A stretch of DNA of 64,000 nt, taken from NCBI GenBank assembly GCA_026398815.1, contig JAPLSA010000017.1:124001-188000 (forward strand), in the 5' to 3' direction. The notes under the pieces are model-generated. The model was not told where the DNA came from. It worked only from the letters and a program-made list of their open reading frames with translations, and made no database searches. Source of the stretch: Gammaproteobacteria bacterium. GTDB lineage: Bacteria; Pseudomonadota; Gammaproteobacteria; Nevskiales; Nevskiaceae. Made by a program: the position numbers and the translations under genes. Below, piece after piece: positions 1 to 64,000 of the stretch (the first letter of the stretch is position 1; each line of letters begins with the position of its first letter).

Positions 1-1
1 G

Positions 2-2779
2 CCGCTGTCCTATGGCGAGATCGTCGACCAGTTCCGCGCCGCGATGCGGGCGGCCGGGCTGGATACCGATGCCACAATCGAGGCGGACGGCAAGCTGCAC
101 CGCTTCCGAGTGGCGGGTGATCGGCGCGACCAGCGCAACGGCTGGTATGTGCTGCATGCCGATGGCCTGCCTGCTGGCGAGTTCGGATGCTGGAAGCGCG
201 GCCTGTCCGAGACCTGGCACGCCAACATCGGGCGCGAGCTGTCCGAAGCCGAGCGCGAGGCCAACCGGGCGCGGCTGGAAGCGATCCGGCGCGACCGTGA
301 GGCGGAGGCGCAGCGGATGCGCGCGGAGGCCCGCACGAAGGCCGCGAAGCTGTGGGCGGAAGCCACCGAGAAGCCATCGGCAAAGCATCCTTACCTGGTG
401 AAAAAGCAGGTGCGCGGCTACGGCATCCGGCAGCTACGCGCCGCGCTGCTGATCCCCGTCCGCGATGCTGACGGCGCACTGAATGGCCTGCAATTCATTC
501 AGCCGGACGGGGCCAAGCGGTTCACGTCTGGCATGGCGAAGGCAGGGCACTTCCACCTGATCGGCGAACCCGCTGCCGTGCTGCTGATCGCTGAGGGCTA
601 CGCGACGGCGGCAACGCTGCGCGAGGCCACCAGGCAGGCCGTGGCGGTGGCTTTCGACGCCGGCAACCTGCGCCCGGTAGCGCTGGCACTGCGCGCCAAG
701 TACCCCGCCGCGCGCATCGTCATCGCGGCCGACAACGACCACCGCACCGACGGCAATCCGGGCATGGCGAAAGCGGCAGAGGCAGCGCAAGCCGTGGGCG
801 GCAGCGTCATCGCGCCCGAGTTCGCAGCGGACGATCCGGGCAGCGATTGGAACGACTACGCGGCATCGCATGGCCTGCCCGCTGTGGGCGCTGCGTTCGC
901 ATCCCCTGGCGATGCCAAGGCCAGCGCCACACCTGCGCCGGCGGTCGCGCCAGAGGCTGCGGCAAGCCCTGCACCGGCTGTTGCGGCCGAAGCTGCGGCA
1001 GCGCCCCGCAAGGCGGCGCGCGCGAAGTCTGCCGAGGCCAGCGGCGGCGGCAGCCGCCCCCGTTTCACGCGCGACGAGCGCGGCATCTGGCACAACGGCA
1101 CGGACCCGAAGGACGGCACCCCGCTTGCGCCGCAATGGGTCTGCCCGCCAATCGAGGTGGCGGCTTACCTGCGTGACCTTGACGGCACCAACTGGGGACG
1201 GCTGCTGACCTTCAACGATGCCGACGGCACCGAACACCGCTGGGGCATGCCGATGCGGCTGCTATCGGGCGGCGGTGACGAGATGCGCGCGGAGCTGCTG
1301 CGGCTGGGCTTCGACGTGCCGACATCGCAGCGCAGCCGCAACCTGCTGACGGACTACATTCAGCAATCGAAGCCCGTGGCACGGGCGCGCTGTGTTGAGC
1401 GCGCCGGCTGGCATGGCCGCGTGTTCGTGATGCCGGATCGCACCATCGGCGAAGGCGATGAAGCCGTGCTGTTCCAAAGCGAGACGACAGGCGGGCACGT
1501 CTATCGCGAGCGCGGCGACCTGAGCGACTGGCGCAGCGATGTTGCCGACCTGTGCCGGGGCAATTCGCGCCTGCTGTTCGCGGTGTCGGCCGCGTTCGCA
1601 GGCCCGCTGCTGCACTGGGCTGGCGAAGAATCGGGCGGCTTCAACCTGCGCGGCGCATCAAGCACCGGCAAGACCACGGCGCTGCGCGTGGCGGCTTCGG
1701 TCTGGGGCGGGCCTGAGTTCATGCGCCGATGGCGGGCGACAGACAATGGGCTTGAATCCATCGCCGCGCAGTATTCCGATGGGCTGCTGATCTTGGACGA
1801 GCTAGGGCAGATGGACCCGCGCGTAGCCGGCGATGCCGCGTACATGCTGGCCAACGGCGAAGGCAAGGCCCGCGCCGGGCGCGGCGGCAGCATGCGGCCC
1901 GTCACCACCTGGCGTCTGCTGTTCCTCAGTGCCGGCGAGTTGAGCCTTGCCGAACACATGCGGCAGGGCGGCAAGCAAGCGCAGGCCGGGCAGGAAACCC
2001 GAATGGCGGACATTCCGGCCGATGCCGGCGCGGGCTTCGGCATCTTCGACACCTTGCACGGGCACGCCAGCGGCGCAGCGTTGTCGCGCAGCTGTACCGA
2101 AGCCGCGGGCGACGTGTACGGCGTCGCCGGGCCCGCGTTTATCCGCGCGCTGCTGCCGCGCCTGGGCACACTGCCGGATGCGATCCGGGCACTGCGCCGC
2201 GCCTTCACCGATCGCCACGTACCGAAGGGAATCGACGGGCAGGTGTCGCGCGTGGCGGGCCGTCTGGCGCTGATCGCGGCGGCTGGCGAACTGGCAACGC
2301 AGGCCGGTATCACCGGCTGGGATGCAGGCGAAGCCGATGCCGCCTGCGGCCGGTGCCTGGAAGCATGGATCGACACACGCGGCGGCACTGGCAACCTGGA
2401 ACCCGTCCGCATGCTGGCGCAGGTGCGCCGCTGGCTTGAGTCCGAAGCCAGCGCCCGCTTGCAGGCATGGAGCGCCAATAGCGACGGCAAGGAATGGGTG
2501 ACGGTGAAGCGCGCGGGCTTCCGCTGTGCCGAGACCTTGGGCGATGACGCTGAAACCTACTACCTGCTGCCCGAGACCTTCGAGCAAGAGATATGCGCGG
2601 GCTTCGATCCCCGGCAGGTGGCGCAGCTGCTGGCGAGCGTCGGCGCACTGAAGCGGCCGAAGGAAGGCAAGCGGCTGAAGCGCAAGGAACGGCTGCCCGT
2701 GGTCGGCAACACCTGGTGTTACGTCGTGCTGCCGTCGATCTGGCAAGCCGTGCCGGGCGATGCCGAGCCGGGCGCGTGA
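2..2779 (+). CDS. Toprim/DUF927 primase-helicase of an integrated element (5' partial)
   Basis: The reading frame is open to the left edge, so the true start is probably outside the window; the first internal ATG is at 44 and gives 911 aa. The N-terminal part resembles the zinc-finger/primase-like region of DUF927 replication proteins. A Toprim-like segment follows around residues 175-265 (counted from ATG 44), with IAEGYATAATL carrying the acidic residue and AADND as the second motif. An Ala/Pro-rich linker leads to the DUF927 ATPase half, with Walker A GASSTGKTT near residue 540 and Walker B LLILDELGQMD near 582. Such proteins start replication of phage-like islands and ICEs. The motif array just downstream fits an origin. 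Family call is firm; the exact role in this element is inference. Confidence 0.85.
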   Translation, partial: PLSYGEIVDQFRAAMRAAGLDTDATIEADGKLHRFRVAGDRRDQRNGWYVLHADGLPAGEFGCWKRGLSETWHANIGRELSEAEREANRARLEAIRRDREAEAQRMRAEARTKAAKLWAEATEKPSAKHPYLVKKQVRGYGIRQLRAALLIPVRDADGALNGLQFIQPDGAKRFTSGMAKAGHFHLIGEPAAVLLIAEGYATAATLREATRQAVAVAFDAGNLRPVALALRAKYPAARIVIAADNDHRTDGNPGMAKAAEAAQAVGGSVIAPEFAADDPGSDWNDYAASHGLPAVGAAFASPGDAKASATPAPAVAPEAAASPAPAVAAEAAAAPRKAARAKSAEASGGGSRPRFTRDERGIWHNGTDPKDGTPLAPQWVCPPIEVAAYLRDLDGTNWGRLLTFNDADGTEHRWGMPMRLLSGGGDEMRAELLRLGFDVPTSQRSRNLLTDYIQQSKPVARARCVERAGWHGRVFVMPDRTIGEGDEAVLFQSETTGGHVYRERGDLSDWRSDVADLCRGNSRLLFAVSAAFAGPLLHWAGEESGGFNLRGASSTGKTTALRVAASVWGGPEFMRRWRATDNGLESIAAQYSDGLLILDELGQMDPRVAGDAAYMLANGEGKARAGRGGSMRPVTTWRLLFLSAGELSLAEHMRQGGKQAQAGQETRMADIPADAGAGFGIFDTLHGHASGAALSRSCTEAAGDVYGVAGPAFIRALLPRLGTLPDAIRALRRAFTDRHVPKGIDGQVSRVAGRLALIAAAGELATQAGITGWDAGEADAACGRCLEAWIDTRGGTGNLEPVRMLAQVRRWLESEASARLQAWSANSDGKEWVTVKRAGFRCAETLGDDAETYYLLPETFEQEICAGFDPRQVAQLLASVGALKRPKEGKRLKRKERLPVVGNTWCYVVLPSIWQAVPGDAEPGA

Positions 2780-2833
2780 GGGTGCGCCGTGGCGCAGCGA
2801 CCGTTTCCGGCGCGGCACTTCCCCGGATTGACC

Positions 2834-3077
2834 GGGGGCAACGGGGGCAGCATTCAAGAAATCAACGCAGATTCATGAATTCATTGGGCTTTCCGTTGCC
2901 CCCGGTCTGTGTGCTTCAAGCGGGGGCACAACGGGGGCAGCGGGGGCAATCGAAGCTGCCGATTCTGCCCCCAGTTGCCCCCGGTACCTTGTCTGCACCC
3001 CGTCATGACCGGGGGCAGATATTACTCATTCCTATCAACAGCTTACACGGAATGCCCCCGTTGCCCCCGCTGCCCCC
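2834..3077. repeat. Array of twelve GGGGGCA motifs (iteron-like)
   Basis: Twelve exact copies of GGGGGCA or its complement start at 2834, 2843, 2897, 2922, 2933, 2942, 2966, 2976, 3011, 3053, 3062 and 3071. Several neighbours are exactly 9 bp apart and both orientations occur, with the context usually CGGGGGCAa or CGGGGGCAg. The array starts 55 bp after the primase-helicase stop. Clusters like this are typical of iterons or primase-binding sites of satellite/ICE origins; the G5 runs could also form quadruplexes. No convincing gene overlaps it. Confidence 0.6.
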
Positions 3078-3566
3078 GGTGCTTTCTGGGGGTGCCTGAG
3101 TCGCGCAGCGCCCTGGGGGGCGGGCGAATGTCCGGCGGATCGGCGGCGGAAACCGTCTGCCAACCCTCGTTCGCAGCATGGTGAATTGAGCGGGGGGGTA
3201 TCAAAAATTCAAAAGCGCGACCAAGTGGACACCGTGTAGGTTCCCATGCGCGGAGAAAATCCCTCGCGCGGAATTTCAAGTGTCATGTTCCCCGCCTGAT
3301 CGGGCGAGGGTTGCCCCTTTCCTTGTCCGACCGGCCGGTCTGTCCTGAATGGGTCGGCCTCGCTTCACTGGTGATTGCGGTATCGGGTCGCGCGGGAAAC
3401 CGGCCCGCCCGCCCCGCGCCCTCCGGCGCACGTCGGCTGAAGCATCCGACTGGTAGCCGTCCTAGGGAGTCCATCGGAATGTTGTTGTGTCCTACAATTG
3501 TCATTGTCGGACACAAAAAAGGCCGTTTTTCCAGCCACTGCCGCCCGCTATCCGGTGTCCGTTCCG
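3078..3566. other. Non-coding stretch between the motif array and the antitoxin fragment
   Basis: No open frame here shows family features. Codon composition of the short frames is poor and none has a ribosome site plus plausible protein. The only clear structure is the GTGTCC/GGACAC inverted repeat near its right end, listed separately. Confidence 0.5.
3487..3514. repeat. Inverted repeat GTGTCC-N16-GGACAC
   Basis: Six-base arms at 3487-3492 and 3509-3514 enclose an AT-richer 16-bp spacer, and an A6 run follows. It could be an operator or a recombinase/relaxase site. The spacing is too long for a strong short terminator hairpin. Function is unknown. Confidence 0.35.
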
Positions 3567-3770
3567 TCAGTTTTTCCGCTTTCTGACACGGCCACCTGCC
3601 CTGCGTTCAGCGGCATCGCCAGTGACGGCCGGCCGGGACGCAAGACACAGCGCGTCGAACTGACGCATGCACGATGCGTCAATTAGGCCGGCAGCACGAA
3701 GGCCAGCGGCGGAGGCATGCACTGTTGCGAGAATACGGCTGCCGCCTTTCGTCCTGACCTTCGCTGTCAT
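3567..3770 (-). pseudogene. 5' fragment of a HigA-type (XRE) antitoxin gene
   Basis: From ATG 3770 (GAGG just upstream) the frame reads SRILATVHASAAGL and then MRQFDALCL. This matches, from memory, the N-terminal segment of HigA-type antitoxins of ICEs and plasmids (SRILASVHET..GL, then REFDALCL). In intact members this is followed by a proline-rich turn and the XRE helix-turn-helix; here the frame continues instead as an Arg/Gly-rich tail of about 20 residues to a stop, without any HTH. No toxin gene is visible beside it. I read it as a decayed or truncated gene near the element end. A genuine short ORF is less likely. Confidence 0.45.
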
Positions 3771-3992
3771 CCTCGACCCTTTCGCTGTTGTGCCCGGGGT
3801 CGGCAGTCTCGCCGCGCCAGCCGCTCTGAATCTGGTGTCCTGTCCAACGGTCCCGCACCGATCCGACAGGCGGCAAGCTATCCCAATCAACCCCGCAAGC
3901 GGTGCAGCCGTCGGAATGGCGGGTAACTTTCCGGGTAACTGATCCGAAGCGATGAAGCGAAACCTATACGCGACAAGGCTTGCAGAGGATTT

Positions 3993-4014
3993 TTCGATCC
4001 CGCCTCTACCACCA
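3993..4014 (+). other. Attachment-site core: tRNA 3'-end remnant
   Basis: The 22 bases run from a TTCGATC T-loop-like start through to a terminal ACCA, as in the T arm/acceptor 3' half of a tRNA, and a strong terminator begins 7 bp later. The sequence to the left does not pair as a T stem, D arm or anticodon arm, so there is no complete tRNA. This is the arrangement left at the distal end when an element integrates into the 3' end of a tRNA gene. The intact tRNA and integrase should lie left of the window. The isotype could not be assigned. Confidence 0.6.
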
Positions 4015-4020
4015 CCTGAC

Positions 4021-4060
4021 AAAAAAGCCCCGTCCGGACCATCTCCGGACGGGGCTTTTG
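4021..4060 (+). terminator. Rho-independent terminator (bidirectional)
   Basis: A 12-bp perfect stem GCCCCGTCCGGA/TCCGGACGGGGC (4027-4038 and 4044-4055) with a 5-base loop is flanked by A6 on the left and T4 on the right. It would end the original tRNA transcript on the plus strand and the feo operon on the minus strand. Confidence 0.9.
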
Positions 4061-4084
4061 TTTGCTTGTCGCAACCGGGCTACG

Positions 4085-4363
4085 TCAGCGTTTCGGCGCT
4101 TTCGGTTGGAAGCTGATCGGGACTTCGTCGGCCGTGCGGCGGGTCGGTGCGCTGCTGCCGCAGTTGTTGCAGCTGCCGCAGCCGCTATTGCAATCGGTCG
4201 TGGCGGCCGGTGGCGGCGCGAGTCCAAAGACGGCGCGCAGGCGGGCGAGGCCACGACGGCTGGCGCCGGGGAACAGCTGGAACAGTGCGCGCAGCGCGAA
4301 CGCCAGCACGATCACGCCAACTGCCAGCGATTCGGCAGTGATGCCGTGAGCGCTCAGCTCCAT
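4085..4363 (-). CDS. Small Cys-rich membrane protein associated with FeoB
   Basis: The 92-aa protein has an N-terminal hydrophobic helix (about residues 12-31), a basic stretch, and a cluster CNSGCGSCNNC (residues 58-68) with four cysteines. Small proteins of this layout (FeoB-associated Cys-rich membrane protein, DUF6587-like) are often encoded after feoB. ATG 4363 overlaps the feoB stop by 10 bp, so translation is probably coupled. The cysteines may bind iron at the cytoplasmic mouth of the transporter; that is inference. Confidence 0.7.
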   Translation of the reverse strand: MELSAHGITAESLAVGVIVLAFALRALFQLFPGASRRGLARLRAVFGLAPPPAATTDCNSGCGSCNNCGSSAPTRRTADEVPISFQPKAPKR

Positions 4364-6186
4364 GCGCTGGCGATCCGGAACGTCAGGAACGAGGCGCCGT
4401 AAGCCAGCGCGAACAGGTAGACGGTGGCGATGCCGACGATCTTCCAGGAGCGCGTTTCGCGGCGGATCACCGCCAGCGTCGACACGCACTGCGGGGCGAA
4501 CACGTACCAGACGATCAGGCTGAGCGCGGTAGCCAGCGACCACTGGGCGGCGATCAGCGGCAGCAGCTGACCGGCGGCTTCGTCACCGGTGGCGGCGACG
4601 GCGTAGACCGTGGCCAGCGAGCTGACGGCCACTTCGCGCGCCGCCAGTCCGGGAATCAGCGCGATGCAGATCTGCCAGTTGAAGCCGATCGGCGCGAACA
4701 CGGCTTCCATCGCGCGGCCGATGCGGCCGGCATAGCTGTAGTCGATCGCCGGGCCAGCGAAATCGGCCGGCGCAGCGGGGAACGTCGACAGGAACCACAG
4801 CAGCACGGTCAGGGTCAGGATGATGCCGCCGACCCGCTTGAGGAACACGCTGGCGCGCTCCCAGAGGCCGATCAGCACGTCGGTGACGTGCGGCACGCGA
4901 TACGACGGCAGTTCCAGCAGCAGCGCGTGCTCGGTGCTGTCGCGGCGGATCAGCTTCATCGCATAGGCCACGGCCAGCGCCGAGATGATGCCGGCGACAT
5001 ACAGCCCGAACAGCACCAGGCCCTGCAGGTTGAACAGGCCGGCAACCGTCGCCTTCGGGATGAACGCGCCGATCAGCAGCGCGTAGACCGGCAGCCGCGC
5101 CGAGCAGGTCATCAGCGGGGCGACGAGGATGGTCGCCAGCCGGTCGCGCGGGTCCTGGATGGTGCGCGCAGCCATGATGCCCGGCACCGCGCAGGCGAAG
5201 CTCGACAGCAGGGGAATGAACGAGCGGCCGGTCAGCCCGGCGCCGACCATCAGGCGATCGAGCAGGAACGCGGCGCGCGGCAGGTAGCCGGATTCCTCGA
5301 GCACCAGGATGAACAGGAACAGCAGCAGGATCTGCGGCAGGAACACCACGACGCTGCCGGTGCCGACCAGCATGCCGTCGACCAGCAGGCTGCGCAGCGT
5401 GTTGTCCGGCAGCATGGTCTTGAGCTGGTCAGCTAGCGCTCCGACGCCGGCGTCGATGCTGTCCTGCAACGGCGCAGACCACGAGAAGACCGCCTGGAAG
5501 ATCAGGAACATCACCACGGCCAGCAGGGCCAGACCGAATACCGGATGCAGGGCCCAGCGGTCGATGGCGTCGTCGATCTCGCCGGTTGCGCGCGGCACCC
5601 GCACGGCCACCGCCAGCAGCCGGCGAACCTCGGCGTGCAGGTCGGCCGGCGCGCCGCTAGGCGCGAGCGGCGGCAGCTCGCCGTCGATACGCGCCATCAG
5701 CGCGGCGGCGCCATCGGCCCGCACCGCGATCGTTTCGATCACCGGCACCCCGAGTTCGGCTTCCAGCCGGGCCCGGTCGACGACGATGCCGCGCTTTTCG
5801 GCGGCATCGCACATGTTCAGCGCCAGGATCATCGGCAGCCCGAGCGCCCGCACTTCGAGCACGAAGCGCAGGTGCAGGCGCAGGTTGGTGGCATCGGCCA
5901 CGCAGACCAGCAGATCGGGCCGCGCTTCGCCGGCCATGCGGCCGAGGCAGACGTCGCGGGTGATCGCTTCGTCCGGGCTGGTCGCGGCCAGCGAATAGGC
6001 GCCCGGCAGATCGAGCAGCTGAACCTGGCGGCCGGACGGCGTGCGGATGACACCGGCCTTGCGCTCGACGGTGACGCCAGCGTAGTTGGCCACCTTCTGA
6101 CGGCTGCCGGTCAGCCGGTTGAACAGCGCGGTCTTGCCGCAGTTCGGATTGCCGACCAGCGCCACCTGCGAAGCCAGCGCGCTCAT
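4354..6186 (-). CDS. feoB: Ferrous iron transporter FeoB
   Basis: This 610-aa inner-membrane Fe(II) transporter has an N-terminal GTPase domain: G1 GNPNCGKT at residues 12-19, DLPG at 59-62 and an ALNMCD G4-like motif. A hydrophobic permease half follows with two gate repeats (FIPLLSSFACAVPGIMAAR and AAREVAVSSLATVYA). It is shorter than the E. coli type (about 770 aa), like other compact FeoBs whose C-terminal region is reduced. ATG 6186 overlaps the feoA stop as ATGA. The Fur-box-like site upstream of feoA suggests iron repression. Confidence 0.97.
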   Translation of the reverse strand: MSALASQVALVGNPNCGKTALFNRLTGSRQKVANYAGVTVERKAGVIRTPSGRQVQLLDLPGAYSLAATSPDEAITRDVCLGRMAGEARPDLLVCVADATNLRLHLRFVLEVRALGLPMILALNMCDAAEKRGIVVDRARLEAELGVPVIETIAVRADGAAALMARIDGELPPLAPSGAPADLHAEVRRLLAVAVRVPRATGEIDDAIDRWALHPVFGLALLAVVMFLIFQAVFSWSAPLQDSIDAGVGALADQLKTMLPDNTLRSLLVDGMLVGTGSVVVFLPQILLLFLFILVLEESGYLPRAAFLLDRLMVGAGLTGRSFIPLLSSFACAVPGIMAARTIQDPRDRLATILVAPLMTCSARLPVYALLIGAFIPKATVAGLFNLQGLVLFGLYVAGIISALAVAYAMKLIRRDSTEHALLLELPSYRVPHVTDVLIGLWERASVFLKRVGGIILTLTVLLWFLSTFPAAPADFAGPAIDYSYAGRIGRAMEAVFAPIGFNWQICIALIPGLAAREVAVSSLATVYAVAATGDEAAGQLLPLIAAQWSLATALSLIVWYVFAPQCVSTLAVIRRETRSWKIVGIATVYLFALAYGASFLTFRIASAWS

Positions 6187-6428
6187 GCCGCCTGCCTCAC
6201 GAACACGCGCGCGGCCTCGGCGCGGCGCAGCGCAAACCGCGTGTAGCCGATCTGCACCACCAGCGGATCGCCGCCGAGCGGCCCGCGCGCCACCAGCCGC
6301 ACCGGTTCGCCGGCCACGAAGCCGAGATCCCGCAGCCGTTCGGCGATCGGATCAGGCGCGCTGGCGTCCTCGACACGTTCGACGACGGCAGCGATCCGCA
6401 GCGGCAAATCCCGGAGGCGTTGTTCCAC
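6183..6428 (-). CDS. feoA: FeoA, SH3-like partner of FeoB
   Basis: The 81-aa protein fits the small cytoplasmic SH3-fold FeoA family. Its central RLRDLGFVAGEPVRLVARGPLGGDPL is the family signature (leader, glycine turn, then the loop before the last strands). I chose GTG 6428 because it keeps the usual short N-terminus before LPLRIAAVVERV; a TTG seven codons later is possible. The frame stays open upstream but that stretch holds the Fur-like site. It is coupled to feoB by a 4-bp overlap and probably modulates FeoB activity. Confidence 0.88.
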   Translation of the reverse strand: MEQRLRDLPLRIAAVVERVEDASAPDPIAERLRDLGFVAGEPVRLVARGPLGGDPLVVQIGYTRFALRRAEAARVFVRQAA

Positions 6429-6438
6429 GACCTGGCAC

Positions 6439-6457
6439 GTTAATGAGAATGGTTCGC
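6439..6457 (-). promoter_or_regulatory. Putative Fur box upstream of feoA
   Basis: The plus-strand 19-mer beginning GTTAATGAGAAT matches the classic 19-bp Fur consensus at 13 of 19 positions. It lies 10 bp upstream of the feoA start in the 41-bp gap to the next gene. Position and regulon member both fit iron repression. Confidence 0.6.
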
Positions 6458-6469
6458 AAGCATACGCGA

Positions 6470-7717
6470 TCAGCCTGCGTTCGGCTTTGCCGGCTCCCGG
6501 GGCTTGCCGGCTTCGCCTTCCGCCGGCTTCAGGCCGTACGCGGCAACCAGTGCCCAGACGTGCTTCGGGATCATCGATTTCATCCGTCGCGGCTGTTCGC
6601 GACGCAGATGAATGACCGTTTCCACCGCCTTCATCTCGACGCGGGCGCGCGCGAATTCGAGGCCGCGGGGGCCGATCCTCGGCATCAGCCAACCCACCAG
6701 CGGCTTCAGCCAGTCCGGCATCCGGCGCAGCGGCAGGCCGCCGGCGGCCCGTTCGGTATTGGCGAGGAAGCCCTTCACCGGTCCGGCCCGCTTGCCGTGA
6801 CTGTCCGGTGCCGACAGCCGCACCTCGTCGCCGAGCAGCGCCAGCAGTTCCGCGCCGCGCGCATTGCGCACCAGCAGCCATTGCTCGCCTTCGCCGCCCA
6901 TGTAGCCGACGGTGATGTCGGCCAGCGCATTGGTGTAATCGACACAGGTGCGGCAGGTCAGCGGGAAGAAATCGCGCGGCAGTTTCGAGATCGGCAGCTG
7001 CAGGAACGGGATGGTCTGATGCCGGCCGTCGTCGAAGCGCAGTTCGACGTGGTAGTCAGCGCGGAATTCCAGATAGCGGATGGTGTCTGGCCGGTCCGAC
7101 AGCAGTTCCAGAAAGGTATGGAAGCTTTCGGTGGTGGTGTTGTCCGAGCACGGCGTGCCGATCACGTAGAGCTTGTCGAAACCGAGTTCGGCTTCGAGCG
7201 CGCGCAGCGCATAGACCTGACAGGGAATGCCGATCACCGCCAGCCGCCGATGACCGGCCGCACGCGCTGGTTCCAGCAGCGCCAGCAGCGGCGCGTAGCC
7301 CATGCGCATGCCACGGCAGGCGGCCAAATCGGCGGCTTTCGTGACCAGCACCGGCACCGGCCGCCAGCGATCGTTCGGGTCGGCGGTCATGGTCAGCACG
7401 GCATCGACGGCACCGGTCTCCAGCAGCCGCTCGGCGATCCGCGTGGTGATGCCGGTCCACTGCGCGTCAGGACGAGGGTCGCGTAGCGCAGCCCGGTGCA
7501 TCTGCTCGAACGGCCCGAAGAAGCGTTCATCCGGCCGCGCCGGGTCCCGGCTGCGACCATGCACCTGCGCTTCGAGGCGCGGGTAATCCGGCTTGATGAA
7601 CTGGCAGGCGCGGCCGCAGCGGCTGGCGTCGGCGGTACGGGAGATGCCGCAATCGGTGCACAGATCACGGACCGCAGCCGCATGGTGCAGCGCCGCCGCG
7701 ATCCCGGCCTCGTTCAC
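6470..7717 (-). CDS. FrhB-family iron-sulfur flavoprotein (F420 hydrogenase/dehydrogenase beta subunit-like)
   Basis: The 415-aa protein has an N-terminal cysteine motif (CTDCGISRTADASRC near residues 20-34), a conserved centre with GIPCQVYALRAL and GTPCSDNTTT, and a second cysteine pair in FFPLTCRTCVDYTNALADITVGYMG. This is the pattern of the F420-reducing hydrogenase beta subunit family, which uses FAD and 4Fe-4S clusters and in plants and cyanobacteria includes 7-hydroxymethyl-chlorophyll a reductase. The electron donor here cannot be read from sequence. The start is GTG 7717, overlapping the upstream stop as GTGA, so it is coupled to the CinA-like gene. Confidence 0.85.
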   Translation of the reverse strand: MNEAGIAAALHHAAAVRDLCTDCGISRTADASRCGRACQFIKPDYPRLEAQVHGRSRDPARPDERFFGPFEQMHRAALRDPRPDAQWTGITTRIAERLLETGAVDAVLTMTADPNDRWRPVPVLVTKAADLAACRGMRMGYAPLLALLEPARAAGHRRLAVIGIPCQVYALRALEAELGFDKLYVIGTPCSDNTTTESFHTFLELLSDRPDTIRYLEFRADYHVELRFDDGRHQTIPFLQLPISKLPRDFFPLTCRTCVDYTNALADITVGYMGGEGEQWLLVRNARGAELLALLGDEVRLSAPDSHGKRAGPVKGFLANTERAAGGLPLRRMPDWLKPLVGWLMPRIGPRGLEFARARVEMKAVETVIHLRREQPRRMKSMIPKHVWALVAAYGLKPAEGEAGKPREPAKPNAG

Positions 7718-8478
7718 GGGTGGCTCAGATCCTCGATGCGGATGTCGCCGCGCGCCAGCAGGCGCTCGCGGAACCAGCGGGTCGCGGCTTCGGCTTCGGC
7801 ACGCGGGCCCTTGATGCCGAACTCGATGTGTCGTTCACGCTCGGCGTTGCCGCGAAACGGCAGGCTGGCCAGCTTGATCGGCGGATAGGCGTTGAGCGTG
7901 GCTTCCATCAGGTCGATCAGGTCGCCCTCGCCGCCCGAGCCGTAGGCGCGGAACGTGAATTCCACCGGCGGCTCGGCGTTGTGCAGGCCGCCCAGCCGGA
8001 CATCGAGCACCCACTCCAGCATCGGCCAGGCCATTTCCGGAAAACCGGGCACGAAGTAGCAGTTACCGACATAGAAGCCGGCGATGTTGTTGACCGGGTT
8101 CGGGATCAGGCCGGCGCCGAGCGGGAAATCCGCCATCAGCACGCGATTCGGCCAGGCCTTGTCGCCGTACTGCTTTTCGATGATCGCCAGCGCTTCTGGA
8201 TGACGGGCGATCGGCACATCGAAGGCGCGGGCTGCCGCCTGCCGGGTGCGGTCGTCGGGCGTCCCGCCAATGCCGCCGCAGGACAGCAGCACATGGCCGC
8301 GATGCTGGGCGCTGCGGATCACCTCGGCGATCTGGCCTTCGTCGTCGCCGGCGAAATGGGCCCATTCGAGACTCATGCCGCGGACGTTGAGCAGCTCGAT
8401 GACTTTCGGAAGGTGCTTGTCCGGTCGCTTCCCGGACAGCAACTCGTCACCCACGATCATCAGACCTACCGATGACAT
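7714..8478 (-). CDS. MoCF/CinA-like molybdopterin-binding domain protein
   Basis: The 254-aa protein resembles the competence/damage-inducible CinA N-terminal (MoCF) domain: GLMIVGDELLSGKRPD at the start, LLSCGGIGGTPDDRTRQA, and NIAGFYVGN..YFVPGFPEMAW. It lacks the C-terminal nicotinamide-nucleotide amidase part of full CinA (about 400 aa). ATG 8478 has AAGGAGCGAGG just upstream, which decides the start. It forms a two-gene operon with the FrhB-like protein. Substrate unknown. Confidence 0.85.
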   Translation of the reverse strand: MSSVGLMIVGDELLSGKRPDKHLPKVIELLNVRGMSLEWAHFAGDDEGQIAEVIRSAQHRGHVLLSCGGIGGTPDDRTRQAAARAFDVPIARHPEALAIIEKQYGDKAWPNRVLMADFPLGAGLIPNPVNNIAGFYVGNCYFVPGFPEMAWPMLEWVLDVRLGGLHNAEPPVEFTFRAYGSGGEGDLIDLMEATLNAYPPIKLASLPFRGNAERERHIEFGIKGPRAEAEAATRWFRERLLARGDIRIEDLSHP

Positions 8479-8800
8479 GCCTCGCTCCTTCAGTTCTGGT
8501 GCATTGAATGATCGACGCTGCGGGCCTTGGTCCTCGCCGATGGCCGCCGGGCAGCCGCCGCAGCGGGGCGCCGGGTAGCGTCGTCGGCGCGTAGTCTTAC
8601 CGATCAACACGTCCAGCGCGATAGCCACCGGACGCGCCGTTCGCCCGGCCGCAGCGGCCGCCGCCGACCGGCCGTCGGCCGTCGCGGCGGCCGGCGTCAC
8701 CACGACGGCGCTGTGACCGAAGTCGCGCTTCGCGGGGCGGGCCGCACCCTGGCCCGATGCTTGCCGCTAGGCTCTGCGCTGTCCTCGTCCGGAACTCCCC
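8479..8800. other. Divergent intergenic region with a GC-rich hairpin
   Basis: This 322-bp gap separates the leftward CinA-like gene from the rightward DJ-1 gene and must carry both promoters, though I see no convincing -35/-10 pair. A 9-bp inverted repeat GGCCGCCGC/GCGGCGGCC (8656-8664 and 8684-8692) could form a long hairpin. It lacks a T run, so I do not call a terminator. Confidence 0.5.
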
Positions 8801-9355
8801 ATGTCCTCGCAAGCCCCGGTGCTGGTGCCTGTTGCCCACGGTTCGGAAAGTCTGGAAACGATCACCGTCGTCAACCTGCTGCGGCGCGCCGACCTGGCGG
8901 TGACGATGGCCTCGATCGAAGCCACGACGCTGATCGACGGCACTCGCGGCATCCGCTTCATGGCCGATGCGCGGCTGGCCGAACTGCCGCCTGCGCCGTG
9001 GTCGATGCTGGTGCTGCCCGGCGGCGCGGCGGCTGCCGATGCGCTGGGACGGCATCCACCGCTGGTGGCGATGCTCACCGCTCGTCGCAATGCCGGATTG
9101 CCGATCGCCGCGATCTGCGCCGCACCGGCCCGGGTGCTGGCCGCCAATGGCCTGCTCGAAGGCCGCCGGGCGACCGGGTTCCCGTCGTTCCGCGCCGAGC
9201 TGCCGATCCCCGTCGACGCGGCCGTGGTCCGCGACGGCCCGTTCACCACCAGCCAGGGGCCCGGCACGGCGATCGCATTCGCGCTGGACCTGATCGACCA
9301 GCTGTGCGGCCACAGCCGTCGAGATGATGTCGCTGCCGGCCTGCTGGTTCGGTGA
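8801..9355 (+). CDS. DJ-1/PfpI family protein
   Basis: The 184-aa protein has the DJ-1/YajL layout: an N-terminal strand LVPVAHGSESLETITVVNLL, LVLPGG, and the nucleophile elbow IAAICAAPARVLA with cysteine at about residue 106, then GFPSFRAEL. Members act as stress-related chaperones, deglycase/glyoxalase-like enzymes or proteases. The cysteine and preceding glutamate-containing N-terminus are both present, so it is probably active. Start ATG 8801. Confidence 0.9.
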   Translation: MSSQAPVLVPVAHGSESLETITVVNLLRRADLAVTMASIEATTLIDGTRGIRFMADARLAELPPAPWSMLVLPGGAAAADALGRHPPLVAMLTARRNAGLPIAAICAAPARVLAANGLLEGRRATGFPSFRAELPIPVDAAVVRDGPFTTSQGPGTAIAFALDLIDQLCGHSRRDDVAAGLLVR

Positions 9356-9528
9356 CGCGGCTCGGCAACTGGCAGCTCGATTTCTGTGTCGGCATCCTCG
9401 AGGAAGACATCCGCCTGCCGTGGAACCGGCTGCTGTTCGACCTGTCGGTGCGCTGGCAGGATCAGCAGCCGTTCCCGGATGCCGGCGCCAAGCTCAATGT
9501 CGAGGCCGGCGTGCAGCTGCGCTTCTGA
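9352..9528 (+). pseudogene. 58-aa ORF resembling the C-terminus of an outer-membrane beta-barrel protein
   Basis: GTG 9352 overlaps the DJ-1 stop as GTGA. The short product has alternating hydrophobic residues and ends GVQLRF, with the terminal phenylalanine typical of outer-membrane barrels recognised by BamA. No signal peptide or earlier strands are present, so I read it as a leftover 3' end of a porin-like gene. A genuine small coupled gene cannot be excluded. Confidence 0.35.
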
Positions 9529-9543
9529 GCGGGCGGCGGCGCC

Positions 9544-10284
9544 TCAACCCAGCTTGAGCAGGCCGGTGGCGGCCTGGGCATTGTCCTCGGCGGCGCGCAT
9601 CACCTTCGACTGCAGCTCGAACTGCCGGGCCAGATTGATCATGTTGACCATCGCACCGGCCAGATTGACGTTGGCGCCTTCCAGCACGCCACTGGCCAGC
9701 ACGTCGCCGGCGGCCGGGTCCAGCGTCACGCCGGGCTTGGCGCGCATCAGGCCGTCGACGCCGCGATCGAGTTGCGCCTGGCTGCCGCTGACCACCTTGA
9801 GCCGGCCGATCGTCACTGGCGCGGCGGCGCTCTGGCCGTTCGGCACGGCGCTGAGGGTGCCGTCGTTGCCGATGGTGACCGCAGTCGATACCGGAATCGC
9901 CAGCGGGCCCGCATCGCCCAGCACGGCGAGTCCGCCCGCAGTGCGCAGCTGGCCGTTGGCGTCGAGCCGCAGGTCGCCGGCGCGGGTGTAGGCCTCCGAG
10001 CCGTCCGGCGTCTGCACGGCCAGCCAGTGGTCGCCCTTCAGCGCGATGTCCAGCTGGCCGCCGGTCTGCATCAGGTTGCCCTGCTGCGCGTCCCAGCTGT
10101 TGTCGCCGAGTTGGGCATTGACCCGCGACTGGAAGCCCGGGCCGTCGACATTGATCGCCTGCGCCGCCGCCAGCTCGGCGCGGAAGCCGACGGTGCCGGC
10201 ATTGGCCAGGTTGTGGCTGTTGGCGGTCTGCGCCCGCAGCGTGGCAATGGCGCCGGACATGCCGACATAGAGCGCGCGATCCAT
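9544..10284 (-). CDS. flgF: Flagellar basal-body rod protein FlgF
   Basis: The 246-aa proximal rod protein has the conserved N-terminal rod motif (residues 1-35, ANSHNLANAGTVGFRAEL). The C-terminal coiled helix contains SGVLEGANVNLAGAMVNMINLARQFELQSKVM. Between them is the SAF-like FlgE/F/G domain. It is the last gene of the flgBCDEF run; flgG does not follow. Confidence 0.96.
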   Translation of the reverse strand: MDRALYVGMSGAIATLRAQTANSHNLANAGTVGFRAELAAAQAINVDGPGFQSRVNAQLGDNSWDAQQGNLMQTGGQLDIALKGDHWLAVQTPDGSEAYTRAGDLRLDANGQLRTAGGLAVLGDAGPLAIPVSTAVTIGNDGTLSAVPNGQSAAAPVTIGRLKVVSGSQAQLDRGVDGLMRAKPGVTLDPAAGDVLASGVLEGANVNLAGAMVNMINLARQFELQSKVMRAAEDNAQAATGLLKLG

Positions 10285-10313
10285 GGCGTTTTCCTCGGTC
10301 GATCAGGCGCGCA

Positions 10314-11537
10314 TCAACGGATGTTGATGATCGTCTGGGTGATCTGGTCGGTCGTCGAGATCATCTGGGCATTGGCCTGGAAGCTGCGCTGCGCGACGAT
10401 CATGTTGACCAGCTGCTTGGTGATGTCGACGTTCGAGCCCTCCAGCGCGCCGCTCTGGATCAGTCCGAAGTTCGAGGTGTTGGCCGAGCCGCGAATCACC
10501 GGACCCGAGCTGTAGGTCTCGCCCCAGGAAGTGTCACCCAGCTGCTGCAGGCCCTGCGGGTTGGCGAAATTGGCCATTGCCAGCTTGCCGAGCCGCGTCG
10601 CCTGGCCGTTGGTGAAGCGCGCCTGGACGATGCCTTCCTGAGTGACCTCGATGCCGCTGAGGCGGCCGGTGGCATAGCCATCCTGGGTCAGGCTGTTGAC
10701 CGAGAAACTGTTGCCGTATTGCGTGCTGTTGCTCAGGTCGATCGTCATCGTCACCGGGCTGGAGCCGGTCGAGGTGGCGTAGGCCGGCAGCGTGATGCGG
10801 CCGTCGGTCGGCGTGCTCAGCGAGCCATCAGCGTTGAACGTCACCGTCGTGCCGGTGCCGACGTCAGTGCCGTCGATCCGCGTGTGCACGGTCCATTCGT
10901 TGGCGGTGGTGCCGGACTTCACGAAGTACAGGTTGGCCGGGTGGGCCGTGCCCAGCGAGTCGTAGATGGTCACCGACGTGGTGTTGTTGTAGCTGGTCGG
11001 ATCGCTGGCCGAGAACGGCGTGGTGACCGGGGCCGTAGCCTCTGCCGGCAGGTTGACGCCGGTGTTGAGCAGCGTGGTCGCGTTCGGCGGGTTGTCCGAG
11101 GTCGACAGCTGGACATCGGACAGGCTGGCGGTGTCGAAGGCGGTACCGCCGGCGACCGGCGGATAAGCCTGCAGCCGCGCGCCGGAGCCGTTGACGATGA
11201 AGCCGTTGCGATCGGTGCCGAACTGGCCGGAACGCGTGTAGCTGACCGCGCCGTCCTTGGCCAGCGTGAACCAGCCGGTGCCGCTGACCGCAAGGTCCAG
11301 CGAGTTGTTGGTGACGCTGATCGCGCCCTGGGTGAACTGTTGCGCCACCTTGGCGACGCGCACGCCGCCGCCGACGGCGGTATCGGTCACGCCGTAGGCG
11401 TTGGAAAGGAAGAAATCGGCGAACTGCGAACGCGATTCCTTGAAGCCGACGGTGTTGGCGTTGGCGATGTTGTTCGAGGTCACCGCGAGATCGGCGGACG
11501 CGGCATTCAGGCCGGTCAGGGCAATGTTGAAGGACAT
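10314..11537 (-). CDS. flgE: Flagellar hook protein FlgE
   Basis: The 407-aa hook subunit starts with the rod/hook motif (TGLNAASADLAVTSNNIANANTVGFKESR). The middle is a variable Thr/Ser/Asn-rich D1/D2 domain, and the C-terminal helix (ALEGSNVDITKQLVNMIVAQRSFQANAQMI) polymerises with neighbouring subunits. ATG 11537 is 1 bp after the stop of the small upstream ORF. Confidence 0.97.
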   Translation of the reverse strand: MSFNIALTGLNAASADLAVTSNNIANANTVGFKESRSQFADFFLSNAYGVTDTAVGGGVRVAKVAQQFTQGAISVTNNSLDLAVSGTGWFTLAKDGAVSYTRSGQFGTDRNGFIVNGSGARLQAYPPVAGGTAFDTASLSDVQLSTSDNPPNATTLLNTGVNLPAEATAPVTTPFSASDPTSYNNTTSVTIYDSLGTAHPANLYFVKSGTTANEWTVHTRIDGTDVGTGTTVTFNADGSLSTPTDGRITLPAYATSTGSSPVTMTIDLSNSTQYGNSFSVNSLTQDGYATGRLSGIEVTQEGIVQARFTNGQATRLGKLAMANFANPQGLQQLGDTSWGETYSSGPVIRGSANTSNFGLIQSGALEGSNVDITKQLVNMIVAQRSFQANAQMISTTDQITQTIINIR

Positions 11538-11538
11538 G

Positions 11539-11721
11539 TCAGCGGACTCCGGTCGAAGCAGCGGGAACAGCGTGGGCAGCGGCGCGCAGCGGCGCGGTCA
11601 GCGATTCGACCAGCTCCGACAGCTCGGCGCGGCGCCGGCGGCGGCCGACCTGCGGGATGTCGAACAGGCCGGGAATGCGGTGCGTCGGCGTGAGGCTCGG
11701 GCGCGGGCTGTAGAAATTCAT
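11539..11721 (-). CDS. Small unknown ORF between flgD and flgE
   Basis: The 60-aa basic protein fills almost exactly the 212-bp gap in an otherwise compact operon: it starts 28 bp after the flgD stop and ends 1 bp before the flgE ATG. It holds an RRRRRAELSELVESL patch. I recognise no family. Its position supports translation, but composition alone does not prove it. Confidence 0.5.
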   Translation of the reverse strand: MNFYSPRPSLTPTHRIPGLFDIPQVGRRRRRAELSELVESLTAPLRAAAHAVPAASTGVR

Positions 11722-11749
11722 GGCGTGGCTCCGGACAGGAAAACGGGGT

Positions 11750-12412
11750 TCAGATGATCTGGCGGACGTTGCCGAACGGCACCGCGCCGAGGCCGGCCAG
11801 GTTCAGGCTCAGGCCGTTGCTGCCCAGCGACACGCTCTGCACCAGCCCGGCGGCCAGCGTGGTGGCCGATTCGCTGGCGCCGTTGCGGGTGATCGTCGCG
11901 CGGATGCCGTAGCTGCCCGAAGGCATGGTGTTGCCGCCGGCATCCTTGCCATCCCAGTTGAAGTAGCTGGTTCCGGCTGGCTGGGTGCCGTAGTCGAGCC
12001 GGCGCACGACGGCGCCGCTGGCATCGACGATCTCCACCGCCACCTGCCCGCCGCTGGCGACATCGACGCCGCCGCTCAGGCCGGCTTCGCCATCGAGGTA
12101 GCCGGTCTTCGACGGGTACAGCACGCCGTGGCCGACCAGCCCGGAGGCCTGCAGCGATTGGCTCGAGGTCAGCGACGACGACAGCGAGGTGAACGAGTCC
12201 TGCAGGCCCTGGATGCCGGACACCGTCGAGAACTGGGCGATCTGGCCCAGGAACTCGTTGGACTCCAGCGGCTTCAGCGGGTCCTGGTTCTGCAGCTGCG
12301 TGGTCATCAGCTTGAGAAAGTCGGCCTGGCCGAGCGACTCGGCCTTCTTGTCGGCGGTCTTCAGGCTCAGGCCGAGATCGGAATAGGGATTGCTGCCAAC
12401 GGCGGTGGTCAT
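11750..12412 (-). CDS. flgD: Flagellar hook assembly (cap) protein FlgD
   Basis: The 220-aa hook cap has the diagnostic N-terminal segment DFLKLMTTQLQNQDPLKP (residues 31-48) and EFLGQIAQFSTVSGIQ. A FlgD Ig-like/tudor part follows with YFNWDGKDAGGNTMPSGSY. It directs polymerisation of FlgE outside the rod and is exported by the flagellar type III system. Confidence 0.97.
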   Translation of the reverse strand: MTTAVGSNPYSDLGLSLKTADKKAESLGQADFLKLMTTQLQNQDPLKPLESNEFLGQIAQFSTVSGIQGLQDSFTSLSSSLTSSQSLQASGLVGHGVLYPSKTGYLDGEAGLSGGVDVASGGQVAVEIVDASGAVVRRLDYGTQPAGTSYFNWDGKDAGGNTMPSGSYGIRATITRNGASESATTLAAGLVQSVSLGSNGLSLNLAGLGAVPFGNVRQII

Positions 12413-12438
12413 GGCGTTCTCGTGGAATTCGGTGGCGC

Positions 12439-12846
12439 TCAGCGGCCGAGCGACAGGGTGCGGCTGGCCAGTTCCTTGGCGGTGTTCATCACCTCGACGC
12501 TCGACTGGTAGGAGCGCGAAGCGGAAATCATGTTGACCATCTCCTCGACGACATTGACGTTCGGCGCGTAGACGTAGCCGTCGCCATCCGCCAGCGGATG
12601 GCCGGGCTCGTAGCGCTTCTCCGCCGGCGCCTGGCTTTCGACCACGCCGAGCACCTGCACGCCGGGCGTGCCCTCGCCGCCGGCCTCCATCGCCGCCTTG
12701 AACATCGGCAGTCGCGCCTTGTAGGCGCCATCGGCGCTGCCGCTGATGGCATCGGCATTGGCCAGGTTGGAAGCGACGGTATTCAGGCGCAGCGACTGGG
12801 CGCTGAGCGCCGAGCCGGCGATATCGAAGATCTTGAAGCTGGACAT
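12439..12846 (-). CDS. flgC: Flagellar rod protein FlgC
   Basis: The 135-aa proximal rod protein has an N-terminal motif AQSLRLNTVASNLANADA, a mid-segment DGYVYAPNVNVVEEMVNMISASRSY and a C-terminal helix typical of FlgC. It lies 22 bp downstream of flgB. Confidence 0.97.
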   Translation of the reverse strand: MSSFKIFDIAGSALSAQSLRLNTVASNLANADAISGSADGAYKARLPMFKAAMEAGGEGTPGVQVLGVVESQAPAEKRYEPGHPLADGDGYVYAPNVNVVEEMVNMISASRSYQSSVEVMNTAKELASRTLSLGR

Positions 12847-12868
12847 GGCGGGGCTCCCCGGAGAAGGA

Positions 12869-13288
12869 CTACTGGCCGGTGATCGCGGTCATCAGGCCGC
12901 GAATGCGGCCATCGGCGAACTGCAGCGAGGCCTGGTAGTGCAGCGCGGCGTCGGCGAACTTGGCCTGCTCCACCTGCACGTCGACGGTGTTACCGTCGAC
13001 GCTCGGCTGGGTGGCCACGCGGTAGGCCAGCGCCGCGTTGCCGCCGGCATCCGGCAGGTTGTCGAGCGTCAGCGGGATGTGGCGTGGATCGGTGGTCAGC
13101 ACGCGCGGTGCACTGCCGGCCGGCAGGTTCCGGGAAGCGCTGGACAAGGCAGCGGCGAAATCGATGTCGCGCGCCTTGAAGCCGGGCGTGTCGGCATTGG
13201 CGATGTTGGCCGACAGCACTTCCATGCGCCGCCGCTGCACGTTCATGGCATCGGCGTGGATGCCGAAGATGGGGTCCGGTTGGGCCAT
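12869..13288 (-). CDS. flgB: Flagellar rod protein FlgB
   Basis: The 139-aa proximal rod protein has NVQRRRMEVLSANIANADTPGFKARDIDF near the N-terminus and VDVQVEQAKFADAALHYQASLQF at the C-terminus. It is the first gene of the leftward rod/hook operon, 35 bp behind a sigma54-like promoter candidate. Confidence 0.97.
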   Translation of the reverse strand: MAQPDPIFGIHADAMNVQRRRMEVLSANIANADTPGFKARDIDFAAALSSASRNLPAGSAPRVLTTDPRHIPLTLDNLPDAGGNAALAYRVATQPSVDGNTVDVQVEQAKFADAALHYQASLQFADGRIRGLMTAITGQ

Positions 13289-13322
13289 GCTGTCCTCCCG
13301 CGTTTGCGTTCGGAAGCCTCGT

Positions 13323-13338
13323 TACAAGCCCTGTGCCA
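13323..13338 (-). promoter_or_regulatory. Candidate sigma54 (RpoN) promoter for flgB operon
   Basis: On the minus strand TGGCACAGGGCTTGTA places GG and GT exactly ten bases apart (the -24/-12 pattern, with GT instead of GC at -12), 35 bp upstream of the flgB ATG. A nearly identical site precedes flgA, which strengthens the call. Confidence 0.6.
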
Positions 13339-13379
13339 GCGGCGATCGGCGACGGAAAAGTGACGCCGCCGGCTCGGCC

Positions 13380-14315
13380 TCAGGCCGATTCCAGCACCAC
13401 GGCCTTCAGATGGTCGAGCACGCTGGTGGCCAGTTCGTCGGCGCTGAACTTGGCGATGAAACGGTCCGCGCCGACCCGCTCGGCCATCGCGCTGTTGAAC
13501 ACGCCGGACAGGCTGGTGTGCAGCATCACGTAGAGGTTCTTCATCTTCGGATCGCGGCGGATTTCCGTCGTCAGCCGGTAGCCGTCCATGTCCGGCATCT
13601 CGACGTCGGAAATCATCATCAGAAGCGTGTCGGTGATCGGCTCGTCCTTGGCCGCCAGCGCCTGCAGATAACGCAGCGCCTCGCGGCCGTCGTTGACCAT
13701 CGTGCATTCGATGCCGAGCTGGTTCAGCGTCTTCTCGATCTGGTTGCGGGCGACGCGGGAATCGTCGACCACCAGCACCCGCCGCCGCGAAGCGCCGATG
13801 CCGGCCGCTTCCTCGCGGATCGACTCCGACAGCGCCGCCTGCACGCCGACGACGTCGCTGAGCACCTTCTCGACGTCGATGATCTCGACCAGTTCGTTGT
13901 TGTACTGGGTGATCGCGGTCATGTAGCCGCCCTCGCCGGCCCCATCCGGCGGCGGCCGCACGTGCTCGACGTTGACGTGGATGATCCGTTCCACGGCCCG
14001 CACCAGGAAACCCTGAACCGAGCGGTTGTACTCGGTGACGATCACGTGCGCGGCCTGCTCGTCGCTCGGCTGGCCGATGGCCCGGCTGAGGTCGATGACC
14101 GGGATCATCCGGCCGCGGATGTCGGCCACGCCCTTGACCAGCGGATGCGAGGACGGCAGCCAGCTCAGCGCCGGCTTGGGGATCACCTCCTGCACCTTGA
14201 ACACGTTGATGCCAAAGATCTGGCGCTCGTCGAGACGGAACAGCAGCAGCGCAAGGCGGTTGTGTCCGGCGAGCTGGGTGCTGCGGTCGATGCTTTCGAG
14301 CAATCCGGAGGCCAT
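13380..14315 (-). CDS. cheV: Chemotaxis coupling/response protein CheV
   Basis: The 311-aa protein has a CheW-like domain (residues about 15-165, FGINVFKVQEVI, VKGVADIRGRMIPVIDL) and a receiver domain (about 178-305, VLVVDDSRVAR, phosphoacceptor in MMISDVEMPDMDGY, then HTSLSG). It couples receptors to CheA and adapts signalling by phosphorylation. ATG 14315 was chosen because upstream frame sequence is low-complexity and lies in the flgA promoter region. Location beside flgB is common in gammaproteobacteria. Confidence 0.95.
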   Translation of the reverse strand: MASGLLESIDRSTQLAGHNRLALLLFRLDERQIFGINVFKVQEVIPKPALSWLPSSHPLVKGVADIRGRMIPVIDLSRAIGQPSDEQAAHVIVTEYNRSVQGFLVRAVERIIHVNVEHVRPPPDGAGEGGYMTAITQYNNELVEIIDVEKVLSDVVGVQAALSESIREEAAGIGASRRRVLVVDDSRVARNQIEKTLNQLGIECTMVNDGREALRYLQALAAKDEPITDTLLMMISDVEMPDMDGYRLTTEIRRDPKMKNLYVMLHTSLSGVFNSAMAERVGADRFIAKFSADELATSVLDHLKAVVLESA

Positions 14316-14421
14316 GTCGGGGTCCAGTGGAGAAGGGGCAGGTGTTCGGCCTGCGCTGCTGCAACTTCGGTTCCCGCCGGGGCTGCGGCCGGCGGCGCCG
14401 CAAAAACGGCACGAATCGGCG

Positions 14422-14437
14422 TGGCACGCGGCTTGTA
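14422..14437 (+). promoter_or_regulatory. Candidate sigma54 (RpoN) promoter for flgA
   Basis: TGGCACGCGGCTTGTA has the -24 GG and -12 GT ten bases apart and lies 39 bp upstream of the flgA ATG. It shares 14 of 16 bases with the site before flgB. Confidence 0.6.
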
Positions 14438-14476
14438 GCGCCGGTGGCGAGATCCGAACCCACCGTGCTCCCGACC

Positions 14477-15196
14477 ATGAACCGCCGCGCATCACCGAAG
14501 GCCGTCGTCACCGCCCTGCTGGCTGCCGGGCTCGGGCTGGCGCTGAACGTCGCCGCCGCCGCGGACGCCGGCATCGAGGCCATCAGCCGGATTCGCGAAA
14601 CGGCTGAGCGCCATGTCGCCGCGCAGGTGCCGCCGAGCGCCACGGTCAGCGCCGAGGCCCTCGACAACCGCTTGCGGCTGCCGGCCTGCAGCAGCCCGCT
14701 GGAAGCCTCGTCCGCCACTCCGGCGGCGCGCGGTGCCTGGAGCATCCTGGTCAGCTGCCGCGATCAGGGCACCCAGCTGTGGGCGGTGTTCGTGCCGGTG
14801 AAAGTGGCAGACCTGCGGCCGGTCGTCGTGCTGGCCGGCAGTGTCGCGCCGGGCCAGCCGATCGCGGCCGATCTGCTGCGCATCGAGAAGCGCGATGTCG
14901 CCACCTTGTCCGCCGGCTATCTGTCATCGCTCGACGAGGCCGTCGGCCGCAGCCTGCGTCGGCCGGTCGCCCCCGGCGCGGCGCTGACGCCCGACGCACT
15001 GGCGGTGGTCCGCCTGATCCGCCGGGGCGATCTGGTCACCCTGGTCGGCCGCAGCGGCGGCCTGGAAGTGCGGGCGCAGGGCAAGGCGCTGGCCGATGGC
15101 GGCAGCGGCGAACGGATTGCCGTCGAGAATCCGTCATCGCGGCGCGTCGTCCAGGGCGTGGTCCGCGACGGCAGCACCGTCGATGTCGGGATCTAG
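14477..15196 (+). CDS. flgA: Flagellar P-ring assembly chaperone FlgA
   Basis: The 239-aa periplasmic protein starts with a signal peptide (about residues 1-29, hydrophobic core VTALLAAGLGLALNVAAAA). The SAF-type chaperone domain includes PLEASSATPAARGAWSILVSC and a C-terminal VRLIRRGDLVTLVGRSGGLEVRAQGKALADG typical of FlgA. It helps FlgI assemble the P ring. ATG 14477 gives a clean signal peptide. Confidence 0.93.
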   Translation: MNRRASPKAVVTALLAAGLGLALNVAAAADAGIEAISRIRETAERHVAAQVPPSATVSAEALDNRLRLPACSSPLEASSATPAARGAWSILVSCRDQGTQLWAVFVPVKVADLRPVVVLAGSVAPGQPIAADLLRIEKRDVATLSAGYLSSLDEAVGRSLRRPVAPGAALTPDALAVVRLIRRGDLVTLVGRSGGLEVRAQGKALADGGSGERIAVENPSSRRVVQGVVRDGSTVDVGI

Positions 15197-15247
15197 GCGA
15201 TGCGCATCACTAGTAAGTTTTTGCCATGCGCGCCGACGCGCCGCCGT

Positions 15248-15274
15248 TAAAGTTCCGCAGTCGGGCGTCGATAG
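15248..15274 (+). promoter_or_regulatory. Candidate FliA (sigma28) promoter for flgM
   Basis: TAAAGTTC, an 11-bp spacer and GTCGATAG match the sigma28 consensus TAAAGTTT-N11-GCCGATAA at 7 of 8 and 6 of 8 positions. It lies 39 bp upstream of the flgM start. A weaker second match (GTAAGTTT-N11-GCCGACGC) lies about 35 bp further upstream. Confidence 0.75.
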
Positions 15275-15313
15275 CGATTCCAAGCAGCGCCGCGTGCGCG
15301 TTCGGAGTCCGCC

Positions 15314-15625
15314 ATGAGCATCAAGATCGACCTTCCCGGCAGCACCCCCCTTCGCCCGACTGCGCCGGCGAAGTCGTCGGCCGGCGTGTCCGGCACCAGC
15401 AGCAGCCAGCCGGTGGCCGCGACCGGCGCCGGCGACCGCGTGCAGCTGACCGGCGATGCCGTCAGCCGCCAGCAGATCGACCAGGCGCTGGCCGCCGTGC
15501 CGAAGGTCGATGCCAGCCGCGTCGAGCGCCTGAAGTCGGCGCTGGCCAGCGGCAGCTACCTCCCCAATCCCGCGTCGATCGCCGCCAAGTTCGCGCGCAT
15601 GGAATGGGATCTCAACCCCGCGTAA
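15314..15625 (+). CDS. flgM: Anti-sigma28 factor FlgM
   Basis: The 103-aa protein has the FlgM layout: a disordered Ser/Ala-rich N-terminus (residues 1-40) and a C-terminal FliA-binding region with VQLTGDAV, VDASRVERLKSALASGSY and PASIAAKFARMEWDL. It binds FliA until exported after hook completion. The FliA-type promoter upstream gives the usual feedback loop. Confidence 0.95.
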   Translation: MSIKIDLPGSTPLRPTAPAKSSAGVSGTSSSQPVAATGAGDRVQLTGDAVSRQQIDQALAAVPKVDASRVERLKSALASGSYLPNPASIAAKFARMEWDLNPA

Positions 15626-15644
15626 ATCCGTCCGAGGTCACGCC

Positions 15645-16106
15645 ATGAACGAATCCAGCCTGACGATTGCAGAGGTGCTCGACGCGCAGATCCGCTGCGC
15701 CCGCCAGCTGATCACCGTGCTGGATGACGAACATGCGGCGCTGACCGGCCGCTCGATCGAGGCGCTGGAAGCGGCCTGCGAGGCCAAGGCGGCCGCTGCG
15801 CGGACGCTGCAGCGGCTGGGCGACCGCCTGCAGATCCTGGCCGGTCCGCGCCGCTCCGGGCCGGAGTTCGAAGCCTGGCTGGCCCGCCATCCCGATGGCG
15901 CTGCGCTGATCGACGCCTGGCGCGTGCTGATCGAGCTGGCCGGCCAGCTGGCCGATGGCAATCGCCGCAACGGCGTGCTGCTGGAAGTGCGCGAGCAGCA
16001 GGTCAAGACCGCGCTGGTGGCACTGTCGCCGGAACCGCCGGCCACCTACGGCCGCAGCGGTTATCGGCCCAACCTGCCGCAAGGACGCGTCTGCAGTCGC
16101 GCCTGA
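15645..16106 (+). CDS. flgN: Flagellar export chaperone FlgN
   Basis: The 153-aa mostly helical protein lies 19 bp after flgM, as usual, with RQLITVLDDEHAALTGRSIEALEAACEAKAAA matching the FlgN N-terminal helices. It escorts the hook-filament junction proteins FlgK and FlgL to the export gate. Sequence similarity in this family is weak, so position matters. Confidence 0.9.
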   Translation: MNESSLTIAEVLDAQIRCARQLITVLDDEHAALTGRSIEALEAACEAKAAAARTLQRLGDRLQILAGPRRSGPEFEAWLARHPDGAALIDAWRVLIELAGQLADGNRRNGVLLEVREQQVKTALVALSPEPPATYGRSGYRPNLPQGRVCSRA

Positions 16107-16118
16107 ACTGCCGGCATC

Positions 16119-16159
16119 AAAAAGCCGCCGCGACGATCGAACGTCGCGGCGGCTTTTTT
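16119..16159. terminator. Bidirectional terminator between flgN and the TonB-like gene
   Basis: A stem of AAAAAGCCGCCGCGACG against CGTCGCGGCGGCTTTTT with a short loop carries A and T runs on either side. It ends the flgAMN direction and the convergent leftward gene. Confidence 0.92.
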
Positions 16160-16175
16160 GATGCAGCGGCCGTCG

Positions 16176-16697
16176 TCAGTTGAAGGCCAGCAGCGTGTCG
16201 CCGAACTCGACGTGCAGCGGGAACGCCATCGCGCACGCGGTATGCGCGCAGCTGGCCGGCTCGAACACCGTGCGCGCCAGGATCGCGTCCAGCCCGGCCA
16301 CCGAGCCCTGCGCCGGCATCATCTGCCAGGACACCTTCGTCACCCGGCCGCGCGCATCGACCTCGACCATCGCCTGCAGTTCGCCGCGCAGGTTCTGCTG
16401 GCGCTGCAGCGCCGACAGCTCGCTCGCCAGTTGGCCCAGCCCGCCGGCCGGAAACGGTGGCTCCTCGTGGGCGCGCAGATCGTCGTACTGGTTGCGCACC
16501 AGCTCGACCTCGCTGCTCGACAGCTGCGCCCAGCTGCGATCCAGCGGCAGCGCGCGATAGCTGACCGGGGCCACCGGGCTGCCGGTCACCGAGACCGGCT
16601 TGAGCATCCGGTAAGCCGATTCATCGGCCAGCGCCGGCCGTGCCAGCACCAGCATCGACAGCGCCGCACCTGCGGCCAGCCACGTGTTGTTTTTCAT
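16176..16697 (-). CDS. Periplasmic protein with TonB C-terminal-like domain
   Basis: From ATG 16697 (chosen because it begins a good signal peptide, MKNNTWLAAGAALSMLVLA, cleaved near ALA-DE) the product is 173 aa. The C-terminal part AMVEVDARGRVTKVSWQM, a helix, then FEPASCAHTACAMAFPLHVEF, resembles the TonB/energy-transducer C-terminal fold, with two cysteines that could form a disulfide. No membrane anchor or proline-rich spacer is present, so it is not a classical TonB. Confidence 0.65.
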   Translation of the reverse strand: MKNNTWLAAGAALSMLVLARPALADESAYRMLKPVSVTGSPVAPVSYRALPLDRSWAQLSSSEVELVRNQYDDLRAHEEPPFPAGGLGQLASELSALQRQQNLRGELQAMVEVDARGRVTKVSWQMMPAQGSVAGLDAILARTVFEPASCAHTACAMAFPLHVEFGDTLLAFN

Positions 16698-17017
16698 GTT
16701 TGCCGCTCCTCGCCAGATCATCGGGGCAACCGCCGGAACGCAGCACTCCGGGGCCCGATGGCGAAGATGTAGTCGGCCTTCATCAACGAGTCAACAAACT
16801 GAAATATTACTGTCACATTGTTGTGCTAGCGCTGCCGGAAACCGACGCCTGATCGGCCGGTCAAGGTCGCCGCCGGACACGAAGGTTACGCGGCAAGCGG
16901 CTGAATCGAGACAGGTTTCGGAATTTCGAACCGGCACAAAAAAGCCCGCTCGAACAGCGAGCGGGCCGATGCCGGTACAGCAAGTGCTGCCGGCGATTGT
17001 GACAGGCGCTGCGCGGC
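16698..17017. other. Intergenic region upstream of the TonB-like gene
   Basis: This 320-bp gap holds the ugd terminator and presumably the promoter of the leftward TonB-like gene in its AT-rich part (about 16780-16830). No ORF here looks real. Confidence 0.5.
16938..16966 (-). terminator. Terminator of ugd
   Basis: The stem GCCCGCTCG/CGAGCGGGC with a 5-base loop is followed, on the minus strand, by a run of six T. It lies 52 bp after the ugd stop. Confidence 0.9.
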
Positions 17018-18346
17018 TCAGCCGACGGCAGGACGCCCCACGCAGTCGTAGACGAAGCCTTCGCCGCGGACCCAGGCCGGGTCGTACATGTTGCGGCCGT
17101 CGACGATGATCGGCTGCTTGAGCAGCGACTTCAGCCGCGCCAGGTTCGGGCTCTGGAACGCGCGCCATTCGGTGCAGATCACCAGCGCATCGGCGCCGTC
17201 GACCGCTTCCAGCGCCGAGCCGACCAGCTTCAGGTCGGCGCGGTCGCCGTAGATCTTCGCGGTTTCGTGCATCGCCACCGGATCGTAGGCCTGCACCCGT
17301 CCGCCTTCAGCCCAGATCGCTTCCATCAGCACCCGGCTCGGCGCTTCGCGCATGTCATCGGTCTTCGGCTTGAAGGCCAGCCCCCAGACGGCGATGGTCT
17401 TGCCGCCGAGCGCGCCGAGATGCTTGACCAGCTTGCTGTGCAAGGTGGTCTTCTGGCGGTTGTTGACCGCTTCCACCGCCTTCAGGATCTTGGCGTCGAA
17501 CTGGGCGTCAGCCGCGCTCTTGACCAGCGCCTTGACGTCCTTGGGGAAGCACGAGCCGCCGTAGCCGGCACCCGGGTAGATGAAGTGGAAGCCGATGCGC
17601 GGATCGGCGCCGATGCCGATGCGCACCTTCTCGATGTCGGCACCGATGTTCTCGGCCAGGTTCGCCAGCTCGTTCATGAAGCTGATCTTGGTCGCCAGCA
17701 TCGCGTTGGCGGCGTACTTGGTCAGTTCGCTGGACTTCACGTCCATCACGATCACGCGATCGTGGTTGCGGTTGAACGGCGCGTACAGCGCCTGCATGGC
17801 TTTTGCGGCACGCGGGTTGTCGGCGCCGACGATGATGCGGTCCGGCTTGTTGAAATCGCCGATGGCATCGCCTTCCTTCAGGAACTCGGGGTTGGACACC
17901 ACGTCGTAGTCGAGCGACGTGGCGCGAGCCGCCAGCGTCGCCTTCATCGTCGCCCGCACCTTGTCGGCAGTTCCGACCGGCACTGTCGACTTCGAGATCA
18001 CCACCCGGTACTCGCTCATGTGGGTGGCGATGGTTTCAGCCACCTTCAGCACGTATTTCAGGTCGGCCGAGCCATCCTCGTTCGGCGGCGTGCCGACCGC
18101 GATGAACTGGTACAGGCCATGGGCGACGCCTTCGGCGGCATCAGTGGTGAAGCGCAGGCGGCCTTCGGCGGCGTTCTTCAGCACCAGCTCGGTCAGGCCC
18201 GGCTCGTAGATCGGGATGACACCGTTCTTCAAGCCGTCGATCTTGGCCTGGTCGACATCCACGCACAGCACGTCGTTGCCGACATCGGCAAAGCAGGCCG
18301 CAGTGACCAGGCCGACATAGCCGGAGCCGAAGATGGTGATATTCAA
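17018..18346 (-). CDS. ugd: UDP-glucose 6-dehydrogenase
   Basis: The 442-aa cytoplasmic enzyme oxidises UDP-glucose to UDP-glucuronate with NAD, supplying polysaccharide or lipid A-modification precursors. It has a Rossmann motif [21 protein letters not shown] at the start and the catalytic cysteine in [13 protein letters not shown]. The C-terminal domain has the motif [19 protein letters not shown] chose TTG 18346, preceded by AAGGAAA, because it gives the family-standard N-terminus [11 protein letters not shown]. Confidence 0.96.
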
Positions 18347-18495
18347 GACACGCGTTTCCTTGCAGTGAAGAGATGAGGGCAGCTCCGCCCATTCCGGGCG
18401 GCCGGATGTTACCACCCGTCTTTTGAGCGGCCGTGACCGGGTTGTCGACGATGCATGCTTGAGCGACGATCGTTGACCTGCATTGATCCCTGCCG

Positions 18496-19968
18496 ATGAA
18501 CACCAACAAGCGAATCCGCGACTGCCGGCTGGCCATGCGCCATGCCCGCGACTACCCGACGTGGCGCGAAGCGGCGCTGGCCTTCGACGACGCCAGCGGC
18601 TTCAACGACTGGAAGCATGAAGACGAATCGCCGGACTACGACTGGCAGCTGATCCGCAGCCGCCTGACCCAGATCCGCCAGTACCGCGACACCCGTCAGG
18701 TCGTGAAGCTGATGCGCCACCTGCGCCAGGGCCTGCACTGGAATCTCGGCAACAGCGCCAATGCGGCGCTGTACAGCCACGCCTACATCGGCACCAAGCG
18801 GCTGATCGAAACCTATCTGGCGGAAGTTGTTGCGGCGCTGCAGTTCATCGCCGACGGCCAGTTCCCCGAGTTGCCGGCCGATGAAAAGCTGCGCTTCTTC
18901 CGCGAAACCACCGCCTCGTTCGGACGCTCGGCGCTGATGCTGTCAGGCGGTGCGACGCTCGGGCTGTTCCACGTCGGCGTGGTCAAGGCGCTGGTCCGAG
19001 AAGACCTGCTGCCGGACGTCATTTCCGGATCCAGCGCCGGTTCGATCGTCGCCTCGGTGGTCGGCACCCGCGGGCCGGAGGAACTGGAATCGCTGCTCGA
19101 TCCCGACAACTCCTACTACCACTTCTGGAAGCCGCTCGGCTTCGGCGACATGCTGCGCAGCGGCGCGCTGATGGACCAGAAACAGATCGCGCTCGGCATC
19201 GCCCGCAACACCCACGACCTGACGTTCGAGGAAAGCCACGCCCGCTCCGGCCGCATCGTCAACATCACCGTATCGCCGGCCGGCAGCAACCAGCAGCCGC
19301 GCCTGCTGAACTACCTGACCACGCCGTACCTGTACCTGCGCGAAGCGGTGCTGGCCTCCAGCGCCGTGCCACTGCTGTTCCCGCCGGTGCAGTTGATGAG
19401 CAAGGATGAGCACGGCGAGCGGGTGCCGTACATGCCCTCCTTGCGCTGGACCGATGGCTCGCTGAAATCCGACCTGCCGGGCATCCGGCTGCGCCGGCTG
19501 CATAACGTCAACCACTTCATCGTCAGCCAGACCAACCCGCACGTGATCCCGTTCCTGCGCGACATCCATCGCGACGGCGGCTTCACCGGCGCGGTTCGCG
19601 ACGCCGCGTTCGGCGCCATCCGCGGCGGCGCGCAATCGGTGCTCGGCCTCGGCCGTTTCGGCCTGCCGCTGCCCGGCGTGCGCCAGCACCTCGACAATGC
19701 CTCGTCGATCCTCGACCAGGACTATCGCGGCCACATCACGATCCTGCCGAAGGTGACGGTCTGGCGGTACGCGCACGTCACCGCCAATCCGAAGCTGGAA
19801 GCGGTGACCCGCTTCATCCTCGAAGGCGAGCGCGCAACCTGGAAGCGGATCGCGATGATCCGCAACCAGTCGATGATTTCGCAGACCCTGAACCGCTGCG
19901 TGAAGCGTCTCGAAGCCGAGGCGCTGCAGCCGAAGCAGCGGCGGCTGAAGATCGTGCCGAAGGGCTGA
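18496..19968 (+). CDS. Patatin-like phospholipase with DUF3336 N-terminal domain
   Basis: The 490-aa protein has a DUF3336 region (about residues 1-140, with [16 protein letters not shown]) and a patatin domain. The patatin domain has oxyanion loop [16 protein letters not shown], nucleophile motif GSSAG (residue about 178) and catalytic DGS in [12 protein letters not shown]. Homologues include yeast Tgl3/4/5-type triacylglycerol lipases and bacterial intracellular phospholipases. No signal peptide is visible, so it probably acts in the cytoplasm or at the inner membrane face. Confidence 0.93.
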
Positions 19969-19978
19969 GCGGACCCGA

Positions 19979-20437
19979 TATCCCGACGTCATTCCGGCGC
20001 AAGCCGGAACCCGGAACCCGTCGATAGCCGGTCAATGACCGGTCTGCCGAGCAGGCACAGTCTGGCCACTGGATCCCGGCTTTCGCCGGGATGACAGGCT
20101 CCACGAATCACCCCCAGATCGTGCCGATGGGCTGAGGCGGGCCTCGCCCGTGACCTCGTCTGTCATTCCGGCGCAAGCCGGAATCCAGAGCCCCGAAGTG
20201 GCAGGCCTGCTGAAGCAGCACAAGCCGGTCATTGCATCCCGGCTTTCGCCACGATGACAGGCTCCACGAATCAGCCCCAGATCGTGCCGATAGGCTGAGG
20301 CGGGCCTCGCCCGTGACCTCGTCTGTCATTCCGGCGCAAGCCGGAATCCAGAGCCCCGAAGTGGCCGGTCTGCTGAAGCAGCACAGGCCGGCCACTGCAT
20401 CCCGGCTTTCGCCGCGATGACAGGCTCCACGAATCAG
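19979..20437. repeat. REP-like palindromic repeats in about 2.7 tandem 162-164-bp units
   Basis: Two hairpin types alternate: CATTCCGGCGCAAGCCGGAA at about 19989, 20163 and 20325, and CCCGGCTTTCGCC(GGG) at about 20078, 20238 and 20401. They form nearly identical units of 162 and 164 bp whose common point CCACGAA starts at 20101, 20263 and 20427. The block fills the gap between two convergent genes. It resembles the dispersed palindromes of Neisseria, Xanthomonas and Pseudomonas genomes and may act in transcription termination or mRNA protection. Confidence 0.85.
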
Positions 20438-21540
20438 CCCCGCAGCGGCCCCAGCACGACGTCGTTGTCGGCGCCCAGCTTCGGTGCCTGGCCGTTCACG
20501 GCGGTGGCGTTGTCGAAGAAGATCGGCAGATTGAAGGCCGGCTTGCCGTTGTCGTCGACGATCATGCCGCGCGCGATCACCTGCTCGTTGTTCAGCACTT
20601 CCTCCGGCGTCAGGATCGCCGACACGCAGGTGTCCTCGTTGGCCATCAGCGCTTCCCACTCGTCGCGGCTGCGGCTCTTGAACAGCGCCACCAGCTCGGC
20701 CCTCAGCACGTCGCCCTGCTTGCCCGGTACTGGCGGCAGCTTCTTGAGGTCCTCGCGGCCGGCCAGCCGCAGGGTTTCATGGAAGAACTTCATTTCCAGC
20801 GAGCCTACGGCCAGGAACTTGCCGTCCGCGCATTCGTAGACGCTGTAGTTCGGCAGCGCGCCACTGAGCATGTCGCGGCCCCTCGGCGCCGATTTGCCGA
20901 AGGTGCGCAGACTGTTCAGCGACAGCACCTGCAGCGCCAGCGTGCCGTCCATCATGCCGACGTCGACGAAGCTGCCGACGCCGCTGGCCCGGGCGCCGAT
21001 GATCGCGGCCAGGATGCCGATCGCGCAGGTCAGCGCGCCGCCGGCCAGATCGGCCACCTGTAGATTGCCAACGGCAGGCGTGCCTTCGAAACCGGGCGTC
21101 ATGTCGAGCTCGCCCGAATAGCCCCGGTAGTTCATGTCGTGACCCGGGCGATCGCGATACGGGCCGGTCTGGCCGTAGCCGGTCAATGCCGCGTAGACCA
21201 GCTTCGGGTTGATCGCCTTCAGCACCTCGTAGCCGACGCCGAGGCGATCCATCACGCCCGGCCGGAACGATTCGATGACCACGTCGGCATCGGCCACCAG
21301 CTTCTTGAACAGCGCCACGTCCTCGGCGAGCTTCAGATCCATGGTCACCGACTTCTTGCCGCGGTTGACCTGCGAAAACATGTCGGCCGACATGCCGCGC
21401 GCGCCGTCGCCGCCCTTGGGGTCCTCGATCTTGATCACCTCGGCGCCCATTTGCGCCAGATACAGCGTGCAGAACGGCCCAGGCAGCAGGCGGGACAGGT
21501 CGAGCACGCGGATGCCGTGCAGCAGCGGATTCTGGGTCAT
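20434..21540 (-). CDS. CaiB/BaiF family CoA-transferase
   Basis: The 368-aa protein fits class III CoA-transferases and alpha-methylacyl-CoA racemases. It has GIRVLDLSRLLPGPFCTLYLAQMGAEVIKIED at the N-terminus, SRVNRGKKS-like FSQVNRGKKSVTMDLK, and FRPGVMDRLGVGYEVL and LTGYGQTGPY. ATG 21540 starts MTQNPLLHGIRV, the usual N-terminus. It is divergent from a TetR regulator with a shared palindrome, so substrate (an acyl acid/acyl-CoA) probably controls it. Substrate unknown. Confidence 0.92.
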   Translation of the reverse strand: MTQNPLLHGIRVLDLSRLLPGPFCTLYLAQMGAEVIKIEDPKGGDGARGMSADMFSQVNRGKKSVTMDLKLAEDVALFKKLVADADVVIESFRPGVMDRLGVGYEVLKAINPKLVYAALTGYGQTGPYRDRPGHDMNYRGYSGELDMTPGFEGTPAVGNLQVADLAGGALTCAIGILAAIIGARASGVGSFVDVGMMDGTLALQVLSLNSLRTFGKSAPRGRDMLSGALPNYSVYECADGKFLAVGSLEMKFFHETLRLAGREDLKKLPPVPGKQGDVLRAELVALFKSRSRDEWEALMANEDTCVSAILTPEEVLNNEQVIARGMIVDDNGKPAFNLPIFFDNATAVNGQAPKLGADNDVVLGPLRG

Positions 21541-21597
21541 CGGATTCGGTCGGATGGAGAGCGGAGGGGCCAGGCTGTTCGCCCGACGCGATTTTAC

Positions 21598-21615
21598 ATA
21601 CAGTCTGGACGGTAT
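21598..21615. promoter_or_regulatory. Putative TetR operator
   Basis: ATACAGTCTGGACGGTAT is an 18-bp palindrome with one mismatched pair, lying between the divergent CoA-transferase and TetR genes (58 bp and 18 bp from their starts). The form matches TetR operators of acyl-CoA metabolism. Confidence 0.7.
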
Positions 21616-21632
21616 CCGTAAACGACGATTCG

Positions 21633-22325
21633 ATGACCACCCCAGCCCACCCGCGCCGCACCCAGGCCGAACGCAGCGACCAGATGCGCAAGCGCCTGCT
21701 CGAAGCCACCCTGCAAAGCCTTGCCGAGAACGGCTACGCCGGTTCCACACTCAGCTCGATCGTCCGCCGCGCCGGCGTGTCGCGCGGTGCCCAGGTCCAT
21801 CACTACCCGAACAAGCAGGCGCTGATGCTCGACGCCGCCGAGGACCTGCTGCGCCGCACCTACCGGCAGCTCGGCGAGATGCTGCTGTCGATCCAGGACG
21901 AGGGCGACCGCCTGGCGCGGCTGGTCGATGCCGCCTGGGACCAGGTCTTCTCGACGCCGCTGTTCAATGCCTACAGCGAGCTGCTGATCGCCTCGCTGCG
22001 CGATCCCGATCTCGCCGAAGCGCTGAAGGAACGGCTGAAGCGCGTGCAGGGCGTCTACGCGCCGGCCGTGGAGCACTACTTCGAGCCCATCAGGGAAACA
22101 AACGCCACCAAGGCCGACATCCACGCGATGTTCGTGCAGCTGAGCTTTTTCCTGGTCGGCCTCGCCACCCAGGCGCATCTGATGAACGACCGCGCCTGGG
22201 TGCAATCGCATCTCGATCTCTGGGCGCGGCAGGCGGCATTGATCATGCGTGCACGAAAGGGCGTCCGGCAGCCGCCGCCGCGGCCGGAAGCCTGGCCGCG
22301 CAAGGACGCGCCCAAGCCCCGCTAG
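21633..22325 (+). CDS. TetR/AcrR family transcriptional regulator
   Basis: The 230-aa protein has an N-terminal HTH (residues about 20-66: LLEATLQSLAENGYAGSTL, SSIVRRAGVSRGAQVHHYPNKQALM) and a helical ligand domain. The C-terminal tail is basic and proline-rich. It probably represses itself and the divergent CaiB/BaiF gene through the palindrome at 21598-21615. Confidence 0.92.
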   Translation: MTTPAHPRRTQAERSDQMRKRLLEATLQSLAENGYAGSTLSSIVRRAGVSRGAQVHHYPNKQALMLDAAEDLLRRTYRQLGEMLLSIQDEGDRLARLVDAAWDQVFSTPLFNAYSELLIASLRDPDLAEALKERLKRVQGVYAPAVEHYFEPIRETNATKADIHAMFVQLSFFLVGLATQAHLMNDRAWVQSHLDLWARQAALIMRARKGVRQPPPRPEAWPRKDAPKPR

Positions 22326-22374
22326 AATCCGAACGCCACGACGCAAGCCCGCGTCCCCATTCGAACCGCTTCGC

Positions 22375-23439
22375 ATGAATCCCGCACAGCGCCTGCATGC
22401 CCTTGGCCAGAGCCTCTGGCTCGACAACATCACCCGGACGATGGTCGCCGACGGCACGCTCGCCCGCTACATCGACACCATCGCCGTCACCGGTCTGACC
22501 TCCAACCCGACGATCTTCGAGCAGGCGATCGCGAAGGGCAGCGCCTACGACGGCGCGATCAAGGCCAAGGCTGCCGCGGGCATCGACCACGAGGCGCTGT
22601 TCTTCGATCTGGCGATCGAGGACCTGAGCGCTGCCGCGCAGCTGTTCCGGCCCGAGTTCGAACGCACCAGAGGCGTCGACGGCTGGGTGTCGCTGGAAGT
22701 CAGCCCGCTGCTCGCCGATGACACGGCCGGCACCGTCAAGGCGGCGATCGCGCTGCATGCCAAGGCGGCGCAGCCGAACCTCTACATCAAGATTCCCGGC
22801 ACGCCGGCAGGACTCAAGGCGATCGAGGATGCGATCGCCGCCGGCGTGCCGGTCAACGTCACCCTGCTGTTCTCCGCCGATCAGTACGCCGCTGCGGCCG
22901 AGGCCTGGCTGCGCGGCGTCGAACGGCGGCTGGCGGCGGGGCTCGACGGCAATGTGTCGTCGGTCGCCTCGGTGTTCGTCAGCCGCTGGGATGGCGCGGT
23001 GAAGGATGCGCTGCCGGCCGCGCTTCAGAACCAGCTCGGGCTGGCGATGATGGGCCGCTGCCACCGCGTCTACCGCGAACTGCTGGCCTCGCCGCGCTGG
23101 CAGAAGGTCGTCGCGGCGGGTGTTGCGCCGCAGCGCCTGCTGTTCGCCAGCACCAGCACCAAGGACCCGGTGCTGCCCGACGGCTACTACGTCGATGCGC
23201 TGGCAGCACCGGACACCGTCAATACCATTCCCGAAAAGACGCTGCTGGCCTATGCCGAACGCGGCAATCCGGGCGCGCTGCTGGCCGGCGACGGCGGCAA
23301 TGCCGAAGCGGTGCTGGCGGCGATCACGGCCGCCGGTGTCGACATCGACGCGCTGGCCGTGAAGCTGCAGCGCGACGGTGCCGCCTCGTTCGTCAAGAGC
23401 TGGAACGACCTGCTCGGCTGCCTCGCCGCCAAGGCCTGA
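22375..23439 (+). CDS. tal: Transaldolase
   Basis: The 354-aa enzyme of the non-oxidative pentose phosphate pathway has VTGLTSNPTIFEQAI near the N-terminus, WVSLEVSPLLADDT, and the Schiff-base lysine in LYIKIPGTPAGLKAI. The late segment contains LLFASTSTKDP and a C-terminal NTIPEKTLLAY. It resembles the longer (about 360-aa) transaldolases often found near tkt or pgi. ATG 22375 is chosen from homologous starts. Confidence 0.95.
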   Translation: MNPAQRLHALGQSLWLDNITRTMVADGTLARYIDTIAVTGLTSNPTIFEQAIAKGSAYDGAIKAKAAAGIDHEALFFDLAIEDLSAAAQLFRPEFERTRGVDGWVSLEVSPLLADDTAGTVKAAIALHAKAAQPNLYIKIPGTPAGLKAIEDAIAAGVPVNVTLLFSADQYAAAAEAWLRGVERRLAAGLDGNVSSVASVFVSRWDGAVKDALPAALQNQLGLAMMGRCHRVYRELLASPRWQKVVAAGVAPQRLLFASTSTKDPVLPDGYYVDALAAPDTVNTIPEKTLLAYAERGNPGALLAGDGGNAEAVLAAITAAGVDIDALAVKLQRDGAASFVKSWNDLLGCLAAKA

Positions 23440-23446
23440 GCGACCT

Positions 23447-24118
23447 TCAGTTCAGCGCCGCCAGCGCCGTGCGGATTTCGGCGCGGCGGCCGCTGTCGGC
23501 GTCCTCGCGGCCGGCGCGCGGCGCTGCCGCCAGCGCGTGCTCGAGCCTCGCCTTGCCGGCTTCGCGCTCGCCCTGGGCGACCAGCAGCTCGCCGTAGAAG
23601 TAGTTCGGGTCGATGCCGTCCGGATTCAGCTTCAGCGCCTTTTCCAGATAGCTGCGCGCCAGCTTCTTGTCGCCGAAGGCCAGCGGCCAGCCGGGCGCTT
23701 TCGCATACAGGCTGCCGAGCGAGGTGTAGACCGAGCCATCGAGCGCCGCCGGATCGATCTTTTCGGCCGTCTGCAGGTGCTCGCGCGCCTGCTTGATCAG
23801 CGACAGCGCGCTCAGGCTACCGGCGAACTTGGCGTGGCTGGATTCGATGATGCCCTGCCAGATCAGCGGCTCGGCGCGGCCCGGCAGCTCGGCCACGGCT
23901 TTCGCGGCCTGCGCTTCCAGCGCCTGGAAGGCCGGCTCGCGGGCGCTGCCTTCGGGCGCGTAGAACGCCTGTGCCCAGCCGTGCTGGAGCGCGACCACCG
24001 ACGGCGGCGGCGCATCGGCGCGGCTGCCGCCGGCCAGGGTCAGCAGGACGATCACCAGCGCCAGCGCGCTGACTCTCCAGAACGGGGTGTTGAAACGGTG
24101 CAGGGTCTGCGGGTTCAT
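23447..24118 (-). CDS. Membrane-anchored/periplasmic TPR-like protein
   Basis: The 223-aa protein has a signal peptide or anchor (residues about 14-34, VSALALVIVLLTLAGGSRA) and helical repeats including EHLQTAEKIDPAALDGSVYTSLGSLYA and SYLEKALKLNPDGIDPNYFYGELL. It is the last gene of the hemolysin operon, overlapping the SDR gene by 4 bp (ATGA). A role as a scaffold for the pathway is inference. Confidence 0.75.
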   Translation of the reverse strand: MNPQTLHRFNTPFWRVSALALVIVLLTLAGGSRADAPPPSVVALQHGWAQAFYAPEGSAREPAFQALEAQAAKAVAELPGRAEPLIWQGIIESSHAKFAGSLSALSLIKQAREHLQTAEKIDPAALDGSVYTSLGSLYAKAPGWPLAFGDKKLARSYLEKALKLNPDGIDPNYFYGELLVAQGEREAGKARLEHALAAAPRAGREDADSGRRAEIRTALAALN

Positions 24119-24957
24119 CGCGACGTCTCCGTGCGGATGGAAAGTGAAACGACGGTGGGATTCAGGTAGGCGCGCATCTGCCGCGCCTGCCGGCCGAGCG
24201 CCTTGTCGACCAGGCGCGGCAGCCAGCTGTTGAGCCAGACGAAGAAACGTTCCGGGCCGCCGAGCACGCGCTCGCGGGTGCCCCGCTCGATCGCCGCGAC
24301 GATGGCGCGCGCGACCTGTTCCGGGCTGTCCTCGTTCATGCCGGTGGCGGCCGCCATGATCTCGACCGCACCCTCGTTGAGCGCCGTGCGGGTGTAGCGC
24401 GGCGCGACATAGACGAAGGCGATGCCGTCGTCGGCCAGTTCGCGGCGCAGCGCTTCGGTCAGGCCACGCAGCGCGAACTTGGTCGCCGAATAGGCGGCGA
24501 AGCAGGGATAGCCGATCGAGCCGAACACCGAGCCGACGTTGACCACCATCGCCCCGCGCCGGCCGCGCAGCAGCGGCAGCGCCGCCTGGATCAGCCGCAT
24601 CGGCGCCAGCACGTTGGTGCGCCACAGGGTGTCGAGCACGCTGTCCGGCGTTTCCTCGAAATGGCCGAACCAGGACTGCCCGGCGCAGTTGACGACGCCA
24701 TCCAGCGCCCGGCCGCCCTGGCCGGCGGCAGCGACGACCGCCGCCACCCCGGAAGCGCCGGACAGATCGCCGGCGGCGACGCCGACATCAGCCGACGGAT
24801 AGGTCTGCAGCAGGTCGGCCGCCAGTGCGGCCAGCCGCCGCTCGTTGCGGCCGGACAGCACCACGGCGTGACCGTGGCGGACGAGTTCGCGGGCAACGGC
24901 GCTGCCGATGCCGCCGGAAGCACCGGTCAGGAGAAAGCGACGATTGGGGTCGGACAT
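24115..24957 (-). CDS. Short-chain dehydrogenase/reductase
   Basis: The 280-aa classical SDR has the cofactor motif TGASGGIGSAVA near residue 11, NCAG, the active-site serine in VNVGSVFGSIG and YSATK carrying Tyr and Lys. The C-terminal extension is hydrophobic, so it may be membrane-associated. It overlaps the upstream diiron gene by 31 bp. It probably reduces or oxidises a lipid-derived carbonyl made by the operon. Confidence 0.92.
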   Translation of the reverse strand: MSDPNRRFLLTGASGGIGSAVARELVRHGHAVVLSGRNERRLAALAADLLQTYPSADVGVAAGDLSGASGVAAVVAAAGQGGRALDGVVNCAGQSWFGHFEETPDSVLDTLWRTNVLAPMRLIQAALPLLRGRRGAMVVNVGSVFGSIGYPCFAAYSATKFALRGLTEALRRELADDGIAFVYVAPRYTRTALNEGAVEIMAAATGMNEDSPEQVARAIVAAIERGTRERVLGGPERFFVWLNSWLPRLVDKALGRQARQMRAYLNPTVVSLSIRTETSR

Positions 24958-25613
24958 GGGCGATGAGCCTCGGAAATGGTGGTGAACAGGTCGCCGTACA
25001 GGCGGTAGAAACGCTGGGCGGCGTGGATCACGGCGCGCTGGTCGTCCGGGCGGTCGAGCTGGTCGACCAGCGCCCGGAAGAAATCGACATGGCCGACATC
25101 GAGCGCGCCGTGGCTGCTCAGATAGGTGAACGCGCGGGCCGGCAGTTCCAGCGCCCGGGCCAGCACGCCGGCCGCCTCGGTGGCCAGCGCGGTGCTGGTG
25201 CCTTCGAGCACGTGGACCATGCCGAGCAGGCCGACCGGATTGCCGCGCTGCACGGTGTCGTAGGCGTAGGCCACCATCATTTCGGTGGCGAATGCCGGCT
25301 CGCTGTGGCGGACGGCATCGGCATCGCCGCCGGCGGCGCGGATGTCGTTCAGCACCCACTCGTGGTGGCCGTATTCCTCTTCGATGTAGTGCACCAGCTT
25401 GCCGCGCAGCCATTCGGCATCGCGGCCCAGCCGGGCGCCGGCGGCCATCATCAGCGGCACCGTGTGGCGCACGTGGTGGTAGGCCTCGGTCAGGAAGGCG
25501 CAGTACATCGGCCGGGTCACGCGGCCGGCCAGCGCATCGGCGAACAGCGGCTGGGCCAGCAGGGTCGCCCGTTCGACGGCGGTTTCCGCCATCAGGGTGT
25601 CGTAGAAGCTCAT
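24927..25613 (-). CDS. Haem-oxygenase-like diiron protein (TenA/UndA-like redox enzyme)
   Basis: The 228-aa helical protein has candidate metal ligands in the order of the HDO family: Glu43 with His46/47, the EEEYGHHEW block (Glu78-80, His83/84), Glu137 in HVLEG, and HGALDVGH (His168, Asp172, His175), i.e. the H-x3-D-x2-H signature. Relatives include CADD and UndA, which makes 1-undecene from lauric acid. With an acyl-adenylating enzyme next door, an oxidative reaction on a fatty-acid-like substrate is plausible. The product is unknown. ATG 25613 overlaps the ligase gene's stop. Confidence 0.8.
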   Translation of the reverse strand: MSFYDTLMAETAVERATLLAQPLFADALAGRVTRPMYCAFLTEAYHHVRHTVPLMMAAGARLGRDAEWLRGKLVHYIEEEYGHHEWVLNDIRAAGGDADAVRHSEPAFATEMMVAYAYDTVQRGNPVGLLGMVHVLEGTSTALATEAAGVLARALELPARAFTYLSSHGALDVGHVDFFRALVDQLDRPDDQRAVIHAAQRFYRLYGDLFTTISEAHRPCPTPIVAFS

Positions 25614-27103
25614 GGGGTTTCGGTTTCCTCGTGGAGTGCGGTCAGCCGTGCGCCATAGGCCGCGACGATCGCGGCGCGGCGGGGCCGGCCATTGGCAGTG
25701 AGTTGCTGGTTGGCGGTGGAAAACGGCGCGTCGGCACGCAGCCAGCGGCGCACCCGCGCGTAGTCCGGCAGCAGCGCGTTGACGGCGGCGAGCGCGGCGT
25801 CGATGGCCGCATCGCTGGCGGTGGAAGCGATCACCGCCGACAGCGACGGCTGGCCGTCGCCGAACACCGCCGCCTGCGGAATCGCGGCGGCCACGGTCAG
25901 CTCGCGCTCGATCCATTCCGGCGACACGTTGCGGCCGAACGCGGTGACGATCAGGTTCTTGCTGCGGCCGTCGAGATGCAGGTAACCGTCGGCGTCGAAA
26001 TGGCCGAGGTCGCCGGTCGCCACCGGGGCATCGGCAGCGCGGGCGGCTTCGCCGACATAGCCGAGGAAGCCGCGTCCGCTGACCACCAGTTCGCCGCGAT
26101 CGCTGACCTGCACGTCCAGCCCCGGCAGCGGCCGGCCGACGCTGCCCGGCCGTGCCGCACCCGGCCGATTGAGTGCCACCACCGAGCCGCATTCGGACAG
26201 GCCGTAGCCCTCGTAGACCGGCAGCCCGAGCGCCACCGCGCGATCGATCAGCCGCGGCGACACCGAGGCCCCGCCGACCGCGACCACGCGCAGGCTCGGC
26301 GGCGCCGAGGCACCGGCCTCGATAGCCCGGACCAGCGCCAGCAGCTGCTGCGGCACCAGGATCAGCGTGTTCGCCGAAGCGGCCTGCAACTGCGCCAGCA
26401 AGGCCTGCGGCAGGAAGCCGCTGGCGCCGGACAGGCCGACGGTGGCCAGCGACGGCAGCCGCGTCTCGGCACCCGCCAGCAGTGGCGCGTAAATGCCGCC
26501 GATGTTCTCCAGCAGGGTGGCCAGCGGCAGCGCCGCCAGATGAACATCGCCCGGCCCGGCGCCGACTGCGGCGGCCAGCGCCCGGGCCTGGGCCAGCTGG
26601 GTCGCGGCATCGAGGCAGACACCCTTCGGCGCGCCGGTCGATCCGGAGGTGTAGGTGATCTTCGCGGTCCCGGCCGGCAAGGTCCGGGCGCTGGCCCACG
26701 GCAGGCGGATGCGCTGCAGCCGGCCGCAGCCCTGCGGCAGCGGCAATGCCTCGGGCGGCAGCAGCGCCAGCGGCTCGGGCAGCGGCAACGCGGGGTCGAC
26801 CAGCAAGGTCGTCACGCCGGCGTCGCGCAGCGCATGGGCGGCCTGCGCGGGGCTGAAGAACAGAGGCAGCGGCACCAGGCTGCGGCCGGCGGCCAGCATC
26901 GCCAGATCAGCCAGCGCCCAGTGCGGGCCGTTGTCGGCGATTAGGGCGACGGTGCCGGTGTCGTCGCGGCAGGCATCGGCCAGCGCGGCGATCGCGCCCG
27001 GCAGTTCGCCGTAGCGCAGCGCGCCGCCCTCGCCGCGCAACGCCACCGCTGCCGGCTGCTGCGCCGCATGGCGGGCCAGCGCCTCGAACAGGACCCGGCT
27101 CAT
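25610..27103 (-). CDS. AMP-binding acyl-CoA/acyl-adenylate synthetase
   Basis: The 497-aa ANL-family enzyme has P-loop ITYTSGSTGAPKGV, VYEGYGLSECG, and TGDLGHFDADGYLHLDGRSKNLIV. The usual A10 lysine is replaced by arginine in TANGRPRRAAI, which may weaken adenylation or shift specificity. It overlaps the hemolysin gene by 4 bp and the diiron gene by 4 bp. It probably activates a fatty acid for the pathway. Confidence 0.88.
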   Translation of the reverse strand: MSRVLFEALARHAAQQPAAVALRGEGGALRYGELPGAIAALADACRDDTGTVALIADNGPHWALADLAMLAAGRSLVPLPLFFSPAQAAHALRDAGVTTLLVDPALPLPEPLALLPPEALPLPQGCGRLQRIRLPWASARTLPAGTAKITYTSGSTGAPKGVCLDAATQLAQARALAAAVGAGPGDVHLAALPLATLLENIGGIYAPLLAGAETRLPSLATVGLSGASGFLPQALLAQLQAASANTLILVPQQLLALVRAIEAGASAPPSLRVVAVGGASVSPRLIDRAVALGLPVYEGYGLSECGSVVALNRPGAARPGSVGRPLPGLDVQVSDRGELVVSGRGFLGYVGEAARAADAPVATGDLGHFDADGYLHLDGRSKNLIVTAFGRNVSPEWIERELTVAAAIPQAAVFGDGQPSLSAVIASTASDAAIDAALAAVNALLPDYARVRRWLRADAPFSTANQQLTANGRPRRAAIVAAYGARLTALHEETETP

Positions 27104-27795
27104 GGCGCGCCGACCAGGGCCAGCGGCGCCAGCCGCGACCGCAGCTCGCGCGGCGAGACCGTTTCCTGGCTCAGCAACCGGCGACCGGCGCCGATGTCGC
27201 CCAGCATCACCGCCGGGTTCATCGCGTAGTACTGGCCCCAGTCGGCGCGCTGGTCTTCCGGCAGGCATTCGATGCGCGCCGTCGCCAGTTCGCACAGCGG
27301 CAGGCCGAGCCGGCCGAAAGCATTGCGCAGCGGTGCTGCGCCGGTGAAGGCGATGAACTCGTGTCCTTCGGCCAGCAGCCAGGCGGTGACCGCCGGAATC
27401 AGCGCCCGCAGCGCGCCCGGCGTGGCGCCAGCCAGGTTGCCGATCTCGACGATGTGGCTGCGCGCGGCCCGACGGCCGAAGCGGTCCAGCGCGCAGGCTT
27501 CGATCGACTGGTCGAGGTACTGCTCCAGAAACAGCGGCCCGGCATCCGCCACCCGCACGCCGTAGGCAGCGACCAGGGTGCCGCCGGCGTCGATGGCACC
27601 GAACAGCCGGGGCAGGAAGTGCCGCAGCCGGGCGCCGTGGATCTGCTGGTAGCGGCTGGCGATGAAGGCTTCCAGCGTCGGCCGCAGCTGGGCATCGGCT
27701 TCGACCAGGCGCGGGCCGATGAGGCTGTCGCGGACATAGCGGGGCGATGGCAGCGTGAACCGGTCATCGGCGCTGAAGCGGGCGATGGAAGACAT
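27100..27795 (-). CDS. Thermostable hemolysin (delta-VPH) family protein
   Basis: The 231-aa protein fits the T_hemolysin family named after Vibrio thermostable haemolysin. Recognisable blocks are FIASRYQQIHGARLRHFLPRLFG, PLFLEQYLDQSIE and SHIVEIGNLAGATPGALRALI. No signal peptide is present. The family looks like a GNAT-type acyltransferase fold, so a biosynthetic role fits this operon better than secreted lysis; that is inference. First gene of the five-gene operon. Confidence 0.85.
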   Translation of the reverse strand: MSSIARFSADDRFTLPSPRYVRDSLIGPRLVEADAQLRPTLEAFIASRYQQIHGARLRHFLPRLFGAIDAGGTLVAAYGVRVADAGPLFLEQYLDQSIEACALDRFGRRAARSHIVEIGNLAGATPGALRALIPAVTAWLLAEGHEFIAFTGAAPLRNAFGRLGLPLCELATARIECLPEDQRADWGQYYAMNPAVMLGDIGAGRRLLSQETVSPRELRSRLAPLALVGAP

Positions 27796-27942
27796 GGCGG
27801 CAGGCGTTCCGAAAAAGGGGCTCGCCTTCTCTGCCGCAATCCGCCGGCCAGCCGCTCGCCGGCCGCCACTGAAGCCATTTACGCCAACATAATCAAAGGT
27901 TTATCCGGAATGCTCTGTCCGCCATGACGATCGTTGCCGGCC

Positions 27943-27972
27943 GACAAGTCTTGCAGCCCTGCAAGACTTGTC
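27943..27972. promoter_or_regulatory. Perfect 14-bp inverted repeat upstream of the hemolysin operon
   Basis: GACAAGTCTTGCAG and its exact reverse complement are separated by CC. CTGCAAG occurs again just to the right, at 27972-27978. No T run follows on either strand, so it is more likely an operator than a terminator. It lies about 150 bp upstream of the hemolysin start. Confidence 0.7.
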
Positions 27973-28001
27973 TGCAAGAAACGTAGGATCGCGCCGCCCG
28001 C

Positions 28002-28484
28002 TCAGGGCGGCGGACAGGCCGGCGCCGCCCCGGGCGGATGTAGCGCGCCGGCCGGGTCGATCAGCAGGATCACCCGCACCGCGCTGTCGTCCGGGCAGGC
28101 GCTGCGATAGCCGATCGCGCCCGGCGTGGCGGCCACGAAGCGGCTGACGGCGGCTTCCGAACCGAGCACGTGCGGCGGCGTCACGCCGAGGAAGTACTGC
28201 TGGTTCCAGTAGGCGTCGAGCGCTTCCGGCTCGACGCCCAGCACGGCCCGCGAAAAGCGCCGCCGCAGCGGCTGGTCGGCCGGCAGATTGACCGGGATGT
28301 AGCGACGTCCTTCGCCATCGACCTGGGTGCGCCGTCGGTAGATGCGGGCCAGCGCAGCGCTGTCGACGCTTGCCTGCTGGCCGGCTTCGGCGATCACCGC
28401 AATCCACGGCTCTTCGGCGGCAGCCGTTGCCGCCAACCCGGCGCTCGCCAGCGCCGCCGCCAGCCACCGCAACGCTGGCGGCAT
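28002..28484 (-). CDS. PstS-like periplasmic phosphate-binding family protein
   Basis: The 160-aa protein has a signal peptide (residues 1-23, ending ATAAAEE) and a short PstS-like domain: VDSAALARIYRRRTQV, LRRRFSRAVLG and AVSRFVAATPGAIGY. It is much shorter than PstS (about 340 aa) and belongs to the small family found next to porin and kinase genes. ATG overlaps the upstream stop by 1 bp (TGATG). Confidence 0.8.
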   Translation of the reverse strand: MPPALRWLAAALASAGLAATAAAEEPWIAVIAEAGQQASVDSAALARIYRRRTQVDGEGRRYIPVNLPADQPLRRRFSRAVLGVEPEALDAYWNQQYFLGVTPPHVLGSEAAVSRFVAATPGAIGYRSACPDDSAVRVILLIDPAGALHPPGAAPACPPP

Positions 28485-29542
28485 CAGAACAGCACCGCGA
28501 TCGAGGCGCGGAAGCCTTCCGGCAGGCGCGCGGCGTTCTCCACCGCATGGCCGTACTCGGCCTTGATGACGAAGGCCGGATTCGGCCGCCAGGCGACGCC
28601 GCCCAGCCACAGGCTCAGGTCGCGCGCCGCGCCGCGCTGATGGAAGCCTTCGTTGCGGCCGATCGCGAACCAGTCACCGATCAGCGGCAGCACCGCCTGC
28701 AGATACCAGCCGCTTTCGTCGCCGGCGCTGGCGCCGCCTTTCAGCTCTCGATAGGTGAACTCGCCGCTGATCTCGGCGCGGCCGAGCAGCCACTGGGCGT
28801 CGATGCCGACCAGCTGCTTGCGGATCTCGCGGTTGGAGGTCTGCTCGAAGCTGACCCAGGACAGGCCGACGTCGAACGTGGGCCATAGTGGCGTCGACAG
28901 CCGCAGGCCGTAGGCTTCGGTGAAGGTGTCGAGGTCGTCGCGCCGGAACAGCTCCTTGCCGGGCGAGACGTACAGCGAATACTCGACGCCGGCCGGCGTC
29001 AGCGGCAGCACGCCGTAGGCCATCGCGCCGGTGGCGTTGGTCGGAAAGGTCGCCTCGGTGATCAGCGGCCGCGACGTGGTCCAGGTCAGCGGCGCGGCGT
29101 GGCGCAGGTTCCAGCGCCCGACCGGCGTCAGGAACTTGCCGGCGCGGAACTTCAGCGCATCGCGCCAGGCGTAATCGACATACAGGCGTTCGGAAATCAG
29201 GTCGGCATCGCCGGTCTTCACGCCGCCCTCGCCCCAGCGCAGCGGATCGCTCAGCTCGGTTTCGGAAAAGAATCGCCAGCGGCCGCCGCCGTCCCACCAC
29301 AGGAAGGCGCTCAGCGCATCGACCGCGACCCGGCCGTTGTCGGCGCCGCGCGGGTTGGCATAGCCGGCTTCGGCATAACCGCCGAGCGTGAAACCGGTGT
29401 CACCGAGCGGCAGGCCGTGGCCGAGCGCGTAATGCTGCGCCATCGGGTCCTGGCCGATCGGCGGCGGGGCCTCGTCCGCACGCGCGGCGGCGCAGACGAG
29501 GGCGAGGATGGCGAGCAGTGCGGCAGCGGGTCGGAAGATCAC
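28484..29542 (-). CDS. Outer-membrane beta-barrel (porin-like) protein
   Basis: The 352-aa protein has a signal peptide (residues about 1-22) and many alternating hydrophobic strands, and it ends with aromatic residue F (ASIAVLF). GTG 29542 is the start. It is divergent from the sensor kinase gene, 60 bp away. Translation is coupled to the PstS-like gene, so the two probably act together in uptake or sensing of an anion; that is inference. Confidence 0.78.
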   Translation of the reverse strand: MIFRPAAALLAILALVCAAARADEAPPPIGQDPMAQHYALGHGLPLGDTGFTLGGYAEAGYANPRGADNGRVAVDALSAFLWWDGGGRWRFFSETELSDPLRWGEGGVKTGDADLISERLYVDYAWRDALKFRAGKFLTPVGRWNLRHAAPLTWTTSRPLITEATFPTNATGAMAYGVLPLTPAGVEYSLYVSPGKELFRRDDLDTFTEAYGLRLSTPLWPTFDVGLSWVSFEQTSNREIRKQLVGIDAQWLLGRAEISGEFTYRELKGGASAGDESGWYLQAVLPLIGDWFAIGRNEGFHQRGAARDLSLWLGGVAWRPNPAFVIKAEYGHAVENAARLPEGFRASIAVLF

Positions 29543-29602
29543 CGGCGAACGCTAGCGGCTGTCCGCTGGCCGTACAACCGTGGCGGCGTCGATAATCGCC
29601 GG

Positions 29603-31321
29603 GTGTCGATCCGCAAGCTCCTGCTCCTCGCGTTCATCGTCGTCGGCATGCTGCCGGCGGCGCTGGTGATGTGGCTGGCCGCCAGCCGCAGCGAAGCGGC
29701 GCTGCAGCAGCAGATCGAGGACGCCGCCGCGCGGGTCGCCGCCGCCACGGCCGGGGATCTCGACGACCTGCTGCGCGAGCGCGCCCAGAACGCCACCACC
29801 TGGACCCATGTCGAGGTCATGCAGGATCTGCGGCTCGGCGATCTCGACAAGCGCCTGTCCGGCTTCCTGGCCGAGATGTACCGCCGCTACGGCAGCGTCT
29901 ATGCCGGCCTGCATGCGGTCGACCGCGACGGCCGGGTGATCGCCAGCAGCGACCCGGCGGCGATCGGCACGCGGCGGCCGGCGATGCCGGCGTGGCTGGC
30001 GCTGCGCCTGCCGGGCGGCCCGGTGGCGGTGGCGCCGCCGGCTGCCGATCCGGCGCAACGGCGGCTGAGCCTGACCACGCCGATCGACTCGGCCTTCGGC
30101 GACGGCACCATCGGCACGCTGTGGCTCGACCTGCCGTGGTCGACCTTCGCCGAACAGCTCGACCCGCTGGCCGGCAACGGCCGCGAGATCGCGGTCAGCA
30201 CCGCCGATGGCCGACTGCTGGCGGTGTCCGCCGGCCTGCGCGCGCGCGGCCACGATTTCGGCCAGCCGATGCCGGCCGATTCGGCGGCGCTGGCCGAAGG
30301 TCCGGCGATCATCGCCCGTGCCGATGCCGGCTTCACTGGCTGGACCGTGTGGATCATCGAATCGCGCGCCGTGGCGCTGGCGCCGGTCCGGCAGATGCTG
30401 CGCCGCTTCGCGCTGCTGCTGGTGGCGACACTGCTGGTGATCCTGGTCGCCAGCATCGCGGTGTCGGCGCGCATCGCCCGGCCGGTGCAGGCGCTGACCC
30501 GCTACACGCGCAACTACCTGCGGCCCGGCAGCGGCGCACCGCCGCCGGAAGCCGGACCAGCCGAAGTTCGCGAACTCGGCCGCAGCTTCGGCGAACTGGT
30601 CGGCCAGCTGGAGGAATCCCAGGGTGCGCTGGTGCGCGCCTCGCGGCTGGCCGCGCTCGGCGAAGTCACCGCGCTGATGGCGCACGAGGTGCGCACGCCG
30701 GTCGGCATCCTGCGGTCCTCGGCACAGATGCTGGGCGACGAGCCGCAACTCGGCGCCGATGCCCGGGAACTGCTGGCGATCATCGTCAGCGAGACCGAGC
30801 GCCTGAACCGGCTGGTCGCCACCATGCTCGACCAGACCCGGATGCGCGCGCCGCTGCTGGCCGCCTGCGATTTCCACGCGATCGTCCGCCATGCGATCAG
30901 CCTGCTGGCGGCGCAGGCACGCGACCGCCGGGTGACGGTCGGCTTCGAGGCTGCGGCGCTGCGGCCGCAGATCGACGCCGACGCCGAGCAGCTGACCCAG
31001 GTGCTGCTGAACCTGGTCGGCAATGCGCTGCAGATCGTCCCGGCCGGCGGCCGGGTGCGGATCGGCACCGTTGACGAGCCCAGCCGGCTGGTCTGCACCA
31101 TCGACGACGATGGCCCCGGCATCGCGCCGGAAGATCGCCAGCGGCTGTTCGAGCCGTTCGTGCACAAGCGCGAGGGCGGCATCGGCCTGGGTCTGGCCGT
31201 GGTCCGCCAGATCGTCCGCGCCCATCACGGCGAGGTGGTGGCCGAAGCGGCGCCGCTCGGCGGTTGTGAGGGGGTGATTGATCCTAGACACAAGAAAGAA
31301 CCGGGAAAAAGCGAAAAATAA
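29603..31321 (+). CDS. Sensor histidine kinase, 3' end replaced by prophage insertion
   Basis: Host sequence from GTG 29603 to about 31264 encodes 554 residues. They comprise an N-terminal transmembrane helix, an extracytoplasmic sensor part, a second helix near residue 275, HAMP, a HisKA box with ALMAHEVRTP (His361), and HATPase boxes LNLVGNALQ, DDDGPGIAP, FEPF and GGIGLGLAVV. After GG at residue 554 the frame continues 18 codons into phage DNA. All catalytic boxes are kept; only the last strand(s) are lost, so activity may be reduced rather than absent. The lost 3' part should lie beyond the prophage's right end. Confidence 0.88.
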   Translation: MSIRKLLLLAFIVVGMLPAALVMWLAASRSEAALQQQIEDAAARVAAATAGDLDDLLRERAQNATTWTHVEVMQDLRLGDLDKRLSGFLAEMYRRYGSVYAGLHAVDRDGRVIASSDPAAIGTRRPAMPAWLALRLPGGPVAVAPPAADPAQRRLSLTTPIDSAFGDGTIGTLWLDLPWSTFAEQLDPLAGNGREIAVSTADGRLLAVSAGLRARGHDFGQPMPADSAALAEGPAIIARADAGFTGWTVWIIESRAVALAPVRQMLRRFALLLVATLLVILVASIAVSARIARPVQALTRYTRNYLRPGSGAPPPEAGPAEVRELGRSFGELVGQLEESQGALVRASRLAALGEVTALMAHEVRTPVGILRSSAQMLGDEPQLGADARELLAIIVSETERLNRLVATMLDQTRMRAPLLAACDFHAIVRHAISLLAAQARDRRVTVGFEAAALRPQIDADAEQLTQVLLNLVGNALQIVPAGGRVRIGTVDEPSRLVCTIDDDGPGIAPEDRQRLFEPFVHKREGGIGLGLAVVRQIVRAHHGEVVAEAAPLGGCEGVIDPRHKKEPGKSEK

Positions 31322-31435
31322 CGGGAAATATCGGGATTCAAAGGGTTTTCCCGGCGCTCGGTCGCGGCGTCCAGATTGAGACAGCTCGGCACGAAAATGG
31401 CCGCGACGAGCGAATCTGTAGATTGATCTTAGACG
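31276..31435. promoter_or_regulatory. Candidate transposase end-binding sites of the left end
   Basis: GATTGATCCTAGACA starts at 31276 and GATTGATCTTAGACG at 31421 (13 of 15 identical); a partial GATTGA..GACAG lies at 31374-31384. These lie about 12, 157 and 110 bp from the end, close to the Mu L1, L3 and L2 spacing. The stretch holds no gene. Confidence 0.65.
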
Positions 31436-31475
31436 CCGCCCCCGCCAACGAATCGCGATTGCAGCGGCATTGCAA

Positions 31476-32078
31476 CTACGCTTTCGGCTTCTTCGAAAAC
31501 ACGGCTCGATAGAAGCGTTCGAGATCCTCGTCCGTGAGTTCCGTCAGGCTTTCAGCGCCGAAGTGCTCCGCGAGGTACGACGCCTTCCAATCCTCAAGGC
31601 CAAGCTCCTTCACGCGGGAATGAATCGACCGATACCGCTTGAGCCGATAGTCAGGAACCTTCGCAGCGGCACTCTTCGAGGACATCAGGCGGCCAATCTG
31701 CTCGCGTAAGTACGCTTCCGCTTCTTCGCCCTGGCGAGCCGGCATCAGCGGAAGCGTCGAGTACTTGAACTTTCGCCGCATCGCGCCCCAGACGGCCGGG
31801 TGGTTGCGCGGATCACGCTTTACGTTGGCTTCAATGGCCACAATCTGACTGACCAGCTCCCGAAGCTTGAACGCCATCTCCTGAGAGATATGCAGGGCGC
31901 CTGGCACGGCCTGCGTCTTCACGACCACCGGATTCTGGTGAATGGTCACATTGCCGGCCGCGACGATATTCGAGTGCCCGGATACGATCTGTGAAACCTG
32001 TGCAACTGATTCTTTTCCTTTGATTTTCTTCGATTCACCGAACAACCGGCGAACCTTGTCTTCCCTGGTCTCTGTCAA
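31476..32078 (-). CDS. Phage protein with ORF6C-like C-terminal domain
   Basis: The 200-aa protein starts at TTG 32078 with AAAGGAA ahead. It carries a Gly/Asn-rich motif SGHSNIVAAGNVTI near the N-terminus, then a conserved core VWGAMRRKFKYSTLPLMP, typical of the ORF6C domain of phage regulators and antirepressors. It lies 21 bp downstream of the repressor in the same leftward unit. Lysogeny-related function is likely but unproven. Confidence 0.65.
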   Translation of the reverse strand: MTETREDKVRRLFGESKKIKGKESVAQVSQIVSGHSNIVAAGNVTIHQNPVVVKTQAVPGALHISQEMAFKLRELVSQIVAIEANVKRDPRNHPAVWGAMRRKFKYSTLPLMPARQGEEAEAYLREQIGRLMSSKSAAAKVPDYRLKRYRSIHSRVKELGLEDWKASYLAEHFGAESLTELTDEDLERFYRAVFSKKPKA

Positions 32079-32099
32079 GGCTTTTCCTTTCGTTGGTCC

Positions 32100-32564
32100 T
32101 TATGCAGCGAGCTTCACTAAGCGCAAGACGGTGGCGCGCTGAACCGGGCTCGCTGATTCCCGGAACATTTCATAGAGGGTGACGATGAGTTCCGCCTTCT
32201 TCGGCGGCGGCAGCTCGCGACCGTGCTCGGCCAGCAACTGCTCGACGACCTCGATCAACTCCAGCATCAGGCGCGAATCGAACGCGCCGACCGACGCTGT
32301 CGCAGGAATATCCCGTATCAGCGCAACGCCGTCGCCGCTCAACAGCCAGTTCACGTTGATCCCGGCACGCAAGTAACCCGTCAAAGCATCGAGACCCGGC
32401 TTTCGGAGTCCGCGTTCGTACTGCTTGTGGGTTTGCAATGGCACCCCTGCCGCATCCGACAGAGACCGCTGAGTCATGTCCAGTCGCTGTCGGCCGACGC
32501 GAAGCCTTTCGGCAAATTCCGGTAACTCGTTCAACGCTTCTTCGGGTAAAGCATCAACCGGCAT
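32100..32564 (-). CDS. XRE-family phage repressor
   Basis: The 154-aa protein has an N-terminal HTH (residues about 16-72: RLRVGRQRLDMTQRSLSDAAG, QTHKQYERGLRKPGLDAL, VNWLLSG) followed by a short helical C-terminus without a LexA-type protease. It is divergent from ner, the position of the Mu c repressor. It probably maintains lysogeny through the operator palindromes between the two genes. Confidence 0.88.
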   Translation of the reverse strand: MPVDALPEEALNELPEFAERLRVGRQRLDMTQRSLSDAAGVPLQTHKQYERGLRKPGLDALTGYLRAGINVNWLLSGDGVALIRDIPATASVGAFDSRLMLELIEVVEQLLAEHGRELPPPKKAELIVTLYEMFRESASPVQRATVLRLVKLAA

Positions 32565-32592
32565 GGCATAGCTGCCTGTCGGTTAACGCTTT

Positions 32593-32631
32593 TTCAAGTT
32601 CTTGAATTGATGAAGAAAACTTGCCCTCAAG
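32593..32631. promoter_or_regulatory. Operator palindromes between repressor and ner
   Basis: TTCAAG-TT-CTTGAA (32593-32606) and CTTG-CCCT-CAAG (32620-32631) share the half-site CTTGA/CAAG. They lie in the divergent control region and are the best repressor-site candidates. Three TGCAA motifs (about 32642, 32675, 32695) closer to ner may bind Ner. Confidence 0.55.
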
Positions 32632-32685
32632 AATATTAGGGGTGCAATCGAAAGCATTAACTGCCATCAAAGGGTGCAAAAAGTA

Positions 32686-32714
32686 TTGACAGGGTTGCAA
32701 TTGAAACCTATGTT
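32686..32714 (+). promoter_or_regulatory. Early (Pe-like) promoter of the transposition operon
   Basis: TTGACA at 32686-32691, a 17-bp spacer and TATGTT at 32709-32714 make a strong sigma70 promoter. The predicted transcript start (about 32721-32722) coincides with the ner ATG. Confidence 0.8.
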
Positions 32715-32721
32715 TATCGCC

Positions 32722-33078
32722 ATGCACCAAATAGACAAGACAACTCGCCAGCTCCTCCGCGACCCGCTCAAGCGGCGGGCGTGGGTTATCTACCAGCTGC
32801 AGATCTCTGGTCGTTCGTTGGCTTCGATCGCCCGAGACGCGGGCGTGAAGCGGCAGTGCATCTACCACGGCCTGGTGAAGCCCTATCCGCGCATGGAGAA
32901 GCTCATCGCCAGTGCCCTTGGCTTCGAGCCTCAGGAGCTTTTCCCCGAGCGGTATACCGCTGACGGCCTCCCTAACCGGCCGATGGGCCGGCGCCCTTAT
33001 GTGTCTTGTCATGGTCATACGGGCAAGGATAGACGGGCAGCTGCCAAGCGCAATACGCAAGCGACGGCGATGGCATAG
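32722..33078 (+). CDS. ner: Ner-like phage regulator (Nlp family)
   Basis: The 118-aa protein from ATG 32722 has a Ner/Nlp core: RRAWVIYQLQISGRSLASIARDAGVKRQCIYHGLVKPYPRMEKLIA. In Mu, Ner represses the early and repressor promoters. A second in-frame ATG at 32710 lies inside the -10 box of the promoter, so it cannot be used from that transcript; I therefore chose 32722. The C-terminal basic tail is longer than Mu Ner (75 aa). Confidence 0.85.
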   Translation: MHQIDKTTRQLLRDPLKRRAWVIYQLQISGRSLASIARDAGVKRQCIYHGLVKPYPRMEKLIASALGFEPQELFPERYTADGLPNRPMGRRPYVSCHGHTGKDRRAAAKRNTQATAMA

Positions 33079-33080
33079 AC

Positions 33081-33512
33081 ATGCGTCGCGATCTGCACAC
33101 TGGCGACCTCTTCGAAGTGCCGCGTCCGGCGCAAGCGCTGGCCGGCAGCCACGACTTTCGACCCATCGTCGCCGAGCTGGTCGGCCAGGCGTTGCACGAT
33201 GCAGCCGGCGATAGACACGAGATCGCTGCGAACATGTCGCGGCTGGCAGGACGTGATGTCAGCAAGTACATGCTCGACGCCTATTCCAGCGGCGCGCGTG
33301 ACGAGTACAACTTGCCGATGTGGCTGGTCCCGGCGCTGGAGGCCAGCTGCGGGACCCACGCGCTGACCGCCTGGCTGGTCGACGTGCGCGGCGGTCGCAT
33401 GCTGATCGGCCGCGAGGCACTGAATGCCGAACTCGGCCGGCTGGAACGGATGCGCGAAGACGCGGCCCGGCGCATCCGCGAAGTCAAAAAGCAGATGGGC
33501 GTGTCGGAATGA
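33081..33512 (+). CDS. Conserved phage protein upstream of transposase A
   Basis: The 143-aa protein starts 2 bp after ner and overlaps the transposase start by 4 bp. It has a helical DNA-binding-like mid-part (EIAANMSRLAGRDVSKYMLDAYSSGARDEYNLP) and a C-terminal coiled coil (ELGRLERMREDAARRIREVKKQ). Proteins of this type precede A in transposable phages of Pseudomonas and relatives. Function is unknown. Confidence 0.75.
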   Translation: MRRDLHTGDLFEVPRPAQALAGSHDFRPIVAELVGQALHDAAGDRHEIAANMSRLAGRDVSKYMLDAYSSGARDEYNLPMWLVPALEASCGTHALTAWLVDVRGGRMLIGREALNAELGRLERMREDAARRIREVKKQMGVSE

Positions 33513-35584
33513 CTACCGCCGCGCCATCCCTGAAGTTCACCTTGGCGGACATCGCACTGTCGTGCGGGCTCACGAAGCCAGGGGTGTTCAAGCGATCCGT
33601 CCGCGAAGCCTGGTCATTCGACGAACAGCCGGTTCGCGGTGGCCGCCAGCGGTTGTACGCATTCAGCGACCTGCCCGCAGATCTTCAAGCCTCGCTGGCA
33701 ATTGCCGGCCGCATTCTGCCAACCGTCTCCTCCGCACCGGCCGGCACAGCCGGTGCCGCACCTTCGGCAGCTGATGCTGCCGCTTCTTCTTCGTCACCGG
33801 CAGCAAGAAATGCTGTCGCCTCCATCGAGAATTCGGAAAGCCTCTGGGCTCGATACGAACGCGCTGCCCCTGGCTGCAAAGCCAGGGCGGAAGCCGCCAC
33901 CCGTGCCGTTCAGGCGGTTGCCGCTCTGGTCGACCAAGGGCATCCGGTTCGCAAGGCCATCCGCGAAGTCGTCGCACGCGGTCTGGAAACCGAAGGCACG
34001 CTGCGCAAGCTCTGGTACGACGTGAGGCCGTATCCCAGGGCCGACTGGCTGGCCGTCTTGACTCCTGGCTGGCTCGGTCGCACGTCGGACAGCGTCAGTC
34101 CGGAGGCCTGGGACTTTTTCAAAGGGGACTACCTGCGTCTCGAAGGTCCAACGGCCAGCGCTGTTTACGACCGCCTGACCCGCGCTGCAAAAGAGCGCGG
34201 CTGGATCGTGCCGAGCCTCTCCAGCCTGCGTACCCGGTTGGACCGCGAAGTGCCACGCGCTGTGCAGGTGCTGGCGCGCCGGGGTACCGAGGCCTTCGCC
34301 CGGACCATGCCTGCCCAGCAGCGTGATCGCAGCGTCTTTCAGGCGATGGGCGGCGTGAACGCAGACGGGCATCGCTTCGACGTGTTCTGCAAATGGCAGG
34401 ACGGCACCGTGGCGCGGCCTGTCATGGTCGGCTGGCAGGACCTCTACAGCGGCAAGCTGCTCGCCAAGCGCGTGGACCGCACCGAACACAGCGGTCTGGT
34501 CCGCCTCAGCTTCGGCGACATGATCGAGCAGTACGGCATCCCCGGCGCGGTCTGGCTCGACAACGGCCGCAGTTTCGCCAGCAAGTTCATCACGGGCGGC
34601 ATGGCCAACCGCTATCGCTTCACCGTCCGCGAAGAAGACCCGGAAGGCCTGCTGACCAAACTGGTCGGACCCGAGAACGTCCACTGGACAACGCCGTATC
34701 ACGGCCAGGCCAAGCCGATCGAACGCGCCTGGCGCGATCTCTGTGAGCACGTCGCCAAGCATCCGGCCTTCGCCGGCGCCTACGTCGGCAACAACACGAT
34801 GGCCAAGCCAGAGAACTACGGCAGCCGCGCGGTGCCGATCGAAGAGTTCCTGGCCGTGCTAGACACCGAGATCGCCGCTCACAACGCGCGCCCTGGCCGT
34901 CGCTCGCACGTCTGTGCCGGCCGCAGCTTCGATGCTGCCTTTGCCGACAGCTACCAGGAAGCCGGCGTGCTGATCCGCATGCCCACGGCCGAGCAGCGGC
35001 GCTGGTGGATGCTGGCTGCCGAAAGCGTGTCCCTGGCCAGCAACACCGGCGAGGTCTCGCTGCTGGGCAACCGCTATTGGGACGAACGCCTCGTCGACCA
35101 CGCCGGCGACAAGGCCGTAGTCCGCTTCGACCCCGACAGCCTGCACAAGGGCGTGCACGTATACACGCTCGACGGCCGCTACATCTGCGCAGCGGACTGC
35201 TCTCATGCCGGCGGCTTCAACGATCTTGACGCCGCCCGCGATCTGGCCCGCGCGAAGAGCCAGCGCAAGAAGCACGCGAAGGGCGTGCTGGAAGCCGAGC
35301 GCCGCATGGATGCGGCCCAGGTGGCAGGCCTCATGCCGCGCAGCACGCCCGTCGTGCCCGCCACAGCCAAGAAAGTCGTGCGCATGGCCACCGGCCTGCC
35401 GCATGCGCCAGCCACCAACAGGCCGAACTTCGACCCCGCCGAGGCCACCTCGAAACCGGGCGCAAAGGTCGTTGCAGGCCGGTTTCAGAAGCCGAGTGCT
35501 CAATCCGCCGCCGAGATGGAGGCGGCCTTCGAAGAGGGCGTGGCCATGTTGCAGCGGAGGCAGGCCGGCAAGGCACGCCTGTGA
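33509..35584 (+). CDS. Mu-type DDE transposase A
   Basis: The 691-aa transposase has an N-terminal end-binding HTH region (FTLADIALSCGLTKPGVFKRSV) and a retroviral-integrase-fold core with DDE residues in HRFDVFCKWQD, VWLDNGRSFASK and GQAKPIERAWRDL. A Mu-type C-terminal beta-barrel and basic region follow. It catalyses integration and replicative transposition together with B. ATG 33509 overlaps the upstream stop. Confidence 0.97.
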   Translation: MTTAAPSLKFTLADIALSCGLTKPGVFKRSVREAWSFDEQPVRGGRQRLYAFSDLPADLQASLAIAGRILPTVSSAPAGTAGAAPSAADAAASSSSPAARNAVASIENSESLWARYERAAPGCKARAEAATRAVQAVAALVDQGHPVRKAIREVVARGLETEGTLRKLWYDVRPYPRADWLAVLTPGWLGRTSDSVSPEAWDFFKGDYLRLEGPTASAVYDRLTRAAKERGWIVPSLSSLRTRLDREVPRAVQVLARRGTEAFARTMPAQQRDRSVFQAMGGVNADGHRFDVFCKWQDGTVARPVMVGWQDLYSGKLLAKRVDRTEHSGLVRLSFGDMIEQYGIPGAVWLDNGRSFASKFITGGMANRYRFTVREEDPEGLLTKLVGPENVHWTTPYHGQAKPIERAWRDLCEHVAKHPAFAGAYVGNNTMAKPENYGSRAVPIEEFLAVLDTEIAAHNARPGRRSHVCAGRSFDAAFADSYQEAGVLIRMPTAEQRRWWMLAAESVSLASNTGEVSLLGNRYWDERLVDHAGDKAVVRFDPDSLHKGVHVYTLDGRYICAADCSHAGGFNDLDAARDLARAKSQRKKHAKGVLEAERRMDAAQVAGLMPRSTPVVPATAKKVVRMATGLPHAPATNRPNFDPAEATSKPGAKVVAGRFQKPSAQSAAEMEAAFEEGVAMLQRRQAGKARL

Positions 35585-35609
35585 TCCGCACGGAACCAGA
35601 AACAGAAAA

Positions 35610-35637
35610 CCCGCCAGGTGGTGACACACCGGGCGGG
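35610..35637 (+). promoter_or_regulatory. Hairpin between A and B genes
   Basis: CCCGCC and GGCGGG flank an inner GGTG/CACC stem with one mismatch. It lies between the A stop and the B ribosome site, without a T run, so it may adjust the A:B ratio or stabilise the mRNA. Confidence 0.4.
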
Positions 35638-35685
35638 CTGACAACCGGGGCGGAAGCCCCTTCACAACGCGAAAGGAGTCTAGCA

Positions 35686-36666
35686 ATGGCTGACGCATCA
35701 CACGCAGAACACCCGAATTCCCCCGGCGGCACGGCCGCCATCGATAGCGTTCGCAACCAGGTTGCGCAGCTGATCGCCGATCCTGCCGAAAACCTGAGTC
35801 AGGCTGATGTCAGTCGCGAAGCGAACGTCAACACCAGCACGCTCAGCCGGTTCTTGAAGAGCGCGTATCCAGGCGACAACGCCGAGATCGCAATGAAGCT
35901 TGCCAAGTGGCTGGATACCCGGCGTACGCGAGCGGCGAGCCAGGGCCAGCTGCCCACGGCACCGGCCTTCGTCGATACCACCATCAGCCGCCGCGTGCTG
36001 GCCGCGCTCGGCTACGCCCAGATGGCGGGCGACATCGCCGTGGTCTACGGTGGCGCCGGCCTCGGCAAGACCAAGGCCACCAGGCGCTACGCCGAACAGC
36101 ACTCCAGCGTCTGGCTGGTGGAAATGACCCGCAGCCACGGCCGTCTGCTCGGCGCGCTGGAGCGCATCGCCGCCACGCTGGGCCTGCGCGGCATCGCCCG
36201 CGAGCCGGCGAAGGTCCAGGACAAGATTCACGACCGCGTCGAAGGCACCGGCGGCCTGCTGGTCATCGACGAAGCCCAGCACCTGGACAACGACGCGCTG
36301 GAGGCCATCCGCGCCATTCACGATGCCACCGGGATTGGCGTCGTGCTGATCGGCAACGAAGTGCTGTACTCGCGCCTGACCGGCGGCAAGAGGGACGCCG
36401 GCTTCGCCCAGCTGTTCAGCCGCATCGGCAAGCGCGTGCGGCTGACCCGCGCCAGCGCCGCCGATGCCGACGCCATCGCCGACGCCTGGAACGTGGAAGA
36501 TGCCGAGGCCCGCGAGCTGCTGCGCGACATCGTCGCCAAGCCCGGTGCCCTTCGCGGTGCAACCAAATGCCTGCGCCTCGCCAGCGTCAGCAGTGCGGCT
36601 GGCGCGCGGGGCATCACCGCCCAGCACCTGGTTCATGCCTGGCAGGAACTGGGAGGTGCGGAATGA
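35686..36666 (+). CDS. Mu-type transposition target ATPase B
   Basis: The 326-aa AAA+ ATPase has an N-terminal HTH (LSQADVSREANVNTSTLSRFL), Walker A GGAGLGKTKA and Walker B LLVIDEAQHLD, with sensor VLIGNEVL. It binds target DNA and activates A. AAAGGAG upstream of ATG 35686 supports this start over an in-frame ATG at 35581. Confidence 0.95.
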   Translation: MADASHAEHPNSPGGTAAIDSVRNQVAQLIADPAENLSQADVSREANVNTSTLSRFLKSAYPGDNAEIAMKLAKWLDTRRTRAASQGQLPTAPAFVDTTISRRVLAALGYAQMAGDIAVVYGGAGLGKTKATRRYAEQHSSVWLVEMTRSHGRLLGALERIAATLGLRGIAREPAKVQDKIHDRVEGTGGLLVIDEAQHLDNDALEAIRAIHDATGIGVVLIGNEVLYSRLTGGKRDAGFAQLFSRIGKRVRLTRASAADADAIADAWNVEDAEARELLRDIVAKPGALRGATKCLRLASVSSAAGARGITAQHLVHAWQELGGAE

Positions 36667-37094
36667 GCGGCCCCGGCGCCTTGGGGCTGCATTCCCGCAA
36701 CATCGGCCTCGTCGAATTTCCGTCCGGCATCGCTTCCGAAGATCTGCTGAGCGAAGCCGACATCGCCGGTCTCGCCTCTTCGCAACACCGTCGAGCCATC
36801 GAAGCCGCAGTCGGTGTCGATAACCCGGTGCTGCCGGGAAACAGTGGATTCGCCGTCGGCTTGCTGATGGCGGGCCGGGCACTCGATCGCCTCGACCAAG
36901 CTCGGTGTCTGGTTGTCGGCATCGAAGTGGGGTTCCAGTCGGCCACGATCCGGCTCGCCCGGCCGCCGAGCGCGGTGCTGAATCTCCGTGAAGAGCGGGC
37001 GTGCCATACCGGGCCGCGTGGCGACCGCATCCACGTCATGCGCACCCACTTCATGGGCGTGACACTGGAATGGCGCGAGGCGCCGCCGCTGTGA
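36663..37094 (+). CDS. Unknown phage protein
   Basis: The 143-aa protein starts at an ATGA overlap with B and ends overlapping the next gene. No family is recognised. The C-terminal part VMRTHFMGVTLEWREAPPL contains strands. It belongs to the early operon. Confidence 0.7.
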   Translation: MSGPGALGLHSRNIGLVEFPSGIASEDLLSEADIAGLASSQHRRAIEAAVGVDNPVLPGNSGFAVGLLMAGRALDRLDQARCLVVGIEVGFQSATIRLARPPSAVLNLREERACHTGPRGDRIHVMRTHFMGVTLEWREAPPL

Positions 37095-37405
37095 CCGCCC
37101 AGGCGATCACCGACGGGCTGCTGGCCTACCTGCAGCACGGGCCGCGGCCGCTGCTGATGGTGCAGATGCACCTGCAGCGCCAGCACGGCCTGAGCCGCGT
37201 CGAGGCCAACCGCACGTTGCTGATCGCCCTGAAGTACGGCCGCATCGAGACCCACGGCATGCACTCGCTATTCGTGCGCGCCGCTGGTGATCCCCGCCGC
37301 TGGCCTCGCCAGCCCCAGCCCCGGCCACCGCATCGCGGCCCGTGCCTGCATCCCGCCTTCCGTAGCAGCGAACCCGCTGCAGCCTCCACAGGAGTTTCCG
37401 CATGA
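37091..37405 (+). CDS. Small early phage protein (winged-helix-like)
   Basis: The 104-aa product starts at GTG 37091 and overlaps its neighbours by 4 bp on both sides. Its first 65 residues (LLAYLQHGPRPLLMVQMHLQ, GLSRVEANRTLLIALKYGRIETHG) look like a winged HTH. The tail is Pro/Arg-rich. Confidence 0.65.
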   Translation: MTAQAITDGLLAYLQHGPRPLLMVQMHLQRQHGLSRVEANRTLLIALKYGRIETHGMHSLFVRAAGDPRRWPRQPQPRPPHRGPCLHPAFRSSEPAAASTGVSA

Positions 37406-37968
37406 ACGCAGTCCCGAAGTCCGTCAGCGCCCCAGACACCACGGTCGCGCTTGCCATCGTTGAAGAGCGCACCAAGAACTACCGGCACGCACGCGATCTG
37501 CTCGCCAGCAGGCTTCGTCAGCTGGAAGACGAAATGGATGCGGCCAAGCGCCGCGCCATGCCGTTGATCACCAGCGCGCTCGGGGCTGCCAAGGCGGCCG
37601 AAGGCGAACTGTCCGCCGCCATCCAGGAGCGCCCGGAACTGTTTGTGAAGCCGCGAACGCTGATCGTGCATGCCATCAAGATCGGCATCGAAAAGCAGAA
37701 GGGCAAGATCATCGTCGACGATGCCGACCGCACCGTGGAGCTGATCCGCAAGTACCTGCCGGATCAGTTCGATGCCCTGGTCAAGACTCGCCACAAGCTG
37801 GTGAAGGCCGGCCTCAACCAGCTGAAAGCCCAGGAACTGAAACGCATCGGTGCCGAGGCGACTGACGCCGGCGACGTGGTCGTGATCCGGCCGGTGGATT
37901 CGGATCTGGAAAAGCTGCTGAACGCCTTCCTGAAGACCGACGAAACGTCGGTAGAGGAAGACGCATGA
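37402..37968 (+). CDS. gam: Host-nuclease inhibitor Gam
   Basis: The 188-aa Ku-like Mu Gam protein binds DNA ends and protects them from exonucleases. It has long N-terminal helices (LASRLRQLEDEMDAAKRRAM) and FVKPRTLIVHAIKIGIEKQKGKI with VELIRKYLPDQFDALVKTRHKLVK, characteristic of the family. AGGAG precedes ATG 37402. Confidence 0.94.
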   Translation: MNAVPKSVSAPDTTVALAIVEERTKNYRHARDLLASRLRQLEDEMDAAKRRAMPLITSALGAAKAAEGELSAAIQERPELFVKPRTLIVHAIKIGIEKQKGKIIVDDADRTVELIRKYLPDQFDALVKTRHKLVKAGLNQLKAQELKRIGAEATDAGDVVVIRPVDSDLEKLLNAFLKTDETSVEEDA

Positions 37969-38267
37969 TCGCGCAGCCGAAGCGGAAGTTGACGGCCTTG
38001 CTGGCCTGGCATTCAGAGGCCGCCGAGCGCGAGTCGCGGCGGCGCCAGGCGGCCCGCTTGAGCCCCAGCGTGCAGGTGGACTCCTGGAACGCTGAGCATC
38101 CAGTTGGAACGCCGGTTTACGTGCGTCTCGACAACGGCACGGAAATGGAGACCACCACCCGCAGCAAGGCCCAGGTGCTCAGCGGTCACAGCGCCGTGAT
38201 CTGGCTGGAAGGGATTACCGGCTGCTATCTGCTGGACCGCTGCCGCGTGCGGCAGGTGCCGGCGTGA
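37965..38267 (+). CDS. Unknown early phage protein
   Basis: The 100-aa protein overlaps Gam and the HU-like gene by 4 bp each. Its N-terminus is basic and helical and the C-terminal half forms predicted strands with TPVYVRLDNGTEMETTTRS and VIWLEGITGCYLL. Family not recognised. Confidence 0.7.
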   Translation: MIAQPKRKLTALLAWHSEAAERESRRRQAARLSPSVQVDSWNAEHPVGTPVYVRLDNGTEMETTTRSKAQVLSGHSAVIWLEGITGCYLLDRCRVRQVPA

Positions 38268-38539
38268 AAGCCGCCGAACTCGCCGTGCACATCGCCGCCG
38301 AGCGGGGCATCACCGTGGCGCTCGCTGCCCATCTGCTTCACGACCTGGCCTCGGCGGCAATCGCCGAACTGCAGGCCGGCAAGCAGGTTGAACTGCCAGG
38401 CCTCGGGTTGTTGAAGCCCGAGCTGCAGCCGGAGCGCCGCTGGCGTGACGGCCGGATCAAGGCCCACGTCGTGGTGCGCCTGCTGCCCTCGGCCGATCTC
38501 AAGTACGCGCTCGCCCTCGCGCCATCGGCCAGCCGCTGA
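38264..38539 (+). CDS. HU/IHF-like DNA-binding protein
   Basis: The 91-aa product (GTG 38264) has an HU-type N-terminal helical pair and the turn ELQAGKQVELPGLGLLKPE leading into the DNA-binding arm. Phage-borne HU-like proteins may help assemble the transpososome. Confidence 0.75.
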   Translation: MKAAELAVHIAAERGITVALAAHLLHDLASAAIAELQAGKQVELPGLGLLKPELQPERRWRDGRIKAHVVVRLLPSADLKYALALAPSASR

Positions 38540-38541
38540 CC

Positions 38542-39195
38542 ATGAGCGACCACCCATCGCCGCGCCGCGCGCAGCCCACGGTCAGCGCGCTGCACAAGAA
38601 GCTGGTGCAGCTGGTGCACGTCGGCAAGAGCAAGCTCCGGCTGGACGAAGACACCTATCGCGCCATGCTGGTCACGCATGGCGGTGCGGACAGCACCACC
38701 GGCATGACGGTGGCGCAGCTGGAGCGCGTGCTGGCGCACCTGCGTACCTGCGGCTTCATCCCGGCCCGCACCGCCCAGACCCGAGCGGGCAAGCACCGCA
38801 CGCCGCACAACCTGGGCGCTGGCCATAACGGCGACCTGGTGAAGAAGGTTGAAGCTCTGCTGACCGATGCCGGTCTGCCCTGGACGTACGCCGTATCGAT
38901 GGCGCAGCGCATGTACCGCAAGGATCGCATCGAGTTCTGCGATTCCGTCGAGTTGGCCGGCATCATCGCCGCACTCGAACGCGCAGCCACAAAGCGCCTG
39001 CAGCAGCAGCTGCAAGCAGCGCTGGCCACAGCCGGCTTGCAGTGGGGGCACGTCAAGTACATCGCCGTCATGGAATTCGGGTTCTCGCCGAAATGGGGCG
39101 TCGAGGCGTACCCCCAGGCCATGAGCCAGGTGCTGCGCTTCCTGAAGGGCGAGCTGGTGGGTGCCGGCAAGCTCACGCCGCCGGCAACGTCATGA
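38542..39195 (+). CDS. gemA: Regulatory protein GemA
   Basis: The 217-aa protein matches the Mu GemA family: ALHKKLVQLVHVGKSKLRLDEDTYRAML at the N-terminus and DLVKKVEALLTDAGLPWTYAVSMAQRMYRKDRIEFCDSVELAGIIAAL towards the C-terminus. GemA alters host gene expression and DNA supercoiling in Mu. Confidence 0.92.
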   Translation: MSDHPSPRRAQPTVSALHKKLVQLVHVGKSKLRLDEDTYRAMLVTHGGADSTTGMTVAQLERVLAHLRTCGFIPARTAQTRAGKHRTPHNLGAGHNGDLVKKVEALLTDAGLPWTYAVSMAQRMYRKDRIEFCDSVELAGIIAALERAATKRLQQQLQAALATAGLQWGHVKYIAVMEFGFSPKWGVEAYPQAMSQVLRFLKGELVGAGKLTPPATS

Positions 39196-39398
39196 CCATA
39201 CCGACGACAGACCAGGTCATGGATTCCATCCGCACCCTCCTTGGCAGCCTGCCGCGCGATACCGAAATGCGCTTCTACTGGCAAGACGGCCGACAGTGTC
39301 TGGACTGGACAGACCCCGAATCGGGCACCCAGAGCCTGCGTCTGATCCGCCGTCAGGACGATGGCTGCGGCACCTGCGAGCGAATCCCGAATGGCTGA
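39192..39398 (+). CDS. Small unknown phage protein
   Basis: The 68-aa product begins at ATG 39192, overlapping the gemA stop by 4 bp, and overlaps mor by 8 bp. It contains RFYWQDGRQCLDWTD and two cysteines near the C-terminus. No family recognised. Confidence 0.65.
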   Translation: MTIPTTDQVMDSIRTLLGSLPRDTEMRFYWQDGRQCLDWTDPESGTQSLRLIRRQDDGCGTCERIPNG

Positions 39399-39795
39399 CC
39401 TGTTCGAGGATCAAGACCTGCCGCTGGGCGCGCTGCCGGAGCACGAAGCGCTGCTGCAGAAGTGGCCATCGCGCCTGGTCGAAATTCTCGACCACCTGGA
39501 GCACCAGCTTGGTGCCGAGCTGCGCGGCACCGTGGCACCGGAAACCATCACCCGCATCGCCAGGGAAGCTGTGCTGGCCATCGCCAGCGTCGCTGGCGGT
39601 CGCCCCATCTACCTGCCAGCGGCCAGCCACCTGCGCCGCGCCTTGCGAGACGAGCACCTGTGGGAGGGCTTCCGGGGAAACAACTACGACGAGCTGTGTC
39701 GCACCACCGGCCTCACTGAAAGCCAAGTGCGCCGGATCATCAACACGCAGCAGAAAGTGCAGGTCGCACGGCGGCAAAGGAGCCTGAAGCTGTGA
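39391..39795 (+). CDS. mor: Mor-family middle/late transcription activator
   Basis: The 134-aa protein shares the Mor/C layout: acidic N-terminus, dimerisation part RPIYLPAASHLRRALRD and a C-terminal HTH (FRGNNYDELCRTTGLTESQVRRIINTQQ). In Mu it activates the middle promoter. An in-frame ATG at 39361 is an alternative start. Target promoter is probably downstream, near 40900-41000. Confidence 0.9.
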   Translation: MADLFEDQDLPLGALPEHEALLQKWPSRLVEILDHLEHQLGAELRGTVAPETITRIAREAVLAIASVAGGRPIYLPAASHLRRALRDEHLWEGFRGNNYDELCRTTGLTESQVRRIINTQQKVQVARRQRSLKL

Positions 39796-40499
39796 AGACT
39801 GAACGCGAGCGCAAGCTAGACAAGCTCAAGAAGTGCCTGCGCCTGGCGAAGTCCAGCAACGAGCATGAGGCAGCTGCGGCACTGCGCCAGGCGCGGAAGA
39901 TGATGGACGAGCTCGGCCTGTCCGCTGACGACGTGGCCGCATCGGAAGCGTCAGAAGCCCAGGCGAAATCACAGGCGGGCCGTTCTCCACCGATGTGGGA
40001 AACGCTGCTGGCGAGCACGGTTGCGCGGGCCATTGGCTGCGGGCTGTTCTTCCGTGGTCGCTACACCGCCCGCAGCACGATGGAGGGCCACTACGTGTTC
40101 GTGGGCTGCAGCGGCGGAGCCGAGATCGCCGGCTATGCGTACACGTCACTGTCTCGTCGGCTCAGGGCGGCGCGGTCGGAGTACCAGGCCAAGCACCTGA
40201 ACCGCTGCAAGCGGGCCAACCGCGTGGAGCGCGCCAACGCCTTCTGCACCGGCTGGGTGATCGCCGTGGAGACAAAGGTGGGCGCTCTGGTCGTAGCCCC
40301 CGAGAATCGGGCAGCGATCGACAGTTACATGGCTCGGCTTCGGCTTCAGCCAGGTCGCGCAGAGAACACAGTGGCCAAGGCCGAGGAGGCGATCAGCCGC
40401 CGATACCATGACTTTGCGCAGGGAGCCCGACAGGGCCGTGAAGTGGACCTGCGCCGGCCAATAGCCGGCGGCGGCCCAGCGCCGGAGGCGATCCGCTGA
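39792..40499 (+). CDS. DUF2786-like phage protein
   Basis: The 235-aa product (GTG 39792) begins with KLDKLKKCLRLAKSSNEHEAAAALRQARKMMDELGLS, the DUF2786 signature. A second domain follows, with VFVGCSGGAEIAGYAYTSLSRRL and conserved YH-containing tail. Common in Mu-like and other phages; function unknown. Confidence 0.82.
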   Translation: MKTERERKLDKLKKCLRLAKSSNEHEAAAALRQARKMMDELGLSADDVAASEASEAQAKSQAGRSPPMWETLLASTVARAIGCGLFFRGRYTARSTMEGHYVFVGCSGGAEIAGYAYTSLSRRLRAARSEYQAKHLNRCKRANRVERANAFCTGWVIAVETKVGALVVAPENRAAIDSYMARLRLQPGRAENTVAKAEEAISRRYHDFAQGARQGREVDLRRPIAGGGPAPEAIR

Positions 40500-40729
40500 T
40501 GCAATGCCCGATCCCCGGCTGCACCGATTCGACTCGACCGGGGCAATTGCTCTGTCGCCTCCATTGGTCCGCCGTTCCCACGGAACTCAAGGGCCGGGTG
40601 TGGAGCACCTGGCGCGCGTTCACGAAGGCGGTGGGGCACCGCGCCGCCCTCGTCGCCCGCCAGCCGTACCTGGATGCGCGCCAGGCCGCGATCGATCACG
40701 TTGCTGCGGCGCAGGGTCCGCTGCTTTGA
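40499..40729 (+). CDS. Small Cys-containing phage protein
   Basis: The 76-aa product has CPIPGC and CRLHW spaced like a zinc-binding knuckle, followed by a basic helix. ATG 40499 overlaps the previous stop (TGATG). Function unknown. Confidence 0.65.
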   Translation: MQCPIPGCTDSTRPGQLLCRLHWSAVPTELKGRVWSTWRAFTKAVGHRAALVARQPYLDARQAAIDHVAAAQGPLL

Positions 40730-40844
40730 ACGGCTCGTCTCCAGCTTCGGACCTATGCAGTTTCAACCAGACGGCAATTGCATCGAATGCCGCTTTCAGT
40801 ACCTTCAAAACTTCGATCAGCAGCATGATTTCATCGTGGTTCAC
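40620..40844 (-). CDS. Antisense small ORF with strong ribosome site
   Basis: GTG 40844 has AGGAGA six bases upstream. The 74-aa product begins with an amphipathic helix (LLIEVLKVLKAAFDAIAVWLK) and ends in a basic, disordered tail that overlaps the preceding plus-strand gene. It is the only leftward ORF in this block. It could be a real small protein or an artefact of the opposite strand. Confidence 0.4.
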   Translation of the reverse strand: MNHDEIMLLIEVLKVLKAAFDAIAVWLKLHRSEAGDEPFKAADPAPQQRDRSRPGAHPGTAGGRRGRRGAPPPS

Positions 40845-41021
40845 CGGCGCTCTCCTGTTGATGGCCGGTTCCGATCATCTGGTCACGACTTCGCTGCGTC
40901 TGCGGGGGATCGGCGTTGCAATGAATCTTGCAACCCCTAAACGTCGTGCAACTTGCATGACGCAACCGCGATCCCTGCTTGACAGATCGCGTGTCGTGAC
41001 GATCGGCACAACGCGTTCGCC
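40730..41021. other. Intergenic control region (middle promoter candidate)
   Basis: This is one of the longest gaps in the rightward gene set. It holds several TTGCAA/TGCAA motifs (about 40917-40970), a TTGACA at 40979 without a good -10, and the antisense small ORF. It probably contains the Mor-activated promoter for downstream genes. Confidence 0.45.
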
Positions 41022-41588
41022 ATGCGTCTGACCTGCAGGTCCTGCGGTGCCACCGGTTCCGCCGAGACCGTGTTCGGCGATGCCGACGCCGGTGCAGCGC
41101 TGCTGCTGGCTGGCGAGCTGCAGCCCGCAGTGGCGCGCCAGGTCTGGGCCTACCTGGCGTTGTTCCGGCCGCGCGAGCGGGCATTGACATGGTCACGCAC
41201 CCACAAGCTCCTGGCCGAACTGGTGGAGCTGATCCGTCCGGGCACCATCCGCCGCAAGCACGCTGACTATGTGGTGACTCAGGCCATGTGGCTGCAGGCG
41301 CTGGAACACATGACCACCGTCCGCGACTCGCTGACGTTGCCGCTGAAGAGCCACGGCTACCTGCTCGATGTGCTGGCCGGCTATGCCGACAAATCGGCCG
41401 CGCTCGCCGAGCGCGATCAGGAGCAGAAGATCCGCGACAAGCCGGGTGCTCCGCCGTCGGCGTCGGCGATCACTGCCAGGCAGCTGGTGCACTTCGAGAA
41501 CGAAGCCCGCAAGCGGCTGAAGATGGCGCCGCTGACCGCCGATGAAGAAGTTGCGTTTATCGCCAAGAGCCGTGATCTGTCTCTCTGA
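41022..41588 (+). CDS. Unknown phage protein with N-terminal zinc-ribbon-like pair
   Basis: The 188-aa product starts LTCRSCG and has a helical body (PAVARQVWAYLALFRPRERALTWSRTHKLLAELVELI) with a C-terminal RLKMAPLTADEEVAFIAKSRD. Similar proteins occur at this location in Mu-like phages; function unknown. Confidence 0.7.
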   Translation: MRLTCRSCGATGSAETVFGDADAGAALLLAGELQPAVARQVWAYLALFRPRERALTWSRTHKLLAELVELIRPGTIRRKHADYVVTQAMWLQALEHMTTVRDSLTLPLKSHGYLLDVLAGYADKSAALAERDQEQKIRDKPGAPPSASAITARQLVHFENEARKRLKMAPLTADEEVAFIAKSRDLSL

Positions 41589-41648
41589 AGCGCAGGCGCG
41601 TCACCGATAGAATTTGGCCGAAACCTCGCCCCCACACCAGGACGCACG

Positions 41649-42221
41649 ATGAAGACGCTGGGAAGGATTCTGATGATTCTGCTGGCCGGTATTGGCGGTG
41701 CCGTGCTCGTGGTCGGCGTCGTGCTCTGGCAGAAGGAGGACGCGCGCAGGGACGAAGTCCGGGAGCAACTTGCTTCGGCACCCCAGGCCAGCCGCCCCCT
41801 GGCATCTCCGGACCACTACTACAGCTACGTTGATGGCACGGAGTACGGCTACCAGCCGGCGCTGTCGGAAGAAGATAGGCAGACGGGCAAGATCGGTGCC
41901 GAGCTGGTCATGTTCCGGTATCACGGCATCCGCAATGGCCGCATCCAGCTCGGCACCAACCTGGGCGGCGGCATCAGCCAGGTGGTGGATTGCACCGAGC
42001 CCTGCGATACCGTGCGCATCCGGCTGTTCAGTGGCTGGCGCGAGATCAAGCGGGACTACCTCGCGCTGACGCCGGGCATGATCGTCGGGATGGCGATGAG
42101 CGATGCACGTCGGGGCAAGATGAAGCTGCACCTGAACCGCGATGGCAAGTACGTTTTCTTCGGCGAGACCCGCGCAGAAGCGACACTCTTCGGCAGTGCC
42201 AAGGAAGTGGGCGGCATTTGA
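41649..42221 (+). CDS. Single-pass membrane protein of unknown function (possible moron)
   Basis: The 190-aa protein has an N-terminal hydrophobic helix (residues about 6-26) and a periplasmic domain with a DCTEPCD cysteine pair and a C-terminal strand-rich region. It stands alone between non-overlapping gaps and is followed by a terminator, as lysogenic-conversion genes often are. Not recognised. Confidence 0.65.
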   Translation: MKTLGRILMILLAGIGGAVLVVGVVLWQKEDARRDEVREQLASAPQASRPLASPDHYYSYVDGTEYGYQPALSEEDRQTGKIGAELVMFRYHGIRNGRIQLGTNLGGGISQVVDCTEPCDTVRIRLFSGWREIKRDYLALTPGMIVGMAMSDARRGKMKLHLNRDGKYVFFGETRAEATLFGSAKEVGGI

Positions 42222-42273
42222 CCTGAGTGCGAACCCGCGCTTTTTCGCAAACTGACCCGGATGCTTAACTGAA

Positions 42274-42297
42274 GGCCCGCCACCCAGCGGGCCTTTT
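42274..42297 (+). terminator. Rho-independent terminator
   Basis: GGCCCGC/GCGGGCC stem with a 6-base loop followed by TTTT, 52 bp after the membrane-protein gene and before the lysis block. Confidence 0.85.
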
Positions 42298-42355
42298 GCT
42301 TTGCATCCGCATCTGCGAAACCCTTGGGTCCGGGCACGCGCGCGATCCTGCGCGC

Positions 42356-42961
42356 ATGACGCCATCCCAGCTCTCAGCCTTCTGCCCGGCGGCGCAGCCG
42401 TACTACCTTGCGCTGCGCGCGGCCATGACCGCCTTCGGCATCGAAACACCTGCACAGGTCGCCATGTTCCTCGGGCAGGTGGCCCATGAAAGCTGCGGCT
42501 TCACCCGCCTTGAAGAAGACCTGAATTACTCCGCCGAAGCGCTGCTGGCCACCTGGCCGAAGCGCTTCAACGAAGCCCAGGCACGGGCGTACGCCATGCA
42601 GCCGGAGCGGATCGCCAACCGCGCCTACGCCAACCGGCTCGGCAATGGCGATGAAGCCAGCGGCCACGGCTGGCGGTATCGGGGTCGCGGCCTGATCCAG
42701 CTTACCGGGCTGGACAACTATGGCTGGTGCAGCAAAGCGCTATCGCCCAAGCCTGGCTACCTGTTGAGGAACCCGGAAACATTGCTGCGTCCGCTCTTTG
42801 CGGCAGAGTCTGCTGCGTGGTTCTGGCGCGCCAAGAAGTGCAACGACCCCGCCGATGCCGGCAGTCTTGAAGAGGTGACCCGGCGCATCAACGGCGGCCT
42901 GACCGGTCTGGCTGATCGGCGAATCTGGTGGGAGAAGGCGCAACACGCCTTGCACGCCTGA
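42356..42961 (+). CDS. GH19 endolysin
   Basis: The 201-aa protein matches glycoside hydrolase family 19 (chitinase-like muramidases). It has FLGQVAHESCGFTRLEEDLNYSAEALLATWPKRF with catalytic Glu, NRLGNGDEASGHGWRYRGRGLIQLTGLDNY, and RRINGGLTGLADR. There is no signal peptide, so it needs the holin. ATG 42356 gives the usual family N-terminus. Confidence 0.92.
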   Translation: MTPSQLSAFCPAAQPYYLALRAAMTAFGIETPAQVAMFLGQVAHESCGFTRLEEDLNYSAEALLATWPKRFNEAQARAYAMQPERIANRAYANRLGNGDEASGHGWRYRGRGLIQLTGLDNYGWCSKALSPKPGYLLRNPETLLRPLFAAESAAWFWRAKKCNDPADAGSLEEVTRRINGGLTGLADRRIWWEKAQHALHA

Positions 42962-42962
42962 C

Positions 42963-43445
42963 ATGGCCAACCTGATCGCGAAAGTGCTGGGCGGTACTGC
43001 TGGCGAAGTGGTGGACAAGATCGCCGCCGCTGCGGATCGATTCATCACCACGGATGCCGAACGCAACCAGTACCGCCTGGATGCCGAGAAGCTGCTGCAG
43101 GCGCGTGACTCGGAAATCGAGCAGACCCTGCGCGCTGAACTCGGCGCCCAGGAACGCATCCTGGTGGCCGAGCTGCAGCAGGACGACACCTTCACCAAGC
43201 GCGCCCGGCCGGCCGTTGTGTATGTCGGCTTAGGCGTGATCGTCTTCAACTACTCGGTGGTGCCAGTGCTCGGCTGGGCGTTCAACACCACGCCGCCGCA
43301 GTTCAGCTTGCCGGAAGAGTTCTGGTACGCCTGGGGCGGCATCCTCGGCGTCTACAACCTCGGCCGCAGCTTCGAGAAGCGGGATCGCCGCATCAAGGCC
43401 CAGAGCACTGTGCAGCCGGTTCGCCTGATCGGGGAGCGGCCATGA
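42963..43445 (+). CDS. 3TM-type holin
   Basis: The 160-aa protein has an acidic amphipathic N-terminal half and a C-terminal hydrophobic segment with TRARPAVVYVGLGVIVFNYSVVP-like (RARPAVVYVGLGVIVF) and FWYAWGGILGVYNLGRSFEK. This is the pattern of the phage/GTA 3TM holin family. It follows the endolysin by 1 bp. Confidence 0.8.
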   Translation: MANLIAKVLGGTAGEVVDKIAAAADRFITTDAERNQYRLDAEKLLQARDSEIEQTLRAELGAQERILVAELQQDDTFTKRARPAVVYVGLGVIVFNYSVVPVLGWAFNTTPPQFSLPEEFWYAWGGILGVYNLGRSFEKRDRRIKAQSTVQPVRLIGERP

Positions 43446-43825
43446 GCATGGAATGGATCAAGCTCGGCTGGGAGATCGCCATCACGCTGATTTCGGGCGC
43501 AGCGTTCCTGGTCGCCTGGTTCGGCCGCCGTGACAAGGCCCACAAGAAGGCGGTCGAGGAAGTCTCTCAAGACTTGGCGAAAAAGACCCTGAACGAAGCG
43601 GCCCGCTACAGCGAGCTGCGGCATGAGATTGCCGACGTACAGGCCCGCATCAGCGTGGTGGAAGAAAACATCAAGCACCTGCCCACCGCCAACGATCTGC
43701 ATTCCCTGCAGAACGCCATCGGCCAGTTGGCGGCAGGCATCGGCAGGTTGGAAGGTGCCCAGCAGGGCGTGATCCGGCAAGTGGATCTGATGAACAGCTA
43801 CCTCATGCGGACGGAGAAGGTATGA
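43442..43825 (+). CDS. DUF2730/Mu gp25-like membrane protein
   Basis: The 127-aa product has an N-terminal transmembrane helix (WEIAITLISGAAFLVAWFG) and a long coiled coil (RHEIADVQARISVVEENI and on). In Mu-like phages it lies in the lysis region before the terminase. Overlaps the holin stop by 4 bp. Confidence 0.8.
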   Translation: MSMEWIKLGWEIAITLISGAAFLVAWFGRRDKAHKKAVEEVSQDLAKKTLNEAARYSELRHEIADVQARISVVEENIKHLPTANDLHSLQNAIGQLAAGIGRLEGAQQGVIRQVDLMNSYLMRTEKV

Positions 43826-44121
43826 GCTTTCGCGAACACCTGCAGGCCGATCTGCGCCTGGTGCTGCTGCGCGTGCTGGAGTGCGCGCCGGGCTACGAGT
43901 GCAACAGCAGCATCCTGCAGCGATCGGTCGAGGACTACGGGCACAACCCCAGCCGCGACCAGGTGCACACCGAACTGAGCTGGCTTGCCGAGCAAGGCCT
44001 GGTCACGCTCGAAAAGCCGGTGGCCACCGTCGTCGTCGCCACCTTGACCGGCCGGGGCCAGGACGTGGCGAAAGGCCGCAGCAACGTGCCCGGCGTCAAG
44101 CGGCCGGGGCCGAGCGCATGA
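43822..44121 (+). CDS. Mu gp26-like winged-helix protein
   Basis: The 99-aa product has a wHTH: LVLLRVLECAPGYECNSSILQRSVEDYGHNPSRDQVHTELSWLAEQGLVTLE. It resembles the small ArsR-like phage proteins next to gp25. Function unknown. Confidence 0.8.
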   Translation: MSFREHLQADLRLVLLRVLECAPGYECNSSILQRSVEDYGHNPSRDQVHTELSWLAEQGLVTLEKPVATVVVATLTGRGQDVAKGRSNVPGVKRPGPSA

Positions 44122-44240
44122 ACATCCGCCCCGGCCAGATCCTGGCGTTCCCGCTTTTGATGCTGCTGATCGTGTTGCTGCTGCCAGTGGTGGTGCTCGT
44201 GCACGCGATCGAGTGGCTTGCCCCTGAGTGGATGTCGTGA
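44118..44240 (+). CDS. Tiny single-pass membrane protein
   Basis: The 40-aa product is mostly one transmembrane helix (ILAFPLLMLLIVLLLPVVVLV). ATG 44118 overlaps the previous stop as ATGA, supporting translation. It may be a second holin/pinholin or spanin-related peptide. Confidence 0.6.
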   Translation: MNIRPGQILAFPLLMLLIVLLLPVVVLVHAIEWLAPEWMS

Positions 44241-44260
44241 CCAGCAAGGAGAACGTGTCG

Positions 44261-44488
44261 ATGGAAACCATTACCCAACCGAAGATCACTGGCTATCGGC
44301 AACTTAACGAGGCCGAAGCCGCCCTGATGAATGAGATCAAGGCTCGCGGCGTAGAGCTCGGTGAACTGGTCAACAAGCTGCGCACTACTGCTGGCCTCGA
44401 TCAGCGCTGGATCAGCATCGGCTCAACCGACCTGCAGACCGGCCTGATGGCGCTGGTCCGTGGCGTAGCCCAGCCAACCACCTTCTGA
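44261..44488 (+). CDS. acb2: Acb2-like anti-CBASS cyclic-nucleotide sponge
   Basis: The 75-aa product from ATG 44261 (CAAGGAG ahead) has ITGYRQLNEAEAALMNEIKARGVELG and LDQRWISIGSTDLQTGLMAL, ending VAQPTTF. This is the Acb2/Tad1 hairpin family pattern known from Pseudomonas phages of the transposable type. Acb2 binds cGAMP and related second messengers and so blocks CBASS effectors. As I recall, Tyr11 and Lys26 of PaMx33 Acb2 are essential; they align with Tyr12 and Lys27 here. It lies between the lysis genes and the terminase. Confidence 0.85.
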   Translation: METITQPKITGYRQLNEAEAALMNEIKARGVELGELVNKLRTTAGLDQRWISIGSTDLQTGLMALVRGVAQPTTF

Positions 44489-44489
44489 C

Positions 44490-44690
44490 ATGCACCGCAT
44501 CCTGACAATGCTCGGCCTGCTGCTGATCGCCTGGGGCCTATCCAGCGGCTACACCCGGTATCGCATCGCCCAGACCTGTCTCGATGCCGGTCTGTTCGCT
44601 GTCGACGAGCGGGCCTTCGTCTGCGTTCCGGTCCGCGTGGATTCGCCTGAGCCTGCTGCCCCACGACCTTCGAAAGAACGCGCGACGTGA
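44490..44690 (+). CDS. Small membrane protein
   Basis: The 66-aa product has an N-terminal hydrophobic segment (LTMLGLLLIAWGLSSG), two later cysteines and a proline-rich tail. It lies between acb2 and the terminase small subunit, overlapping the latter by 4 bp. Function unknown. Confidence 0.6.
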   Translation: MHRILTMLGLLLIAWGLSSGYTRYRIAQTCLDAGLFAVDERAFVCVPVRVDSPEPAAPRPSKERAT

Positions 44691-45247
44691 GCCGCAAGAG
44701 CAGCATCTCCACGCTCGACCCGGCGATCCGCACCGAGCTGGACCGGCTGCTCAAGGATGACCGGTTCACGTTGGAACAGATCGCCGCGCACCTGCGCCAG
44801 CTGGGCGCCCAGGTGTCGCGCAGCGCCCTCGGCCGGTATCACAAGCGATTCGAGGAATCCGGCAAGAAGATCCGCGAAGCACGTGAGGTTGCCGCCGTGT
44901 GGGCGGAGCGGCTGGGTAACGAGCCGCAGGGCGACATCGGTAAGGTCGTCATGGAGCTGCTGCGCACGCTGGCCTTCGACGCCACCATGCAGCTCGGCGA
45001 AGAAGGCAACGCCGAAGTGCAGATCAGCGGCAAAGAGATCGGCGCGCTCGCGCTGGCCATGCAACGCCTGGAAGCCGCCAGCTCCCTGAGCCTCAAGCGC
45101 GAGCAAGCATTGCGACAGGCCGCTGCCGAAGAGGCCGCCAGCCTGGTCGACGCCGTTGCTGCCGAAAAACCGGCCGGCCTGACGCCGGAGGCGGCCGAGG
45201 AAATCAAGCGCCGCATCCTCGGCATCAAGTCTGGCGGCGGGTCCTGA
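44687..45247 (+). CDS. Terminase small subunit (DUF3486, Mu gp27-like)
   Basis: The 186-aa product (GTG 44687) begins SSISTLDPAIRTELDRLLKDDRFTLEQIAAHL with an HTH and SALGRYHKRFEESG, the DUF3486 signature. It recognises the packaging site for head filling. Confidence 0.9.
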   Translation: MSRKSSISTLDPAIRTELDRLLKDDRFTLEQIAAHLRQLGAQVSRSALGRYHKRFEESGKKIREAREVAAVWAERLGNEPQGDIGKVVMELLRTLAFDATMQLGEEGNAEVQISGKEIGALALAMQRLEAASSLSLKREQALRQAAAEEAASLVDAVAAEKPAGLTPEAAEEIKRRILGIKSGGGS

Positions 45248-45248
45248 T

Positions 45249-46835
45249 ATGGCCGCTGCCTCGCCACTACTGCCCGTGAAAAGTGTGCTTGCCGACGCGG
45301 CCGAGGTGTTCCTGGGATATCAGGCGCGATGGTCGGCCGACGACTCACCGGTCAAGATCATCGAGAAGTCGCGCCGCATCGGTCTGTCCTGGGCGGAGGC
45401 CGCCGATTCCACGCTGCTCGCCGCGAGCCAGCAGGGCATGGATGTCTGGTACATCGGCTACAACAAGGACATGGCCGAGGAGTTCATCCGTGATTGCGCG
45501 GACTGGTCCAAGCACTATGCCTTCGCCGCGTCGGCCATCGAAGAAGGCGCCGAGGTGTTCAAGGACGGCGACGAAGAGAAGTCGATCCTGACCTACACCA
45601 TCCGCTTCGCCAGCGGATGGCGCATTACCGCGCTGTCGTCACGGCCGTCCAACCTTCGTGGCAAGCAAGGCCGCGTCATCATCGACGAAGCGGCGTTTCA
45701 TCCCGATCTCGCCGAGCTGCTCAAAGCGGCCCTTGCGCTGCTGATCTGGGGCGGCCAGGTGCATGTGGTGTCGACCCACAATGGCGAAGAGAACCCCTTC
45801 AACGAACTGATCAAGGAAGTCCGCGCTGGCAAGCGGCCGTACTCCCTGCATCGGGTCACCCTGGACGACGCCCTGGCAGACGGCCTGTACCAGCGCGTCT
45901 GCCAGGTGCGCGGCCTGCCTTGGACGGCCGCAGGCGAAGCGGCCTGGCGCGCGCAGCTGGTGGCGCAGTACGGCAGCGGCGCGGACGAAGAACTGTTCTG
46001 CATCCCCAGCAAGGGTGGCGGCATCTGGCTGCCACGCGCGTTGATCGAAGCGCGCATGGCGCCGGTCGAAGCACCGCTGAAGATCATCCGCTGGCAGGCG
46101 CCGGACGGCATGGATCTGTGGGCGGACTATCTCATCCAGGAGGAAATCACCGCGTTCTGCGAGCGCGAGCTGATACCTGAACTGGAACAGCTGGACCCCG
46201 AGCTGGCCAGCGGCTTCGGCCAGGACTTCGCCCGCCGGGGTGACCTCTCGGTGATCGCCCCTTACCAGCTCACCCGCAATCTGGTGCGCCGGTTTCCGTT
46301 CCTGGTCGAACTGCGCAACGTGCCGTTCAAGGCCCAGGCACTGATCCTGTTCTACATCGCCGACCACCTGCCGCGCTTCTCGCACGGCATGCTGGATTCG
46401 ACCGGTAACGGTGCTTACCTCGCCGAGGTGGCCCAGCAGCGATATGGCGAAGCGCTGATCACCCGCGTCCATCTTTCCGAACCCTGGTACCGGGACAACA
46501 CGCCAGCGCTTAAAGCAGCCTTCGAAGACGGCTCCATCCTGCTGCCGCGTGATGTCGAGGTGCTGAACGACATCGCCACCTTCCGCCTGGTGCGGGGTGT
46601 TGCCCGCATCCCCGACCAGCGCGCCCAGGACAAGGACGGCAACAAGCGCCACGGCGACGCCGGCATTGCCGTGCTGCTCGCCTACGCCGCCAGCCGCCAC
46701 GACCCCTACCAGCCCGCCACCTACGAAGCGGTGCAGGCGCAGTCCAGTGATCGCGGTGGCCACCTGTTCATGCGGCCGGACCAGGACGAAGACCGCCCGG
46801 AGCCGCGCGGCTTTCATCACCACGGAGTCATCTGA
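45249..46835 (+). CDS. Terminase large subunit (Mu gp28-like)
   Basis: The 528-aa ATPase/nuclease packages DNA. Its ATPase half has the arginine-containing KSRRIGLSW adenine/P-loop region and GRVIIDEAAFHPDLAELL as Walker B. The nuclease half includes SGFGQDFARRGDLSVIA with catalytic Asp and GNKRHGDAGIAVLLAY at the end. Confidence 0.95.
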   Translation: MAAASPLLPVKSVLADAAEVFLGYQARWSADDSPVKIIEKSRRIGLSWAEAADSTLLAASQQGMDVWYIGYNKDMAEEFIRDCADWSKHYAFAASAIEEGAEVFKDGDEEKSILTYTIRFASGWRITALSSRPSNLRGKQGRVIIDEAAFHPDLAELLKAALALLIWGGQVHVVSTHNGEENPFNELIKEVRAGKRPYSLHRVTLDDALADGLYQRVCQVRGLPWTAAGEAAWRAQLVAQYGSGADEELFCIPSKGGGIWLPRALIEARMAPVEAPLKIIRWQAPDGMDLWADYLIQEEITAFCERELIPELEQLDPELASGFGQDFARRGDLSVIAPYQLTRNLVRRFPFLVELRNVPFKAQALILFYIADHLPRFSHGMLDSTGNGAYLAEVAQQRYGEALITRVHLSEPWYRDNTPALKAAFEDGSILLPRDVEVLNDIATFRLVRGVARIPDQRAQDKDGNKRHGDAGIAVLLAYAASRHDPYQPATYEAVQAQSSDRGGHLFMRPDQDEDRPEPRGFHHHGVI

Positions 46836-48388
46836 TGGGCCAATCCAGAATCCTCGGGCCAGACGGCCAGCCGATCGAAACGGCGGACCTCAGCGAAGAG
46901 ATCGCACGCGGCGGCGTCACCGGCGTGCGTTCGGTCTGGCACGACAGCGTGGCCCGCAACCTGACGCCAGCCAGGTTGTCGGCGCTGCTGGAAGACGCCG
47001 CCAACGGCAACGCCGATGAATACCTCACGCTGGCAGAGGAGATGGAAGAGCGCGAACTGCACTACGCCTCGGTGCTCGGTACGCGCAAGCGGGCAGTGTC
47101 GAGACTGCCGTGCACGGTGGAATCGGCATCTGACGATGCCGACGACGTGCGCATTGCCGACGACGTGCGCGAACTGACCCTGAAGCCCGGCTTCCGGCTG
47201 TTGCGCAAGGACATGCTCGATGCGCTTGGCAGGAGCTACTCGGTGCACGAAATCGTCTGGCAACGCGGCGCGAAGTGGCTGCCCCAGTACGAATGGCGCG
47301 ACCCCCGCTGGTTCCGGTTCGATCGAGAGACCGGCCGCGAGCTGCGTCTGAAAGACCCGCAGGCCCCCATCGACGGGCTGGCCCTGCAGCCGTACAAGTG
47401 GATCGTCCATCGGCCCAGCCTCAAGACCGGCCTGCCGATCCGCTGCGGCCTGGCGCGCCTGGTCGCTTTCGCCTGGATCTGCAAGGCCTACGCCCAGAAG
47501 GACTGGAACGCATTCGCCGAAATCTTCGGCTTGCCCCTGCGCATCGGCCGCTACGGACCAGGTGCCACGGCCAAGGACATCTCCGTGCTCCGGCACGCGG
47601 TGCAGAGCCTGGGCAGCGATGCCGCCGCGATCCTCCCCGCGTCGATGTCCATTGAGTTCCATGAGGCCGCCAAGAACGGCGGCGGCGATCTGTACGAGCG
47701 GCTGTGCGATTACCTGGACCGGCAGATCAGCAAAGCCGTGCTCGGCCAGACCATGACCGCGGACGCCCAGAAGACCGGGCTCGGCAGCAACAACGCGTCC
47801 GTCCACAACGAAGTCCGCAACGACATCCGCGATGATGACGCCCAGGATGCCGAAGAGACGCTGAACCGCGACCTGGTCGAACCGTACGTCATCCTCAACT
47901 ACGGCCCGCGCAAGGCCTATCCGCGAATCACCTTCCCGATCCGCGAGCCCGAGGATCTGGCGGCCCTGGTCAAGAACGTCACCGCCCTGATGCCGTTCGG
48001 CCTGCAGGTGGAAGAAAGCGTCATGCGTGATCGCCTCGGCTTCCCGGAGCCAGCCAAGAATGCCGTGCTGTTGAAAGCGCCCAGCAGGCCCGTTGCAAGC
48101 CCGACGCAAGAGCCCACTGAGCAAGCGCTCAACGCGCGTCAGTCCGCCCCGCTGACCACGCCCGATCGGCAGATCGCCCGGCTGGCCGCGCAGGCGGACC
48201 CGATCGTCGCCGAGCTGACGGCGCCAGTCGAAGCCATCCTCGCGGCCTGCAATTCGTTCGAGGAGTTCCGTGAGCGCGTCACCGATACCTACCGGGAGCT
48301 GGACGACCGTGCACTGTCCGCGCTGCTTACCCAGGCGCTGACGGCCGCGCAACTCGCAGGCCGCTACGAGTTGCTGCTCGGCGTCTGA
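46835..48388 (+). CDS. Portal protein (DUF935, Mu gp29-like)
   Basis: The 517-aa portal matches DUF935: EEMEERELHYASVLGTRKRAVSRLP near the N-terminus, EIFGLPLRIGRYGPGATAKD, and LGQTMTADAQKTGLGS. A helical C-terminal region follows. It forms the dodecameric head-vertex ring. Confidence 0.95.
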   Translation: MGQSRILGPDGQPIETADLSEEIARGGVTGVRSVWHDSVARNLTPARLSALLEDAANGNADEYLTLAEEMEERELHYASVLGTRKRAVSRLPCTVESASDDADDVRIADDVRELTLKPGFRLLRKDMLDALGRSYSVHEIVWQRGAKWLPQYEWRDPRWFRFDRETGRELRLKDPQAPIDGLALQPYKWIVHRPSLKTGLPIRCGLARLVAFAWICKAYAQKDWNAFAEIFGLPLRIGRYGPGATAKDISVLRHAVQSLGSDAAAILPASMSIEFHEAAKNGGGDLYERLCDYLDRQISKAVLGQTMTADAQKTGLGSNNASVHNEVRNDIRDDDAQDAEETLNRDLVEPYVILNYGPRKAYPRITFPIREPEDLAALVKNVTALMPFGLQVEESVMRDRLGFPEPAKNAVLLKAPSRPVASPTQEPTEQALNARQSAPLTTPDRQIARLAAQADPIVAELTAPVEAILAACNSFEEFRERVTDTYRELDDRALSALLTQALTAAQLAGRYELLLGV

Positions 48389-48390
48389 CC

Positions 48391-48492
48391 GTGGCCGCGT
48401 ACAAAAGCCTGCGGCCGCGACCCGATGCGGCGAAGCCGGTGGTGCGGGAGCGGCCCCAAGCAGGCGATCCGTGCGAGGCCAGACGCGCATGA
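48391..48492 (+). CDS. Possible 33-aa ORF between portal and gpF
   Basis: GTG 48391 lies 2 bp after the portal stop, and the ORF ends in an ATGA overlap with the gpF start. The product is basic and proline-rich with no recognised family. It may serve only to couple translation. Confidence 0.35.
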   Translation: MAAYKSLRPRPDAAKPVVRERPQAGDPCEARRA

Positions 48493-49772
48493 GCACCTAC
48501 GGGAGCCTGCCCTTCGCAGAGCAGATCGACTTCTTCCGGGACAAGCTCAATCTGCCCACGAAGTCCTACACCGACATCCAGGGAGCAGCTCACGACCAGG
48601 CATTCGTTGTGGCGGGGGCCATGAAAGCCGACCTGCTCGTGGATCTGCGCGCTGCGGTTGATCGCGTGGTGTCAAGCGGCGTGGGCTTCGAAGCATTCAA
48701 GGCGGATTTCCGCAACATCGCCACGAAGCATGGCTGGGCCTACAACGGCGGCGCCAACTGGCGCGCGCAGGTGATCTACGAGACCAACCTGTCCCAGAGT
48801 TACAACGCCGGCCGCGAAGCCCAGATGGCCGACCCGGAGCTGCGCAAGCGCCGGCCCTATGGCTGCTACAAGCACTACCAGAGCCCGAACGAACGTCCGG
48901 AGCATGCGGCCTGGGACGGTATGGTCGTGCTGCTCGACGACCCCTGGTGGGACACCCACAGCCCGATGAATGGCTGGGGCTGCAAGTGCAAGAAGTTCAT
49001 GTACAGCCAGGCGGATGTCGAGCGGCGCGGGCTGAAGGTCACGCGCCCCGTGGCCGAACCGCTGGAAGACCGCGTGATCGGCACGCGCAGCGGCAACCCG
49101 CAGACCGTACGCGTGCCACCAGGCATTGATCCGGGCTTCGACTACACGCCCGGCAAGTCCACCCTCGGCAAGCTGGCCGAGCGCGGCCTGGGCAGCACGG
49201 CCCGGCTGCCGGCCGTGCCTGGCGCGGAAGCCTCGGCGCAGATGATGGCGCCGCCCGTCATCCGCCGGGCGCTGACGGCCGAGTTCGGTGCCTGGACAGA
49301 CCAGGTGCTCGCCGCGCCGCAACCGGGCAACGTGGCGTTCAACGTCGGCGCGCTGGCGCCCCGGCTGGTGAAGGCGCTGCTGGCCCGCGAAGTGGTGCCG
49401 GAGTCCGCCGCCATCATCGTGCGCGACAAGGAAGTGCAGCACGTCTTCCGGGAAACCAAACAGACCACCAAGGCGGGCTTGCCCAAGCAGCCCAGCCTGG
49501 AAGACTTCAAACGCCTGCCCGAGCTGCTCGACCAGCCGCGTGCGGTGCTGCTCGATCGCAAATCCGGAACGCTGATCTACGTGTTCAACCCGTCTGCGGC
49601 AACCGGCCGCAGCGCAGGGCGAATCATCGTGGAGGTGAACTACGCGCTGAAGACCGCATCGGCCGGCAAGCTCAAGACGAACTCGGTGCGGTCGGTGACC
49701 TTGTCCAGCACGGCTGACATCGCCAAGGATGTTGCAGCGGGCATGCTGGAGGTGCTCGATGGAAAGTTGTGA
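48489..49772 (+). CDS. Head morphogenesis protein gpF with C-terminal PBECR-like nuclease domain
   Basis: The 427-aa product has an N-terminal MuF domain (GWAYNGGANWRAQVIYETNLSQSYNAGREAQM, AWDGMVVLLDDPWWDTHSP, NGWGCKCKKF). The C-terminal part (about residues 280-425) has VQHVFRETK, SLEDFKRLPELLDQPRAVLLDRKSG, and GTLIYVFNPSA. This resembles the PBECR (Barnase/EndoU/ColicinE5-D/RelE-like) nuclease domains fused to MuF proteins in other phages. Such domains may be injected with the DNA. ATG 48489 was chosen over GTG 48471. Confidence 0.82.
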   Translation: MSTYGSLPFAEQIDFFRDKLNLPTKSYTDIQGAAHDQAFVVAGAMKADLLVDLRAAVDRVVSSGVGFEAFKADFRNIATKHGWAYNGGANWRAQVIYETNLSQSYNAGREAQMADPELRKRRPYGCYKHYQSPNERPEHAAWDGMVVLLDDPWWDTHSPMNGWGCKCKKFMYSQADVERRGLKVTRPVAEPLEDRVIGTRSGNPQTVRVPPGIDPGFDYTPGKSTLGKLAERGLGSTARLPAVPGAEASAQMMAPPVIRRALTAEFGAWTDQVLAAPQPGNVAFNVGALAPRLVKALLAREVVPESAAIIVRDKEVQHVFRETKQTTKAGLPKQPSLEDFKRLPELLDQPRAVLLDRKSGTLIYVFNPSAATGRSAGRIIVEVNYALKTASAGKLKTNSVRSVTLSSTADIAKDVAAGMLEVLDGKL

Positions 49773-49908
49773 AGCCAGGGTGGACGCCACTTCCACCGTG
49801 CAGGCGACCTTGTGGCCCCCCGAGCCGGAACTGGCGGTTTCCCGGCCGTCAGGCCTCACATGGCGGAGATTACCACCGGAGGCGAGTGATGGCCGGCGCG
49901 CTGATTGA
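49759..49908 (+). CDS. Possible 49-aa ORF overlapping gpF end and gpG start
   Basis: ATG 49759 has GGAGG seven bases upstream and the frame runs through the gap to 49908, overlapping the gpG start. The product has no recognised family and is arginine/proline-rich at the end. It may be a coupling ORF. Confidence 0.35.
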   Translation: MESCEARVDATSTVQATLWPPEPELAVSRPSGLTWRRLPPEASDGRRAD

Positions 49909-50353
49909 ACTTGACCTCTCCGGCCTCGCTGCCGCCGAAGCCGTGCTGGTCGAGTACCAGCGGCTCATTGCGTCCCCTGGCGTGCTGCTGGATGACATCG
50001 GCCAGCACCTGGTCAACACCACCGATGAGCGCTTCGATCGTCGCGAGTCCCCGGCTGGCCAACCCTGGGACGCTGTCAGCCCGGCGTACGCCAAGCGCAA
50101 AGCCGCTGGCCGCGCCACCAAGCGCAGCGGAGCAGTCACCGATCCGGCGCTGCGGCTTGAGCTGACACGGGACCTCCGGCGCGGCATTCGTCACCAGGTC
50201 AACGGCACCGATCTGCTGGTGGGCACCGATCGCGAGTACGGTGCCACCCACCAGTTCGGACGCGGCGGCATTCCCGCGCGTCCGTTCCTCGGCGTGAGCG
50301 CGGAAGACGAGCGCGAAATCGCGCTGATCCTGCGGCATTACCTGAAGGTCTGA
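49889..50353 (+). CDS. Virion morphogenesis protein gpG (tail completion)
   Basis: The 154-aa product has DRRESPAGQPWDAVSPAYAKRKA, LRLELTRDLRRGIRHQVNGTDLLVGTDREYGATHQFG and ARPFLGVSAEDEREI, the Mu gpG/P2 gpS-like signature. ACCGGAGGCGAGTG precedes ATG 49889. Confidence 0.93.
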   Translation: MAGALIELDLSGLAAAEAVLVEYQRLIASPGVLLDDIGQHLVNTTDERFDRRESPAGQPWDAVSPAYAKRKAAGRATKRSGAVTDPALRLELTRDLRRGIRHQVNGTDLLVGTDREYGATHQFGRGGIPARPFLGVSAEDEREIALILRHYLKV

Positions 50354-50587
50354 ACCCGTCGTGAAACGAGGCCCTAGGATCGCGCCAGAGCGATCAGGGG
50401 GCTTCGCAGCCCCAACCGGACCCGGAAGATTCCTGCAACGCCTGCAACGGCGTTTGCAACGCCCGGACGGCGTTGACAGCTGCAGGGTTGCGCCGGAGAG
50501 TGACTTGCGTGCGCAGGATGCCCGCAGAACCGGATAAGTCGCAGCTGCGAAACCCCGGCCGCAGACCTGGGCTTCGACACTGGCGGC
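50354..50587. other. Intergenic region with GCAACG repeats
   Basis: The gap before the protease carries TGCAACGCC/TGCAACGGCG/TGCAACGCCC within 35 bp (about 50431-50465), then TTGACA at 50474 with no good -10. It probably carries the promoter or leader of the head operon, but nothing is certain. Confidence 0.4.
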
Positions 50588-51586
50588 ATGTCGAAAGCCC
50601 GCCGCCTTACCGCCCTCTGCTTTGCGCTGCCACCGCCAGGCGTTGACGCCGCAGCGGTCCCCGACCGCATCACCGTAATCCCCGCACCGGACAGCAACGG
50701 GCGCATTCGGGGGCAGGATGGCCGCAGCTGGCGCATGAGCCAACCAAAGAGCCTGGCGGCGACCCTGCAACAGATCCAGGTCGACGAAAACCACGCCACC
50801 CAGCTGGCAGCGCCGCAGGGCCAGGCCTCGCCGGCGTTCGGCTGGGTCGACAACTACGCCCTCGACGACACCGGGGCCATCAGCGGCCGCGTGCAATGGA
50901 ACGAGCGCGGCCTGAACGCGGTTCGCGGCCGCGACTACCGCTACCTCTCGCCGGTCATCGAGTTCGATGCAGTCACCGGCGAGATCGTCGGTGTGAAGAG
51001 TGTGGCCCTGACCAACAACCCGAATTTTCCAAGCCTGGCGTTGAACGCTGCTCAGCCGGGCACCTCAATCGAGACCGAACCCATGTCCGCTGCCCTGATC
51101 GCTTTGCTGAAGCTCCCCGCCACCGCGACCGAAAGCGACCTGGTCGCGTCCGTCCAGGGCCTGATCGACGCCAAGGCCACTGCCTTGAACGCTGCCAGCC
51201 ACCCGCCGCTGGACAAGTTCGTGCCGCGTGCGGACCACGAACTGGCCCTGAACACGGCGAACCAGGCGCGCACCACCGCCGAAACCGCGCTCGCCACCGA
51301 GCGCAAGACCCGGCTCGATGCCGAGACCAACAGCCTGATCGAGCAGGCGCTGCAGGACGGAAAGATCACGCCCGGCACCGTCGAGTACCACCGCGCCAAC
51401 TGCGCACGGGAGGGCGGCCTGGATGCCTTCCGGACCTACCTGTCCACCGCACCCGTCGTTGCACCTGAAAGCGCAGCGAAGGGGCAGTCGCCGAAGACCG
51501 GCGTCGCGCTCAACGCCGAGCAGCTGTCGGCGATGACCGCGATGGGCGTCGACGAAGCCGCCTTCCGTAAGGCCAACGGCCTCTAA
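50588..51586 (+). CDS. Prohead protease with internal scaffold (Mu gpI/gpZ-like)
   Basis: The 332-aa product has an N-terminal protease part (IRGQDGRSWRM, DENHATQLAAPQGQASPAFGWVD) with the catalytic residues of the Mu I family. A C-terminal helical scaffold half starts around residue 166. In Mu the scaffold Z is made from an internal start; ATG 51083 (MSAALIALLKLPATATE) is the equivalent here, though its ribosome site is weak. Confidence 0.92.
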   Translation: MSKARRLTALCFALPPPGVDAAAVPDRITVIPAPDSNGRIRGQDGRSWRMSQPKSLAATLQQIQVDENHATQLAAPQGQASPAFGWVDNYALDDTGAISGRVQWNERGLNAVRGRDYRYLSPVIEFDAVTGEIVGVKSVALTNNPNFPSLALNAAQPGTSIETEPMSAALIALLKLPATATESDLVASVQGLIDAKATALNAASHPPLDKFVPRADHELALNTANQARTTAETALATERKTRLDAETNSLIEQALQDGKITPGTVEYHRANCAREGGLDAFRTYLSTAPVVAPESAAKGQSPKTGVALNAEQLSAMTAMGVDEAAFRKANGL

Positions 51587-51622
51587 GGCCACCTTCAACA
51601 ACAACCTCACCGGAGCAAGCCC

Positions 51623-52015
51623 ATGGCTGCACTCACCGCTGGCCGTCGCGTGTTTACCCGCCTCGGCAACTTTCTTTCCGTCGCCATGGCCGCAGGTGCC
51701 CAGGGTTTCCAGGGCGGCTTGGCGGCGCTCAATCCCGCAGGCAACGGCGTGGCGGCGTCCGCCAGCAACACGCTGAAGGTGGTCGGCTGGTTCACGGTGG
51801 ATGCCCCGGCCGGCTCCACCGTGGATGTCTGCAAGGACATCGCGCCGTTCGCCAACTCAACCGCCGGTGATGCGATCTCCAAGGCCGACATCGGTGCGGA
51901 CTGCTACGTGGTCGACGACCAGACCGTGGCCAAGACCAGCAACTCGAACGCCCGCCCGCGCGCCGGGAAGGTGTTCGACGTGGACGACTACGGCGTCTGG
52001 GTCGACTTCCGCTAA
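51623..52015 (+). CDS. Head decoration-like protein
   Basis: The 130-aa product lies between protease and gpT and carries a strand-rich body with DAISKADIGADCYVVDDQTVAKT and a C-terminal GKVFDVDDYGVWVDF. Proteins here in Mu-like phages decorate the head. GGAGCAAG precedes ATG. Confidence 0.75.
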   Translation: MAALTAGRRVFTRLGNFLSVAMAAGAQGFQGGLAALNPAGNGVAASASNTLKVVGWFTVDAPAGSTVDVCKDIAPFANSTAGDAISKADIGADCYVVDDQTVAKTSNSNARPRAGKVFDVDDYGVWVDFR

Positions 52016-52048
52016 ACGCCGCCGCTCCCTTCATCAAAGAGAACTGAA

Positions 52049-52957
52049 ATGCCGAAAGTGACCGTATCGCCGCAGCTGATGTCGGCGATCTACCAGGGCT
52101 ACAAAACGATGTTCAACGCCGGCCTCGCCATGGGCGACCGTTTCTGGACGGATCTCGCGATGGTCGTGCCGTCCGGCGACAGCCAGGAGGTCTACGGTTG
52201 GCTCGGCCAGAGCACCGGCTTCCGCAAGTGGATCGGCGATCGCATCGTGCAGAGCTTGATGAGCTACGACTTCACCATCAAGAACGAGCACTACGAGAAC
52301 ACCGTCGGCGTCAATCGCGATCAGATCGAAGACGACAAGTACGGCCTGCTCGGCGTCGTGTTCAAGCAGATGGGTGTCGATGCCCAGCAGCATCCGGACA
52401 CGCTGATCTGGGAGCTGATCAAGGCCGGTACCGCCACGCTCTGCTACGACAAGAAACCGTTCTTCGCCGCCGACCATCCGGTGAGCGATGCCAAGGGCAA
52501 GAACACGCCGACCGCCAACCTCACCAACGAAGCCGGCGGCAAGCCGTTCTGGTACGTGGCCGACAACAGCAAAGTGCTGAAGCCGGTCATCTGGCAGACG
52601 CGCAAGGATTACGACTTCGTGCGTGCCGACGCACCGACCGACTCCACCGTCTTCATGCGCAACGAAGCGGTCTATGGCATCGACGCCCGTGTCAACGCCG
52701 GCTTCGGCCTCTGGCAGCTGATGCAGGCCAGCAACCAGGATCTGACCGCCGCCAACTTCAAGGCGCTGCGCACCCGCATGCGCGGCATCAAGGCGGACAA
52801 CGGCCGGCCGCTGACCATCAAGCCCACGCACATCTATGTGCCGACGGCGCTGGAGTCGGCGGCGGAGTTGCTGTTCAACCGCGACCGGATCGACGGCGGC
52901 AGCTCCAACGAGCTGTACAACGCGGTCAAGGTCGTGGTCTGCCCGTACCTCGATTAA
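52049..52957 (+). CDS. Major head protein gpT
   Basis: The 302-aa product matches Mu gpT: TDLAMVVPSGDSQEVYGWLGQSTGFRKWIGDRIVQSL and SYDFTIKNEHYENTVGVNRDQIEDDKYG. The C-terminal half has GIKADNGRPLTIKPTHIYVPTAL. It forms the icosahedral capsid. Confidence 0.96.
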   Translation: MPKVTVSPQLMSAIYQGYKTMFNAGLAMGDRFWTDLAMVVPSGDSQEVYGWLGQSTGFRKWIGDRIVQSLMSYDFTIKNEHYENTVGVNRDQIEDDKYGLLGVVFKQMGVDAQQHPDTLIWELIKAGTATLCYDKKPFFAADHPVSDAKGKNTPTANLTNEAGGKPFWYVADNSKVLKPVIWQTRKDYDFVRADAPTDSTVFMRNEAVYGIDARVNAGFGLWQLMQASNQDLTAANFKALRTRMRGIKADNGRPLTIKPTHIYVPTALESAAELLFNRDRIDGGSSNELYNAVKVVVCPYLD

Positions 52958-52963
52958 GCCGAA

Positions 52964-53401
52964 ATGGGCTACTGCACCCGCCAGGACATCCTCAACCGCG
53001 AAGGCGCCGACGCGCTTTTCGCGGCTGCGGATCGCGATCGGGACGGCCAGACCGATGTCCTGGCCGTGGACGCCAAGATCGCCGACGCCTCGGCAGAGAT
53101 CGACACTTACTTAAGCCTGCGCTACCCGCTACCGCTCAACCCGGTGCCGCCGGTGCTGGTTCGTCTGTGCGTCGACATCACGCTGTACCGCCTGAGCCTG
53201 TCCGCTGACGCCCTGACCAAGGAGCTGCGTCAGCGCTATGAAGACGCGGTATCGCTGCTGAAGAAGATGGCCGAAGGTCTGGTCGGCCTCGGCGTCCCGA
53301 CCACGCCCACCGCTGACACCGGCGGCGAGGTGAAGGGCGGCGAAATCCTGGTGTCCTCGAATCCCAGGATCTTTAGCCGCCGTAGCCAGGCAGGCCTGTG
53401 A
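52964..53401 (+). CDS. DUF1320 protein (Mu gp36-like)
   Basis: The 145-aa product begins MGYCTRQDILNREGADALF and has ASAEIDTYLSLRYPLPL, the DUF1320 pattern. It probably works in head-tail connection. Confidence 0.92.
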   Translation: MGYCTRQDILNREGADALFAAADRDRDGQTDVLAVDAKIADASAEIDTYLSLRYPLPLNPVPPVLVRLCVDITLYRLSLSADALTKELRQRYEDAVSLLKKMAEGLVGLGVPTTPTADTGGEVKGGEILVSSNPRIFSRRSQAGL

Positions 53402-53943
53402 CCGTGGATCTGCTCGGCCACCGCGATGCCATTGTCGAGGCCTTGAGCGGGCTGCTGCCATCGTCTGTAACGGTCAGCGGCATTCCTGGCCGGTTCGATC
53501 TCGCCGAACTGGAGCGCTACGCCGTGAAAGCTCCGGCCGTGCTTGTCGCCGTGCTTTCCGGTACCGGCGTCGACGATCGCGGTGATGTCAGCCCCAAGCT
53601 TGAAGTGGCCGGCTACGTGCTGACCAAGAACGGCCGTGGCGGCGTCGCGGCGGCAACGGGGCTCAAGCTGGTCAGCGTCCTCTTGCACGTCATACGCGGC
53701 CGGCAGCTCTCGCCCGAAAGCCAGACCGCCACCGGTCTGGCGTTCCGCAACTTACACAGCACCGGCCTGGGCGAAGAAGGCGTTTGGCTCGCCGCCGTGA
53801 CCTGGTCGCAAGTCTCGCCGCTCACGCAAGAAGCCGACGACACGCTCACCGACTTCCTTCGCCTGCAGGCGACCTACGACCTCGCGCCGGCGGACGCCAC
53901 GCCCGAGGCCACCAACCTCATCAACGTGCGAGCACCCGCATGA
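53398..53943 (+). CDS. DUF1834 protein (Mu gp37-like)
   Basis: The 181-aa product (GTG 53398) shows the DUF1834 pattern with tail-terminator-like strands: KAPAVLVAVLSGTGVDDRG and VSVLLHVIRGRQLSPESQTATG. Overlaps gp36 and the sheath gene by 4 bp each. Confidence 0.9.
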   Translation: MTVDLLGHRDAIVEALSGLLPSSVTVSGIPGRFDLAELERYAVKAPAVLVAVLSGTGVDDRGDVSPKLEVAGYVLTKNGRGGVAAATGLKLVSVLLHVIRGRQLSPESQTATGLAFRNLHSTGLGEEGVWLAAVTWSQVSPLTQEADDTLTDFLRLQATYDLAPADATPEATNLINVRAPA

Positions 53944-55409
53944 ACATCCAGTTCAACAGCGTACCGGTCAATTTCTATACGCCCGGACAATACGTCGAGT
54001 TCGATTCCAGTCAGGCCGACACTGGCACGCCAACGATCCCGCAGAAGATCCTGCTGATCGGCCAGATGCTCGCGACCGGCACGGGCACCGCGAATGTCGC
54101 CACGCTGGTCAGCAGCGCCGATGCCGTGGCGCTGCTCGCCGGGCGCGGCAGCATGGCCCACCACATGGCGCGCCAGCTGTTCGCTTCGGCCACGGTCACT
54201 CCGGTATACCTGCTCGCGCAGGCCGATGCGGCCGGCGCCACGAAAGCATCGCGCCAGGTCACCATCGGTGGCGGCGCCACCGCCGCCGGCGAGCTGGACC
54301 TCTACGTCGGCGACACCCGCTATGCGCTGGGCGTTGCCACCGGTGCCACCAGCGCGCAGATCGCCACCGCAATCGTGGCCGCGATCAACACCGATGCCGA
54401 TCGCTATGTGGATGCCGTCGTCGACGGCGCCAACATCAGCCGCGTGAATTTCAGCGCGCGGCACGGCGGCATCGACGCCGGCCGAGTGGAGGTGACCCTC
54501 AACCGCTACGACGGCGAGCGCCTGCCGCTCGGCATCACCGTCACCATCGCTGCCCTTGTCGAGGGAACCGTCAACCCGTCGATCGCCGCCGGCATCACCG
54601 GCCTCGGAGAAGCCTGGTATCCCACCGTCGTCATGCCGTACACCGACGGCGCCAACCTGGCCTTGCTCGACGCCGAGCTTGCGGACCGCTTCGGCCCCCT
54701 GCGACAGATCGAGGGCTATGCGCACGTCGGCCGCAGCAGTGACCAGGTGACGCTGCAGGCCCAGGCGGCAGCGCGCAATTCGCCGCATCAGTCGCTGATC
54801 GACTGCGCGGACGTGCTGACGCCTGCCTGGGCTGTGGCTGCGGCCGTCGCGGCCGTCGATGCTGCCGAACCGGACCCCGGCCGACCGCGCCAGACGCTCG
54901 CATTGCCGCGTGTGCTCGGCCGCGTGGCCACCGGCCGCCGTACTCGCGTTGTGCGCAACCAGCTGCTGGCGGCCGGCGTGTCGACTCTTGTGGTCGACGA
55001 CGCTGGCGTTGTGCGGATTGAGCGCCTGACGACTACCTACCGGCTGAACGCCAACGGGCTGCCGGACAGCAGCTACTTCGACACCGAATCGCTGCACCTG
55101 CTGGCCAACCTGCGCTACACGCTGCGCGTTCGCTTCGCCAACAAGTACCCGCGCCACAAGTTGGGAAAGGACGGCAGCCAAGGTCCGAACGTCATGACCC
55201 CGAGCACCGCGCGTGCCGAGGCCATCGCGCTGTACCTGGACTGGATGAGCCTCGGCTGGGTCGAAGGCGGAGCCGCGTTTGAGCAGTTCAGGAAGCAGCT
55301 GCGCGCCGAAATCGATGGCACCGACCCCAATCGCCTGAACCTGCTCCTGCCCCCGGATCTGATCAATCAGCTTCGCGTGCTCGCCGCACAAATCCAGTTC
55401 CGTCGCTAA
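53940..55409 (+). CDS. Tail sheath protein gpL
   Basis: The 489-aa contractile sheath subunit has an N-terminal IPQKILLIGQMLATGTG, mid SRQVTIGGGATAAGELDLYVG, and the C-terminal core RVLGRVATGRRTRVVRNQLLAAGVSTL and NLRYTLRVRFANKYPRHKL. It marks a myophage. Confidence 0.95.
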   Translation: MNIQFNSVPVNFYTPGQYVEFDSSQADTGTPTIPQKILLIGQMLATGTGTANVATLVSSADAVALLAGRGSMAHHMARQLFASATVTPVYLLAQADAAGATKASRQVTIGGGATAAGELDLYVGDTRYALGVATGATSAQIATAIVAAINTDADRYVDAVVDGANISRVNFSARHGGIDAGRVEVTLNRYDGERLPLGITVTIAALVEGTVNPSIAAGITGLGEAWYPTVVMPYTDGANLALLDAELADRFGPLRQIEGYAHVGRSSDQVTLQAQAAARNSPHQSLIDCADVLTPAWAVAAAVAAVDAAEPDPGRPRQTLALPRVLGRVATGRRTRVVRNQLLAAGVSTLVVDDAGVVRIERLTTTYRLNANGLPDSSYFDTESLHLLANLRYTLRVRFANKYPRHKLGKDGSQGPNVMTPSTARAEAIALYLDWMSLGWVEGGAAFEQFRKQLRAEIDGTDPNRLNLLLPPDLINQLRVLAAQIQFRR

Positions 55410-55421
55410 GAGGACATCGTC

Positions 55422-55781
55422 ATGGCTTCAAGAATTCTCGGGCGCGCCACGATCAAGGTCGACGGCCGCGAGCTGAACACCAAACGTGGTTCAACGCTCG
55501 ACCCAGGCGGAGAAAAGCGCACTGCCGTCGTCGGCTCACGCCGCGTCCACGGCTTCAGCTCCGAACTCATGGCGCCATCGCTCGAACTGAAGATCACCCA
55601 GACCCCGGAATTCGGACTGGAAGAGATCCGCGCGATCGAAGACGCCACGGTTCTGTTCGACGGCGACGACGGCGTTTCGTACGTGCTGTCCGGCGCTTTC
55701 TGCACTGACCCACCGAAGCTCAGCGAAGTGGATGGCGAGATCACCGCCACGTTTTCAGCGATCAGTTGCGATCGCGTTTAA
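55422..55781 (+). CDS. Tail tube protein gpM
   Basis: The 119-aa product has RILGRATIKVDGRELNTKRGSTLDPGGEKRTAVVGSRRVHGFS, the Mu tail-tube signature. It follows the sheath by 12 bp. Confidence 0.93.
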   Translation: MASRILGRATIKVDGRELNTKRGSTLDPGGEKRTAVVGSRRVHGFSSELMAPSLELKITQTPEFGLEEIRAIEDATVLFDGDDGVSYVLSGAFCTDPPKLSEVDGEITATFSAISCDRV

Positions 55782-55813
55782 CCCCAACCTGCCACCGCTC
55801 ACCAAGGAACCAC

Positions 55814-56119
55814 ATGGCGAACTATCGAGGCAAGCTGAAGCACGGCTTTGTCATCAAAGACAAGACGTATCTCGACTTCGAGATGCGCGAAGCGTCGACC
55901 GCGGACATGTTCGATGCCGAAGACATCGCCACCAACGCCACCCCTCTGAAGTACGTCGGAGCCTTGATCGCGAAGACGCTGGTCCGGGTCGGTGACTTCG
56001 ATGCCGGCAGCGAATTCAAAGGTCCTTTCACCCTGCAGATGATTCGCAGGCTCCACCCCACGGACTACGGAGTCCTGCGCGACGCGCTTGGGGAGGCCGA
56101 AAAGCTGGGGGAAGACTGA
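55814..56119 (+). CDS. Tail assembly chaperone (Mu gp41-like), upstream frame
   Basis: The 101-aa product (ANYRGKLKHGFVIKDKTYLDFEMREASTADMFDAED) is the short form of the tail assembly chaperone. The longer form needs a -1 shift into the next frame near GGGGG (56107-56111). Confidence 0.88.
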   Translation: MANYRGKLKHGFVIKDKTYLDFEMREASTADMFDAEDIATNATPLKYVGALIAKTLVRVGDFDAGSEFKGPFTLQMIRRLHPTDYGVLRDALGEAEKLGED

Positions 56120-56259
56120 CTCAGCGCCGGCGCGACCGGTTGACCGCGATCTTTGCTATCGCGGTCCGCACGGGCTGGTCGCGCGCTGAGATCGCAGCCC
56201 TGCCGCAGGGCGAGTTGATGCACTACATGACCCTGATCGCGAAGCCCGACAATGTCTGA
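56107..56259 (+). CDS. Tail chaperone frameshift extension (Mu gp42-like)
   Basis: In the -1 frame from the G5 run the coding continues GRLTQRRRDRLTAIFAIAVRTGWSRAEI to a stop at 56259. There is no ribosome site or ATG near the beginning, and the end overlaps the tape-measure start by 8 bp. This is the G/GT arrangement seen in contractile phages. Confidence 0.72.
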   Translation, partial: GGRLTQRRRDRLTAIFAIAVRTGWSRAEIAALPQGELMHYMTLIAKPDNV

Positions 56260-58039
56260 AATTACCGTTGCTCTGCGATTGCTGCTGGAGGGCCGCCAGT
56301 TCGCGAGTGGCCTTCGCGGCGGCACGCGGGAACTCGGCAACTTCAGTCAGCAAGGCCGCCGACATCTCAGTGCGCTGAACGACTCGGCGCGTGGCGTGCG
56401 CGATACCCTGGCCAAGCTCGGCCTCGGTGTCGGCGCAGTTGCCCTGGCCAGGCAGTCCGGAACCCTGGACAAGTACCTGGCCCGAATCGGCCAGACCGCT
56501 GATGCATCAAAAGACCAGGTTGAGGGTCTGCGCAAGACGGTATTCGCGCTCGGCCGCGAAACCGGTCGGGCGGTGGAAGGCACCGCGGGCGGCTTCGACA
56601 CCCTCATCCAGAAGGGGCTTGATTACCGCAGCTCGCTGGCCGCGTTGCCGGCGATCGTGCGCGCGAGCGCTGTTACAGGTGCCGACGAAGGCGTGCTTGC
56701 TGAAGCGCTGTTCGTCGGCGGTGCCACGTTCGGCCTTGATCTGGAGAAGCCAGGCCAGGCGGTGCGGTTGCTGGACGAAATGTACGTCGCCGCCAAGAGT
56801 GGCTCTGCCGAGCTGGAACAGCTGGCCACGATCTTCGGCGTATCGGGTGACAAGGCGAAATCGGCGGGCCTGGACTTCCGGCAGACGCTATCCCTGATCG
56901 AAGAATTGTCATTGACGGTGCCCAAGGAGCGCCTTGGCAATGTCTTTGACTCGACCCTGCGCCTGTTCACCAACGGTCAGTACCTGAAGGGCGCCCAGAA
57001 AGCGACCGGGGTGCCGTTCTTCGACAAGGCAACGGGCGCGCGCCGCGACCCTGCAACTGTGCTGGCCGATCTGGCCCGGAAGTATCAAGCGCTCAAGAAC
57101 GACAAGGGTCGGGCTGATTTCATGAGCGCCGTGCTGGGCAAGACGGACATCGATACGCAGACCGGCATCGGCAAGCTCGTTTCAGAGGGTGCCCTGGACA
57201 AGTTCAACGGCATCCTGGAGCGCACGCAAGACGCAGCAGGAATCATCGACCGTAACTTGCGCGGCGCCAGCGACAACGTCATCGACCAGTCCGCGCGTAT
57301 GGCGACCGCCATGCGCGAAGCCGGTGAAGCGTTCGCACGCCCGGTGAACCGCGCAATTGCGGACCTGATCGAATTCCAGCTCGACGACAAGGAAAAGGGC
57401 GGCCTGGGTCTCGGCGCGTTCGGCGCGGTGGCGGCAACGGGTGGCCTGCTGCTCGGGGCTGGGATCGCCGGCAAAGCGGCGGGCGGCCTGCTCAAGAACA
57501 TCCCGATCATTGGTGGCGCCGCCGCCGACGCAGCGACGACGGCGGCTGGCTTGGCGCAGGGCCAAATGCTCAAGCAGGCCGGCCTCGCGACGCCGGTATT
57601 CGTCACCAACTTCCCCGCCTCGCTTGGCGAGAGCGGCGGCGCAGCGAGCGCGATAGAAGGTGCAGCGGTCGTGCTGGCCGGCAAGAGCCTGCTCGCGCGG
57701 CTTGGCCTGACCACGGCCGCCGGCATCGGCTCGGCCGCCCTTGGCACGGCCGGTGTTCTCGCCGCCGGTGCAGGCGGCTATGAGTTGGGCGGCGCCATCA
57801 ATCGCAACTTCATCGAAGGCACCGTTTTGGGAGACCAGATCGGGCGCCTTGCGACAACGATTGCCGCACTCTGGGACGACGACGCGCGGGCCGCGATCGA
57901 CGCCCGCAACAAGGAGCCATCCATCAAGCTCCAGATCCAGCTGGACGATCGTGGCGCGCGCGTCGCAAGAGTCACGTCGACGGGTAAGGCGAACGTCGAC
58001 TTCAAGAGCGGCCCGCTCGGCCTCGGGGCGAGCCAGTGA
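56252..58039 (+). CDS. Tail tape-measure protein
   Basis: The 595-aa product sets tail length. It begins with a helical domain (GRQFASGLRGGTRELGNFSQQGRRHL), then ALGRETGRAVEGTAGGFDTL. A long Gly/Ala-rich hydrophobic region (about residues 390-520) follows. It is short for a tape measure. Confidence 0.9.
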   Translation: MSEITVALRLLLEGRQFASGLRGGTRELGNFSQQGRRHLSALNDSARGVRDTLAKLGLGVGAVALARQSGTLDKYLARIGQTADASKDQVEGLRKTVFALGRETGRAVEGTAGGFDTLIQKGLDYRSSLAALPAIVRASAVTGADEGVLAEALFVGGATFGLDLEKPGQAVRLLDEMYVAAKSGSAELEQLATIFGVSGDKAKSAGLDFRQTLSLIEELSLTVPKERLGNVFDSTLRLFTNGQYLKGAQKATGVPFFDKATGARRDPATVLADLARKYQALKNDKGRADFMSAVLGKTDIDTQTGIGKLVSEGALDKFNGILERTQDAAGIIDRNLRGASDNVIDQSARMATAMREAGEAFARPVNRAIADLIEFQLDDKEKGGLGLGAFGAVAATGGLLLGAGIAGKAAGGLLKNIPIIGGAAADAATTAAGLAQGQMLKQAGLATPVFVTNFPASLGESGGAASAIEGAAVVLAGKSLLARLGLTTAAGIGSAALGTAGVLAAGAGGYELGGAINRNFIEGTVLGDQIGRLATTIAALWDDDARAAIDARNKEPSIKLQIQLDDRGARVARVTSTGKANVDFKSGPLGLGASQ

Positions 58040-59157
58040 GCTGGCGCGAGCAGCTGCAGCCAGCAGCGTTCCGGGGCGCGATGTTCTTCGTCGACACGGC
58101 CGGCAATGAGGCCGCCCGCCGTGTCGTCGTACACGAGTATCCGCTGCAAGACGCCGCCGAGACCGAAGACCTGGGCGCCCGCGCCAAGCGGCTCACGCTC
58201 GATGCGTATGTACTCGGCAACGACTACTTCGTTGCGCGCGACGAGCTGCTGCTGGCGCTGGGCATGCCCGGCCCCGGCGAGCTGGTGCACCCGTACCGTG
58301 GCACGTTCCAGGTGCAGGTCGTCAGCTATCGCATGACGGAGTCCAACCGGGAAGGTGGTCTGGCCCGGTTCCAGCTGGAATTCATTGAGGCGGCTTTGGT
58401 CACCGGCCCGGCGGCGGTCACCGACACGCCACGCCGTGTTCTGACGCAGGCTGAAGCTGCAGTAGCCACGAGCAGCTCGCAGTTCGTCGCAGCCTGGCCC
58501 CTGCGCCTGGCAGCCGAGTTTGATCGGGCGGTGGCTACCGTGCTTGATGCGGTGCGCGCAGTCGAAACGGTGCTGGGCGTCATCACGGTGGCCCAGGACG
58601 AAATCGCTGGCCTCGTCTCGTTTCCGGACCGCATCGCGGCCCGCATCCGCGTGGACATGCGCCGCATCCGCGACCTCGCCAGCCTGCGCCGGCTGTTCGC
58701 ATACCGCGCCCCTGCTGGCAGCAATACGCAAGGCGCGCTGGCCAACGCCGCTGCGGTCACCGCGCTGGTGCAGCAGCAGGCTGTGATCGCCGCCGCCGAG
58801 CTGGCCGCCGCTGCCTCGTTCGATTCCCAGCCCGCTGCGCTGTCCGTGCAGGACGAACTGACCGACGCCATTGAGCGCGTCAGCTTCGCTGCCGACGACA
58901 ACGTGTTCGAGCAGCTCCGCGAACTGAGCGCGCGACTCATCGAAGACATCCGCACCCGCGCCGTGGATCTGTCACGCATCGAGCGCTTCACGCCGACCGA
59001 GACCATGCCCGCCATCGTCATCGCACAACGCTTGTACGGCATCGGCAACGGCGTTGCAGGCCTGGTTGAACGGGCAGACGACATCTGCAGCCGCAACGGC
59101 ATCCGCCACCCCGGCTTCGTACGCGGCGGCGGCACCCTTGAGGTGCTCAGTGACTGA
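58036..59157 (+). CDS. DNA circularisation/baseplate protein gpN (Mu gp43-like)
   Basis: The 373-aa product (GTG 58036) begins with SWREQLQPAAFRGAMFFVDTAGNEAARRVVVHEYPLQD and has RGTFQVQVVSYRMTE, the Mu gpN N-terminal signature. A long helical C-terminal part follows. Confidence 0.93.
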   Translation: MSWREQLQPAAFRGAMFFVDTAGNEAARRVVVHEYPLQDAAETEDLGARAKRLTLDAYVLGNDYFVARDELLLALGMPGPGELVHPYRGTFQVQVVSYRMTESNREGGLARFQLEFIEAALVTGPAAVTDTPRRVLTQAEAAVATSSSQFVAAWPLRLAAEFDRAVATVLDAVRAVETVLGVITVAQDEIAGLVSFPDRIAARIRVDMRRIRDLASLRRLFAYRAPAGSNTQGALANAAAVTALVQQQAVIAAAELAAAASFDSQPAALSVQDELTDAIERVSFAADDNVFEQLRELSARLIEDIRTRAVDLSRIERFTPTETMPAIVIAQRLYGIGNGVAGLVERADDICSRNGIRHPGFVRGGGTLEVLSD

Positions 59158-60199
59158 ACTGAACACCGATGTGACGCTGCAGATCGGCGATCAGCGATAC
59201 ACGGGCTGGAAGTCGATCGACATCAGCACCGGTATCGAGCAGCTGGCCGGCCAGTTCGAACTGGAATGCGCCGATCGTTGGGCCATCACCGGTCAGCCTC
59301 GGCCGATCCTGCCCGGCGCAGCTTGCACGGTGCGGCTGTTCGGCGTGCCGGTGATCACTGGCTTCATCGACGAAGCCAGCCCGAGTTACGGCCCGGATCA
59401 ACACACCCTCACGATCAGCGGCCGTGACGCCACTGGTGATCTTGTTGACTGTGCGGCTCGTGCCGACGGCCAGGCCTGGGCAGGCCGCACCCTGGCGCAG
59501 ATCGCTGCGGATGTCTGTCGGCCGTTCGGCATCCCGGTTCACCAGGCGGGTCCGGCCGGTGCCGTCTTCAACAGCCAAGCGATCAGTCCTGGCGAAACTG
59601 CGATGGAAGTGCTCAGCCGGGCAGCGCGCCAGCGCGGCTATCTATTGATCTCGGACACGCTGGGTGGCCTGGTGATCACCCGCGCCGGTAGCGGCCGTGC
59701 AACGCGCTCCCTGCGCCTCGGCGTCGACATCATCAGCGGCAACGCCACCTCCAGCCATAGCGAACGGTTTTCGCGCTACGACGTGATTGGCCAGGACAAC
59801 GAGCAGTCCTACGAAGGCGCTGAAGGCCTCGCTCAGCAAGTGCTGGCCAGCGCGCGCGATCCCGCGATCCGCCCCAGCCGCATCACCGTCATCGACGTTC
59901 CAGATGCCGCCGATGCTGGCGCCGCCAGACAGCTGGCGCTATGGACCGCCGCGACACGCAAAGCCAGGGGCGAACGTGCCGAACTCACGGTGCGCGGCTG
60001 GCTCGACGGCGCGCAGCCGTGGCGCGCCAACACGCTCGTTCGCATCGACGACCCCTGGCTCGGGCTGGCCGGCGATCTGCTGATCGCCAGCGTGGCCTTC
60101 AGCCTCGACGACCAGGGCGGCCAGATCACACGCCTGAGCGTGACGTCGCGCGAGGCCTACCTGCCGGAACCCCTGATCGACGCTGGAGATGACGCGTGA
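59150..60199 (+). CDS. Baseplate hub protein (Mu gp44/gpP-like)
   Basis: The 349-aa product (GTG 59150) matches the gp44/gpD fold: LQIGDQRYTGWKSIDISTGIEQLAGQFELECADRW, HTLTISGRDATGDLVDCAA and GYLLISDTLGGLVITRAG. It overlaps gpN by 8 bp. Confidence 0.93.
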   Translation: MTELNTDVTLQIGDQRYTGWKSIDISTGIEQLAGQFELECADRWAITGQPRPILPGAACTVRLFGVPVITGFIDEASPSYGPDQHTLTISGRDATGDLVDCAARADGQAWAGRTLAQIAADVCRPFGIPVHQAGPAGAVFNSQAISPGETAMEVLSRAARQRGYLLISDTLGGLVITRAGSGRATRSLRLGVDIISGNATSSHSERFSRYDVIGQDNEQSYEGAEGLAQQVLASARDPAIRPSRITVIDVPDAADAGAARQLALWTAATRKARGERAELTVRGWLDGAQPWRANTLVRIDDPWLGLAGDLLIASVAFSLDDQGGQITRLSVTSREAYLPEPLIDAGDDA

Positions 60200-60537
60200 G
60201 CGAGCCCGTGATCCTGTCGAGCGTGAAGTGCGCCGACACCTTCGGCCCGATCGTGGTCTCGCTTGATCGCGTGCCGGCAGCCGGCGCGGAAGTGCTGGCA
60301 CAGATGAGGGACGCCGTCGACGCGCTGATCTACAGCTGGTCTACCAGCGCCGGCACGGTGGTCATCAGCGGTGCCGACATCGAGCTCGCCGCCGTGCCGC
60401 CAGAAGTCACGCGGCTGTGGCCACCCGGCATCCACGGCTTCGAGCTGCAGCTGCGCTCCGGCGGGCGCACCACCACCCAGATTTTTCGCGAAGAGCTCGC
60501 GATCACCGTGCTTGGAGACGGCGCGTATGTCAGCTAG
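60196..60537 (+). CDS. Unknown protein at start of the fibre cassette
   Basis: The 113-aa product (GTG 60196) has strands (GTVVISGADIELAAVPPEV, GFELQLRSGGRTTTQIFREELAITV) resembling an Ig/BppU-like fibre-attachment domain. It overlaps gp44 by 4 bp and the fibre gene by 11 bp. Confidence 0.65.
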   Translation: MSEPVILSSVKCADTFGPIVVSLDRVPAAGAEVLAQMRDAVDALIYSWSTSAGTVVISGADIELAAVPPEVTRLWPPGIHGFELQLRSGGRTTTQIFREELAITVLGDGAYVS

Positions 60538-62227
60538 CAAAACCATCATCATCCGCGAAGGCGAAGCCGGCCAGAGCGCGTATGAGCTCGCCCTGGCCAA
60601 GGGCTTCGTCGGCACCGAAGAGCAATGGCTGGCCAGCCTGCAGGGCGGCCTCAACGGCTGGTCGCCCGTTCCGGCGTTGATCGCGGACGGCAATCGATCC
60701 GTCTGCAAGATCATCGACTGGACAGGCGGCAACGGTGCCAAACCTGCGTCCGGCTACTACGTCGGCCCGCAAGGCCCGACGCAGGACATCGCCGAAGCCC
60801 TGGATCTGCGTGGCGCGTCGGGTATGCAGGGGCCTGCTGGGGCTGCCGGTTCACCAGGTGCTGCAGGCGCGGCCGGTACCGCTGGCCCGGCCGGCCCGGC
60901 TGGGGCAGCCGGCCCGCAGGGGCCGAAAGGCGACATCGGCGACACCGGGCCAGCCGGCCCTGCCGGTGCAGCCGGTCCCGCCGGCCCGCAGGGCGCGAAG
61001 GGTGACACCGGCGACACCGGGCCTGCCGGCCCCGCCGGTGCAGCCGGTCCCGCTGGCCCGCAGGGCGCAAAGGGTGACACCGGCGACACCGGGCCTGCCG
61101 GCCCTGCCGGTGCGACCGGTCCCGCCGGCCCGCAGGGCGCAAAGGGGGATACCGGAGCCACCGGGCCTGCCGGCGCCACCGGTCCCGCTGGCCCGCAAGG
61201 GGCGAAGGGCGATACCGGAGCCGCCGGGCCTGCCGGCGCTGCCGGTGCGACCGGTCCCACTGGCCCGCAGGGTGCGAAGGGTGACACCGGCAATACCGGC
61301 GCTGCTGGCCCTGCCGGTCCGGCCGGCGCTACCGGTGCCACCGGTCCCGCTGGCCCGCAGGGTGCGAAGGGCGATACCGGCAACACGGGTGCCGCTGGCC
61401 CGGCCGGCCCGGCTGGCCCGGCTGGCCCCGCAGGCGAAGGCGTTCCCTCCGGTGGCACGGCCGGGCAGGTGCTGGCGGTAACAAGCGGTGGCGCCCGTAC
61501 TTGGGCCACACCAACGCGCGCCACCGTAGGCCTGAATTCGACCGACGATCTCCCGGAAAAGACGACCGACCCGGTGAACCGCTGGTTCACCGACGAACGC
61601 GCACGCGCAGCGTTGGAGTCCAGCAACGCCGCGATGGCCACGGTACTGCTCGCTGACCTGCCTCCGGCTGCACTCGAAAACGCGGATCGCGTGGCCTCTG
61701 TGCGCCGCGATATCAGCATCAAGCGGCGCTTCGTGCTGATCAGCGACGGTAGCGCGTGGCAGTACGTCAACAACATCGCGGTGATCGACGCCGCTGAGGC
61801 GGAGAGCGCTGATCTGACGCTGGCTGCAGCCGCCGCAACGTTCTCGACCGGCACGATCGTCATCCCCGGCAAGCTGATCCTGCCGCGTCATGAGTACGCG
61901 CTCGATCTCGACGTGCTGTTCCAGAGCGCATCGGCATCGAACGCGGTGAGTGTCACGGCGAACGGCACCGCTGTCTTCGAGCCGCCTGGCACCAGCAGCA
62001 CGCGGCGCTACGGCGGCGTCTGCAGGCTGTGGATGAACGCGGCGGGCAACGGATTCCGTACCGGCGGACATCTGGCCGGGTTCGGCTGGGGGACAAACAG
62101 CGGCGGCGGGTACTTGTCCGAAACGGCGTATACGCCTGGTAGCGATCTCACGCTGCAGATCCGCGCCCTCGGCGTGGTCGGCGAGATCGCGCGGCTCTGG
62201 CGCTGGAAGCTGGTGGCCACCCGGTGA
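60527..62227 (+). CDS. Collagen-like tail fibre protein
   Basis: The 566-aa product has an N-terminal attachment region (AYELALAKGFVGTEEQWLASLQG), 70 Gly-X-Y triplets at residues about 96-305 with seven GPQG(A/P)KGD motifs, then a globular C-terminal domain with TFSTGTIVIPGKLIL and a final RLWRWKLVATR. It is a trimeric fibre or spike, probably carrying host recognition. Confidence 0.88.
   Translation: MSASKTIIIREGEAGQSAYELALAKGFVGTEEQWLASLQGGLNGWSPVPALIADGNRSVCKIIDWTGGNGAKPASGYYVGPQGPTQDIAEALDLRGASGMQGPAGAAGSPGAAGAAGTAGPAGPAGAAGPQGPKGDIGDTGPAGPAGAAGPAGPQGAKGDTGDTGPAGPAGAAGPAGPQGAKGDTGDTGPAGPAGATGPAGPQGAKGDTGATGPAGATGPAGPQGAKGDTGAAGPAGAAGATGPTGPQGAKGDTGNTGAAGPAGPAGATGATGPAGPQGAKGDTGNTGAAGPAGPAGPAGPAGEGVPSGGTAGQVLAVTSGGARTWATPTRATVGLNSTDDLPEKTTDPVNRWFTDERARAALESSNAAMATVLLADLPPAALENADRVASVRRDISIKRRFVLISDGSAWQYVNNIAVIDAAEAESADLTLAAAAATFSTGTIVIPGKLILPRHEYALDLDVLFQSASASNAVSVTANGTAVFEPPGTSSTRRYGGVCRLWMNAAGNGFRTGGHLAGFGWGTNSGGGYLSETAYTPGSDLTLQIRALGVVGEIARLWRWKLVATR
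60812..61441 (+). repeat. Tandem 72-bp-type coding repeats (collagen triplets)
   Basis: The DNA encoding the Gly-X-Y region is a tandem array of nearly identical units around GPQGAKGDTG(D/A/N)TG, usually 72 nt (8 triplets) apart. It is a slippage hot spot that can vary fibre length. Confidence 0.9.
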
Positions 62228-63201
62228 CGCGCTTCATCCGCACGCTGATCCGAGTACCGCCGACGTCGGTGCCCACCGCGCCGGCCGACATCCTCGACCT
62301 CAGCAACTTCGACCTGGCATTGCCGGTGAGCGAGCCGATCGCCGCAGACAAGGTCGGTGGACCGTACGCGGGCGGTGAGCTCAAGTACTCGAACGCCAGC
62401 GCTGCCGATATCGCGCAGTCCGACTGCTGGCAAAGCATCTTCCCGATCGGCCGGCTGACCAACGAGTGGTTCAAGGTGTCGCTCGGCCCGGACAACGTCT
62501 GGGAAGTGCCCTGCAAAGCGCCGGTGTTCGGTTCTGTCAGCAACGCATTCGAGGGTTCCGATCACACGCGGACCGAGTGCCGAAGCCGGCTGAAGGGCAG
62601 CGCACCAGCCAGCCCAAAGGGCGAGGTCCTGCAGGCCGACGGGGCCCGGCTGCGCGGTACGTGCCGGCCGATGCGGTGGCCGGACAACGATGCGAACGGC
62701 CGCCCTGCGAGCGGCGCCAGCGGCACCATCAGCCACAACCTGACGGTCTGCCAGATTCACGATCTCAGCCTGGTGTTCGTGATCGTGCTGCTGCGCAAGA
62801 AGACCAATGGGCTGGGCCGCATCGAGTTCACCAGCCGCAATGTCGACCAGAGCGCACGCCCATCGGTCGTGCTGCATGACGACGTTCCGCTGGAATCGTT
62901 GCTGGATTACCAGCTGGTCTGGGGGCCCGACGCCAACCTGTACTGGCGCAGCCGCGTGAGCCTGTGGAACGGCAGCAGCTTCGGCGGCTACGGTGCATGG
63001 AACGAGCAGGTCATTCCCTGCGACCCCGGCTGGGCGAACAGGCCGCAGTATTTCAAGGCGTTCGCGTATCACGGGACCGGCCCCGAGTGGTCCACGGACT
63101 ACCTGCGTGGCGCGGTCGTCAACGGCGTACTGCCCGCTGACCAGGTCACCGACTACATCCAGGTGAACTACCGGTTCATCGCAGTGGACCGCGCGCCGTG
63201 A
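62224..63201 (+). CDS. PL7-like polysaccharide (alginate-type) lyase, tail-associated
   Basis: The 325-aa product (GTG 62224) shows the three PL7-type blocks in order: DLSNFDLALPV near the N-terminus, HTRTECRSRL in place of RSELRE, VCQIHD in place of the QIH motif, and QYFKAFAYHG in place of YFKAGVYNQ. In PL7 the Arg, Gln, His and Tyr act in beta-elimination. It has no signal peptide and lies between a collagen-like fibre and gp45, so it is probably a virion depolymerase. Substrate unknown. Confidence 0.72.
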   Translation: MTRFIRTLIRVPPTSVPTAPADILDLSNFDLALPVSEPIAADKVGGPYAGGELKYSNASAADIAQSDCWQSIFPIGRLTNEWFKVSLGPDNVWEVPCKAPVFGSVSNAFEGSDHTRTECRSRLKGSAPASPKGEVLQADGARLRGTCRPMRWPDNDANGRPASGASGTISHNLTVCQIHDLSLVFVIVLLRKKTNGLGRIEFTSRNVDQSARPSVVLHDDVPLESLLDYQLVWGPDANLYWRSRVSLWNGSSFGGYGAWNEQVIPCDPGWANRPQYFKAFAYHGTGPEWSTDYLRGAVVNGVLPADQVTDYIQVNYRFIAVDRAP

Positions 63202-63770
63202 GCCCGCTGCTGAACGCCATCCAGGCGGCCCAGCGCCCGCTGCTGCGCCGGCTGCGCGCGCTGGCCAGCCGCGCCACCATTGCCCGTGTCGACGACGCAC
63301 CGCAGCTGCAGCAGGTGCAGGTCACCGTGATGGCGGGCGAGCGTCTGACGGGTGTTCAGCGGCTGCAGTACTTCGGTCACAGCGCCGTGCCGCCGGCCGG
63401 CAGCACCTGCCTGCTGGTGTCGATCGCCGGCAGCAGGACGCATTGCATCGTCATCGGCGGCGAACACGAATCCCGGCCACGCGATCTCGAACCGGGTGAG
63501 AGCCAGCTCTACAACAGCGGCGGCGATCACGTCTGGCTGAAAAACAGCGGTGAAATGGTCGTTCAAAGCCGCGTGCAGGTAACGCTCGACGCACCGCTCG
63601 TCCACTGCACCGGCGAGCTCACCGCCGATGGCCGCATCTACAGCGCCACGGCCGTGCAAGACCCGCTCGGCACGATGCAGGAGATGCGCGACCGCTACAA
63701 CGCGCATACCCACGGCGGGGTGCAGACGGGCGGTGCCAGCACCGGCACCACCAGCCTGGTCATGAACTGA
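63198..63770 (+). CDS. Baseplate spike protein gp45 (phage_base_V)
   Basis: The 190-aa product (GTG 63198) has the OB-fold N-terminal domain (QVQVTVMAGERLTGVQRLQYFGHSAVPPAGSTCLLV) and a beta-helix with the metal-binding-type HTHGG motif. It ends in TSLVMN. It is the membrane-puncturing spike. Confidence 0.93.
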   Translation: MSPLLNAIQAAQRPLLRRLRALASRATIARVDDAPQLQQVQVTVMAGERLTGVQRLQYFGHSAVPPAGSTCLLVSIAGSRTHCIVIGGEHESRPRDLEPGESQLYNSGGDHVWLKNSGEMVVQSRVQVTLDAPLVHCTGELTADGRIYSATAVQDPLGTMQEMRDRYNAHTHGGVQTGGASTGTTSLVMN

Positions 63771-64000
63771 TGGCCGATCTCGCGCTACTGCCGATCGCCG
63801 CCGACCTCGATGCCGGCATCGGCCTCGACCTCGTCGACGGCGATCTCGCTATCGATGATGGGCTGCGCAGCGCCGTCACCATCAGCCTGTTCACGGACCG
63901 CGAGGCGGATGGCGCGGACCGCCGGGGCTGGTGGGGCGATGCGCTGACGCCGGGGCAGGACCGCATCGGCAGCCTGCTGTGGCAGCTGCAGCGGCGCAAC
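63770..64000 (+). CDS. Baseplate protein gp46 (3' partial)
   Basis: The frame from ATG 63770 (TGATG overlap) is cut by the right edge after 77 codons. SAVTISLFTDREADGADRRGWWGDAL is the GP46 signature. It forms the baseplate wedge with gp47. Confidence 0.92.
   Translation, partial: MADLALLPIAADLDAGIGLDLVDGDLAIDDGLRSAVTISLFTDREADGADRRGWWGDALTPGQDRIGSLLWQLQRRN

Follow-up and report, generated by a model that had tools for sequence, protein, structure and literature searches.

The locus analysed here raises the question of whether a small gene in a Mu-like prophage encodes a sponge for the cyclic-oligonucleotide signals of CBASS, and if so, how the gene came to lie where it does. In known Acb2 proteins, six hairpin protomers form a hexamer in which the head-to-head interfaces bind cyclic dinucleotides, with a set of Tyr, Lys, and Arg residues among the dinucleotide contacts, and the ends of the trimer-interface channels can bind cyclic trinucleotides. 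The gene studied, acb2, encodes a 75-residue Acb2-type protein, a putative sponge of this kind, and lies in a stretch of 64,000 nucleotides from a Nevskiaceae genome, which is hereafter called the window.

Reading frame, family, and pocket residues of the 75-residue protein

The ORF reading of the window gave a frame of 75 codons on the forward strand, running from ATG to TGA at exactly 44261-44488. A Shine-Dalgarno-like AAGGAGA (44246-44252, forward strand, recognized by eye) was located 8 nt before the ATG, and the alignment indicated that the nearest relatives begin at the same residue. A longer frame starting from a GTG at 44228 (86 residues) was rejected, since the close relatives share the ATG start and the ribosome-binding site precedes the ATG. 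When acb2 was compared with eight relatives (73-80% nucleotide identity), dN was 0.08-0.16, whereas dS was 0.77-1.33 in seven of the relatives and saturated in the eighth, indicating that the protein is under purifying selection. Thus, the acb2 frame is a real gene under purifying selection. Its GC content was 59%, and the values for the part of the prophage within the window and for the host DNA to its left were 66% and 69%, respectively.

A single Pfam-A family, PF24729 (Acb2/Tad1 hairpin), was matched by the protein, with an E-value of 4.1e-17 and 62.6 bits (cut-off 27). The match exceeded the curated cut-off and ran from residue 11 to residue 71, with all 58 positions of the profile included. 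The PHROGs search gave phrog_717 at 5.3e-17 and phrog_29522 at 2.6e-6; homologues of T4 Vs.4 have been placed in PHROG 717 (PMC10097602). Using phmmer against the PDB, two distinct sequences, 8h2j and 8ixz, were found, both of which are named p26 (6.1e-12), and 8H2J is Acb2 of Pseudomonas phage PaP2 according to PMC11722364. A profile of 45 relatives again ranked the two p26 sequences first and second in the PDB (2e-26), followed by T4 Vs.4 (7uq2) at 6.5e-5, and the other seven matches had E-values of at least 0.059. PF24729 was matched by all 45 members of the alignment behind this profile (alignment A3), the sequences of which had been picked from the fetched loci, and the NCBIfam and PADLOC searches with the 75-residue protein gave no match. 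The length of the protein, judged by sequence only, suits the short Acb2 plan of one short and two long helices.

Because PF24729 covers both the Acb2 and the Tad1 names, the latter identity was also considered. Tad1 carries an N-terminal beta-sheet ahead of the two long helices (PMC12043709). The hairpin match in the present protein starts at residue 11 of 75, leaving no space for such a domain, and Tad1 was therefore rejected. The sequence-only reading had described an Acb2-type protein with the Acb2/Tad1 hairpin and had set an HMM search for Acb2/Tad1 similarity as the test beforehand; the profile matches to PF24729, phrog_717, and p26, together with the residue mapping given below, agree with that description. 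Hence, the protein very probably belongs to the Acb2 family. It is an already described kind of phage gene, of which the window supplies a sound new example.

For residue mapping, we used an alignment of 18 sequences (alignment A1), which also served for a viral scan from which the best 80 of 586 matches were taken. Tyr12, Lys27, and Arg67 aligned with Y8, K23, and R79 of T4 Vs.4 and with Y11, K26, and R85 of PaMx33 Acb2, and were invariant in all sequences of both alignments (18/18 in A1 and 45/45 in A3). The earlier assignment of Tyr12 and Lys27 to the positions of reported essential residues of PaMx33 Acb2 was thus correct. T4 Vs.4 is described as a hexamer with three cGAMP molecules, which are stacked by Y8 and F82 and held by polar contacts of Y8, H11, K23, and R79 (PMC10097602). 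Two of these contacts, H11 and F82, are replaced by Leu15 and Ala70 in the window protein. Leu and Ala occupy these positions in 17 of the 18 aligned sequences, including PaMx33 Acb2, and His and Phe occur in T4 only. The window protein is therefore of the PaMx33 kind, and the H11 and F82 contacts, as judged from the alignment, are T4-specific and not family-defining. The hexamer-interface residues L29, F33, A66, A73, and A77 of T4 Vs.4 corresponded to L33, V37, G54, G61, and L65, respectively.

PaP2 p26 and PaMx33 Acb2 (orf24) belong to the same Pfam family as the window protein, and the PaMx33 protein is 36-39% identical to it and has the C-terminal QP..F motif in common with it. However, PaMx33 Acb2 has 93 residues instead of 75, the difference falling where the two conserved hairpin halves are joined; the window protein is short because the link that joins K27 to T56 has 28 residues. 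T4 Vs.4 is also short, but its identity to the window protein is 27%.

An accessory cassette in a Mu-like prophage

The prophage carrying acb2 is 39.1 kb long. Its left end is at 31265 (TGTGAGG...) and its right end (...CCCTACA) lies beyond the window, at window-equivalent position 70378, so that the part from 31265 to 64000 is inside the window, on the forward strand. The TG...CA ends are flanked by a 5-bp duplication, GCGGT, at 31260-31264 and at window-equivalent 70379-70383 (8379-8383 of the fetched stretch L136). The insertion hit a histidine-kinase gene (HisKA and HATPase_c domains) at its 3' end, cutting the last codons. Just past the right prophage end, a response-regulator-like frame was seen by eye. 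A Mu-type transposase A frame at 33320-35584 (forward strand), the 5' end of which may be over-extended, matched 165 of 50,697 phage records, including those of Mu and D108. The transposase, the TG...CA ends, the duplication, and the small terminase of gp27 type described below support the Mu-like prophage that had been proposed from the window. Far downstream, at 60371-62227, an ORF that looks fibre-like by eye contains an extended collagen-like run of Gly-X-Y.

The genes around acb2 lie on the forward strand. The lysis genes (42296-43445, identified by Pfam and PHROGs) consist of a GH19-type endolysin gene (42296-42961) and a gene for a holin with three transmembrane segments (42963-43445). 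They are followed by a DUF2730 gene, a conserved phage gene of the VpaChn25_0724 family (43822-44121, phrog_436), a 40-residue ORF (TM40, 44118-44240), acb2, a 66-residue ORF (TM66, 44490-44690), and the gene for the terminase small subunit of Mu gp27 type (44687-45247; PF11985 at 2.2e-47 and phrog_426). The large terminase and portal genes come next after gp27; these names were assigned from their position and from matches in Mu-like prophages related to this one. TM40, found by ORF reading, is hydrophobic; it matched no Pfam family at E-values up to 0.1, and its PHROG match was at 0.097 only. TM66 begins one base after acb2, has an N-terminus that appears hydrophobic by eye, and matched phrog_4568 (function unknown) at 4.2e-5.

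Of the 58 host-family genomes, 10 encoded Gp27, including the host genome itself, and the nine other Gp27 stretches were fetched for comparison of the slot. Two of these (L159 and L160) had no phrog_436 match and were not counted. In all seven countable prophages, the nearest of which was 87-89% identical to the window prophage in Gp27, the phrog_436 gene and gp27 abut at a distance of 0-23 nt, whereas in the window 565 bp (44122-44686), the insert with TM40, acb2, and TM66, lie between them. In addition, TM40, Acb2, and TM66 had no tblastn match (E-values up to 0.01) in the nine related prophage stretches, which is a weak test for products of 40 and 66 residues. Since the insert is missing from the slot in 7/7 relatives, acb2 is part of an accessory (moron) cassette that separates the phrog_436 gene from the gene for the small terminase.

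Distribution and gene contexts of compact Acb2-type genes

A tblastn search (E-values up to 0.01) found acb2 in at least 221 of the 50,697 phage records. The search of named bacterial genomes gave 13 loci, with the top match (89%) in Aromatoleum anaerobium; the other prophage queries gave no match in that stretch. The proteins of Acinetobacter phage Ab9, Microcystis phage Mwe-JY05, and Xanthomonas virus PB119 were 63-74% identical over 65-68 residues and had the same short link, although their genes stand in other contexts and are annotated just as encoding hypothetical proteins. A core pattern was matched by 106 of 121 loci, and 76 of the 106 (60 of 88 distinct cores) shared the link length of the window protein, in a set that leans to short forms because the query itself is short. 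One locus (L020, 6001-6345) encodes a 115-residue Acb2 whose N-terminus is nearly the same as that of the window protein and whose loop is much longer, which suggests a loop insertion or recombination inside the hairpin.

PF24729 was matched in 4 of the 58 host-family genomes. The matches outside the host lie in the stretches L141 (genome G013, contig C15), L139 (G039), and L140 (G032), and apart from Acb2, none of the Mu-like queries had a match in these 13-kb stretches.

The sequence-only reading had also placed such genes between the lysis genes and terminase in transposable Pseudomonas phages. That position was confirmed for the window prophage, but not for the transposable Pseudomonas phages examined. 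These were two B3-like phages, PM105 (described as a B3-like transposable phage in PMC4777764) and AV002 (classed as B3-like by gene order). In both, a single hypothetical gene separates the major capsid gene from acb2, and the head-tail adaptor gene comes after acb2. In Pseudomonas phage 5400, acb2 directly follows the endolysin gene; since this phage had no Mu transposase match (best E-value 0.6), it was no longer counted as a transposable Pseudomonas phage in which acb2 comes after lysis genes. In PB119, the gene precedes the small terminase gene, and in PaMx33 the same-strand genes upstream of acb2 include those for a primase and DNA polymerase I. L113, a metagenome-derived viral contig that has Mu-like genes, encodes an Acb2 with 65% identity. 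The acb2 gene is located there between a DUF1804 gene (phrog_756) and a gene for an 87-residue phrog_902 protein, after which comes the gene for the large terminase (phrog_38). A small terminase had been considered as the product of the gene preceding acb2 in this contig, and this was dropped in favour of DUF1804, a DNA-binding protein. The gene order thus indicates that a similar place is used in a distant relative.

Clustering of the ORFs that neighbour acb2-type genes (864 of them, taken from 122 of 128 stretches, with the window itself and some contigs twice among these) gave no shared partner: no family occurred in more than seven stretches. None of the families printed (those in at least four stretches) included the neighbours of acb2 in the window.

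CBASS in the host family and the proposed function

The host genome (4.3 Mb, 95.6% complete) contained one PF24729 match, which is acb2 itself. Profile searches of this genome gave no SMODS, AGS_C, DncV-like, SAVED, mCpol, or Cas10 palm-domain match, with CD-NTase profiles that are not exhaustive, and a search with PDLC00788 gave no match in the host, nor in the controls. Consequently, no present target is shown in the host. Among the 58 family genomes, SMODS was matched in four (one over the cut-off), DncV-like in five, SAVED in four, and AGS_C in none; a CD-NTase profile match was thereby obtained in six, with one of them (G019) below the cut-off only. Two genomes of the same genus carry CBASS operons recognized by PADLOC: one in G013, with an HNH-SAVED effector, a cyclase, and an E2 protein, and one in G020, with a phospholipase-cyclase pair beside a cyclase-E1/E2 pair. 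The 294-residue cyclase of G020 was missed by the SMODS and DncV-like profiles and recognized by PADLOC, indicating that the profiles are not exhaustive. The prediction that the host lineage or its relatives carry CBASS therefore held for the relatives, with six of 58 genomes and two same-genus operons, and did not hold for the host genome with the models tried. In G020, the two CBASS modules are adjacent and divergent, on opposite strands (L138, 2387-7917). G013 has a hairpin-family gene in addition to its CBASS operon. Acb2 is also reported to be able to trigger Panoptes (PMC12657218). Since mCpol, the Panoptes marker searched for, was found in none of the 58 family genomes, such a cost of Acb2 is not evident here.

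Other readings were weighed beside a sponge that mainly removes the CBASS dinucleotide signal. The strongest of them, although still unlikely, is that the protein has the Acb2 fold but has as its main ligand a cyclic trinucleotide such as cA3, from CBASS or type III CRISPR, or some other signalling nucleotide. Arg49 aligned with Arg67 of PaMx33 Acb2, a position that we take to be part of the trinucleotide site, and was invariant in 45 of the 45 A3 sequences. According to a review, known Acb2 also has a distinct site for cyclic trinucleotides, which it binds more tightly than dinucleotides (PMC12043709). On the other hand, the dinucleotide pocket of Y12, K27, and R67 is just as invariant, and the Cas10 palm domain had no match in the host. 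A decayed or silent remnant, to which the missing CBASS gene match in the host genome would point, is very improbable: the dN and dS values against the eight relatives indicate constraint, the start, ribosome-binding site, pocket residues, and operon context are intact, and both prophage ends are present. We give equally little credence to the idea that the whole 565-bp insert is a three-gene unit in which Acb2 acts with TM40 and TM66, two small membrane peptides that would, up to the time of lysis, shield or modulate the membrane against CBASS effectors that attack it.

It is even harder to credit that the product is a virion or head-assembly accessory protein instead of an anti-defence protein. 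Such a role would fit five of the nine annotated phages (Ab9, PB119, PM105, AV002, and Mwe-JY05), in which terminase, portal, protease, or capsid genes are found next to acb2 or with one gene in between. However, no such placement was seen in phage 5400, PaMx33, Vibrio phage 1.204.O, or T4, the slot is empty in all seven related prophages, the neighbours over the 122 clustered stretches are diverse, and the known relatives are signal sponges.

Taken together, it is highly likely that the gene encodes a compact Acb2, a predicted hexameric sponge of the CBASS signal, carried by a moron cassette in the Mu-like prophage. The protein most likely sequesters cyclic oligonucleotides and blunts CBASS during the lytic cycle. 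By analogy with the known members of the family, it would assemble as a hexamer and sequester cyclic dinucleotides, perhaps also trinucleotides (PMC10097602, PMC12043709). Once the prophage is induced or the phage infects a cell, the protein would presumably be expressed as part of the late operon, and removal of the signal would keep effectors such as the CapV phospholipase and SAVED nucleases off before lysis.

The present locus leaves the knowledge of CBASS evasion unchanged. It provides a clean instance of a Mu-like prophage that carries acb2 as an accessory gene and whose relatives show the slot unfilled. The compact class to which it belongs is common among the fetched loci, a set biased by the query, and the longer p26 of PaP2 is its closest solved structure. 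A modest point can now be tested, namely whether short-loop Acb2 proteins retain both kinds of binding site.
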